Assembly (NCBI GenBank): GCA_017539325.1
Contig: JAFYHD010000078.1
Location: forward strand, 1 to 39,023
Origin: a bacterium
GTDB lineage: Bacteria; Auribacterota; UBA3054
Reading direction: 5' to 3'
Length of the DNA: 39,023 nucleotides
Position numbers and translations under genes: made by a program. The notes beneath the pieces are model-generated. The model did not search any database. It had not been told where the DNA came from and worked only from the letters and a program-made list of their open reading frames with translations. This document shows positions 1 to 39,023 of this stretch, piece after piece. The stretch's first letter is position 1, and the number at the start of each line of letters is the position of its first letter.

Positions 1-1
1 G

Positions 2-988
2 GCCCTCGACACGACCATGGCCCCCGCCCTTGAATCCGGAAGAAAAGAGATCGTTCCCGACAACATGAAGGGCTTCAACTACGCCTTCGGCAAATACGAC
101 AAGTCCGGAAACTTCGACCCCTACTTCACGCTGCAGACCGATGAAAAGATAAACGACATCAACATTCTTTCAACGCCGTCGATCATCGCCTCCAACAACA
201 AGACGGCCATGATCTCGGTCGGCCAGCAGATCCCTATCGCGCGCTACAGCCGCAGCGGCAGTGACTCCTCTACCAGAGACTACAGCTACGAATACATCGA
301 CGTCAACGTTGAACTGGAGGTCACGCCCAGGATCAACCGCCACAGGGAAGTTTCCCTGGAAGTGCACGTGACCGTCAAAGAGAACGGCGGCGTCGCCTAC
401 GCCAGCGACCCGACCTCGCCTCCCATCATCCTTGACCGCGAAGCGCAGACTGAAGTGGTGGTCCAGGACAGCCACACGCTCGTGATAGGCGGCCTGATCA
501 AAGACTCTACCCAGACGACTCTGTCTGAAATACCGGTCCTCTGTGACATTCCCCTCGTAAAATACCTCTTCCGTTCCGAAGTTAGGAGCCAGTCCAAGAC
601 CGAGCTTATGGTCTTCATAACTCCGACGGTCATTCTCGACTCCTCCGAAGAGGAGGTCCTGACCGAGGAAGTCAAGACGAAGTTCCCGAACGCCATCCGC
701 TTCATCAAGGATGAGACACGAGAGAACCTGACGGACAAGATGAACTCCACCGACCGCCGCAAGACCATCATGGACGATTGGAAAGTCTTCGAAGGCCACT
801 TTGACGACGCCGAATACTATCTGACCGGCAAGAGCCCGAATCAGAACGAGACTATCAAGATGTTCGAGGAGTCCTATTCTCCGAAGACGTCCCCCACTTA
901 CGAGCCTCTCTTCGACTCCTCCGCGGCCAGAAGACAGAAAGCGGAAGAAGAATTCCTCGAAAAAGAACAGGAACTCCTCTCCGAATAA
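2..988 (+). CDS. Type II secretion secretin (GspD-like), C-terminal part, 5' end outside window
   Basis: The reading frame is open from base 2 into a first ATG at 17, so the gene begins upstream of the window and only the C-terminal part is seen. The protein has the conserved secretin-barrel features: a segment STPSIIASNNKTAMISVGQQ, followed by VIGGLIKDSTQTTLSEIPVL and DIPLVKYLFRSE, then ELMVFITPTVI. In the GspD/PilQ family this domain forms the multimeric outer-membrane channel of type II secretion or type IV pilus systems. About 100 charged residues after the barrel form a C-terminal tail of unknown role. The next gene follows after 20 bases and encodes a membrane-anchored coiled-coil protein, perhaps part of the same apparatus. 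Whether this is GspD or PilQ cannot be decided without the N-terminal N-domains. Confidence 0.88.
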   Translation, partial: ALDTTMAPALESGRKEIVPDNMKGFNYAFGKYDKSGNFDPYFTLQTDEKINDINILSTPSIIASNNKTAMISVGQQIPIARYSRSGSDSSTRDYSYEYIDVNVELEVTPRINRHREVSLEVHVTVKENGGVAYASDPTSPPIILDREAQTEVVVQDSHTLVIGGLIKDSTQTTLSEIPVLCDIPLVKYLFRSEVRSQSKTELMVFITPTVILDSSEEEVLTEEVKTKFPNAIRFIKDETRENLTDKMNSTDRRKTIMDDWKVFEGHFDDAEYYLTGKSPNQNETIKMFEESYSPKTSPTYEPLFDSSAARRQKAEEEFLEKEQELLSE

Positions 989-1008
989 AAGCCCCTAAGA
1001 GGTGACAT

Positions 1009-2022
1009 ATGCAAGATGTCTTTGATCCCGATAAAGCCCCGAAAAGGCAGGGCAAAAACGCGTTTGTCGTCAAAAACATTCTGCCGTACCTGAATTCGGC
1101 CCTCATTCTCGTCATCCTCATCATCATTGTTTTCAGCTTGAGAGACAAGAAGGAGCCTGTTTTGCAGACGCCGACCAGCGACGTTCCGCTTACCGTCGCG
1201 GTCGAATCGCTGAACGACCGCATGGAAGTCGTCGACAAGTCTCTTGAGGCCGTCAGGGAAGAGATCCAGAATCTCGCCAGGGACCAGTTCGAGGCCAGAG
1301 CTGAGAAAAACTCGGAAGTCGACGAAGCGCTTGACACCGCTGACGAAAGCAAAGTCATCACTCCGCAGATGGGCTCAAAACTGTTAGCGTCCTCAAAACC
1401 CGTTTCCCTCTCCAAAGATCAGCTCGAAAAGTTCGACGATCTCATCAACAACGATTCCGATTCCGGAGCGAACGTCGGCGCGTTCCTTGACTCCCTTGAC
1501 AATCCGGCTGAAAAGAACGCCTTTTTGAAGGTCCTTCAGAAAAAGGGCGACAACTGGTTTTCTTCTGCCCTGCGTTCCTTAAAGAACAACGACCGCGACA
1601 AAGCAGACCAGCAGCTTGAAACGGCGAAATACTTCTACAACCTCATTACGGAAAAGGGCGACAGTTCTCTCATGACTTCGCACGTGAACGCCAAGCTCTC
1701 CCAATTCGACCTGGAAGTCCAGCGCCAGGAACTGCAGCAGCAGATCAGCGCCCAGAAGAGCGATATGGAGGAGCAGCTGGCGGCCGCCACCAAAAAAGCC
1801 CAGGAAGAGACCGAAAAAGTGCGCGCCGAACTGGAAGCCAAGACCGCCCACAAGGAAACGGCCACGGAAGCGGCGCAGCGTCTTGAGGAGAACCGCAAGC
1901 GCCATTCCGGCATCAAGCAGTACAAAGGGACCAGCCCCACTCCTTACAAGTCCGACTGGGATCCCGACCCGAGAGTCCGCGAAAAGCGCGGCATTATCCA
2001 GCCTAACGAACGCGACGATTGA
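1009..2022 (+). CDS. Membrane-anchored coiled-coil protein of unknown function
   Basis: 337 residues starting at ATG 1009, with a strong Shine-Dalgarno sequence (AGAGGTGA) just upstream. I do not recognise a family. There is one transmembrane segment at about residues 24-44 (NSALILVILIIIVFSL), preceded by a basic N-terminus, so the bulk should be periplasmic or otherwise extracytoplasmic. Predicted coiled coil occurs around residues 65-110 and 225-290, rich in Glu, Lys, Gln and Ala. The position directly downstream of the secretin suggests a role in the secretion apparatus, but this is inference from neighbourhood only. The C-terminus is charged and Pro-rich. Confidence 0.8.
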   Translation: MQDVFDPDKAPKRQGKNAFVVKNILPYLNSALILVILIIIVFSLRDKKEPVLQTPTSDVPLTVAVESLNDRMEVVDKSLEAVREEIQNLARDQFEARAEKNSEVDEALDTADESKVITPQMGSKLLASSKPVSLSKDQLEKFDDLINNDSDSGANVGAFLDSLDNPAEKNAFLKVLQKKGDNWFSSALRSLKNNDRDKADQQLETAKYFYNLITEKGDSSLMTSHVNAKLSQFDLEVQRQELQQQISAQKSDMEEQLAAATKKAQEETEKVRAELEAKTAHKETATEAAQRLEENRKRHSGIKQYKGTSPTPYKSDWDPDPRVREKRGIIQPNERDD

Positions 2023-2041
2023 GCCGCTAAGAAGTTTTAAC

Positions 2042-3475
2042 GTGAGCAAAGATTATTATTCCAATCCTCTTGTCGGCCGTTACGCCGGCGAGCAAATGTC
2101 CCGCCTCTTTTCAGCCCAGAAGCGCCTGGAGACCTGGCGCGCGCTCTGGATAGCCTTAGCCGACGAGGAACGCAAACTGGGACTCCCCATAACTAAAAAG
2201 CAGGTTGAGGAATTGGAGAAATACGCGACCGACATCAACTTCGACGTCGCGGAGAAATACGAAAGAGAAGTGCGCCACGACGTCATGGCTCACGTCAAGG
2301 CCTACGGCGACCAGGCTAAGAGCGCGGCCGGCATAATCCATCTCGGCGCCACCAGCTGCTACGTCACCGACAACGCCGACCTCGTTATCTACAGGGATGC
2401 TCTGAAACTCATTTCCGACCATCTGGTGGACGTTATGAAAGCCCTGGCCGCCTTCGCGAACAAGTACCGCAAGATGCCGACTCTGGGCTTCACGCACCTG
2501 CAGCCCGCGCAGCTCACGACCGTCGGCAAGCGCGCCTCGCTTTGGCTCCAGGACCTGCAGCTCGACTTTGAGAACGTCCAGTTCGCCATAAACAAGCTTA
2601 GGTTCCGCGGCATCAAAGGAACGACCGGAACGCAGGCCAGCTTCATGGAGCTCTTCAAGGGCGACCAAAAGAAGATCAAAAAACTCGACCACGCGCTGGC
2701 GAAACGCTTCGGCTTCGCCGAATCCTACCCGGTGGGCGGACAGACTTACCCGAGGAAAGTTGACGCCGACGTTCTGCATCCCCTTGTGACGCTGGCTCTC
2801 TCCGCCTGCAAAATGACCAACGACATCAGGTATCTCCAATCCATCAACGAAATTGAGGAACCGTTTGGCAAAAAGCAGATCGGCTCCTCCGCCATGGCTT
2901 ACAAGAGAAACCCCATGCGCTGCGAACGCACCGCCTCTCTGTCCAGGCTGATACTCTCCCTGGCCACGAGCCCTCAGCTCATCGCCTCCACGCAGTTCCT
3001 GGAGAGAACGCTGGACGACTCCGCCAACCGCCGCATCTCCATTCCCGAAGCCTTCCTGGCCGCCGACGCCGTTCTCGCCATTCTGAAGAACGTCTGCTCC
3101 GGCCTGGTCGTCTATCCCAAAGTCATCGCCAAGAGAGTCAGTGACAATCTCCCCTTCATGGCGACCGAAGCCATCATCATGGAAGCGGTGGCCCGCGGCA
3201 AGAGCCGCCAGGACGTCCACGAGGCGATCCGCTGCAATTCCATGGAGACGGTCAAGCAAGTCCGCTCCGGCGGCGTAAACGACCTTATTCAGCGTTTGGG
3301 CAACGACCCCGCCATCGGAATATCGGAAAAAGAGATAAGGGCCATTCTGGACCCCCTGCGCTTCACAGGGCGCGCCGCCGACCAGGTCAGCGATTACTTG
3401 AAAGAGGTTATCGGCCCGATGCTGCGCCGTTACCGCCGTTATTTCCCGGCGGAGGAAGCCCAAGTCAAATATTAA
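2042..3475 (+). CDS. purB: Adenylosuccinate lyase
   Basis: Catalyses two steps of purine biosynthesis, splitting fumarate from SAICAR and from adenylosuccinate. The fumarate-lyase signature GSSAMAYKRNP is present, as is LGFTHLQPAQLTTVGKRA around the substrate site. The protein is about 477 residues and resembles the longer ADSL type rather than the E. coli type. I chose GTG 2042 because homology begins at DYYSNPLVGRYAG immediately after it; the frame stays open further upstream to 1883, but that part overlaps the preceding gene in another frame and is not conserved in character. An AAGAAG run lies about 8 bases before the GTG. The next gene starts one base after the stop, so the two are probably cotranscribed. 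Confidence 0.95.
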   Translation: MSKDYYSNPLVGRYAGEQMSRLFSAQKRLETWRALWIALADEERKLGLPITKKQVEELEKYATDINFDVAEKYEREVRHDVMAHVKAYGDQAKSAAGIIHLGATSCYVTDNADLVIYRDALKLISDHLVDVMKALAAFANKYRKMPTLGFTHLQPAQLTTVGKRASLWLQDLQLDFENVQFAINKLRFRGIKGTTGTQASFMELFKGDQKKIKKLDHALAKRFGFAESYPVGGQTYPRKVDADVLHPLVTLALSACKMTNDIRYLQSINEIEEPFGKKQIGSSAMAYKRNPMRCERTASLSRLILSLATSPQLIASTQFLERTLDDSANRRISIPEAFLAADAVLAILKNVCSGLVVYPKVIAKRVSDNLPFMATEAIIMEAVARGKSRQDVHEAIRCNSMETVKQVRSGGVNDLIQRLGNDPAIGISEKEIRAILDPLRFTGRAADQVSDYLKEVIGPMLRRYRRYFPAEEAQVKY

Positions 3476-3476
3476 G

Positions 3477-4529
3477 GTGGCCCTGCGTTTTGAAAATATC
3501 CCGGATCTAACGAACGACCCTTTCGCGGACGTTTCGGAACAGATAAAGGATATCGAGCCGCTCTGCTTCGATAAAGGCGAAGACAACACTTTTGTCGCCT
3601 GTTTCAGGCGCTACCTTTCGGCCTGCGGCGAAAACTACCCCTACTGGCTCTTGATGGCCGCGTCCGGCGCCGCTTTCCGCCTTCAGATCCACTACGCCGG
3701 CTGGCGCCTCGTTTCCTTGGACGCCGCCTGCGGCATGAACCTTCTTCCCGAGCTTTACGAGACCTTCGGCCATGAACTGATGGAACGCTGGATCTGCGCT
3801 TCCAGGGAACGCCACGAAGCCGTCAAATTCGAGATACTGGATCATCTCAGGGAAGGCCGCCCCGTCATAGGCTTAGGGCTCGACGGCTACGCCCGCTACG
3901 GGCTCGTAACCGGGATCAGGCCGGGCGGCATCCTTATCGCCCAGGACTACTCCCTCAGCTTCTACCCTCATCCCGTTTCCGAAGAAATGGTCTGGTGTTA
4001 TTTCCTGTCCCAGAAGGACAAGAAGAAAAAATCGCCGGATGAAAAAGCGCTTTTCATTAAAGGCTTTCAAAATGCCATTAAAATGGCGAAGCTCGAGCGA
4101 GTCCACGGCTACTACCTCGGGCAGACCGCCTACGACTATTGGTACGCCACGCTCGTCAATCCCCAGCACCACGATCCCATGAGCCAAGACTGGCGCGCCC
4201 AGGAACGCAACGAGGGCAACTACCAGCTCTTGAAAGATCTTCTGCACGCGAGGACCCAGGCCGCCAGATTCTGCCGCGAGGCCGCTATCGCTTTCCCCGA
4301 ATGCGAGACCTTCGCCTTAGCCTGCGCCTCCTGCTACGACGGGATAGGCGAAGAGATCCGCCCCTTCTTTGAGCGCCGCATCGTAAGACCCGCCTCGCAC
4401 ATCGGGATAGGCCGTCCCTGGACGCTCCGCGAACGCAGACTGCAGGCCAAAGCCCTAAGAAGAATAGCCGACATAGAAATGCGCCTCCTTCCGCTTTTGG
4501 AAGCGACGCTGAACACTCTGCAAGGATAG
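3477..4529 (+). CDS. Uncharacterised protein in purine/nucleotidase operon
   Basis: 350 residues from a GTG start one base after the purB stop. I do not recognise the family with confidence. No signal peptide or transmembrane segment is seen. The N-terminal half has a conserved-looking Cys in LSACGENYPYWLL and a segment GRPVIGLGLDGYARYGLVTG followed by GGILIAQDYS. This layout loosely resembles papain-fold C39/BtrH-type domains, with a Cys followed later by a beta-rich segment. The expected catalytic His cannot be placed, so that is only a possibility. The C-terminal half is helical and rich in aromatic and Arg residues. It lies between purB and the nucleotidase gene with 1-2 base gaps, so it is very likely a real, cotranscribed gene. 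Confidence 0.75.
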   Translation: MALRFENIPDLTNDPFADVSEQIKDIEPLCFDKGEDNTFVACFRRYLSACGENYPYWLLMAASGAAFRLQIHYAGWRLVSLDAACGMNLLPELYETFGHELMERWICASRERHEAVKFEILDHLREGRPVIGLGLDGYARYGLVTGIRPGGILIAQDYSLSFYPHPVSEEMVWCYFLSQKDKKKKSPDEKALFIKGFQNAIKMAKLERVHGYYLGQTAYDYWYATLVNPQHHDPMSQDWRAQERNEGNYQLLKDLLHARTQAARFCREAAIAFPECETFALACASCYDGIGEEIRPFFERRIVRPASHIGIGRPWTLRERRLQAKALRRIADIEMRLLPLLEATLNTLQG

Positions 4530-4531
4530 AA

Positions 4532-5506
4532 ATGCAATATCAGACTGAACTCTTGACCGCCAAAAGCGCCCTGCGCCAAGCCGCGCTGTTGACCAGCGCC
4601 GTACAGAAAAAACTTCTGGAAAAAGACGTCCTGGAAAAAGAGGACCGCTCGCCCGTCACCGTCGCCGACTTCGGTTCGCAGGCCATCGTCAATTACGTTC
4701 TGGCCAACAGTTTCCCCACTGACAAAATGATTGCGGAAGAAGGCTCGGAGGAATTGCGGAAGCCCGAGAACGAAAAGCTTTTCCTGCATCTGGAGGAAGA
4801 AGTCAAAAAGATCGTTCCCCTTTCCGGAGAAGCGATCTTAAGATCCATCGACCACGGCAGGACAGACGATCCCAAAGCCCTCTCCCGCTTCTGGACACTG
4901 GACCCAATAGACGGCACCAAGGGCTTCCTTAGAGGCGACCACTACGCCATCGCCCTGGCGCTCATAGAAAATGGCGAAGTCAAAGCCGCGGCCCTCGCTT
5001 GCCCGAACATGCAAGCTCCCAACGGGGAGACCGGACTTCTCTGTTTGGCAAGCGAAAATCAGAAGACCGTCTTCACATCGCTTTTCACGGACAGCCCCAA
5101 CGTCGAGGCAACAGAAGCGCTGAACAAAAATTTCGCGGAGGCCGTCATCTGCGAATCCGTCGAGAGCGGCCACACCTCGCATTCAAGAGCGGAAAAGATA
5201 AGGGAAAGCCTCGGCGTGCAGGCCGAGCCCTTCCGCATCGACAGTCAGTGCAAATACGCTTCCGTGGCTCTGGGCCTCTCCGACATCTACCTGAGGCTTC
5301 CGAAAAGTTTGGAATACAAAGAAAAGATCTGGGACCACGCCGCGGGATATCTGATCGTTAAATCCGCCGGCGGCTCAGTCACGGATACCTTGGGAAGAAA
5401 AGTGGACTTCTCCACTCCCCCTCTTTTAGAGAACGACCTCGGCATCGTCGCCTCCCGTTCCGTTGACCACGCGAAACTTATAGAAGCGGTGAAAGCGAGC
5501 GCTTAA
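4532..5506 (+). CDS. 3'(2'),5'-bisphosphate nucleotidase (Hal2/CysQ family)
   Basis: 324-residue member of the lithium-sensitive phosphomonoesterase superfamily. The metal-binding motif WTLDPIDGTKGFLRG is characteristic of PAP phosphatases, and the second metal motif is IWDHAAGYLIVKSAGG. An upstream IAEEG segment supplies a further metal-binding acid. The enzyme converts 3'-phosphoadenosine 5'-phosphate to AMP, removing an inhibitor produced by sulfate activation and transfer. The length and the LRGDHYAIALALI region look more like the eukaryotic/plant Hal2/SAL1 type than the shorter E. coli CysQ. It starts at ATG 4532, two bases after the previous stop, and its TAA shares one base with the next ATG. 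An inositol-phosphatase activity is possible but less likely given DGTKGF. Confidence 0.9.
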   Translation: MQYQTELLTAKSALRQAALLTSAVQKKLLEKDVLEKEDRSPVTVADFGSQAIVNYVLANSFPTDKMIAEEGSEELRKPENEKLFLHLEEEVKKIVPLSGEAILRSIDHGRTDDPKALSRFWTLDPIDGTKGFLRGDHYAIALALIENGEVKAAALACPNMQAPNGETGLLCLASENQKTVFTSLFTDSPNVEATEALNKNFAEAVICESVESGHTSHSRAEKIRESLGVQAEPFRIDSQCKYASVALGLSDIYLRLPKSLEYKEKIWDHAAGYLIVKSAGGSVTDTLGRKVDFSTPPLLENDLGIVASRSVDHAKLIEAVKASA

Positions 5507-6102
5507 TGGAAACTTATCTTACCATCAAAGAAAGCCGGGAAGCGGAAATGACGGAACAGCGTTCCCGCTTCCTCTCCTACATCTCCCCCGCCAAGGATAA
5601 GGAGGAAGTGGAGGCTTTCCTTGCCAGGATAAGATCCATGCATCCCCAGGCCACGCATGTCTGCTGGGCCTACAACATAGGCGCCCCGGACAATCCATCC
5701 TCCTATTACAGCGACGACGGCGAACCTTCCGGCACCGCGGGGCAACCGATACTGCAGAGCATCAAGCACGAAAAACTCGACAACGTCGTCTTGGCGGTCG
5801 TCAGGTATTTCGGCGGCATAAAGCTGGGCGTAAGAGGCCTCATCGACACCTACCGCGCCGCCGCGCAGCTTGCCGTCGCAAAATGCCAGATCATAGAAGA
5901 AAAAGCCAAAACAGAACTTCCCTTCTCCTGCTCGTACCAGGCATACAATACCCTCCTCTACAAGGTCGAGCAAATGGAAGGCGCGATCGTTTCCCCAACT
6001 TTCGGGGAAAAAATTGAAGGCGTGATAGTGATCCCCCGCGCCAGGAAGCAGGAGCTGGAAAACATCATAAAAGATCTCACAGGTTATGGACCTCCTAAAT
6101 AA
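5506..6102 (+). CDS. YigZ/IMPACT family protein
   Basis: 198 residues with the UPF0029/IMPACT signature: SRFLSYISPAKDKEEVEAFL, then HPQATHVCWAYNIG, SDDGEPSGTAGQPI and VVRYFGGIKLGVRGLIDTY. The family is widespread; eukaryotic IMPACT regulates Gcn2, whereas the bacterial YigZ role is poorly defined and may involve translation or nucleotide binding. The start ATG overlaps the stop of the nucleotidase gene by one base, and the 3' end overlaps the following transporter gene by 17 bases, consistent with one operon. Length and domain are complete. Confidence 0.92.
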   Translation: METYLTIKESREAEMTEQRSRFLSYISPAKDKEEVEAFLARIRSMHPQATHVCWAYNIGAPDNPSSYYSDDGEPSGTAGQPILQSIKHEKLDNVVLAVVRYFGGIKLGVRGLIDTYRAAAQLAVAKCQIIEEKAKTELPFSCSYQAYNTLLYKVEQMEGAIVSPTFGEKIEGVIVIPRARKQELENIIKDLTGYGPPK

Positions 6103-7024
6103 ATTCTTCGGAAAGCACATGAGCGCGATCATCCTTCTGGCCTCTGTTGTCGCGCTTGTCTATCCCCCATCTTTCCTCTGGGTCAAGACCGGTTGGATCA
6201 ACTATCTGTTGATGCTCATCATGTTCGGCATGGGCATGACGCTGAAGCCGGAGGCATTCCTTTTCGTTTTCAAAAGGCCGCTGGATATTTTGACCGGCAC
6301 CCTGGCGCAGTTCATCATCATGCCGCTTTTGGCCTACGCCATTTCAAAAGGCTTTAGGCTCGAAGCAGGGCTTATGGCCGGCATGATCTTGGTGGGCGCC
6401 TGCCCGGGCGGCACAGCCAGTAACGTCATCACCTACCTTGCCAAAGGAGATGTGGCGCTCTCCGTCGCCATGACGAGCGTCAACACGCTTTTGGCGCCGC
6501 TGCTTACTCCTCTGATCACCTATATGCTCCTGAAGGCGACCGTGCAAGTCGACGTTTGCGCCATGTTCTTTTCCATCATAAAGGTCGTCATAATTCCCAT
6601 AGCGCTCGGCCTCACGCTTAACAAATTCTTCGAAAAAGCCTGCGAAAAAATGACCAATTTTCTCCCGGTCTTCTCCATAATCTGCATAACGCTGACAGTG
6701 GCGTCCGTCATCTCCCACAACGCAGAAGAGATCAGGCGGACGGGAGCTATAATCCTGATCGCCGTAATGGCCCACAACCTGCTCGGCTTCCTGATAGGCT
6801 ACCTTTTGGGACTGGTTTTGAAAATGGCGCCGCAAAAGAGAAGAACGCTTTCCATCGAGGTCGGCATGCAGAATTCCGGACTGGCCGTCTCGCTTGCCAA
6901 AACATCCTTCCCCGACCTTGCCATGGCCACCGTTCCGGGCGCGATATTTTCCGTTTGGCACAACTTATCCGGAGCGTTTTTAGCCAGTGTTTTCAGACGG
7001 CTTGAAAGCAAGCAAGACTCTTGA
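6086..7024 (+). CDS. Bile acid:sodium symporter family transporter
   Basis: 312-residue integral membrane protein with about nine to ten hydrophobic segments. Family motifs of the BASS/SLC10 fold are present: GACPGGTASNVITYLAKGD, followed by LSVAMTSVNTLLAPLLTPL and later EVGMQNSGLAVSLAK. These form the crossing helices that bind Na+ and substrate. Bacterial members carry bile acids, pyruvate, pantothenate or other organic anions; the substrate here cannot be read from sequence. The ATG at 6086 overlaps the end of the YigZ gene, and no strong Shine-Dalgarno sequence is present, suggesting translational coupling. The gene ends at 7024, on top of the probable fabF promoter. Confidence 0.92.
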   Translation: MDLLNKFFGKHMSAIILLASVVALVYPPSFLWVKTGWINYLLMLIMFGMGMTLKPEAFLFVFKRPLDILTGTLAQFIIMPLLAYAISKGFRLEAGLMAGMILVGACPGGTASNVITYLAKGDVALSVAMTSVNTLLAPLLTPLITYMLLKATVQVDVCAMFFSIIKVVIIPIALGLTLNKFFEKACEKMTNFLPVFSIICITLTVASVISHNAEEIRRTGAIILIAVMAHNLLGFLIGYLLGLVLKMAPQKRRTLSIEVGMQNSGLAVSLAKTSFPDLAMATVPGAIFSVWHNLSGAFLASVFRRLESKQDS

Positions 7025-7050
7025 ATTTCAAGTAGTTCATAGGGTATAAT
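7021..7050 (+). promoter_or_regulatory. Probable fabF promoter, possibly giving a leaderless transcript
   Basis: TTGAAT at 7021-7026 and a perfect TATAAT at 7045-7050 are separated by 18 bases. The fabF ATG is at 7059, only 8 bases after the -10 box, so transcription would start at or within a couple of bases of the ATG. The AGGA directly before the ATG is too close to serve as a ribosome binding site, which fits leaderless initiation. Confidence 0.65.
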
Positions 7051-7058
7051 ATAAGGAT

Positions 7059-8312
7059 ATGAAAGATAGTGAAAGAATAGTAGTTACCGGTCTTGGCGCC
7101 GTCGCCCCCACGGGCTACGGAGTCAAAGAGAACTGGGACAGCGTCATAAACGGCAGATCCGGCATCGGCCCCATCACGCTTTTCGATTCCACCGATAACA
7201 AGGTCCACATCGCCGGCGAATGCCATTACGATCCTTCCCCTGGCGGATTCAGTGAAAGAGACGCCGCCCGCTACGACCGCTCCGTCCTCCACGCCGTCAA
7301 CGCCGGCTTGGAAGCCGTCAGGGACAGCGGCATAGATTTCGCCAATAGAGGCGACAATCACGACGTCTGCATAATCATGGGCTCCGGCATCGGCGGCATT
7401 GACAACATCCAGAAGACCTGCGGCGTCATGTTTGAAAAAGGCCCGGGCCGCGTCACGCCCTTCCTCGTTCCTTCCGGCACAGCGGACGTCGGCGCGCACA
7501 CGATAGCCATGCGCCTTGGCATCCACGGCATCACCTGCGGCGTGGCCACGGCCTGCGCTTCCGGCAACGACGCTATCTCCACCGCTTTCTTAAGATTGAG
7601 AGGCGGCTTTGAGCAGGTCGCTATCTGCGGCGGCTCCGAAGCCCCCGTCTGCAAACTTTCCATCGCCACCTTCGCCAATATGAAGGCCCTCTCGAGCTGG
7701 GACGGCGACGGCGATCCCAAAAGGGTGAGCCGACCCTTCGACCGCAATAGATCCGGCTTCGTCATTTCCGAAGGCGCCGGCGTCATCGTGCTTGAAACGC
7801 TCGAGCATGCCAAGAAGAGAGGCGCCCGCATCTACTGCGAATTAGGCGGCGTCGGCCAGTCCACGGACGCCTACCACGTCACGGCCCCCGAGCCCACCGG
7901 CTCCTTCGTTTCCCTTGCCATGCGTCAGGCCCTGGAAAGAGCTGAAGTTGACCCCAACACCGTGGATTACATCAACGCCCACGGCACTAGCACGCACCAC
8001 AACGACGTGATGGAAACGAACGCTATCAAGACCGTCTTCGGCGAACACGCCAGAGAGCTCTGCGTCTCTTCCACGAAATCCATGACCGGGCACTGCGTGG
8101 CCGGCTGCGGCGGCATCGAGGCCGTCTTCTGCGTCAAAGCCATCGAGACCGGCATCGTTCCCCCGACCATCAACTACGAGGAACCGGACCCTGAATGCGA
8201 CCTGGACTACGTTCCCAACAAAGCCAGGGAATTGAAGGTCCGCGCGGCCCTGTCCGACACCTTCGGCTTCGGCGGCCACAACGCCGTCCTCTGCTTCAAG
8301 CGCTTTGAGTAA
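7059..8312 (+). CDS. fabF: 3-oxoacyl-[acyl-carrier-protein] synthase II
   Basis: 417-residue condensing enzyme of fatty acid elongation, decarboxylating malonyl-ACP and joining it to acyl-ACP. The catalytic triad is Cys166 in ATACAS, His308 in YINAHGTST and His345 in SMTGH, with Lys340 just before. The start is fixed by homology of RIVVTGLGAVAPTG to the N-terminus of FabF. The protein has more cysteines than usual (for example GHCVAGCGG, where most FabF have a small or hydrophobic residue). It is preceded by a promoter and overlaps the NUDIX-HemW gene by 8 bases. No acpP or fabG is next to it, so this is an isolated fabF; a KS domain of a secondary pathway is less likely because length and motifs match housekeeping FabF. 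Confidence 0.95.
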   Translation: MKDSERIVVTGLGAVAPTGYGVKENWDSVINGRSGIGPITLFDSTDNKVHIAGECHYDPSPGGFSERDAARYDRSVLHAVNAGLEAVRDSGIDFANRGDNHDVCIIMGSGIGGIDNIQKTCGVMFEKGPGRVTPFLVPSGTADVGAHTIAMRLGIHGITCGVATACASGNDAISTAFLRLRGGFEQVAICGGSEAPVCKLSIATFANMKALSSWDGDGDPKRVSRPFDRNRSGFVISEGAGVIVLETLEHAKKRGARIYCELGGVGQSTDAYHVTAPEPTGSFVSLAMRQALERAEVDPNTVDYINAHGTSTHHNDVMETNAIKTVFGEHARELCVSSTKSMTGHCVAGCGGIEAVFCVKAIETGIVPPTINYEEPDPECDLDYVPNKARELKVRAALSDTFGFGGHNAVLCFKRFE

Positions 8313-9792
8313 CGAACCCGTAGAAGTATCCGCGGCGGTCATCGAAGATAAAGGCAGGATACTTCTGGCGCTGCGCCCCAATAAACCGGGAAAGCCCGGC
8401 GGTTGGGAATTTCCCGGCGGCAAAAGAAAAGTCGGTGAAACGTTTTCCGCCTGCGCCCAACGCGAGATCAAAGAAGAACTCGCCGCCGACATCGTCCCAA
8501 CCGGCATCGTTTACGACCATGCCACCAACATCCGATTGGTCGGGGTCAGCGCCAAACTCAATGGCAAACAGCCGACGCCCCTTGAGCACGAAAAACTCGC
8601 CTGGGTCAAAAGAAGCGAACTCCTAAACTACGCTCTGCTTCCTAACGACATCCCGCTGGCCAAAGCACTCCAAGAAAACTCCATCACGCTTCCTAGGACC
8701 GCTCCTCCCGAAAAACTAGCGCTCTACATCCACGTCCCCTTCTGCCTAAGAAAATGCCGCTACTGCGCCTTCTACAGCCATCCTCCGAAAAAGGGTGAGA
8801 TAGCGAGATACACCAATGATCTCATCGCCCAAATTAAAGCGCTTCTCCCCATGATGCCCTACCTGGAGCTGGCTTCCGTCTATTTCGGCGGCGGCACACC
8901 CTCAATTCTCCCCGGAAAAGCCCTTCTCAGCGTCTGTGAGGCCGTAAAAGCCTCCATCCGCTGGACAGACAATATCGAATGTACCCTGGAGGCAAACCCC
9001 GCCGCTTTTCGCTCTGAGGACCTGAAATTCTGGAAAACCGCCGGCATCAACCGCGTAAGCCTCGGCGTCCAATCTCTTCAGGACAACGAACTGAAATACC
9101 TGGGCCGCCTGCACACCGCCAAAGAGGCCGAAGAAGCCTGCCAAACGCTCAGGAAAAACGGCTTCAAAAACATTTCCTTAGACCTCATGTACGGCCTGCC
9201 GCACCAGACCCTCTCCTCCTGGCAGGACACCGTCAGCGAGCTTCTCTCCTGGCAGCCCGAGCACATCTCCTTCTACGCCCTCTCGGTGGAAAAAGGCACG
9301 CCGCTCGCGAAGGAAGATCCAACGCTCCCCAGCGACGTCACGACCATGAAAGAATACTGGCTGGCCAGAAAGCTTCTGAAAGAAGAGGGCTACGAGATGT
9401 ATGAGATCTCCAACGCCGCCAAGCCGGGATTCCACTCCCGCCACAACTCAGCTTACTGGGACACCAACAACCATTACCTCGGATTAGGCCCCGGCGCCCA
9501 CAGCTTCTGCCGCTTCCCCTATCAAAGCATGGCAAGACGCGCCCACATCGATCCAGCCTGGAAAATAATAAACACAAAACCGCTTAACAAACTCCAAAAA
9601 CTCGGCGAACGCATCTACCTCGGCCTTAGAAAAACTGATGGCGTCCAATTGACGCCCCAGGATGAGGAAATTTTTAAGCGGCAAATCGAAGATCTCGCCT
9701 TCCGCAAACTGGTGACTTATAAAGGCCGCACTTTGAAACTCACCAACCGCGGCATTGAACTAGCTAACCAAGTAATGTCAGAATTTGTCTGA
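8305..9792 (+). CDS. NUDIX hydrolase-HemW radical SAM fusion protein
   Basis: 495 residues with two complete domains. Residues 1-125 are a MutT-like NUDIX domain with the box G39-x5-E45-x7-R53-E54-x2-E57-E58; in MutT this removes pyrophosphate from 8-oxo-dGTP. Residues about 135-495 are HemW, a radical SAM heme chaperone: the cluster motif CLRKCRYC (Cys147, 151, 154), YFGGGTPS, INRVSLGVQS, LDLMYGLPHQT and HNSAYWDTNNHYLGLGPGAHS are typical. It starts at TTG 8305, overlapping fabF by 8 bases. The linker between the domains (codons about 110-140) has no ATG, GTG or TTG, so HemW cannot easily be started separately. The stop abuts the znuB stop on the other strand. Confidence 0.92.
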   Translation: MSNEPVEVSAAVIEDKGRILLALRPNKPGKPGGWEFPGGKRKVGETFSACAQREIKEELAADIVPTGIVYDHATNIRLVGVSAKLNGKQPTPLEHEKLAWVKRSELLNYALLPNDIPLAKALQENSITLPRTAPPEKLALYIHVPFCLRKCRYCAFYSHPPKKGEIARYTNDLIAQIKALLPMMPYLELASVYFGGGTPSILPGKALLSVCEAVKASIRWTDNIECTLEANPAAFRSEDLKFWKTAGINRVSLGVQSLQDNELKYLGRLHTAKEAEEACQTLRKNGFKNISLDLMYGLPHQTLSSWQDTVSELLSWQPEHISFYALSVEKGTPLAKEDPTLPSDVTTMKEYWLARKLLKEEGYEMYEISNAAKPGFHSRHNSAYWDTNNHYLGLGPGAHSFCRFPYQSMARRAHIDPAWKIINTKPLNKLQKLGERIYLGLRKTDGVQLTPQDEEIFKRQIEDLAFRKLVTYKGRTLKLTNRGIELANQVMSEFV

Positions 9793-10596
9793 TCAGGCTT
9801 TGGCGCGGAGTTCGGAGATGAAGGTCTTCACCAGAAAGACGAAGCCCGTGAGGAGCACGATGGTCGCGCCGGAAGGATAGTCGAAGCGGAAGGAGATGAG
9901 AAGTCCCGCGGTGATGAGAGCGGCGCTGATAATTGAGGAGCCGAGCATGACTACGTGGAGGCGGTTGGTGTGCCTCAGCATCATGGTGGGCGGGAGCGCC
10001 ATCAAAGCGATGACCATAATGAGTCCCACTACGCGCATGACGCAGATGACAGTCAGCGCGATAAGGGAGAGCAGCAAAAGGTAGAAGAAATTGGTGGGCA
10101 GTCCCCTCAGGGCGGCGTATTCCTCGTCGAAGCAGACGATCCTGAGAGGCTTATAGAAGAGCGAGGTTATAATGATGATTATGGCGTCTAAGATGACGAC
10201 GTTCAGGATGTCGAGGTGAGAGATGAGGAGAATGTTGCCGAAGAGGTAGCTCATCAGATCGCTCTGGTAGCCCGGGGAAAGGGCGGCCAGAAGCACGCCA
10301 AGAGCCATGCCGACAGACCAGAGGGCGGCGATGATGGGCTCCTCGTAGCGTTTGACTTTCCTAGAGACAATGCCGAGAATAAGCGCGGCAAGTTGCCCTG
10401 AGATAAAGATGCCCCAGACAGGCGCGATGTTGAAGAACAGGGCTACGCCGACGCCGCCCAAAACGGCATGGGCAATGCCGCCTGTTATGAAGGTCAGCCG
10501 TCTTACGACCACCAAACTGCCGACGATGCCGCAGGCCACGGAAATCAGAAGACCGGCTAAAAGCGCCTTGAGAAGGAATGGATCAGTCAGCATCAT
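9793..10596 (-). CDS. znuB: Zinc/manganese ABC transporter permease
   Basis: 267-residue ABC-3 family permease with about seven to eight transmembrane segments. The N-terminal region VACGIVGSLVVVRRLTFITG and GGIAHAVLGGVG is the family signature, and MALPPTMM near residue 200 is also typical. It forms the membrane channel for a metal-ion importer with ZnuC and the ZnuA domain encoded upstream. Zinc is favoured over manganese because the binding protein carries a long His/Asp/Glu loop. The start overlaps znuC by 14 bases; a second Met one codon later (10593) is an alternative start. It is the last gene of the long minus-strand operon. Confidence 0.92.
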   Translation of the reverse strand: MMLTDPFLLKALLAGLLISVACGIVGSLVVVRRLTFITGGIAHAVLGGVGVALFFNIAPVWGIFISGQLAALILGIVSRKVKRYEEPIIAALWSVGMALGVLLAALSPGYQSDLMSYLFGNILLISHLDILNVVILDAIIIIITSLFYKPLRIVCFDEEYAALRGLPTNFFYLLLLSLIALTVICVMRVVGLIMVIALMALPPTMMLRHTNRLHVVMLGSSIISAALITAGLLISFRFDYPSGATIVLLTGFVFLVKTFISELRAKA

Positions 10597-11344
10597 TTTC
10601 CTCCCCGTGGCAGTGGTGGCAATGGTTCACGAGATGAACGTGGCCGCCGTAAAGAGATTCTATAACTTCGGGAGTCAGCTTCGAGCCGTCGTGCTGGTAA
10701 AGTTTTTCGTTCAGGCAGAGGATCGAAGTGACGCTGGAAGAGACGAAGCCGATGTCGTGGGAAACTATAACGATGGTGTGGTCCTTGTTGAGTTCTTGGA
10801 AAAGGCCGTTTAAACTGACGCCCACGGCGGGGTCGACATTGGCGGTCGGCTCGTCCAAAAGGAGGAGCTCAGGGTCGCTCACAAGGGCGCGGGCGATAAG
10901 CACGCGCTGCAGTTCGCCGCCGGACAGTTCGCCTACGGCGCGCTTCTGGTAGCCGTCAAGGTAAACGCTTTTCAGAACGTTGGCGATCTTTTCTTTCGCT
11001 TCTTTCTTGCTGATGGGCAAAAAGCCGGAGTGGCTGAGAAGGCCGGCTTCGATGAGGGCCGCCACGTTTATTGGGAATTGGCGGTCGACGTTGAAATACT
11101 GGGGCACGTAGCCTACGCGGTATCTTGTCTCCTCGGGCTCTTTCCCGAAAAGCTTTATTTCTCCGGAATGAGGTTTCAGAATGCCCAGGACCAGCTTGAA
11201 GAGCGTGGTCTTGCCGCCGCCGTTGGGACCGACGATGCCTACGTACTCGCCTCTTTTGACGGCAAAAGAAACGTCGTCCAGGACCCTGTGGGGCCCGTAG
11301 CCGAAATTAACGTTCCTGAAAGTTAAGATCGTATCCGCGCTCAT
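10583..11344 (-). CDS. znuC: Zinc ABC transporter ATP-binding protein with His/Cys-rich tail
   Basis: 253-residue ATPase. Walker A GPNGGGKTTL, signature LSGGELQRVLIARAL, Walker B LLLLDEPTA and H-loop IVSHD are all present, so it should be an active ATPase of the ZnuB permease. The C-terminus, after a conserved-looking GGHVH, is rich in His and Cys: His235, 237, 241, 243, 244 and 246 and Cys242 and 245. This could bind zinc on the cytoplasmic side and gate transport, but that is inference. The ATG overlaps the previous stop as ATGA (11341-11344). There is no intergenic space for a Zur operator. Confidence 0.93.
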   Translation of the reverse strand: MSADTILTFRNVNFGYGPHRVLDDVSFAVKRGEYVGIVGPNGGGKTTLFKLVLGILKPHSGEIKLFGKEPEETRYRVGYVPQYFNVDRQFPINVAALIEAGLLSHSGFLPISKKEAKEKIANVLKSVYLDGYQKRAVGELSGGELQRVLIARALVSDPELLLLDEPTANVDPAVGVSLNGLFQELNKDHTIVIVSHDIGFVSSSVTSILCLNEKLYQHDGSKLTPEVIESLYGGHVHLVNHCHHCHGEENDAD

Positions 11345-12189
11345 TCCTCGCCCTTAATGTTTTTGGCGAGCGCTCTCAGCTCTTCGTAGTAGTTGGTGGA
11401 GAGCGCGTCCCTTTTTATGATCTTAAGCTTCGCGGTGTCGGCGATGTTTTTGGCAAGCCTCTCGTTCATGCCGGGCTGGACGATCAGGTTGGCGATGTTT
11501 TCGCTCTTGGCTTTTTCCATCGCTTCACCCAGACTTTTGGGAGTGGGTTCGGAGCCTTCCTTTTCCACGGCGATCTCGGTGAGGCCGTAGTCCTCGGCAA
11601 AACAGGAATAGGCGGGATGGAAGACCAGGAAGACCTTGTTGCCGTCTTTGAAAGTTTCCTTCAGCTCCTCGTCGAAAGCCTTAAGCTCTTCTTTTATTTC
11701 CTCCGATCTCTTTTCGATCTCTTCCTTCTTTTCGGGGTAGAGTTCGCAAAGGGCGGCAGCCATATCCTGGACGCGCTCTTTCATCAATCTTGGCGAAAGC
11801 CAGATGTGCGGATCGTGATGGTGGCCTTCCTCCTCATGGTCGTGATCGGCTTCCTCGGGCGCGAGGTCGAGCAGTTTCGGGCCCTTGCCGCATTTGGCGC
11901 GTTTTGCGAGCTCTTTTTCAAAGGGCAGGCCGGTCATGATGAACAGCTTGCTGTCGTAGAAGCCCGCGCCCTTCCTGGGGGAAGGCTCGTACTGATGGGG
12001 GTTGGCGCCGGAGGGCATGAAGGATTCGCACCTGACGTCGGGGCCGGCCAGTCTTTGCGCGAAGGGCAGCAGCGGCGGAATGGAAACGTAAACGTCGACC
12101 TTCTCCTCCGCCTTTGGGGCGCAGGAGGCGATTAGAAGCGCTGCGAAGGCCAGCAAGACCGGTTTCGCCGCTTTCGCGAGTAAGTTCAT
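11341..12189 (-). other. znuA: ZnuA portion of the fusion, possible independent translation start
   Basis: ATG at 12189 would give a 282-residue ZnuA lipoprotein precursor with its signal peptide at the very N-terminus, the normal arrangement. On the minus strand a GGAAAAA sequence ends about 4 bases before it and a GGAGAAG lies further upstream, so internal initiation is plausible. The mature protein would bind Zn2+ outside the inner membrane and pass it to ZnuB. If the sequence is right, cells may make the fusion, free ZnuA, or both; signal peptidase II cleavage before Cys260 could also release ZnuA from the fusion. Confidence 0.6.
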
Positions 12190-12900
12190 TGCTTTTTCCA
12201 AATTCTTCTCCGCTTCCGCCCTCAGTCTTTCCAGATCCCAATTCAGGATCTCGTCCAGACTGAAAGCTTCCTCTATGGTCAGGAAACTGCCTTTGGTCCT
12301 TCTCAGCTCCGTTAGGGTCCCGCCGCAGCCGAGCTTTTGGCCCAGGTCATGGGCCAGCGTTCTGACGTAGGTGCCTTTCGAGCAGACGCAGCGCAGTTTC
12401 GCTTCGTTGTCTTTTATGTCTATGAGCTCAAGATCGTAGATCGTGACCTTGCGTTTTTCCCTTTCGACCTCTTGTCCTTTCCTAGCTATGTCGTAGAGTT
12501 TTTTGCCTTTCACCTTGATTGCGGAGAACATTGGCGGTAGCTGTTCGATCTCGCCTTTGAATTCCGGCAGGACTTTAAGCAGCATCTCTTTCCCGAAGCC
12601 TTCTGGCAAGGGGCTCTCTTTTACGACTTCGCCCGTTATGTCCTGGGTGTTTGTCGTAACGCCGAAGCGGACCGTCATCTCGTACGTCTTCTGCGACGCC
12701 ATGAGAGGGTCGGAGAGCTTCGTCGATTTGCCGCAGAGCACCGCCAGAAGGCCTGTCGCCATAGGGTCCAATGTTCCGGAGTGTCCGATCTTTTTTATCC
12801 TGAAAGCGCCCCTTAATTTGGCTATGACGTCGTGGGAAGTCCAGTCCTTCGGCTTGTCAACGGGGATTATCCCCTGTACCTCGTTCTGCTCCCGGGCCAT
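11341..12900 (-). CDS. In-frame fusion of tRNA pseudouridine(55) synthase TruB and zinc-binding lipoprotein ZnuA
   Basis: 519 codons without a stop join two unrelated proteins. Residues 1 to about 235 are TruB, which makes pseudouridine 55 in tRNA: GIIPVDKPKDWTSHDV, then HSGTLDPMATG with catalytic Asp45, and CSKGTYVRTLAHDLG. A TruB without the C-terminal PUA-like domain would normally end near here. At Met238 a classic lipoprotein signal begins (KPVLLAFAALLIASC, lipid-acceptor Cys260), followed by ZnuA: YVSIPPLLPFAQRLAG, the metal ligand SGANPHQYEPSP, a His-rich loop with DPHIWLSP, and VFHPAYSCF. The fusion is topologically possible (TruB in the cytoplasm, ZnuA outside). A single-base insertion in the run of five A just before Met238 would also explain it. 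The start overlaps the pssA stop by one base. Confidence 0.85.
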   Translation of the reverse strand: MAREQNEVQGIIPVDKPKDWTSHDVIAKLRGAFRIKKIGHSGTLDPMATGLLAVLCGKSTKLSDPLMASQKTYEMTVRFGVTTNTQDITGEVVKESPLPEGFGKEMLLKVLPEFKGEIEQLPPMFSAIKVKGKKLYDIARKGQEVEREKRKVTIYDLELIDIKDNEAKLRCVCSKGTYVRTLAHDLGQKLGCGGTLTELRRTKGSFLTIEEAFSLDEILNWDLERLRAEAEKNLEKAMNLLAKAAKPVLLAFAALLIASCAPKAEEKVDVYVSIPPLLPFAQRLAGPDVRCESFMPSGANPHQYEPSPRKGAGFYDSKLFIMTGLPFEKELAKRAKCGKGPKLLDLAPEEADHDHEEEGHHHDPHIWLSPRLMKERVQDMAAALCELYPEKKEEIEKRSEEIKEELKAFDEELKETFKDGNKVFLVFHPAYSCFAEDYGLTEIAVEKEGSEPTPKSLGEAMEKAKSENIANLIVQPGMNERLAKNIADTAKLKIIKRDALSTNYYEELRALAKNIKGEE

Positions 12901-13730
12901 TATTCCTCTTGGTCTTCCTGATTCTCAGCCTTAGCTTTCGGAGGGAACAGGGCGCGCCTGGCGGCCTGCAGAAGTCCGTAGAAGAGGTATCCCATGAAGA
13001 GGACGGGCAATACCAGTCCCGGCCTGAATATCAGGGCGACAAGGATAAAGACGATCAGAACAAGATAGATGAAAGGATGCCTCTGCCAGACGATCTGCTT
13101 GGCGGGGGCCGGGAAACGGATGGTCGCGACCATCAGAAGGCCCAGTCCCACGGGAAGGAACGGCACGATGTAATTCTGCAGCACGGCGTGGAAAGAGTTC
13201 GTTTCCGGCTTGAGGTAGCCGTGGGAGAGGAGCAAAAGGTACGAGATCATGACGCCGGCGGCTTCCGGAGTGGGAATGCCGGAGAAAGTCTTGCCCTCAT
13301 CCTCTATCTGGGCGTTGAAGCGCGCAAGGCGCAGCGCGGCGCAGCAGGTGTAGACCATGCAGCACGGCAGGACAAGTTTCCTTACGGGATCGGGAACGTC
13401 CTTCAAAACGAAAACGAACATTAGCACGGACGGCGCGACGCCGAAGGTGACAAGGTCGGCGAGACTGTCGAGCTCCATGCCGAAGCGGCTGCTGGTCTTG
13501 GTAAGCCTCGCGACGAACCCGTCGAAGACGTCGAAGATCATGCCGAAGAAAACGCACATCGAGGCCTGGGTCAGGCGCTTGCTGCTGAAATCGTCGTTGG
13601 CGAAAGCGCCCAAAGAGATCATAATGGCGTTGACGCCCATGACAAGGTTGCAGGCCGTGACAAAGTTGGGAAGAATATGGATCTTCTTCCGCATTTTGTC
13701 CTTCACTTTGTTTTTCAAATTGCCTTTCAT
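12900..13730 (-). CDS. pssA: CDP-diacylglycerol--serine O-phosphatidyltransferase
   Basis: 276-residue membrane enzyme of the CDP-alcohol phosphatidyltransferase family. The full motif D-G-x2-A-R-x8-G-x3-D-x3-D is present as DGFVARLTKTSSRFGMELDS followed by LAD. The upstream HILPNFVTACNLVMG and the later RLARFN and GIPTPEAAG are typical of type II PssA, which makes phosphatidylserine, the precursor of phosphatidylethanolamine. About six to eight hydrophobic segments are visible, and the C-terminus is charged. The start is ATG 13730, seven bases after the lnt stop; Met13 (MRKKIHILPN) is an alternative. Being next to lgt and lnt is metabolically sensible, since phospholipids are the acyl donors for both lipoprotein-modifying enzymes. 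Confidence 0.93.
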   Translation of the reverse strand: MKGNLKNKVKDKMRKKIHILPNFVTACNLVMGVNAIMISLGAFANDDFSSKRLTQASMCVFFGMIFDVFDGFVARLTKTSSRFGMELDSLADLVTFGVAPSVLMFVFVLKDVPDPVRKLVLPCCMVYTCCAALRLARFNAQIEDEGKTFSGIPTPEAAGVMISYLLLLSHGYLKPETNSFHAVLQNYIVPFLPVGLGLLMVATIRFPAPAKQIVWQRHPFIYLVLIVFILVALIFRPGLVLPVLFMGYLFYGLLQAARRALFPPKAKAENQEDQEE

Positions 13731-13737
13731 AATTCTA

Positions 13738-15264
13738 TTATTCTACCATAACGTTCTTTTGATTCCTAAACAGCGCTCCGATAAGAAACGTCAGGAAAGC
13801 CGTGACAAAAAGCCCAAGGTCGCCATATTTGGCGTAGATCGTCTCCCTGGGGGAGAAAACGTCGGCGCGGCAAACAAGTTCGCCGGACACCATAACGCTT
13901 TTTCCTTCCGAGGAGAGAAGAGCTTTCTCTCTTCCCAGCCTGTCGATAAGGACGGTTATGCCGGTGTTGCTTGAACGCAGCAGTTCCCGCCTCGTCTCGA
14001 TCGCCCTGAAACTCGACAGCGCGGCGTGCTGGTAAGGACCCGGCGAATCGAAAAACCAGCCGTCGTTGGTAAGGTTGACAAGGATCTCCGCCCCTTCCCT
14101 CACCGCCTCCCTGGCGCTTTCCGGGAAAACGTCCTCGAAGCAGATGAGCGCGCCAAGTTTGAAGACCGCTCCGTCTTCCCTCTTAAGGTCGAGGACATGG
14201 GAAAGAACGCCCGGCGTGTAGCTGCTGGGTATGGGCGTCAGAAGCTTCAAGAAAGGCAGATAGCGCTCAAGAGGCACGTACTCCCCGAAGATGACCAAAT
14301 GTTTCTTGTAATAGCGTTCCCTTGGCAGCATGGCGGAGTTGTCGAGCAGAGACGCGGAATTGAAGAACCTTATTTCCCCTGACTGGTCTTTCTCCGCCCA
14401 GGTCAGGCCGCAGAGCAGAGGGACTTTGACTTTCGTCCTGAATCGCTGCAGCACCTTGATGGCCGGATTGGCGTAATCGTTGTAGATCCCAGGGACGCCG
14501 GTCTCCGGCCAAATCACGAGCTCGCTTTCGGAGGCTGTTTTTTCGGTGGCCTTGAGATAATCGTCCAGCGTTTCTTCATCCTTGCTGTCGTCGTGCTTCA
14601 ATTCCGGGGGCAGATTCAGCTGGATCATGGAAACTTTGAGAGAGCGGACAGGCTCTTCGCTCCCCAGTTCTTTCATTCTGTAAAGGCCGTAGCAGGCCGA
14701 GAGCGTCCAGAGCAGAACAACGGAAGCGATCGCGACGAAAGTCCTAACGCTCCTCTCGCGAGCAACAGCAGCTATCGAAGCGGAAGTGAAGGCCAGAAGG
14801 AAACTGATGAAATGCACGCCGAATATGTCCGCAGTTTGGATGAGCAGCGGATTCTTATGCAGCGCCATTCCCAAAAGAAGCCAGGGGAAGCCGGTGAAAA
14901 GGTATGAGATCGTCAGTTCGTAGAAAAGGATGAAAAGCGCGAAAGACAAGGCCGGGCAAAAACCTTTCTTGGCAAAATACACGGCCAAAAGGATGAAGGC
15001 GGCAAAGAGAAGCGTCAAAAAAGCGCTGAGCGCCAGCATCCCGGCGCAGCTGACGTAACTCAGCCACCAGATGCTTGCGACGTGCCAAATGAGTCCCAAA
15101 AGATAAGCGCTGAAAAAGACGCCTTTCCATGTCCCCTCTTTCCTGATAAGCAGGGCGCAAAAATACGGCGCCAGGGCGACCGGCGCAAGGAAGGCAAATC
15201 CGAACTTCGGGAAAGAGAGCGTCAGAAGAACGGCGCTTATGAGCGAAGCGGCAAAAAGGATCAC
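13738..15264 (-). CDS. lnt: Apolipoprotein N-acyltransferase
   Basis: Adds the third acyl chain to the N-terminal Cys of lipoproteins at the outer face of the inner membrane. The N-terminal half has several transmembrane segments; the C-terminal half is the nitrilase domain with the Glu-Lys-Cys triad: Glu254 in VIWPETGVPG, Lys320 in RYYKKHLVIFGEYVP and Cys375 in ALICFEDVFPES. ITNDGW-type sequence (LTNDGWFFDSPGPYQH) follows. I chose GTG 15264 rather than the longer frame to 15309 because it forms a GTGA overlap with the lgt stop and is preceded by a strong GGAGGA Shine-Dalgarno sequence; the upstream 15 codons lie inside lgt. This gives 508 residues, usual for Lnt. Confidence 0.93.
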   Translation of the reverse strand: MILFAASLISAVLLTLSFPKFGFAFLAPVALAPYFCALLIRKEGTWKGVFFSAYLLGLIWHVASIWWLSYVSCAGMLALSAFLTLLFAAFILLAVYFAKKGFCPALSFALFILFYELTISYLFTGFPWLLLGMALHKNPLLIQTADIFGVHFISFLLAFTSASIAAVARERSVRTFVAIASVVLLWTLSACYGLYRMKELGSEEPVRSLKVSMIQLNLPPELKHDDSKDEETLDDYLKATEKTASESELVIWPETGVPGIYNDYANPAIKVLQRFRTKVKVPLLCGLTWAEKDQSGEIRFFNSASLLDNSAMLPRERYYKKHLVIFGEYVPLERYLPFLKLLTPIPSSYTPGVLSHVLDLKREDGAVFKLGALICFEDVFPESAREAVREGAEILVNLTNDGWFFDSPGPYQHAALSSFRAIETRRELLRSSNTGITVLIDRLGREKALLSSEGKSVMVSGELVCRADVFSPRETIYAKYGDLGLFVTAFLTFLIGALFRNQKNVMVE

Positions 15265-16070
15265 GCCTGTTCCTCCTTCTTTGTGACGACTTCCTGCTTG
15301 GCGCTCCAAATGAGTATGAGAATGCCAGCTATCAGCGTCAGCACGCTGTAGATCTGTCCCTTGGTCAGGCCGCAGCAGCCGGATAAAACGGAATCCTCAG
15401 CCCGGAAAGGCTCGGTTATGATCCTCAAGATCCCGTAGGCGACGCCGAATACGCCGCTCAGGAAACCGTTTTTCCTTGGCTTCCGGGAGAACAAGAACAT
15501 GATCAGGAAAAGGACAACGCCGTCCGTGAAAGCCTGGTAAAGCTGGACCGGGTGGCGGGGCAAATTGTCGACTTTGGGAAATATGACCGCCCAGGCCACG
15601 TTCGTAACTTTGCCGTGCAGTTCGCCGTTGATGAAGTTCGCGACGCGGCCTAAGCCCAAGCCTACGGTGCTAACCAAAGCGGTATTGTCCAGAAGATGCA
15701 TGAAGGGGAGCTTGATCTTCTTCGAATAGATCCAAAGACCTACGGCCGCGCCCACCATTCCGCCGTGGAAGCTCATGCCGCCTTCCCAGACTTTTATGAT
15801 GTCGATTGGGCGCGTGAGAAAATACGGGGCGTTGTAGAGGAAGCAGTTCCCCAGTCTTCCGCCGATCAAGATTCCCAGGAAACCGTAGAAGGCCATGTCC
15901 TGGATGTTCTCTTTTTTCGGCAAAGCGAAAAGGCCCTTTTCCTGTCTTTTGCCCAGCCACCAGACCGCGATGAAAAGTCCCAGCACGTACATGACGCCGT
16001 ACCAGCGTATATCCAAGGGTCCCAAATGCAGCAGCACGGGATCCAGATCATGCACCCAGTAAGAATTCAT
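15261..16070 (-). CDS. lgt: Phosphatidylglycerol--prolipoprotein diacylglyceryl transferase
   Basis: 269-residue polytopic membrane enzyme, the first step of lipoprotein maturation. It transfers diacylglyceryl from phosphatidylglycerol to the lipobox Cys. Signature GRVANFINGELHGKVT is present, along with GGRLGN, WEGGMSFHGG (catalytic-region His) and RHPVQLYQA. The start ATG overlaps the response-regulator stop as ATGA (16067-16070), and its stop overlaps the lnt start. Its substrates include lipoproteins encoded in this window: the ZnuA domain downstream and the lipoprotein at 35843-36565. Confidence 0.96.
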   Translation of the reverse strand: MNSYWVHDLDPVLLHLGPLDIRWYGVMYVLGLFIAVWWLGKRQEKGLFALPKKENIQDMAFYGFLGILIGGRLGNCFLYNAPYFLTRPIDIIKVWEGGMSFHGGMVGAAVGLWIYSKKIKLPFMHLLDNTALVSTVGLGLGRVANFINGELHGKVTNVAWAVIFPKVDNLPRHPVQLYQAFTDGVVLFLIMFLFSRKPRKNGFLSGVFGVAYGILRIITEPFRAEDSVLSGCCGLTKGQIYSVLTLIAGILILIWSAKQEVVTKKEEQA

Positions 16071-17425
16071 TTGATGTCGTATTCCTCGATTTTGCGATAA
16101 ATGGTTTTCAGCCCTATGCCGAGTTCCTTGGCCGCAACGTCCTTCTTTCCGCCCGATCTTCTAAGCGCGGCCACGATCGCCTGCTTTTCCATTTCCTTAA
16201 GGGAAAGCGGAGCGGGAGCGGTTTCCTTCTCTTCTTTCGCGCTTGCGCCGGAGAGCTGGCTGATCTCTTTCGGCAGAGCGGCCAGCGTTACTTCCTCCTT
16301 GTCGCCCGTCGTAATGGTCGCGTACTCGACGGCGTTCCTGAGCTGCCTGACGTTTCCCGGCCAGGAGTAATTGCGCATGGCCTGCAGCGCTTCCTTTGAG
16401 AAGCCCTTGAATTCCCTGCCCAGGCTGTTCGAGATCTGGTCGAGGAAATATTTCGCCAGAAGCTCGATGTCGTCCTTGCGCTCCCTCAAAGGCGGAAGAT
16501 TGATGGTGAAGACGCCGATCCTGTAATAGAGATCCGAGCGGAAAAGGCCCTTCGCGATCCTCTCCTCGATGTCGGCGTTGGTCGCGCAGATGATCCTGAC
16601 ATCGGCTTTTATGGTCTTCGTTCCGCCGAGCCTCGTGAATTCGCCGTCCTGCAGAACTCTCAGAAGCTTGGCCTGCAGTTCGGGCTTCATCTCGGCTATC
16701 TCGTCGAGCATGAGCGTTCCGTGGTCGGCCTGTTCGAATTTGCCGATCCTTTGTTTTTCCGCGCCCGTGAAAGCGCCCCTCTCGTGCCCGAAGAGCTCGC
16801 TCTCAAGCAGATTTTCCGGAATGGCCGCGCAGTTCAGTTTGATAAAGGGCGCCTGGGCTCTGGCGCTCAGGGACTGCACAGCGTTCGCCACCAGTTCCTT
16901 TCCCGTTCCCGACTCACCCAGTATGCAGACCGTGGCGTCGGAAGCGGCGACCTGCTTTATCTTGGCGAAGACTTCCCTGATGGCGGGAGTGGCGCCTATT
17001 ATGCCGCTCAGGGCCGTGCGCTCGAGGCGATCCCTTAACTCCTCGTTCTCCTTTTGCAGGAGGGAGTGCTGCAGAGCTTTGTCGACAAGCGCGAAAAGCT
17101 TCACAAGGTCTATGGGCTTCTCGATGAAGTTGAAGGCGCCCTTTTCCATGGCAAGGACCGCGTACTCTACGTTCCCGTAAGCCGTCATCAAAATGATCGG
17201 CAGCTCTTTGGAAAGCTCTTCCACCAGCTGCATGCCGTCAAGTTTCGGCATCTTCCAGTCAGTCAGGAGCAGGTCGGGCTTTTTCGTTTGCGCGAGCGAT
17301 TTGGCTTCCTCTCCGTCGCGGGCTTCCAGCACTTTGTAGCCCTTGTCGGAGAAAGCTTCCGCAAGCGTTTCCCTCGCGACCGCGTCGTCCTCGGCGATCA
17401 GTATCTGTAGGTTTTTCTTAGTCAT
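16067..17425 (-). CDS. Sigma-54-dependent NtrC-family response regulator
   Basis: 452 residues in three domains. The receiver is residues 1-120, with acidic pocket Asp13/Asp14 and phospho-acceptor Asp56 in LLLTDWKMP. The AAA+ domain has Walker A GESGTGKELV, the sigma-54 contact loop GAFTGA and Walker B GTLMLDEIAEM. The Fis-type helix-turn-helix at the C-terminus reads GGKKDVAAKELGIGLKTIYR. It should activate RpoN-dependent promoters when phosphorylated by the histidine kinase encoded just upstream (one-base overlap). The regulon is unknown; I see no convincing -24/-12 promoter in the window. In other bacteria such pairs (PrsK/PrsR) accompany PEP-CTERM/exopolysaccharide systems, which is a possible but unproven link here. 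Confidence 0.94.
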   Translation of the reverse strand: MTKKNLQILIAEDDAVARETLAEAFSDKGYKVLEARDGEEAKSLAQTKKPDLLLTDWKMPKLDGMQLVEELSKELPIILMTAYGNVEYAVLAMEKGAFNFIEKPIDLVKLFALVDKALQHSLLQKENEELRDRLERTALSGIIGATPAIREVFAKIKQVAASDATVCILGESGTGKELVANAVQSLSARAQAPFIKLNCAAIPENLLESELFGHERGAFTGAEKQRIGKFEQADHGTLMLDEIAEMKPELQAKLLRVLQDGEFTRLGGTKTIKADVRIICATNADIEERIAKGLFRSDLYYRIGVFTINLPPLRERKDDIELLAKYFLDQISNSLGREFKGFSKEALQAMRNYSWPGNVRQLRNAVEYATITTGDKEEVTLAALPKEISQLSGASAKEEKETAPAPLSLKEMEKQAIVAALRRSGGKKDVAAKELGIGLKTIYRKIEEYDIK

Positions 17426-18741
17426 TACTTACTTTCCTTCAGGGGGAATCTCAAAACGAAAAGGCAGCCTTTTTGCGTATCCTTCAGCTCCAGCTTTCCG
17501 CCGTGAGATTGCGCCGCTTTCTTCGCGACCGCCAAGCCCAGTCCCGCGCCTTTTTCCTTTGTGGTGTAGAAGGCCTCGAAGATCTTTCCCCTCTTCTCTT
17601 CCGGTATCCCGGGGCCGTCGTCCTCGACGCTGATCTCTACTAGGCCGCCTTTCGCGGCGCCTTTCAGGGCGACGTTTCCGCCGCCAGCCTGGGAAACAGC
17701 CTGCACGGCGTTCCACATCAGATTTGTTATCGCGTGGCGCAGGCTGCTCTCGTCCGCCAGAACGCTCTGCAGCGCGTTGTCCGAAGAATAGCTTACCTTG
17801 ACGTTTTCCTTTTCGCCCGCCTCGGTGAAGAACTGCCCCAGTTCAATGATAAGGGAGCTAAGGTTAACTTCCTTGGGAGCGAAATCTCCGCTCTTCGCGT
17901 AGCTTAGGAAAGCGGCCAGCATTTCCCCGGAAGAATGCGCCTCGCGTTCGATCCTCTCGAGCTTCTTCATCTGGCTTTCAGAAGCGCCGCTGTCAGCTAA
18001 GCTTTCCTTCAAAAGCTGAGCGTTCATATTTATTCCGTTCAGGGAGTTCTTGACCTCGTGCGCCAACCCGGCGCCCACGGTCGCCAACTGGTCCTGCCTT
18101 ATGCTGTCCTCTTTTTTCCTCAGTTCTTCCAGAGCGCTGTTTTTGGTCTGGAGAGTCTTGACAATGAAGAAGAGAAGGAGTAGAACGTCAACGATCATCA
18201 AAGCGAACAGCAGCTTTTTGGGCAGCGTTCCGAACCTAAGCGGCCAGACGTGCTTCTTCGCGGGCTTCAGGCTGATGCTCAAGGCGCCCCAGATCTGGTT
18301 GTAATTGGCGAGCGGCTCCGTCAAAACAATCCTGAAATTGTCCCCGCTTCCCGTCAGGCGCTGGTAAGAACCTCCCTTCAGAGCCCCTTTCAAATTGAGC
18401 GTAAGATTCGCGGTCTCCCCTACGAGATTCTCATCGCTGTGCAGCAGTATGAGGCCGCTCATGGAAATGACTTCGACCAGGTATATCCCCTGCCTTTCAA
18501 GCACGGCGGAATTCAGCTCCATCTCCTGCTGGAGAAGCCCGAGCTCTCCCCTGGCGGTCATCTCATGCTGGCAGGCCTTCACCCAGGTCTGCGCGATGTT
18601 CCTGTAACTAAGCGCGATCTCCCTGGACATGGAGACGAGGAGAAAACTCGCCAGTATCAGGCCGAGCGCGAAAGAGGTCAGGAAGAGGCCTCCCAGGTAC
18701 GGCAGAAGATTCGAGTTGGTTTTTTCCGCTTCTTTTGACAT
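17425..18741 (-). CDS. Sensor histidine kinase, membrane-bound
   Basis: 438 residues. Two transmembrane segments at about 13-37 and 175-197 enclose an extracytoplasmic sensor domain of about 135 residues. The dimerisation/phospho-acceptor domain has His228 in AGLAHEVKNSLNGINMNAQ, and the catalytic domain has N-box LMWNAVQAV, G1 box EDDGPGIPEE, F box IFEAFYTTKEKG and G2 GAGLGLAVAKKA. All key residues are present, so it should be active and pair with the response regulator whose gene overlaps it by one base. The signal is unknown; the context of envelope and zinc genes hints at membrane or metal status (inference). Confidence 0.93.
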   Translation of the reverse strand: MSKEAEKTNSNLLPYLGGLFLTSFALGLILASFLLVSMSREIALSYRNIAQTWVKACQHEMTARGELGLLQQEMELNSAVLERQGIYLVEVISMSGLILLHSDENLVGETANLTLNLKGALKGGSYQRLTGSGDNFRIVLTEPLANYNQIWGALSISLKPAKKHVWPLRFGTLPKKLLFALMIVDVLLLLFFIVKTLQTKNSALEELRKKEDSIRQDQLATVGAGLAHEVKNSLNGINMNAQLLKESLADSGASESQMKKLERIEREAHSSGEMLAAFLSYAKSGDFAPKEVNLSSLIIELGQFFTEAGEKENVKVSYSSDNALQSVLADESSLRHAITNLMWNAVQAVSQAGGGNVALKGAAKGGLVEISVEDDGPGIPEEKRGKIFEAFYTTKEKGAGLGLAVAKKAAQSHGGKLELKDTQKGCLFVLRFPLKESK

Positions 18742-18742
18742 A

Positions 18743-19387
18743 TTAGGGAATGACGAAAAAGAAAATGCTCAGATACTGGCAGACCGCGCCCGCCAGAACA
18801 AAGATATGCCAGACCGCGTGAAGGTACGGCTTGCTGTCGAAAACATAAAAAAGCGCGCCCAGGGTATAGGCGACGCCGCCAGCCACCAAGAATGCTATGC
18901 CGCCCGCGGGCAGAATAGCGAACATCGGCTTGGACGCGATCACGATGATCCAGCCCATAAGAATGTAGAGGATCGTGGAGAGAAGCGGCCAGCGGTTGAT
19001 GAAAAAGATCTTTTGTATGATGCCCAGGATCGCCAGTCCCCAGATCACGCCAAAAATTGACCAGCCCCAGCCGGGAGGCAGCACGGCCAGCGTAAAGGGC
19101 GTGTAAGTTCCCGCGATGACAAGATAGATGGCGCAGTGGTCGAAGACTCTGAGGATCTTTTTGGCCTTGCCGTCCGGCAGCGAATGATAGACCGTCGACA
19201 TGATGAACATTAGCCACAAGGTCGCGCCGTAAATGGAGCAGCTGACGATGTGGCGCGCCGTGCCGTGGCAGGAGGAAAAGACCACCAGCAAAACGAGCCC
19301 CGCAATAGCCAGCAGCGAGCCGATGCCGTGAGTGGCGACGTTGGCTATAATTTCGCCCCTGGTCGGTTTCCTGTCCCCGTGGCTCAT
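18743..19387 (-). CDS. trhA: Hemolysin III/TrhA family membrane protein
   Basis: 214 residues with seven transmembrane segments and the conserved metal-site motifs of the hemolysin III/PAQR family: STVYHS in the first part, FDHCAIYLVIAGTYTPF in the middle and HAVWHIFVLAG near the C-terminus. These His and Asp residues bind zinc in related receptors. Bacterial TrhA proteins influence membrane fluidity and energetics; true haemolytic activity is not implied. The start overlaps the upstream gene as a 4-base overlap, and the histidine kinase gene follows after one base, so it belongs to the long minus-strand operon with other envelope genes. Confidence 0.9.
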   Translation of the reverse strand: MSHGDRKPTRGEIIANVATHGIGSLLAIAGLVLLVVFSSCHGTARHIVSCSIYGATLWLMFIMSTVYHSLPDGKAKKILRVFDHCAIYLVIAGTYTPFTLAVLPPGWGWSIFGVIWGLAILGIIQKIFFINRWPLLSTILYILMGWIIVIASKPMFAILPAGGIAFLVAGGVAYTLGALFYVFDSKPYLHAVWHIFVLAGAVCQYLSIFFFVIP

Positions 19388-20736
19388 GCTTCTTCCTTTG
19401 GCTCTGGTTTCGCCTTAAGGATCTTCCTGACGCCGTTGCCGAAGACTATGGCCCTCGCCATAAGGGCTACGGCGAAAAGTAAGGCCACAACAAGGAAGCC
19501 TATGTGGAAGAAGCGCCAGGGCCATTTGGCCCATTCGGGCGTCGGACCGCCGTAGCGCCTGAGGTCAAGGTAATAGCCGGGTCTTTTGAGATGTCTTTCC
19601 AGGCGGTAGCACTTGTCGCCTTCGTGCGCGGCGAAAAGCGAACTGCCGTCAGTAAACGTCCAGGCGGCGAAATAGCAGCTGCCGGTAGACGTAAGCATGG
19701 GCGGGCCAAGGTGCCTTGTCAGCTCCATGAAGGAATCTTCGCCCAAAGAAAGTCCGGACAAACTTGAAAGCGCGCAGTCCTCCCTGCTGATGGGATACAC
19801 TTCGCCCCTCGCCATCGGCTCCAAAAAGCAGAACGACAGCGGGCAGTTTCCTTTCAGCGGCAGTGTGTTTACCGGCGCTCCCTCTTTCAGGATCACCCTT
19901 TGCCTTCCCTTGGAGAAGATCAGGTCGCTTCCGTTTTTCAGAAGTATCCCGCCGTTCACAGACTCCAGCACAACTTCGCAATTCTCCATAAGTTCGGATT
20001 CTGGCGCGTCTATGGAAAGATTGCCCGCCAAAACGCTGTAGCTCATCAGAACGAGAAGCAGAACAAGAGAGCCTTTCACGAAACGGTACATAGAGCCGGC
20101 GTGCCACAGCCACAGAAGCGAGCACAAAATCAAAGAGAAAAGGATCGCGTAAGCGGCGGAAAGGATCTTGATGTAGTTTCCCAAAAAGACGCTGCGCGCG
20201 CCCTTTTCCGAGGCCGTCAGGAAAAGCGTGCCGGAAAAAGAGGCCTCGCCCCTGATGCCGATCTCCCAATTATACTTCTTGTTCGGAAGCACGCCTTTCT
20301 GGCCGGCGGACGTGAAAAACGGCCCGTTTTCCGTATCGATCTTGCTAATGTCATCCTGGCTGTCCAAGATGAAGGTGAAAGGCAATCCCAAAGACGGTTC
20401 GTTTTGGAAAGCCTTGACCGGCCTAGCGTCCTCGAAGGTTATAAGCCTTTCCAGGCAGAGCTCGCCGCTCTCGGGCTCGGTCACCCTCGCCCACAGTTCG
20501 CCGTTTTTAGGGATGCCGCCGGGAGACAGGATCGCAAGCGTCAGATCCCAGGGAACGGGAAAAGTTGCGACAACGTTCGTGGTGTATTCCTGATCGACCG
20601 AGAAATTGGCCAGGAAAACGCCGTTTTCCTCCGCGCAGTTGACCACTCCCCCTTTGGGAGAGAAAGCGCCTACTATCGGGAAGTACAGAGAGAGGGAAAG
20701 AGCCCCCCAGAGCAATATAAATAGGAGTTTGTTCAT
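19384..20736 (-). CDS. Uncharacterised secreted/membrane protein
   Basis: 450 residues. An N-terminal signal peptide (KLLFILLWGALSLSLYFPIVGA) leads into a beta-rich extracytoplasmic part; two hydrophobic stretches occur at about residues 190-211 and 219-240, and another at about 412-432 near the C-terminus, followed by a basic tail. I do not recognise a family. The central region has several Cys and short repeats of polar beta strands; no catalytic motif is seen. It is the first gene of the long minus-strand operon and has a TATAAT box right before its ATG. Because it heads an operon with trhA and a two-component system, an envelope-related function is likely but unproven. Confidence 0.78.
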   Translation of the reverse strand: MNKLLFILLWGALSLSLYFPIVGAFSPKGGVVNCAEENGVFLANFSVDQEYTTNVVATFPVPWDLTLAILSPGGIPKNGELWARVTEPESGELCLERLITFEDARPVKAFQNEPSLGLPFTFILDSQDDISKIDTENGPFFTSAGQKGVLPNKKYNWEIGIRGEASFSGTLFLTASEKGARSVFLGNYIKILSAAYAILFSLILCSLLWLWHAGSMYRFVKGSLVLLLVLMSYSVLAGNLSIDAPESELMENCEVVLESVNGGILLKNGSDLIFSKGRQRVILKEGAPVNTLPLKGNCPLSFCFLEPMARGEVYPISREDCALSSLSGLSLGEDSFMELTRHLGPPMLTSTGSCYFAAWTFTDGSSLFAAHEGDKCYRLERHLKRPGYYLDLRRYGGPTPEWAKWPWRFFHIGFLVVALLFAVALMARAIVFGNGVRKILKAKPEPKEEA

Positions 20737-20743
20737 ATATAAG

Positions 20744-20749
20744 ATTATA
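20744..20749 (-). promoter_or_regulatory. -10 box of the 11-kb minus-strand operon
   Basis: A perfect TATAAT (minus strand) ends 7 bases before the ATG at 20736. It directly follows the T-tract of the tRNA-Asp terminator; no -35 match is seen because that position falls in the terminator stem. The transcript would be essentially leaderless. Confidence 0.5.
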
Positions 20750-20782
20750 ACAAAAATAAAAAGCCCTCCGGATGGAGGGCTT
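20750..20782 (-). terminator. Rho-independent terminator of tRNA-Asp
   Basis: On the minus strand, AAGCCCTCC and GGAGGGCTT form a 9-bp stem with a 4-base loop (20761-20782), followed by TTTTATTTTT. It begins 7 bases after the tRNA CCA end. On the plus strand the hairpin has no U-tract, so it acts only in the minus direction. Confidence 0.88.
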
Positions 20783-20789
20783 AAAAAAG

Positions 20790-20866
20790 TGGCGCGAGAG
20801 ACGAGACTTGAACTCGCAACCTCCGCCGTGACAGGGCGGCGCTCTAACCAGTTGAGCTACTCCCGC
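20790..20866 (-). tRNA. tRNA-Asp (GTC)
   Basis: 77 bases including an encoded CCA. The acceptor stem GCGGGAG pairs with CTCTCGC (one G-U pair), the D arm contains AGCTCAACTGGTTAGAGC, the anticodon stem CCGCC/GGCGG holds loop CTGTCAC giving anticodon GTC, and the T arm contains the GTTCAAGTC loop. Discriminator base G fits tRNA-Asp. A strong promoter lies just upstream and a terminator just downstream, so it is a single-gene transcription unit. Confidence 0.97.
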
Positions 20867-20885
20867 GCGCTAATTTCAGTGTTAT

Positions 20886-20931
20886 GGGAGAGATTATATT
20901 CATTTGACTTTTAAAAGTCAATATCTCTCCC
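20886..20931 (-). promoter_or_regulatory. tRNA-Asp promoter inside a nested palindrome
   Basis: On the minus strand TTGACT (20916-20921) and TATAAT (20893-20898) are 17 bases apart, an almost perfect sigma-70 promoter about 20 bases from the tRNA 5' end. The -35 is one end of a perfect 18-base palindrome, TTGACTTTTAAAAGTCAA (20904-20921), and the whole is flanked by 9-base inverted arms GGGAGAGAT/ATCTCTCCC (20886-20894 and 20923-20931). In rpsA mRNA this would fold as a hairpin and could mark its 3' end. Confidence 0.75.
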
Positions 20932-20953
20932 ACTCACCAAACGCGTTTCGGCC

Positions 20954-22732
20954 TTATTTTTCCTTGCGCTGCATGACAGCGTTCAGGTCGATGCCGGACG
21001 TGAAGGGCTCCTGCGGCGCGTTGCTGGGAACGGGCTCCTCAGCGGGGGCGCTTTCGGTCGTTTCAGGAGCGGCTTCGGGAGCGGTCTCGCGTTCGTACTC
21101 TTTCAGGCTGACGGCGATCTTCCTGTCGGTCGGATCGATCCTGACGATCTTGCCGGTCACTTCCTGGCCGACCTGGACGACTTCCTTCACGTTCTGGACC
21201 TGGTTCTGGCTCAGCTCGGAAATGTGGATGAGGCCTTCGATGTCGTTGTCAAGCTGAATGAAGGCGCCGAAAGTCGTAAGATTCGTGATCTTGCCGGTGA
21301 CGGTGTCGCCTTCGCGATAATGATCGTAGATGTGATCCCAGGGGTCTTCGGTAAGTTGCTTCAGACCAAGGGCGATCTTCCTGTCTTCCGTGTTGATGTT
21401 CAGAACGACGGCTTCGACCACTTCGCCCTTCTTCAGAACTTCGGAAGGATGATTGATCTTGCGGGTCCAGGACATATCGGAGACATGGATAAGACCGTCG
21501 ATACCGTCTTCCAGTTCCACAAAGGCGCCGTAAACGGTGAGGTTGCGGACCACGCCTTTGATCTTGCCGCCGATGGGATAACGCTCGTTGATGGTTTCCC
21601 AAGGATTGCTGTGCGTCTGGCGGAGGCCGAGGGAGATCTTCTGATCGTCGGTGTCGATGCTAAGCACGGCAGCCTTGACGACGTCGCCGACCTGGACGAA
21701 TTCGGAAGGATGATTGACCTTGCGGGTCCAAGAGAATTCGGAGATGTGGATGAGGCCTTCCAGGCCTTCTTCCAATTCCACGAAAGCGCCGTAAGGCAGA
21801 AGATTGACGACTTTGCCTTCCACGACGGTGCCGGCGGGATACTTCTTGTCGACATCCAGCCAGGGGTTCGGGGTCATCTGCTTGATACCGAGGGAAACGC
21901 GTTCCTTATCGTAATCGATGCCGATGATCATAACGTCGATCTCTTTGCCGACTTCCAGGATCTCAGAAGGATGATTGATGCGGCCCCAGCGCATATCGGT
22001 GAGGTGTAAGAGGCCATCGATGCCGGCCAGATCGACGAAAGCGCCGAAGTCGGTGATGTTCTTGACAACGCCTTTCCTGACGTCGCCGACCTTGACCTGA
22101 TCAAGGAAGGAGCGGCGCTTCAGAGAGCGCTCTTCGTCAAGCAGCTCGCGGCGGGAGACCACCACGTTCTTGCGTTCGTGATTGACTTTGATGACTTTGA
22201 CTTCGATCTCCTGACCGATAAAGTCGTCGATGTTCTTGGTGTTCTGAAGGGAGAGCTGGCTGGCTGGCAGGAAGGCTTCGATACCGATGTCGACCATAAG
22301 GCCGCCTTTGACTTTCCTTCTGATGATACCTTTGACGGGCTTGCCGTCGTCGCAGGCAGCGAGCGTGGCGTCCCAGGAACGCTGACGGTCGGCTTCAGCC
22401 TTGGACAGGCGGATGTTGCCGTGCTCGTCTTCCTTGCTGACTAAGAAAACGTCGACAGTGTCGCCAACCGCCAGGTTCGGCGTATCGGCGAACTCTTCGC
22501 GGGGCAGAACGCCCTCGGATTTATATCCTACGTTGACGATGACGTGAGTCGGAGTGATGTTCACGACGCGGCCCTGGATGATGGTGTTTTCCGTAACGGA
22601 ACGGAAAGTGCCGTCGTACATGGCGCGCATGTCGTCGTCGGAGAATTTTTCGTAGTTGGAGGATTCCTTGATACCGTACTGCTCGAGATCGATCTTCAGG
22701 TCATCCATTTCTTCAAAATTGTTTTGATTCAT
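20954..22732 (-). CDS. rpsA: 30S ribosomal protein S1
   Basis: 592 residues with six S1 RNA-binding domains. Each repeat carries forms of GxVxxITxFGAFVDLxxIxGLLHxSD; the last four are the most alike (for example GLIHISEFSWTRKVNHPSE and GLIHVSDMSWTRKINHPSE). S1 helps load mRNA on the 30S subunit. The acidic, Ala/Pro/Glu-rich tail near the C-terminus (about residues 550-575) and the short DLNAVMQRKEK end are less conserved. The ATG at 22732 has no Shine-Dalgarno sequence, as is common for rpsA, whose translation depends on S1 itself and is autoregulated in E. coli. A sigma-70 promoter is visible about 60 bases upstream. Confidence 0.97.
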   Translation of the reverse strand: MNQNNFEEMDDLKIDLEQYGIKESSNYEKFSDDDMRAMYDGTFRSVTENTIIQGRVVNITPTHVIVNVGYKSEGVLPREEFADTPNLAVGDTVDVFLVSKEDEHGNIRLSKAEADRQRSWDATLAACDDGKPVKGIIRRKVKGGLMVDIGIEAFLPASQLSLQNTKNIDDFIGQEIEVKVIKVNHERKNVVVSRRELLDEERSLKRRSFLDQVKVGDVRKGVVKNITDFGAFVDLAGIDGLLHLTDMRWGRINHPSEILEVGKEIDVMIIGIDYDKERVSLGIKQMTPNPWLDVDKKYPAGTVVEGKVVNLLPYGAFVELEEGLEGLIHISEFSWTRKVNHPSEFVQVGDVVKAAVLSIDTDDQKISLGLRQTHSNPWETINERYPIGGKIKGVVRNLTVYGAFVELEDGIDGLIHVSDMSWTRKINHPSEVLKKGEVVEAVVLNINTEDRKIALGLKQLTEDPWDHIYDHYREGDTVTGKITNLTTFGAFIQLDNDIEGLIHISELSQNQVQNVKEVVQVGQEVTGKIVRIDPTDRKIAVSLKEYERETAPEAAPETTESAPAEEPVPSNAPQEPFTSGIDLNAVMQRKEK

Positions 22733-22797
22733 AGTTTTAGGTTGGGTTGATTGTTAAGTTAGTTCATGGACATAGTTCCACTAGTTATAGGCGAATG

Positions 22798-22826
22798 ATT
22801 TTATCACAATCCAACCCAAAACTCAA
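22798..22826 (-). promoter_or_regulatory. Probable rpsA promoter
   Basis: On the minus strand TTGAGT (22821-22826) and TAAAAT (22798-22803) are separated by exactly 17 bases. Transcription would start near 22791, giving an untranslated leader of about 60 bases without a Shine-Dalgarno sequence before the ATG at 22732. A second weaker -10 (TATAAC) lies slightly downstream. Confidence 0.55.
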
Positions 22827-22856
22827 TAGCCGGGAGCCCGGCCGGAAAAAGCAAGG

Positions 22857-24170
22857 TCACTTCCCCGCTTCGGGGCTTTTCCTCAAGGAACTCAAAAGGA
22901 TCCCCGCGAAGGCGGACAAAGCCAGCAGGAAAGGATAGTAAGTGCAGCTGACGAGCCCGAATCCGCTGAACTCATAGCCCGCGCTCCTGGCCACGCCGGT
23001 CGCTATGAGTATTTGGGCGCCGTAAGGGATTATGCCCTGGATAAAGCAGCCCGCAATATCGATGATACCCGCCAGTTTCACGGGATCGGCCTTGAATTTC
23101 TTGCCGAGCTCCCTGACCACCGGCCCAGCTATGACGATGGCGACTGTGTTGTTGGCGGTGAAGAGATTGACCAGTCCGGTCAGGAAAAAGGCCCCCAGCT
23201 CGCAGCTTTTCGGCCCACTGACCTTCCTGGCAATGGCGTAAGTCAGCCACTCTATGCCGCCCGCCTCCTTGACGAGCTTGAAAAGCCCGCCCGAGAGCAG
23301 CGCTATCGTCAGCGTCTCGCTCATGTCCAGCGTGCCCTTTCCGGCCGTCTCCAGAGCGCCCCAGAAGTTCATAGGGCCGAAGGCGACGCCCAGAAGAGCG
23401 GCAAGGACCGTTCCCAAAAGAAGCACGATGACAACGTTCATGCCGAGGAGCGCCAGAAGCAGCACCAAAACGTACGGCAGGATCAAAACAAAGTCCTTGA
23501 AAGACGCGGCCGCCCCGGCCGGGATAGTTTCCACGCCAGTCTGCGAAGAGCCGGCAATAAGATAAATGAACAGCGCGACCATGGCCGCCGGCACCGCCAG
23601 GGCCACGTTGGCGATAAATTTGTCGCGCATGTCGACGCCCTGCGTGCGCGTAGCCGCGATCGTCGTGTCCGAGATCATGGAGAGGTTGTCGCCGAACATG
23701 GCGCCCGAAACGATGGCACCCGCCAGCAGAGCCGGCGACAAGCCGAGCGGTCCGGCGAACGCCATGGCAATGGGCGCCACCGCGGCGATCGTCCCGCAGC
23801 TCGTACCCACAGCCAGAGAGATCAGAGAGGAGACCAGGAAAAGACCCGCGACCATGAAGCTGTCGGGGATCGCGACACGCGCCAAAATAACGGCGGAATC
23901 CACCGCCCCGCTCGCCTTGGCCACCGCGGCGAAAGCTCCGGCCAGAATGAAGATCAGGCACATCAGCATGATGTCCTGATTCCCCATGCCCTTGGCCAGG
24001 ATCTCTATCTTCTCAGAGAATTTCTTACCCTTCCCCAAAAATAGTGCGGAAGCGATGGCCACTAAAAAAGCCACCGTCATGGGAACGCGATAAAAGTCCC
24101 GCGCCACCACTCCAAGCGTCACATAAAAGACCGCGAAGACCGCGAAAGGAATAAGAGCGAAAGCGTTCAT
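22857..24170 (-). CDS. Na+/H+ antiporter, NhaC family
   Basis: 437-residue polytopic membrane protein with about eleven to twelve hydrophobic segments. Typical NhaC-family features include LAVGTSCGTIAAVAPIAMA, MFGDNLSMISDTTIAATRTQGVD (given in part) and FTANNTVAIVIAGPVVREL. The family exchanges Na+ for H+, although some relatives carry amino or organic acids. The frame continues one codon further to a TTG at 24173, but ATG 24170 is preferred because it forms a TGATG stop/start overlap with the upstream PEP-CTERM gene. That overlap suggests cotranscription of a housekeeping transporter with a large secreted protein, which is odd functionally. Confidence 0.9.
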   Translation of the reverse strand: MNAFALIPFAVFAVFYVTLGVVARDFYRVPMTVAFLVAIASALFLGKGKKFSEKIEILAKGMGNQDIMLMCLIFILAGAFAAVAKASGAVDSAVILARVAIPDSFMVAGLFLVSSLISLAVGTSCGTIAAVAPIAMAFAGPLGLSPALLAGAIVSGAMFGDNLSMISDTTIAATRTQGVDMRDKFIANVALAVPAAMVALFIYLIAGSSQTGVETIPAGAAASFKDFVLILPYVLVLLLALLGMNVVIVLLLGTVLAALLGVAFGPMNFWGALETAGKGTLDMSETLTIALLSGGLFKLVKEAGGIEWLTYAIARKVSGPKSCELGAFFLTGLVNLFTANNTVAIVIAGPVVRELGKKFKADPVKLAGIIDIAGCFIQGIIPYGAQILIATGVARSAGYEFSGFGLVSCTYYPFLLALSAFAGILLSSLRKSPEAGK

Positions 24171-27097
24171 CAAGATAAGCGTTTCCTAAATCCAAAGGAT
24201 AGCAGAACAAGCAAAGCAAACCAGCAAGGCTCCGGCACGACCATCCAGTTGAAGCGGTTCGTCAGCACAGTCTCCCCCGCTTGCGTAACTAAAAGGAATT
24301 CCGTCTCACCCGCGGCCTCCGGCTGATCCGGCACCTCAATGGCCAGACTCGTCTCCGTCACTGCGCCAGCGCCCGCAAGCGCTGCGGTTCCCCGAGACCA
24401 GTAAGCGACTTCGCCCAGAGCGTCGAGGGCAAGGTCGGCGCTCACATCTTCGCCGTAATTGACGTATTTAAGGTCGATAGTTTCCGTCTCGCCCAAGCGC
24501 AGCTCGCCATCCCGAGGGGCCGCGGAAATCAGCGACAGCGTAGTTTCGTTCTCTACCAGGTCGAAAACGTGCCAGTCCAGCCTCTCGAAGGCCTGCGCGT
24601 AAGGAGTAGGTTTGTATTCCTCTGTAGACACTCTCCTCTTCCCGATACCGTCGAAGGTCAGCAGAAGTCCCAAACTTTCCCCGGCCGCGCAGGGGAAGCA
24701 GTTGGTGACTTCCTCGTCCGGCCAGCAGGTGTAGCCCCTGATGGCGCCAAGGTCGCAGGGGATCTTTATCTCAGCAGTGAAGCCGCCTTCGTCGTTCAGG
24801 ACTTTCTTTACCTTAGACCCGGTCGGCGTCAGGCCGCTCTTCCAGTTTCCCATAGCCCTGGCTTCATCGTGCGTGCTCATCAACCTGTTGCCGTACTGGT
24901 TGAAGACCTTGAAGCGGAAAGTGTCTCCTCCGAACCAGGGACCGCTCCAACCTGAGCCGTCCAATTCGATGGTAATGCCGCAGATCATGTCCGTCTTGAA
25001 AGCCAGATAAAGTCCGTCCTCGCGCCAGCCGGCGTAAGCCGTCACGTGAAAATTCGTTTCGCCCTTGTTGCAGAGCGTCCCCTGGCCCCAGTAGTTCCAT
25101 TCCCCTTCCCCTATTTCGCCGTCAAATTCCGGCTCAACGAGAAGACGTTTGATCTTTTTATCATATCCTACGATCGGATACGGATCCTCTCCGTCGACGA
25201 TCCCGTCGCCGTCCGTATCGGTATTTTTGGCGTCGCTGGGGAAATACAATCCCGCGATATATTCCTCGAGATCGCCGAGCCCATCCCCGTCGGTATCGCT
25301 CTCCGAGGGATTGGACTTCATCCTAACTTCGTCGCCAGGCAGGAGAAAATCATCGTCCCCCAAACCGTCGCAGTCGCTGTCGCGGTAATAATAGCGCCCA
25401 TCCCAGGGCGCCTTCATCCCGAAATAATTCGTGAAGGGCCGCATGGCGTTGCCGCACCAGGAGAGGTCTTCCCCGCCGGTCGCCCAGCCGTAAATAGAGC
25501 CGTCCGGATGTGAGGAGGCGTATTCACGGTGTCCGCTGTTGTGGTACATCTGGTCCACCGAGTGCATGCACTCGTGCACCGTCACGAACGTCGTGCCGTC
25601 GCCGCCCCAGTTGCCGACCTGGGCGCACATGATCTCGCCCATTCCGGTGTAATAAGCTGACCCTCCGCCCCAGTTTCCGCCGCAATGGCTCCAGCCGTTG
25701 CCGTAGGTGAAGACGAACATGTCGTACTCTTCATTCCAAATGCCCAGAGTCCTTCTCAGATCCCTGGCCATGATGCGGCCTCCCAGCTCCGATTCCCCCC
25801 ACTCGTTGGTGTTCATCCTGAAGAAGCTTTCCGCCGGGGGAATGATGTTCCTGTAGATCGGATCGTAGAGAATAAGCAGCTGCCCGTTGGAATTGCGGTA
25901 ATAGAATTCCTTGACCTGAGGATAATAAATGTTGGTGTAATTCGAGGGCGGCGTGTTGTTGCCGGCTCCCGTGTAGGCCGTCATCAAAAAATCCAGGCAA
26001 GGCACCTCGCCGTAAACGATAGGCAAGGAATCCTGCGCGAAGAAGCCCTTGACCGCGAAGACGGAATTCGTGTCCCCGGTAGCCGCCGTGAACTCAAACG
26101 TCAACGCTCCCAGTCCCTCTTCCGAAACGTAAACATCCGTAAAATTCTTATCCTCGCCGTTGCAGCCGAACTTAACCAATCTTCCGTTCTTCAAAAAACC
26201 GAAAGAGAAAACGTTCTTTTCGCCGAAACCCATCACGTCCGCCAAACGCTCTTCCCCTTTGAACAAGCCTCCGCCTTCCTTTATTTCAAGCGTAAAGGGG
26301 CCGGCGCTCATCACGCCCTGCGCGCCGCCAAGCGAAACGGTCCTGAAAGTCACTTCCAGACCTTCCCCTGCCGCGCCGCCGTCAACGTTGAAGGAAGCTT
26401 CTTCGCTCTCGCGGTTGTCTTCCGCGACGACGCTGTGTTTGATTTCCTCTTCCCCGAACTTCACGTTGTCGAAATAGCATCTCTCCAGACCGCTCTCGAC
26501 TTTGAAAGCGTCTCCCAATTCCGAAGCGAAAGCGAAGCCCGCCAGCTCGACGTCCTTGTACGGCGTCTTAACTTTCAGAAGATAACCCTCCGAAAACAAA
26601 AGCTCGATATGCTGCCACTTGCGGTCAAAGAGCGGCTTAACGCCCGGCAGCGCGTGCCAACCCGGATCGTCACCGAAATACGAGCCGTAAACTTCCGCCC
26701 TTATCTCGTTCCAGCCCGTTTGCCTGAACCTTATGACAGGAACGGAGCCCAGGCTTACCACCGCGCTCTTGTTCGCCAAGGTCTCCGGATAAGTGACGTA
26801 AAAATCGAAAGCGATCCTCTGCTCTTTCCCGGATGCCATAACAAAGCTTCTGGAAAGCTCTGATTCCCCCGTCATCTCAACGGTACGCCTGCCATAAGAG
26901 AACCAGTCGGCCACGCTGAAACAATTGGTGGTGTCCGCCACCTGTGTCTCCGTCACAAGAACATTTTCCGTTGCGCTCCAGCCGTCCTGCCCATTCAAAG
27001 CGCCGGCATCCACAGCCTCAAAATTAAAATACGCAGCTTCGCTGAATGCGCCCAGCGCGCCAAAAATCAGCAACACAAGCAAGATAAACTTTTTCAT
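24170..27097 (-). CDS. Large secreted metallopeptidase-like protein with Ca-binding repeats and PEP-CTERM signal
   Basis: 975 residues. A signal peptide (KKFILLVLLIFGALGAFSEA) is followed by a beta-rich region to about residue 350. HECMH at 508-512 fits the zinc-peptidase motif HExxH and lies in a Gly/Trp/Cys-rich region; a third ligand may be one of the following His or acidic residues. Aspartate-rich thrombospondin-type-3-like calcium repeats follow (DSDCDGLGD at about 573, DTDGDGLGD at about 601, DTDGDGIVDGEDP at about 627). A region at about 655-850 resembles a CBM9/DOMON-like sugar- or cytochrome-binding domain. It ends in a PEP-CTERM anchor (VVPEP, hydrophobic helix, RKR; about 953-974), so exosortase should process it. 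Start ATG 27097 has GAGGG five bases upstream. Peptidase activity is inferred from the motif only. Confidence 0.88.
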   Translation of the reverse strand: MKKFILLVLLIFGALGAFSEAAYFNFEAVDAGALNGQDGWSATENVLVTETQVADTTNCFSVADWFSYGRRTVEMTGESELSRSFVMASGKEQRIAFDFYVTYPETLANKSAVVSLGSVPVIRFRQTGWNEIRAEVYGSYFGDDPGWHALPGVKPLFDRKWQHIELLFSEGYLLKVKTPYKDVELAGFAFASELGDAFKVESGLERCYFDNVKFGEEEIKHSVVAEDNRESEEASFNVDGGAAGEGLEVTFRTVSLGGAQGVMSAGPFTLEIKEGGGLFKGEERLADVMGFGEKNVFSFGFLKNGRLVKFGCNGEDKNFTDVYVSEEGLGALTFEFTAATGDTNSVFAVKGFFAQDSLPIVYGEVPCLDFLMTAYTGAGNNTPPSNYTNIYYPQVKEFYYRNSNGQLLILYDPIYRNIIPPAESFFRMNTNEWGESELGGRIMARDLRRTLGIWNEEYDMFVFTYGNGWSHCGGNWGGGSAYYTGMGEIMCAQVGNWGGDGTTFVTVHECMHSVDQMYHNSGHREYASSHPDGSIYGWATGGEDLSWCGNAMRPFTNYFGMKAPWDGRYYYRDSDCDGLGDDDFLLPGDEVRMKSNPSESDTDGDGLGDLEEYIAGLYFPSDAKNTDTDGDGIVDGEDPYPIVGYDKKIKRLLVEPEFDGEIGEGEWNYWGQGTLCNKGETNFHVTAYAGWREDGLYLAFKTDMICGITIELDGSGWSGPWFGGDTFRFKVFNQYGNRLMSTHDEARAMGNWKSGLTPTGSKVKKVLNDEGGFTAEIKIPCDLGAIRGYTCWPDEEVTNCFPCAAGESLGLLLTFDGIGKRRVSTEEYKPTPYAQAFERLDWHVFDLVENETTLSLISAAPRDGELRLGETETIDLKYVNYGEDVSADLALDALGEVAYWSRGTAALAGAGAVTETSLAIEVPDQPEAAGETEFLLVTQAGETVLTNRFNWMVVPEPCWFALLVLLSFGFRKRLS

Positions 27098-27140
27098 CGA
27101 TCCCTCTTTATCATTAGAAATTCTTCAATAACCAACATTC

Positions 27141-27146
27141 ATTATA
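27141..27146 (-). promoter_or_regulatory. -10 box of the PEP-CTERM peptidase gene
   Basis: TATAAT on the minus strand sits just after the T-tract of the preceding terminator, in the context TTTGTTATAAT that is also found before the gene at 19384-20736. The leader to the ATG at 27097 would be about 37 bases and contains a GAGGG ribosome binding site. No clear -35 is seen. Confidence 0.5.
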
Positions 27147-27179
27147 ACAAAAAAAGAGCGCCGTTTCGGCGCTCTTTTT
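27147..27179 (-). terminator. Terminator of the FGE/DUF3990 operon
   Basis: A 13-bp stem (27151-27163 with 27167-27179; core GAGCGCCG/CGGCGCTC) with a 3-base loop, followed on the minus strand by TTTTTTTG. It lies about 20 bases after the stop of the tandem FGE-like gene. The A/T flanks make it able to act in both directions, but only minus-strand genes are next to it. Confidence 0.88.
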
Positions 27180-27197
27180 ACTGCTTTGTTCATTATT

Positions 27198-29876
27198 TTA
27201 AGGAACCAGGACAACACGTATGCCGTAGATGAAATTGGCGAAGCCGGGGTAGCCTTGACTCTGGAAGGCGTCGCGGCGATGCGCGGAGCGACAGCAGTAG
27301 GCGTAGTCTTGAAAACTCCCGCCCCGAAGGATACGGTATTCTCCGCGTTCTCCGCCTTTCGGATCGATGGCGTCTTCCTTATAGGAACTAAACCAATCCA
27401 GGCACCACTCATACACGTTGCCATGCATATCATAGAGCCCCCAGGCGTTGGGAAGATAAGAGCCAACCTTGGTGTGCTGGGCATATCCGCCTTTACCATC
27501 AAAATAATCACGGCTATAACGGCCTACTTCCGACATTTCTTGACACTCAAACCTATTTGAAAGATCTTTGCCGCTGTTCAAAGCCGTGGCCGTGCCCGCC
27601 CTGCAGGCATACTCCCATTGGGCTTCCGTGGGCAGATCGAAGGTGTTTCCGGCTTTCTTTCTCATCTGTCCCATGAAACTTCGCTCGTCAACTCCGTTGT
27701 TTTTTGGCCAAGCGGAGCCTTTGTTTGCTCCTCTGAGAATATCATAGGAAACATATTCCACCGGTCTCATGTCACCTTTGTACCAGGAAGGATTATCGCC
27801 CATAATATTATCACACTGCCTCTGAGTCACTTCAAACACGCCGATGTAATAGGCTTTGGTGAGCGTGACCTGATGCTGAATTTCGCTTTTTTCTCTGCCC
27901 ACTTCATCTTCGGGGCTTCCCATGATGAAGGTTCCCGGTTCGATCCTTCTGAGCCATAATTCATCCGTGCGGCATTTGTCGTCCGTTGTATCCGGAGCAT
28001 CTGACGACACGCGCATCTTATTGCTCGTGGTATCAAAAACAAGATAGGTTGCCTGCTCCGTCACATCCTCGTATTCGACTCTTAAATCAACTTCGTCCAT
28101 CACATTGGTATAATCCGCGTCAGGGATCCATATTAACTTGTGCTTGCCAACTCCCGCCACTATTCCGCTGGCGCCGTCATATTCAAGTTTGCCCATCTCC
28201 TCCAGCAATTTTTCCTCACCGTTTTTCAATTTTCCATAAAACTTGGTTTGAAAAATAGGCAGGGTGTTTTCTGTCCCCAAGGCAATTTCATATTCAAACT
28301 CTTTTTCAATTTGATCGTCCGGTTCGAAGAACGCGTTTTGAACTATCGCCACACGGAAACCGCCGCTTCTGCTGTATTCGCTGGGGTCGCTGCCGCCTTC
28401 ACGGGAAGCTGAGCGGCAGCTGTCGGCAGCATTGTACCAGCATCCGCCGCGGATAGCACGATACGGTCTCCAGCTCGGTCCATGCGGCTCCGTCGCCGGA
28501 TCCTTAAGATTATTCTGAAACCAGTCCAGGCACCACTCATACACATTGCCATGCATGTCGTAGAGTCCCCAGGCGTTGGGAAGATAAGAGCCGACGGTCG
28601 TGTGAGCGTTTGTGTATCCGCCTTTGCCGTCATCCCGATTGTAACCATAGCGTCCGACTTCCGCCATTTCTTCGCACTCACGCTGATCAGAAAGATCTTT
28701 GCCGCTGTTCAAAGCCGTGGTCGTGCCTGCCCTGCAGGCGTATTCCCACTGTGCTTCGGTTGGAAGATCAAAAGCCAAACCAGTCTTGGCGCGAAGTTTG
28801 CCGAAGAAGGATGTCTCATCCACTTCATAACTGGCAGGCCAACTTGTGCCTTTGTTGTCTCCGCGGAGCATGTCATAGGAAACGTTTTCCACCGGCCGGG
28901 CGCTGCCTTTATAGCCGGATGGGTTTTCACCGGCAATAAGCTCGTATTGCCGCTGCGTCGTTTCAAAAACGGCGATGTAATAGGCTTGCGTAAGCGTAAC
29001 TTCGTGCTGCGTTTCGAAGCTAGTTCTGACAAGTTCATTGGTAGAGGTGCCCATGACAAATGTGCCGGGCTCGATCTTCCGCAAGACAAGTTTCGTGGTC
29101 TTGTACTCTTCTGTCCAGCCGCCTTCAGGCACATCGTCAAGATAACTGATAATATTATTTCCGTCCAAAAGATCGATGACTATATACAATTTGTTTGTGA
29201 CAGAAAAAGGATCTTCATACAAGTTTTCGCCTATGACAGCGGGAGAAACAGCGGCGGGGGAAAATTTATACGCCATGTTGGCCTTGCCTTTGGAATTGGC
29301 GCTAAATTTCACCTGTAAATCTTGCTCTTTGGCAGAATATTTAAAGTTTTCGCCCTTCTTTTCAGGAATGAAAGCATAGGCGCCAACGCTTTCTGAACCG
29401 TTTTCATTGCAAAGGGTGTCAAATAGCGTGACTATTTTTGTTTCAAATTCGGCAAGGTCTTCCTTTTGCAAAGTTCCGGAAGATTTTAAGGTCGCCTTCG
29501 TTGGCTTGATTATTTCACTGCCGACCGCAAAGGAAAAATTCTTGGTGACATCCTTTTCCGCCCAGGAAAATTTTCCGTTCTTTGTCTTTGCGGAAACATT
29601 CTGAGTAAGTGTCTTTTTGCCATAACCATTCTTGTTTTTGTCAAGCTGAACCGGAGCGCAAAGATAATTGGCGAGATCGTTTCGGACGGAGACTTCTGCC
29701 CCTTGGGAAAGTTCCTCCATAGCGGCTTCGCTGAACGTTCCGCTTAATTTAAGCGTAGTCGAACCCTTTACGTAACCGCAGACATTGACGACTTCCTGCG
29801 TAACGACGGTGTCGGCTGACAACGCCCCTACCGTAAGGAAAAGCATGGCAACAGTCAGGAGAACAGCACTTCTCAT
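27198..29876 (-). CDS. Secreted protein with two FGE-sulfatase-like (C-type-lectin-fold) domains
   Basis: 892 residues from ATG 29876, which is preceded by GGGGA and opens directly into a signal peptide (RSAVLLTVAMLFLTVGALSA); the frame extends 7 codons further to a TTG that I reject. Residues about 30-265 and 515-640 are beta-rich with no family I recognise. FGE/SUMF1-like domains lie at about 266-513 and 641-892; each has IEPGTFxMG, FDLPTEAQWEYACRAGT, NAWGLYDMHGNVYEWCLDW and RGG...CRSA. The two share near-identical DNA blocks, so duplication was recent. Compared with human FGE (Cys336/Cys341), only the second Cys is kept; the first is Asn or Asp. Catalytic formylglycine formation is therefore unlikely, and a binding or structural role is more probable. 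It is the last gene of its operon. Confidence 0.9.
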   Translation of the reverse strand: MRSAVLLTVAMLFLTVGALSADTVVTQEVVNVCGYVKGSTTLKLSGTFSEAAMEELSQGAEVSVRNDLANYLCAPVQLDKNKNGYGKKTLTQNVSAKTKNGKFSWAEKDVTKNFSFAVGSEIIKPTKATLKSSGTLQKEDLAEFETKIVTLFDTLCNENGSESVGAYAFIPEKKGENFKYSAKEQDLQVKFSANSKGKANMAYKFSPAAVSPAVIGENLYEDPFSVTNKLYIVIDLLDGNNIISYLDDVPEGGWTEEYKTTKLVLRKIEPGTFVMGTSTNELVRTSFETQHEVTLTQAYYIAVFETTQRQYELIAGENPSGYKGSARPVENVSYDMLRGDNKGTSWPASYEVDETSFFGKLRAKTGLAFDLPTEAQWEYACRAGTTTALNSGKDLSDQRECEEMAEVGRYGYNRDDGKGGYTNAHTTVGSYLPNAWGLYDMHGNVYEWCLDWFQNNLKDPATEPHGPSWRPYRAIRGGCWYNAADSCRSASREGGSDPSEYSRSGGFRVAIVQNAFFEPDDQIEKEFEYEIALGTENTLPIFQTKFYGKLKNGEEKLLEEMGKLEYDGASGIVAGVGKHKLIWIPDADYTNVMDEVDLRVEYEDVTEQATYLVFDTTSNKMRVSSDAPDTTDDKCRTDELWLRRIEPGTFIMGSPEDEVGREKSEIQHQVTLTKAYYIGVFEVTQRQCDNIMGDNPSWYKGDMRPVEYVSYDILRGANKGSAWPKNNGVDERSFMGQMRKKAGNTFDLPTEAQWEYACRAGTATALNSGKDLSNRFECQEMSEVGRYSRDYFDGKGGYAQHTKVGSYLPNAWGLYDMHGNVYEWCLDWFSSYKEDAIDPKGGERGEYRILRGGSFQDYAYCCRSAHRRDAFQSQGYPGFANFIYGIRVVLVP
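27398..27626 (-). repeat. Copy 2 of the FGE-domain DNA repeat
   Basis: Blocks 27398-27466 and 27563-27626 are close copies of 28526-28594 and 28694-28757; in the 64-base block I count 6 differences. They encode the NAWGLYDMHGNVYEWCLDW and LPTEAQWEYACRAGT parts of the two FGE-like domains of the same gene and show a recent internal duplication or gene conversion. Confidence 0.8.
28526..28757 (-). repeat. Copy 1 of the FGE-domain DNA repeat
   Basis: The partner of the repeat at 27398-27626, in the first FGE-like domain. A more diverged third copy lies in the FGE-like gene at 30848-32542 (for example around 31217-31282). Confidence 0.8.
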
Positions 29877-29903
29877 GGATTTTCCCCGATAGATCAATGA
29901 TTA

Positions 29904-30116
29904 TTAAAGGTTGCGGCTATATTCTTCCACAAGATCTTCCGCAAGGTATTCGTCGCTCATGCAGTGAAGATCAGAGGCGCCTTTGTGAAGAAGCATGCTT
30001 TCCTTGGAATGATAGAAGAAATCAAGGGCGGCGGGAAGAGAGATATTAGCTTTTTTGGCAAAAAGCGCGATAACTCTGGCGAATTTTCTCTGCAGTAGGA
30101 TCGGATTGGCTAACAT
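29904..30116 (-). CDS. Small DUF3791-like protein
   Basis: 70 residues, overlapping the DUF3990 gene by 7 bases. The pattern ARVIALFAKKANISLPAAL, then FFYHSKESMLLHKG and SDLHCMSDEYLAEDL, matches my memory of small DUF3791-family proteins found beside DUF3990 genes in gut bacteria. No signal peptide or transmembrane segment. Its function is unknown; by position it may be an antitoxin or chaperone for the DUF3990 protein. The tandem FGE-like gene starts 27 bases downstream. Confidence 0.75.
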   Translation of the reverse strand: MLANPILLQRKFARVIALFAKKANISLPAALDFFYHSKESMLLHKGASDLHCMSDEYLAEDLVEEYSRNL

Positions 30117-30586
30117 ATCGACTCGCTCCCAAGGAAATGAAGATATTTGTCGATCACAGCCTGTGTGCGAAGAGCCAGCTGCATGTTAGGCTGCTGGAGT
30201 CTCAAACGCTTTATGGCCACACTTCTGTCTATCAATCCGTCAAGATAGAGTTCGACAGTGTCAAAGACCTTATCGTTTGCAATGCCGCCCATGACAATGT
30301 CAAAATCAGAGGTGTCCTGCACTTTGCGACATTTAACAACAAAATCCAGCCATTCGTCGGAATAAGCGTTGAAGACCAAAACCTTACATTTTTGAAACGC
30401 TTCGTCATCCAGTTCATATTTTGATATGACGGCATGGTCGCCAACCTGAACAAACCGCTCACACCATTTCTTGGCCTGCTCTATGAGAGAAGTCGTGTAA
30501 AAACCGGGGCCAAAATCCACATTCTTACGAGAATGAAGGATGTCCGGCTTGGACACGGCAATATTCGAAGCATGATAAAGAATCAT
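30110..30586 (-). CDS. DUF3990 family protein, ADP-ribosyltransferase-like
   Basis: 158 residues. The opening ILYHASNIAVSKPDI, then VDFGPGFYTTSLIEQAKKW, DFDIVMGGIANDKVF and TVELYLDG, matches DUF3990 as I recall it. The family is related to the ADP-ribosyltransferase fold; His5 and Tyr30 (in GFYTT) sit where the H-Y residues of that fold would bind NAD. A later catalytic Glu or equivalent cannot be assigned. It overlaps both flanking DUF3791-like genes (4 and 7 bases), which suggests a toxin-antitoxin or regulatory module made as a unit. Target and activity are unknown. No secretion signal is visible, so it probably acts in its own cytoplasm. Confidence 0.82.
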   Translation of the reverse strand: MILYHASNIAVSKPDILHSRKNVDFGPGFYTTSLIEQAKKWCERFVQVGDHAVISKYELDDEAFQKCKVLVFNAYSDEWLDFVVKCRKVQDTSDFDIVMGGIANDKVFDTVELYLDGLIDRSVAIKRLRLQQPNMQLALRTQAVIDKYLHFLGSESIC

Positions 30587-30834
30587 TTCAGAACGCCTCT
30601 TCTTTTCATCAGTTCAATCAGGTCGGTCATGATGTATTCCTTATCTTGAGTGTGCAAAACGTCGTAGCAGGGAAAGATATAGGAATAGAGCAGGTCGCTC
30701 TCAACGGTCAGCATGGTATAAACCCGGGAGGGATCCAACCCAAGCTTTATGGCGAGATTTTCAATACAGAAAACCGCAAACGCCAACGCGTCTTGAGACA
30801 ACTCAAGATTATCTTTGACAGATCCGTTCTGCAT
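30583..30834 (-). CDS. DUF3791 family small protein
   Basis: 83 residues from ATG 30834, preceded by AAGGA at a normal distance; the frame stays open upstream to 31110, but that part lies inside the FGE-like gene and is spurious. The segment LAFAVFCIENLAIKLGLD, then VYTMLTVESDLLYSYIFPCY and DVLHTQDKEYIMTDLIELM, is typical of DUF3791. It lies 13 bases after the FGE-like gene and overlaps the DUF3990 gene by an ATGA. It may be the partner of the ART-like protein. Confidence 0.8.
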   Translation of the reverse strand: MQNGSVKDNLELSQDALAFAVFCIENLAIKLGLDPSRVYTMLTVESDLLYSYIFPCYDVLHTQDKEYIMTDLIELMKRRGVLK

Positions 30835-30847
30835 GAGATTTTCCTTT

Positions 30848-32098
30848 TTACTGTGCCAGGAAGACTCGCACTCCGCAGGCGCTGTAGTCGCCGAAATTGG
30901 GTTTGGCAAAGTCTCTGGTTGCGGAGCGGCAGTCGGCCGCCGGGCTGTAGCATCCTCCGCCTCTGAGCGTGCGGTAAGTTCCCGTTCTCGGTCCTTTTGG
31001 ATCGGTAGCTTCTCCCGTTCCAAGATTCGCCTGGTACCAGTCGAGGCACCATTCCCAAACGTTCCCGTGCATATCGTAAAGGCCGTAATAATTCGGCTTG
31101 TACGTGCCAACGAAATTATGCGCCTGGCTTATAGTCCCTTCCTCGGGATTGCCGCCGCCGTCGTACCAATAGCGGGCCAATTCGTCCAAATCAAGATCCT
31201 TAGTCGTGCTGGTAAGGTCATAGCCGCTGTTCAAGGCCGAATCAGTTATCGCCCTGCAGGCGAATTCCCACTGCGCTTCAGTGGGAAGGTCGAAGCTTAA
31301 ACCGGTTTTGGCGCGGAGGATCCCGAAGAACGAATCCTCGTCGACTTTATTGTTGGCAGGCCAGTTGGCGCCTTTTTCAGCGCCGCGCAGCATATTGTAA
31401 GATACTCTCTCCACCGGACGCGTGACCCCTTTGAACAGAGAAGGATTGGCGCCTGTCACCAGTTCGTACTGCATCTGGGTGACTTCAAAAACGCCTGCGT
31501 AGATGATCGGTGTCAATACTACCTGGTGCCGAACTTCGTTATCATTTTTCCCCAGCTCTTCACTGCGGCTGCCAATCATAAAGACCGCAGGATCGATCTT
31601 CTTCAAAACTAATTTTGTTTTCTTGTACTCCAGCGTCCAACCGCCTTCCGGCTCTTTGTCGAGACCGGTGACTGGGAAACTAGCCGCCTCGGGTCCTCCG
31701 GAAAGGTCTATCACAATGTAAGAGCCGTTTGGCGGAAGCGCCTGCTCGCTGGCCTCTACCTTGATGATCAGATCATAGGTGACTGTTTCATAGAAACTCT
31801 CGTCCGGAGACCATAAAGTCTCGTGCCATCCGGTTCCGACAACAGTTCCGTCGGCGCCTTCTTTGCTTAAGGTCCCTTTTTCAGACAAGTCAAAAAGCTG
31901 TTCCGCATCACCAATGCCGCCAAATAACTTAACATTGAAAGTCGGATTGGCTTGATCGGAGGTAAGATAATAATGAATGATCACGCTTCTGTCGAAAGGC
32001 CAGTTCTGCAAACCAGTTACGCTTTCGACGGCTCCTTCGGCCTGGGTGCTGAAAAAGCCTAGCGAAGCGACTGTCAAGACGGCGATCAGGCCTTTCAT
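30848..32098 (-). other. FGE-like part of the fusion, possible separate gene
   Basis: If translated from ATG 32098 this gives a 416-residue secreted protein with its own signal peptide and one FGE-like domain, matching the plan of the tandem protein at 27198-29876. No strong Shine-Dalgarno sequence precedes it, so translation would rely on coupling with the PEP-CTERM gene in front. Confidence 0.55.
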
Positions 32099-32542
32099 CC
32101 GTTTGCGTAGGAAAAACGCGCCGATAACGGCGATCGCCAAAAGTCCAGCGGGCTCCGGCAATATCGTTATTATGCGGTTATATTCCTTGGTCTCGGTATC
32201 CGTTTTTATCGTTTCTTTGAGGACATATGTGTCATCGGTGGGAAAATCCTTGTATTTTTCATCAGTATAATCCCAACAAAAAGTGCCTCCCCAAGGTTCA
32301 AAGGAAGAAGCGTAAAGTTGGGCCCCTATTTCTGGATCTTCTTGGTCCTCCACGGTAATAACAAGAGACTTCGTTTCACCTTCCGCCAAGGAGTTGCTGT
32401 AGGTAATAGGATCGTCCGGCCTCAAAAGAAGCGGTTCGTCCGTGATCTGCCTTCCGTCAAAATAGACGCCAAAACACCAGCCGTCGGCGAAAGCTGTCAC
32501 GCAGAAAAGCGCCGCGATGGTAAGTACAATTGCTTTTTTCAT
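30848..32542 (-). CDS. In-frame fusion of a PEP-CTERM protein and an FGE-like secreted protein
   Basis: 564 codons. Residues 1-148 are a complete small PEP-CTERM protein: signal peptide (KKAIVLTIAALFCVTAFA), a beta-rich body and the anchor ILPEP, hydrophobic helix, FLRKR (128-148). At Met149 a second signal peptide starts (KGLIAVLTVASLGFFSTQA), followed by a domain like that in the neighbouring tandem FGE protein and an FGE/SUMF1-like domain at about 312-562 with FDLPTEAQWEFACRA, YYGLYDMHGNVWEWCLDW and RGGGCYSPAADCRSA. The first catalytic Cys of FGE is Ser here. Two signal peptides in one protein make no sense; removing one G from CGGATGA (32099-32100) would restore a stop right after LRKR and an ATGA overlap. 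Start ATG 32542 has GGAG about 9 bases upstream. Confidence 0.85.
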   Translation of the reverse strand: MKKAIVLTIAALFCVTAFADGWCFGVYFDGRQITDEPLLLRPDDPITYSNSLAEGETKSLVITVEDQEDPEIGAQLYASSFEPWGGTFCWDYTDEKYKDFPTDDTYVLKETIKTDTETKEYNRIITILPEPAGLLAIAVIGAFFLRKRMKGLIAVLTVASLGFFSTQAEGAVESVTGLQNWPFDRSVIIHYYLTSDQANPTFNVKLFGGIGDAEQLFDLSEKGTLSKEGADGTVVGTGWHETLWSPDESFYETVTYDLIIKVEASEQALPPNGSYIVIDLSGGPEAASFPVTGLDKEPEGGWTLEYKKTKLVLKKIDPAVFMIGSRSEELGKNDNEVRHQVVLTPIIYAGVFEVTQMQYELVTGANPSLFKGVTRPVERVSYNMLRGAEKGANWPANNKVDEDSFFGILRAKTGLSFDLPTEAQWEFACRAITDSALNSGYDLTSTTKDLDLDELARYWYDGGGNPEEGTISQAHNFVGTYKPNYYGLYDMHGNVWEWCLDWYQANLGTGEATDPKGPRTGTYRTLRGGGCYSPAADCRSATRDFAKPNFGDYSACGVRVFLAQ

Positions 32543-32613
32543 AATTCTATCTCCGCAAAGTGGTACATTCGCTTTATTTTATCAAAAACAGCAATTTCTT
32601 GGTTATGATATTA

Positions 32614-32709
32614 GCGAACAAAGCACATATCCCTAAACGAACTCACGGAGGACGCTAACAAAGGCCATGCACGCGTAGTCCGTGAGCAAGGGATATGTGC
32701 TTCGTTCGC
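32614..32709. repeat. Long imperfect inverted repeat (96 bases)
   Basis: Two 21-base arms (32614-32634 and 32689-32709) match as inverted copies at 20 of 21 positions. Inside them 8-base arms CTCACGGA/TCCGTGAG (32642-32649 and 32679-32686) pair perfectly, and 4 more pairs (32652-32655 with 32673-32676) extend the stem. It begins 3 bases after the stop of the glycosyltransferase gene at 32713 and precedes the FGE-operon promoter region. No U-tract follows on either strand, so it is not an ordinary intrinsic terminator. The rest of 32543-32712 holds a possible TAAAAT box (32576-32581) and nothing else I can identify. Confidence 0.85.
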
Positions 32710-32712
32710 AGA

Positions 32713-33501
32713 TTAAAGTTCGGTTTCGCTTTGAGGAAGGGTATGCTTGGAGAGACGCGCCGCGGCGAATTTCCAAAGGTACCAGGGATTGTACTTGAAG
32801 TAGCGGACGAAGAGGCGCCTGGGTTCCATAAGGAGGCGGTAGAACCATTCCATGCCGATCTTCTGGAGGAAGGCGGGGGCTTGGGAGGTCTTGCCGGCGT
32901 AGAAAGCAAAGGCCGCGCCCACGGCCGCCATGATGGGGACGTTCAGTTTGGAGGCAATCTCGTCTATGAAGACTTCCTGCTTGGGGGCGCCCAGGCAGAC
33001 CCAGACGATGTCGGCTTGTGAGTTGTTGATCTGATCGATAAGATCTTTTTTCTCTTCCTCTGAGAGAGGGCGGAAGGGCGGGATGTAGGTGCCGACGACG
33101 TTAAGATCGGGGATCTCCTTTTTTGCTTTCTCTAAGAGGGCGTCGACCGTTTCCTGGGTGCTGCCGTAGAAGAAATGTTTGATTTCGCCGGGACGGTGTT
33201 TGAGGGCTTTTTCAAAGAAAGTCGGTCCGTAGACGCGGTCTTCCATAGGGATCTTGCCCAGTTTTCTGATGGCCCAGACCAAGGGCATGCCGTCGGTGAC
33301 GGAAAGGGCCTTGGGATGATTGACGGCGTCTTTAAGCTTGGGATTCTCCAGCGTCATCATGACGACGTGGACGTTGCAGAAATTGTAGCGGTAAGGTTCG
33401 CTGGGCTTTTTCGCTATAAGCTCGTCTGTGATCTGAAGGAGTTCGGCGTATGTGGTGACGGTAAGTTCGGCGCCGAAAAGGTTGGCTCTTTTAATTTTCA
33501 T
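32713..33501 (-). CDS. WecG/TagA/CpsF family glycosyltransferase
   Basis: 262 residues from ATG 33501, which forms an ATGA overlap with the previous gene; the frame extends upstream to 33570 inside that gene and I reject it. Family motifs: VTDGMPLVWAIRKLG, RVYGPTFFEKALK, HFFYGSTQETVDAL and IVWVCLGAPKQEVFI, then VGAAFAFYAGKTSQAP and a basic helical C-terminus (WFYRLLMEPRRLFVRYF). In related enzymes this family adds N-acetylmannosamine or glucose to lipid-linked sugars during teichoic acid, enterobacterial common antigen or exopolysaccharide synthesis. The acceptor is unknown. It ends the metK-glycosyltransferase operon. Confidence 0.93.
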   Translation of the reverse strand: MKIKRANLFGAELTVTTYAELLQITDELIAKKPSEPYRYNFCNVHVVMMTLENPKLKDAVNHPKALSVTDGMPLVWAIRKLGKIPMEDRVYGPTFFEKALKHRPGEIKHFFYGSTQETVDALLEKAKKEIPDLNVVGTYIPPFRPLSEEEKKDLIDQINNSQADIVWVCLGAPKQEVFIDEIASKLNVPIMAAVGAAFAFYAGKTSQAPAFLQKIGMEWFYRLLMEPRRLFVRYFKYNPWYLWKFAAARLSKHTLPQSETEL

Positions 33502-34634
33502 TTTTTGAGCTTCTCCTCCATAAGAGCCACGGCCTGCCGGAAGCCTTCGGCCATGTGATCGTAATCCCAAGTAGCGATCTTCGTTTTAGCGTTTTTGGAG
33601 AAGGTCTCCCTGAGCTCTTTGTCAGCGACCAGCTTTTCTATGGCGGCGGCCATTTTTTCGGGATCTCTTTCCGGAACAATGAAGCCCGTCCTGCCGTCTT
33701 CCACAAGTCCACCCGCCGCCGCGCCGACTGATTCCGTCGCCACGACCACGCAGCCCTGGTTCATGCATTCGTTGACTGTGAGGCTCCAGGCTTCCTTAAG
33801 TTCCGGCATATCCACGGAAGGAATGACGACTATCGGAATGGCGTTGTAATAATGATAAAGCTCCTCGTTGGCAACGTAGCCGGCGAAGATGACAGGAAGA
33901 TTCTTTTCCTTGGCGAAATTCTCGCACCACTCTTTTTCCGGTCCTTTGCCGATCATGATCAGTTTGGGAGGATCTTTCACCAAGTTCAGCGCTTTCAGAA
34001 GTTCCTTGGGACCTTTTTCCGCGCTGAATCTTCCGACGTAGAGAAGCGCCGGCTCGTTTTCAGCGAGGCCGTATTTTTCGCGGAAGGATCGCTTTTCATC
34101 TTCGGTCGGGATCTTCGAATAGAGTTCGTTGTCGGCGGTGTTCTGGGCGATGAAGATCTTGTCAGCTTTCATGCCTCTGCCCACGAGGTAGGCTTTGACG
34201 TGCGTGCCGTAAACAACGGCGAAGTCGGCGTGGCGGTAGATGAAGTCTGTGAGCGGCCTGGTCAGGGTGTGGAAGGGCGTCCTGGGATGGTACCAGAGGC
34301 CTGTCCAGATGCCGAAGGGAATGCCGCGAAATCTGGCTATGAGGTAGCCGAGGAAAATGAAGGCGGCGCCGTTGAAGCCCTGGATGACGCCTTTCGTTTC
34401 GGAACTGAAAAGGACCTTGATATAGCGCCAGAGGATGACGAGTTTATTGGCGCCGTCGTCGGCAAGATAAATGTTTTGGGCTTCTTTTTTCCCCTGGGCG
34501 TTGCTGGCTTCCCAGTATTTTTCAGTGCCAGCGGAATAAAAGAGGATCTTTAATTTCAGTTCGTCGTTCAGGATCTTATAGAGCTTGATCCTGTAGAAGG
34601 GGCAGAAGTTGGTGACGAGCAGGAAATTTTTCAT
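33498..34634 (-). CDS. GT4-type glycosyltransferase
   Basis: 378 residues with the GT-B fold. The C-terminal half has LLYVGRFSAEKGPKELLKAL, MIGKGPEKEWCE, and a nucleotide-sugar site around PELKEAWSLTVNECMNQGCV with the Glu-x7-Glu pattern (E..SLTVNE), then GLVEDGRTGFIV. The sugar donor and acceptor are unknown. It overlaps genes on both sides by 4 bases, so it belongs to the surface-polysaccharide operon. Confidence 0.92.
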   Translation of the reverse strand: MKNFLLVTNFCPFYRIKLYKILNDELKLKILFYSAGTEKYWEASNAQGKKEAQNIYLADDGANKLVILWRYIKVLFSSETKGVIQGFNGAAFIFLGYLIARFRGIPFGIWTGLWYHPRTPFHTLTRPLTDFIYRHADFAVVYGTHVKAYLVGRGMKADKIFIAQNTADNELYSKIPTEDEKRSFREKYGLAENEPALLYVGRFSAEKGPKELLKALNLVKDPPKLIMIGKGPEKEWCENFAKEKNLPVIFAGYVANEELYHYYNAIPIVVIPSVDMPELKEAWSLTVNECMNQGCVVVATESVGAAAGGLVEDGRTGFIVPERDPEKMAAAIEKLVADKELRETFSKNAKTKIATWDYDHMAEGFRQAVALMEEKLKK

Positions 34635-35839
34635 AACTCGTCGTCCAGCATGCCGGGAAGCAGGAGAGGATTGCCGCCGTTCCTTTTGCTGATGGCGTAA
34701 TTGTAGATCTCTATAAGACGGGCAAGGTTAGCCTCTTTGGAGAATTCCCTCTCGCCGTAGGCGGCGACCTTTTCGCGCATTGATTCGACCTCGTCCTTCC
34801 TGGCGTAAAGGTCTTTTATGCGCTCTTTAAGTTCCTCGATGTCGCCGGGCGTGAAGAGCCAGCCGGCGCCGGGGGGAAGCAGAGCGGGCAGTCCGCCGAT
34901 CCTCGAGGCCAGCACGGGCGTTCCCAGCCTCAGGGAGTCTATTACCGTCACGGGGCAGTTCTCATAGCATTCCGACGGAAAGACCGTGACCAGCGCCCTG
35001 GCCATGTAGTAATTGCAGACGTCGGGCGGCTGGTAGCCGAGGAAAGTCACGTTGGGATTGGGATGCTCCTTCATATAGGCGGCCACTTCCTCGTCCAAGG
35101 GGCCGTTGCCGATCATCTTGACGGGAACATTGAGGCCGCTCACGGCCTTCAGCATCGTCATGATGCCCTTCTCCTGGGAGAAGCGGCCTACGAAAAGGAA
35201 ATAGCCCTCGCATTTCGCCTCCGGGTCCGGCGTGGCGTCTGAGCCATTGGGCTTGGCGCAGACCGTGCCGAAGCCGGCGTGGCGGTACAGGCGGGCAGAA
35301 AACTTGTTCAGGGTGATGATGCAGTCGATCTTCTGGAAGGTGCCGAGAATGTAGTGGAAGCGCAAAATAAGAGCGTACCAGAGAGTGTACAGCTTGCTGT
35401 TCCTGAGGCAGCGGCGGGACACGCATCTCAGCATGCTTTGGTTGGGCTTCCTTTCGCAGGGCCTACCGTAGCAGAAGAGCAAGCCGTTCGGGCAGAAGAA
35501 ACGGAAATTGTGCACGGTCTGGACGATCGGCACTTTCTTTACGTGCAAAACAAGGTAAATGGTCGGGGAAAGCAGAGGGAAAACGTTGTGGACCTGGGCG
35601 ACGTCCGGTTTTTCCTTGTCGATTATGTCGCTCAGCTCATGGGCCAGCTTCCAGTTGTAAAAACCCCCTAGGAAAGCGCAAAGCTTTTTCCAGGGGGAAT
35701 AGTCAGCGATAAGAGCGCTGTCTCTCAGGAAAGGAACAACGGTGTGCCCAGCTTGGCGGAGCATCTCCAGTTCCTTCTGGGCTACGGCGTCCTCGCCTCC
35801 TCTTTGGGAATAAAAGTTATGACAGAATAAGATCTTCAA
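34631..35839 (-). CDS. GT4-type glycosyltransferase with cysteine-rich insertion
   Basis: 402 residues. The N-terminus (KILFCHNFYSQRGGEDAVA) is a typical GT4 donor/acceptor loop with RGGxE. A Cys-rich insert (FCPNGLLFCYGRPCER, then CVSRRC) is found in many surface-polysaccharide GT4 enzymes. The C-terminal domain has LFVGRFSQEKGIMTMLKAV, MIGNGPLDEEV and SECYENCPVTVIDSLRLGTPV. The likely start is a TTG at 35839, 3 bases after the lipoprotein stop; no better ATG exists before the conserved RGG motif. The product probably adds a sugar to a lipid-linked polymer. Confidence 0.92.
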   Translation of the reverse strand: MKILFCHNFYSQRGGEDAVAQKELEMLRQAGHTVVPFLRDSALIADYSPWKKLCAFLGGFYNWKLAHELSDIIDKEKPDVAQVHNVFPLLSPTIYLVLHVKKVPIVQTVHNFRFFCPNGLLFCYGRPCERKPNQSMLRCVSRRCLRNSKLYTLWYALILRFHYILGTFQKIDCIITLNKFSARLYRHAGFGTVCAKPNGSDATPDPEAKCEGYFLFVGRFSQEKGIMTMLKAVSGLNVPVKMIGNGPLDEEVAAYMKEHPNPNVTFLGYQPPDVCNYYMARALVTVFPSECYENCPVTVIDSLRLGTPVLASRIGGLPALLPPGAGWLFTPGDIEELKERIKDLYARKDEVESMREKVAAYGEREFSKEANLARLIEIYNYAISKRNGGNPLLLPGMLDDEL

Positions 35840-35842
35840 AGC

Positions 35843-36565
35843 TTAGAGCTCGTCGGTCATTTCCAGTCCTTCTATCGTGGGAAGCACACCCATTTCGGGA
35901 GTCATCTGAGTTATGACGTCCCTTCTGGCCTGGACTAAGACTTTCTTCACGGCGTCGTTGAAAAGCTGCATGCAGTAAGCGTCGCCGGCTTCCAGATAAT
36001 TCTTGTCCTTGCCTTCTTTCACCGCCTCGAAATCCTGCATGGCGTGGCGGATGACGAAGGAGTCCTTGTATTCGTATTTGCGGGCCATAACGCGCTTCTC
36101 GGCGAGCGTGTCGATCATGTCGACCCTGACGGCCACCCTGACGGTGTAGCGCATCCTTTTCCAGAGATTGTCGTCGCTCACGCTCGATTCGGGCGTGCCC
36201 ATTACGTAAGCGTGGTAAATTTCGCCGGCGACTCTGACGCTGCGCTCGGTCCCGGGAACGTAATTGGCGGAATCAACGACGTCCAACCCGGCGTTGGAAA
36301 GCTCAAGCTGCAAAAGCCTGGTCATTGATTCGCTGAGTGGTTCCTCGAGAACGCCGTCTTCGCTGTAGAAAGCGCCGTCCAGAGGATCAGCCGGGCCTAC
36401 GCGCTCCTGGGAGGGACGGCGGTCCACTAGATCCCTGACGGTGACGGTGACCTTGTTCTTGATGTCGAGGTCGCCCGGAGGATCCAGGACGTACGTTACC
36501 GCGTATTTGTCAGCGCAGGCGCAAAGAAAAAGAGACGCCGCTATCGCAAGGAAAAGTTTACTCAT
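35843..36565 (-). CDS. Predicted lipoprotein of unknown function
   Basis: 240 residues. A signal peptide with lipobox LCAC ([20 protein letters not shown]) makes it a lipoprotein, a substrate of Lgt and Lnt. The rest is an alpha/beta domain with [19 protein letters not shown] near the start and a C-terminal acidic end, resembling the general plan of YajG-like or ABC-transport-auxiliary lipoproteins, though I cannot name the family with confidence. It overlaps metK by 8 bases and precedes the glycosyltransferases, so a link to polysaccharide export or surface layer assembly is possible. Confidence 0.85.
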
Positions 36566-37754
36566 ATTTTTTGGCCTGTTCTTTTAAGGTCTGCGCCATG
36601 TCGGTCTTCTCCCAGGTGTAGCCCTGGTTCTCTATTCCGAAATGACCGTATTTGGCGGTTTTGAGATAAATGGGACGAAGCAGATCAAGCTTTTTGATGA
36701 TGGCGGAGGGCCTCAGGTCAAAGTTGTCTTTTACCAGCTGCTCGATCTTTCTGTCGCTGATCTTACCGGTGCCGAAAGTGTTGACGTTCAGGGAAAGCGG
36801 ATCGGCTTTGCCGATGGCGTAGGAGACCTGGACTTCGCACTGCCTGGCAAGGCCGGCTTTGACGATGTTTTTGGCCACGTAGCGCATCATGTAGGCGGCG
36901 CTGCGGTCGACTTTGCTGGGGTCCTTGCCGGAGAAAGCTCCGCCGCCGTGGCGGCCCATGCCGCCGTAGGTGTCGACGATGATCTTCCTGCCGGTCAATC
37001 CGGCGTCGCCGTGCGGGCCGCCGATCACGAAGCGGCCGGTGGGGTTGATATGGATGATCGTGTCTTTGTCCAGCATCTTCTTCGGAATGACCTTCTCGAT
37101 GACTTCTTTTTTGAGAGTCTTGACGATATCAGCGTGCTTGACTTTCGGATCGTGCTGGGTGGAGATGACGATGGTGTGGACTCTCTGGGGACGGCCGTCA
37201 GCGGAATATTCGATAGTTACTTGCGATTTGCTGTCTGGCCTGAGCCAGGTCAATTTATTTTTCAGCCTGAGTTCGGTAAGCTTGTTGATTATGGCCCTGG
37301 CGTAGCTGACGGGCATGGGCATCAATTGCGGAGTTTCCGTGCAGGCGTAGCCGAACATCATGCCCTGGTCGCCGGCGCCCTGCTCTTTGTGGAGGCCTTT
37401 GTCGCTGGAGACGCCCATGTCGATGTCGGGGGACTGCCTGTTGATGCAGGCCATGACGGCGCAGGATCTGGTGTCGAAGCAAAGTTCCGGATCATTATAG
37501 CCGATCCCAGCCACGGTATCCCTGGCGATCTTCTGGAAATCAAGCGTGGCTTTGGTGGTGATCTCGCCGGAAATAACAACGAGTCCGGTGGCAGCCATAA
37601 CTTCGCAGGCTACGCGGCTCGATTTATCCTGACGCAGCGCTTCGTCAAGGACGGCGTCAGAGATCTGGTCGCAGACTTTGTCCGGGTGTCCCATGGAGAC
37701 ACATTCAGAAGTGAAAAGATAATTTCCTTCCCGGCTCTTTTGATCTTTGGCCAT
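36558..37754 (-). CDS. metK: S-adenosylmethionine synthase
   Basis: 398 residues; makes S-adenosylmethionine from methionine and ATP. Signatures [12 protein letters not shown] and [16 protein letters not shown] are intact, as is [16 protein letters not shown] (metal and ATP site). ATG 37754 is preceded by AAGGAG at 9 bases and a promoter about 45 bases upstream. The leader is too short and unstructured for a SAM riboswitch. It heads an operon whose remaining genes encode a lipoprotein and three glycosyltransferases. Confidence 0.97.
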
Positions 37755-37798
37755 AAATAAAAACTCCTTTTTTTAAGATTTAAAATCAGACTTATTTA

Positions 37799-37804
37799 AT
37801 TATA
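37799..37804 (-). promoter_or_regulatory. -10 box of the metK operon
   Basis: TATAAT on the minus strand in the 68-base gap between dnaB and metK. The transcript would start near 37792 with a leader of about 38 bases holding an AAGGAG ribosome binding site. The -35 region lies at the end of dnaB and matches poorly. Confidence 0.5.
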
Positions 37805-37822
37805 GCCTTTTTCACCCTGAAT

Positions 37823-39023
37823 TTATCTTTCCGCCTGTCCGTCAACGAAACGGGCGTATTCCGGGTTGAATATCATCTTTACGGTTCCCGTCGGTCCGTT
37901 GCGCTGCTTGGCTATTATGACCTCCGCCTCGTCGGTGGCGGCTTCCTTGTTGTAATAGCTCGGACGGTAGAGCATCATGACCATATCGGCGTCCTGCTCT
38001 ATGGAACCGGATTCTCTGAGATGGGAGAGCTGGGGGCGGCTGCCCTTGTCCGTTCCCTGCTCCGCCTGGCGGTTCAGCTGCGAGAGCGCTATGACGGGAA
38101 CGTTCAGTTCCACGGCCAGGGATTTCAGCGAACGGGAAATATAGCTGATCTCCTGGACTCGGTTGTCCTTGAACTGCTTGTCTGTGCCCGCTGACAAAAG
38201 CTGGATGTAGTCCACGAAAACAGCGGAAAAATTCGGGCATTTGGCCCTGAGCAGCTGACAGCGTGATTTAATGTCGATGGGTGTAAGGCTTGGCGAAGAG
38301 TCGATGTAAAGATCGATCTCCTTGAGAGCGCCCGCGGCTCTCACCATTTTGATGTAGTCCTGTTCGGTCATGTCGCCGCGCCTGAGGTTCTGGCCCCTGA
38401 CTCCGGCCCTGGAGGAAAGAAGACGCGTCACCAGTTCGTTGGGACCCATTTCCAGGGAGAAGAAAGCTACAGCCGCCTTGTTCTTCTCGGCAATGTGCTC
38501 GGCCATGTTGAGGGCCAGGGCGGTCTTGCCCATGGAGGGGCGGGCCGCCAGAATGATAAGTTCGCCTCCGTGGAAACCGCTCGTCATATTGTTGATGTCC
38601 CGGAAGCCTGTATCCAGACCGCTTACGGTGGCGCCGGCGCGGCGGGCTTTGGTAAGTTTTTCCAGTATCTCGATACTGGGCAGCATCAGATCGCTTATGG
38701 GCGCGAAACCGCGGTTGTTATCCTTTAAGAGGCCTATCATGCCCTGCTCCGCCTCGGAGATGATCTCCTTGGCGCTGCGCTCTCCGCCCTGGCATTCGCT
38801 GATCGCCTTGCGGCAAGTCTGAATAAGGATCCTGAGGAGCGCCTTGTCTTTTACTATCGCGGCGTAGTGCTCCACATTGTCCGTGGTCGGCACCATCTCC
38901 ACCAGCTCGGCCAGGTAGGCCGCTCCGCCGGCGGAATTGTAGGCGGCGTTTCCTTCAAGCGCGGCGTGGACGATTATGACGTCCACGCCTTCTTCATGCT
39001 CGAATTTTTCTCTGATGACTGAA
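37823..39023 (-). CDS. dnaB: Replicative DNA helicase DnaB, N-terminus outside window
   Basis: The frame stays open to the window edge beyond a GTG at 38986, so the gene is truncated by the window. About 399 residues are visible. Present: the end of the N-terminal primase-interacting domain (GGAAYLAELVEMVPT), the RecA-like ATPase with Walker A ARPSMGKTALALNM and Walker B VFVDYIQLL, and ALSQLNRQAEQGTDK, LSHLRESGSIEQDADMVM and RNGPTGTVKMIFNPEYARF. The hexameric helicase unwinds DNA at replication forks. No intein is seen. Confidence 0.96.
   Translation of the reverse strand, partial: SVIREKFEHEEGVDVIIVHAALEGNAAYNSAGGAAYLAELVEMVPTTDNVEHYAAIVKDKALLRILIQTCRKAISECQGGERSAKEIISEAEQGMIGLLKDNNRGFAPISDLMLPSIEILEKLTKARRAGATVSGLDTGFRDINNMTSGFHGGELIILAARPSMGKTALALNMAEHIAEKNKAAVAFFSLEMGPNELVTRLLSSRAGVRGQNLRRGDMTEQDYIKMVRAAGALKEIDLYIDSSPSLTPIDIKSRCQLLRAKCPNFSAVFVDYIQLLSAGTDKQFKDNRVQEISYISRSLKSLAVELNVPVIALSQLNRQAEQGTDKGSRPQLSHLRESGSIEQDADMVMMLYRPSYYNKEAATDEAEVIIAKQRNGPTGTVKMIFNPEYARFVDGQAER

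Follow-up and report, generated by a model that had tools for sequence, protein, structure and literature searches.

The cassette and its family assignments

The window, by which we mean the whole stretch of 39,023 nucleotides that was analysed, corresponds to contig 32 in a draft genome of 1.99 Mb (G000). It carries on its minus strand three small genes, A, B and C, that encode a DUF3791 protein, a DUF3990 protein and a second DUF3791 protein, in that order (Table 1). The reading frames of A and B overlap by 4 nt and those of B and C by 7 nt, and the three genes lie between two others, FGE1 and FGE2, the products of which both match PF03781. The ATG of A follows the stop codon of FGE1 by 13 nt, and the stop codon of C is separated from the ATG of FGE2 by 27 nt (6 nt if FGE2 starts at an alternative TTG). 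An earlier note on this DNA had described three small overlapping DUF3791-DUF3990-DUF3791 genes between FGE-like neighbours, with gaps of 13 and 27 bases, and both the layout and the location are borne out.

Table 1. Coordinates of the cassette, its neighbours and the conserved residues of B in the window
Feature	Position	Strand	Evidence
Gene A, DUF3791 protein, 83 aa, upstream partner	30583..30834	-	PF12668, 69.5 bits; PADLOC PDC-M13A, 9e-31
Gene B, DUF3990 protein, 158 aa, predicted ART-fold enzyme, probable toxin	30110..30586	-	PF13151, 166 bits, full length; PDC-M13B, 5.5e-62
Gene C, second, divergent DUF3791 protein, 70 aa, downstream partner	29904..30116	-	PF12668, 26.7 bits; PDC-M13C, 1.9e-31
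FGE1, upstream gene of an FGE-domain secreted protein, outside the cassette	30848..32542	-	PF03781, 88 bits
FGE2, downstream gene of a secreted protein with two FGE domains, outside the cassette	27198..29876	-	PF03781, 232.5 bits, two stretches
Strong hairpin resembling an intrinsic terminator, after FGE2	27151..27179	-	Matching sequence directly after FGE1 in G007 and G001
Codon of B H5, proposed triad residue 1, strand 1	30572..30574	-	Invariant in 75/75 relatives and in divergent subfamilies
Codon of B Y30, motif D-F-G-x-G-F-Y-T-T, strand 2	30497..30499	-	Invariant in 75/75 relatives and in divergent subfamilies
Codon of B Q136, opens strand 136-139	30179..30181	-	Invariant in 75/75 relatives; secondary structure of the model

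The profile check against PF13151 and PF12668 that the note had proposed gives the expected families. Both small proteins pass the curated PF12668 cut-off of 25 bits, C just above it, and the Pfam search returned no match for either besides DUF3791. In PADLOC the products of A, B and C match PDC-M13A, PDC-M13B and PDC-M13C in gene order. Together, the Pfam and PADLOC matches indicate that the earlier observation was right, and that the cassette of the window is a complete PDC-M13 candidate. PDC systems were reportedly defined in a 2024 preprint by Payne et al., and some of the observations on the cassette may already be found there.

The FGE neighbourhood and movement of the cassette

The FGE1-A-B-C-FGE2 site is common to four species of the genus (G000, G002, G003 and G005, the G005 contig ending within FGE2), and no terminator was found between FGE1 and FGE2. 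Both features speak for a surface-sensing or surface-modifying module in which the cassette works with the FGE proteins. The sites of four sister species, however, are free of the cassette. In G007 and G001, FGE1 (98% and 85% identical to that of the window, respectively) is followed by the terminator-like sequence that stands after FGE2 in the window and then by the next gene; the G004 site has the same layout, without cassette and FGE2, and in G006 FGE1 and FGE2 are adjacent without a cassette between them. No FGE gene was found near the cassette in the 86 loci outside the genus, and FGE genes are so abundant within it (20-46 matches per 2-Mb genome in G001, G004, G006 and G007) that adjacency to one carries little information. 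Inspection by eye revealed no sign of a signal peptide in A, B or C. A surface-sensing role is, hence, strongly disfavoured and in our estimate extremely unlikely, and FGE-linked sensing was rejected on the cassette-free sister sites and the absence of FGE genes elsewhere.

The functional tie to the FGE genes drawn by the earlier note is thus not supported, whereas the other half of its suggestion, a defence module, retains a footing in the existing PDC-M13 defence-candidate label. Likewise, the conserved neighbourhood that it anticipated is present for A-B-C (see below), although the FGE context does not extend beyond four species of a single genus. As judged from the comparison of sites, the cassette and the FGE genes are neighbours by insertion, a reading that removes a misleading functional lead for the window. 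As for expression, a simple sigma-70 scan gave 7 promoter matches against 5.6 expected, which is no signal above chance. As the sole strong terminator lies after FGE2, transcription together with FGE1 is plausible; cotranscription of the cassette with FGE1-FGE2, plausible on the layout of the site, is silent on any shared function.

Several lines of comparison bear on the origin of the insert. At fourfold sites B and C are 100%, and A 97%, identical between the window and G005, compared with 53-74% for the flanking genes, and the identity drops sharply at the FGE1 stop codon. These alignments indicate that the cassette was exchanged between species recently. Its GC content is 45%, against 49-52% for the FGE genes and 55% for the window. 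The B sequences of the genus form a clade among those of Bacillota in the tree, the enclosing branch being supported at 90/91, which is under the star threshold. A second A-B-C cassette, absent from the earlier note, is present in the same genome (G000:C182:24782-25240; L003 9541-10462), where it lies downstream of a pheT-like gene and encodes a B protein with 39% identity. In the tree it groups with the cassette of pBF9343 (100/81), a sign that the two G000 cassettes were acquired separately.

The neighbourhood has further features of its own. FGE1 (30848-32542) is 98% identical to its G007 counterpart but only ∼61% identical to those of the three other cassette-bearing species, and the locus looks like a recombination mosaic. 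At residues ∼130-170 its product contains a PEP-CTERM-like anchor motif (PEPAGLLAIAVIGAFFLRKR) and then a second signal-peptide-like stretch, before the FGE domain; the FGE1 reading frame may represent two fused genes. A diversity-generating retroelement behind the FGE genes was considered and rejected, as no reverse transcriptase was found in the G000 draft genome. Relatives of the window genome come from the ruminant gut, the G003 locus from water buffalo jejunum.

Conservation of the three genes and predicted fold of B

In 84,980 species genomes, at least 544 relatives of B were found. The best 80 of these, together with five viral contigs and the loci of the genus, make up the 97 DUF3990 genes that were examined. 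An A-type DUF3791 gene lies directly upstream and a C-type gene directly downstream in 89 of the 97 loci, mostly with a 4-nt ATGA overlap, a proportion that is not an unbiased frequency because close relatives of the protein from the window are over-represented in the sample. Together with dN/dS values of 0.08-0.25 for the genus pairs with enough substitutions, this recurrence argues that the order of the cassette is not due to chance. Among the best 80 of the at least 544 relatives, Lachnospiraceae and other Clostridia supply most of the hosts, followed by Bacteroidales; single cases come from Spirochaetota, Synergistota, Campylobacterota, Actinomycetota, Planctomycetota, Pseudomonadota and Myxococcota. 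DUF3990 relatives also occur in 70 plasmid records, and in a sample of the phylum in 7 of 44 genomes, all from the genus of the window.

A and C are homologous to one another (hhalign profile comparison: probability 89, E 2.3e-6), and in the loci examined the best-scoring model is that of A for all upstream copies and that of C for all downstream ones. Pairwise distances correlate at 0.868 for A-B, 0.874 for B-C and 0.867 for A-C (n=79), the largest value in 1000 permutations being 0.35; this co-variation is in part the shared inheritance of a linked cassette.

The AlphaFold2 model of B, built with 75 relatives, is of high confidence (pLDDT 94.3, pTM 0.87) and exhibits the ART fold, in agreement with the ADP-ribosyltransferase likeness that the earlier note had read from the sequence and with the placement of DUF3990 in the Pfam ART clan (PMC7955679). 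Its best Foldseek match in the PDB is the RES toxin of the Pseudomonas putida Xre-RES complex (E 2.5e-4), followed by ParT and MbcT; RhsP2 (E 1.1), exotoxin A and PARPs appear at insignificant E-values. The TM-scores of ∼0.5 speak for the ART fold class but say nothing of a substrate, and no solved structure was found that resembles B in sequence. The likeness to RES toxins is one of predicted fold, as Pfam assigns B to DUF3990 and to no RES family.

H5, Y30 and Q136 are retained in DUF3990 subfamilies that have diverged to 24-28% identity, and their order along the fold matches that of the H-Y-E triad in diphtheria-toxin-like ARTs. The canonical H-Y-E or R-S-E triad itself is absent from B, as a glutamine that is invariant in the family replaces the glutamate. 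Tuberculosis necrotizing toxin is an ART-fold NADase that has a glutamine at the place equivalent to Q136. In B, Q136 opens the strand at the place that the catalytic glutamate holds in almost all ARTs, the position being as described for RhsP2 (PMC12340436). Judging from the model, B is probably an NAD-using enzyme, and its substitution could denote a weak transferase, an NAD glycohydrolase or a protein without catalysis. The invariant glutamine, and the presence of two partners rather than one, would also suit a regulatory enzyme that is not toxic, acts by ADP-ribosylation or is otherwise linked to NAD, and has two adaptor subunits. We regard such an enzyme as improbable in view of the mobility, plasmid carriage and patchy distribution of the cassette, the nearness of the fold of B to the toxins of toxin-antitoxin pairs, and the fusion of DUF3990 to an XRE domain in related loci.

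That fusion occurs in L038 (7359-8231) and L037 (690-1562), where an XRE-type helix-turn-helix is joined to a DUF3990 domain that keeps H-Y-Q, and is followed by a PDC-M42B-like partner. PDC-M42-like pairs, in which a longer DUF3990 protein accompanies a partner of 214-216 aa, are also present in the genus of the window (L034 7844-9140; L035 10717-12022).

Gene A is predicted to be all-helical (AlphaFold2, pLDDT 89.7), and a fold search of the PDB with its model gave no significant match. Two natural arrangements bear on how A and C relate to B. On pBF9343, a conjugative plasmid of Bacteroides fragilis (L144 2055-2980), a single protein of 149 aa encoded upstream of DUF3990 is a C-A fusion, its first half matching C (PDC-M13C models, residues 15-74, 3.5e-15) and its second half A (residues 82-148, 8e-17). 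In a Clostridia genome (L092 2032-6646), the cassette lies within pglX of a BREX operon, with BrxC upstream and PglZ downstream. The first protein covers positions 1-884 of the PglX profile and continues in frame into A, whereas the third begins with C and continues in frame into positions 875-1168 of 1174; aligned with the related L080 methyltransferase, the two PglX parts cover 1-530 and 524-834. As L092 is one metagenome-assembled contig, an assembly error is possible, yet both junctions are in frame. The C-A fusion and the PglX fusions suggest, short of proof, that A and C assemble with each other around B, and the two would probably act as a two-part antitoxin.

A BREX pglX holds or adjoins the cassette in at least two independent cases, namely the close relatives L079/L080 and L092. 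Splitting of a host gene is clear on both sides in L092 alone and one-sided in L065, and other close neighbours looked complete where Pfam was run, so that host genes are not generally split. In L065 (3727-5004) it is a serine recombinase, with Resolvase and Recombinase domains, that is fused in frame to gene A. Cassettes are also found within polysaccharide gene clusters (L110, L115 and L145, with UDP-galactopyranose mutase, flippase and glycosyltransferases), and that of the window is likewise downstream of glycosyltransferase genes.

A proposed toxin-antitoxin-like module and its relation to known systems

The reading that we favour, and hold to be reasonably likely, is a mobile toxin-antitoxin-like three-gene module of the PDC-M13 type, in which B would be an ART-fold, NAD-using toxin and A and C together its antitoxin or assembly factor. 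It draws on gene order, predicted fold, conservation, co-variation, the C-A fusion and mobility, from which we infer toxicity, the antitoxin role, the use of NAD, the trigger and the target. The genes are adjacent and coupled, as is typical of type II toxin-antitoxin systems (4- and 7-nt overlaps, conserved order), and the XRE helix-turn-helix fused to DUF3990 suggests the same by analogy, being an arrangement common in toxin-antitoxin pairs. The likeness to a toxin with antitoxins or chaperones that the earlier note had seen in the layout gains from the predicted ART fold, the obligate, co-varying partners and the PDC-M13 candidate label. On the other side, B is flanked by A upstream and by C downstream, which differs from most two-gene type II pairs, Q stands in place of E, the TM-scores are ∼0.5, and the co-variation is partly linked inheritance.

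In the proposed module, A and C would bind B together and hold it inactive, and the overlaps of 4-7 nt would couple translation such that B is made with both partners. Having no strong terminator of its own before the end of FGE2, the module would ride on the transcription of the host operon and persist as a selfish or defensive unit. Were A and C lost or disturbed, for instance in a phage infection or when the DNA is lost, B would be released and could consume NAD or ADP-ribosylate a cell component, and the ensuing arrest of growth would keep the cassette or block phages.

Whether phages enter into it at all separates this module from a purely selfish addiction module, kept because loss of the cassette kills the cell and without phage defence. 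Carriage on a plasmid, with a zeta toxin gene just downstream of the pBF9343 cassette, would fit such a module, as would the scattered presence and recent exchange of the cassette and the placement of most chromosomal copies outside defence islands (nearest neighbours match PglX in 3 of 86 cases). General enrichment of defence genes beside cassettes is weak, the PADLOC tally being mostly generic helix-turn-helix proteins. The recurrent placement in or beside BREX pglX and the listing as a PADLOC candidate argue against addiction alone, which we consider a possible but tentative explanation.

A doubtful extension of the toxin-antitoxin-like module, to which we give little credence, is that A and C are complementary halves that close around B, such that in-frame insertion inside a host gene, as in the BREX pglX of L092, lets the halves of the host protein assemble and the cassette guards the system in which it is embedded. 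If so, silencing of the toxin would be tied to an intact, assembled host protein, and the cassette would be a guard of its host system.

The earlier interpretation of the locus is, overall, partly supported. With 3324 occurrences of PDC-M13 in a survey of 6530 rumen genomes, cassettes of this type are among the commonest candidate defence loci there (PMC13356809), and neither a mechanism nor an experimental paper on DUF3990-DUF3791 or PDC-M13 was found in the literature searched. What is offered here is a model in which an ART-fold toxin with an H-Y-Q triad is paired with a DUF3791 antitoxin of two parts; the pBF9343 C-A fusion and the L092 pglX insertion are natural constructs relevant to it.

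Among known systems, RES-Xre, ParST and MbcTA contain the toxins with the solved folds nearest to B (∼10% identity, TM ∼0.5), but they comprise two genes rather than three and their antitoxins are unrelated to DUF3791. CmdC of CmdTAC is a SecB-like chaperone, whereas A and C are small helical mutual homologues without a Pfam match to a SecB-like chaperone. CmdTAC nonetheless offers the nearest functional analogy, being a three-gene ART module held inactive by two partners and used in defence (PMC11618068). RhsP2, an RNA-modifying ART, shares the fold of B with a triad of R-Y-E as opposed to H-Y-Q (PMC12340436), and DUF3990 serves as a delivered toxin domain in Rhs5-CT of Serratia (PMC4524185); compared with both, B is free-standing and devoid of a delivery domain. 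PDC-M10 and PDC-M42, also PADLOC candidates, contain a DUF3990-like protein of the family of B with other partners and gene numbers. PDC-M13, a phage-defence candidate of PADLOC-DB, is matched by all three window proteins in order and with no difference in the cassette itself, such that only the FGE site is particular to the window.
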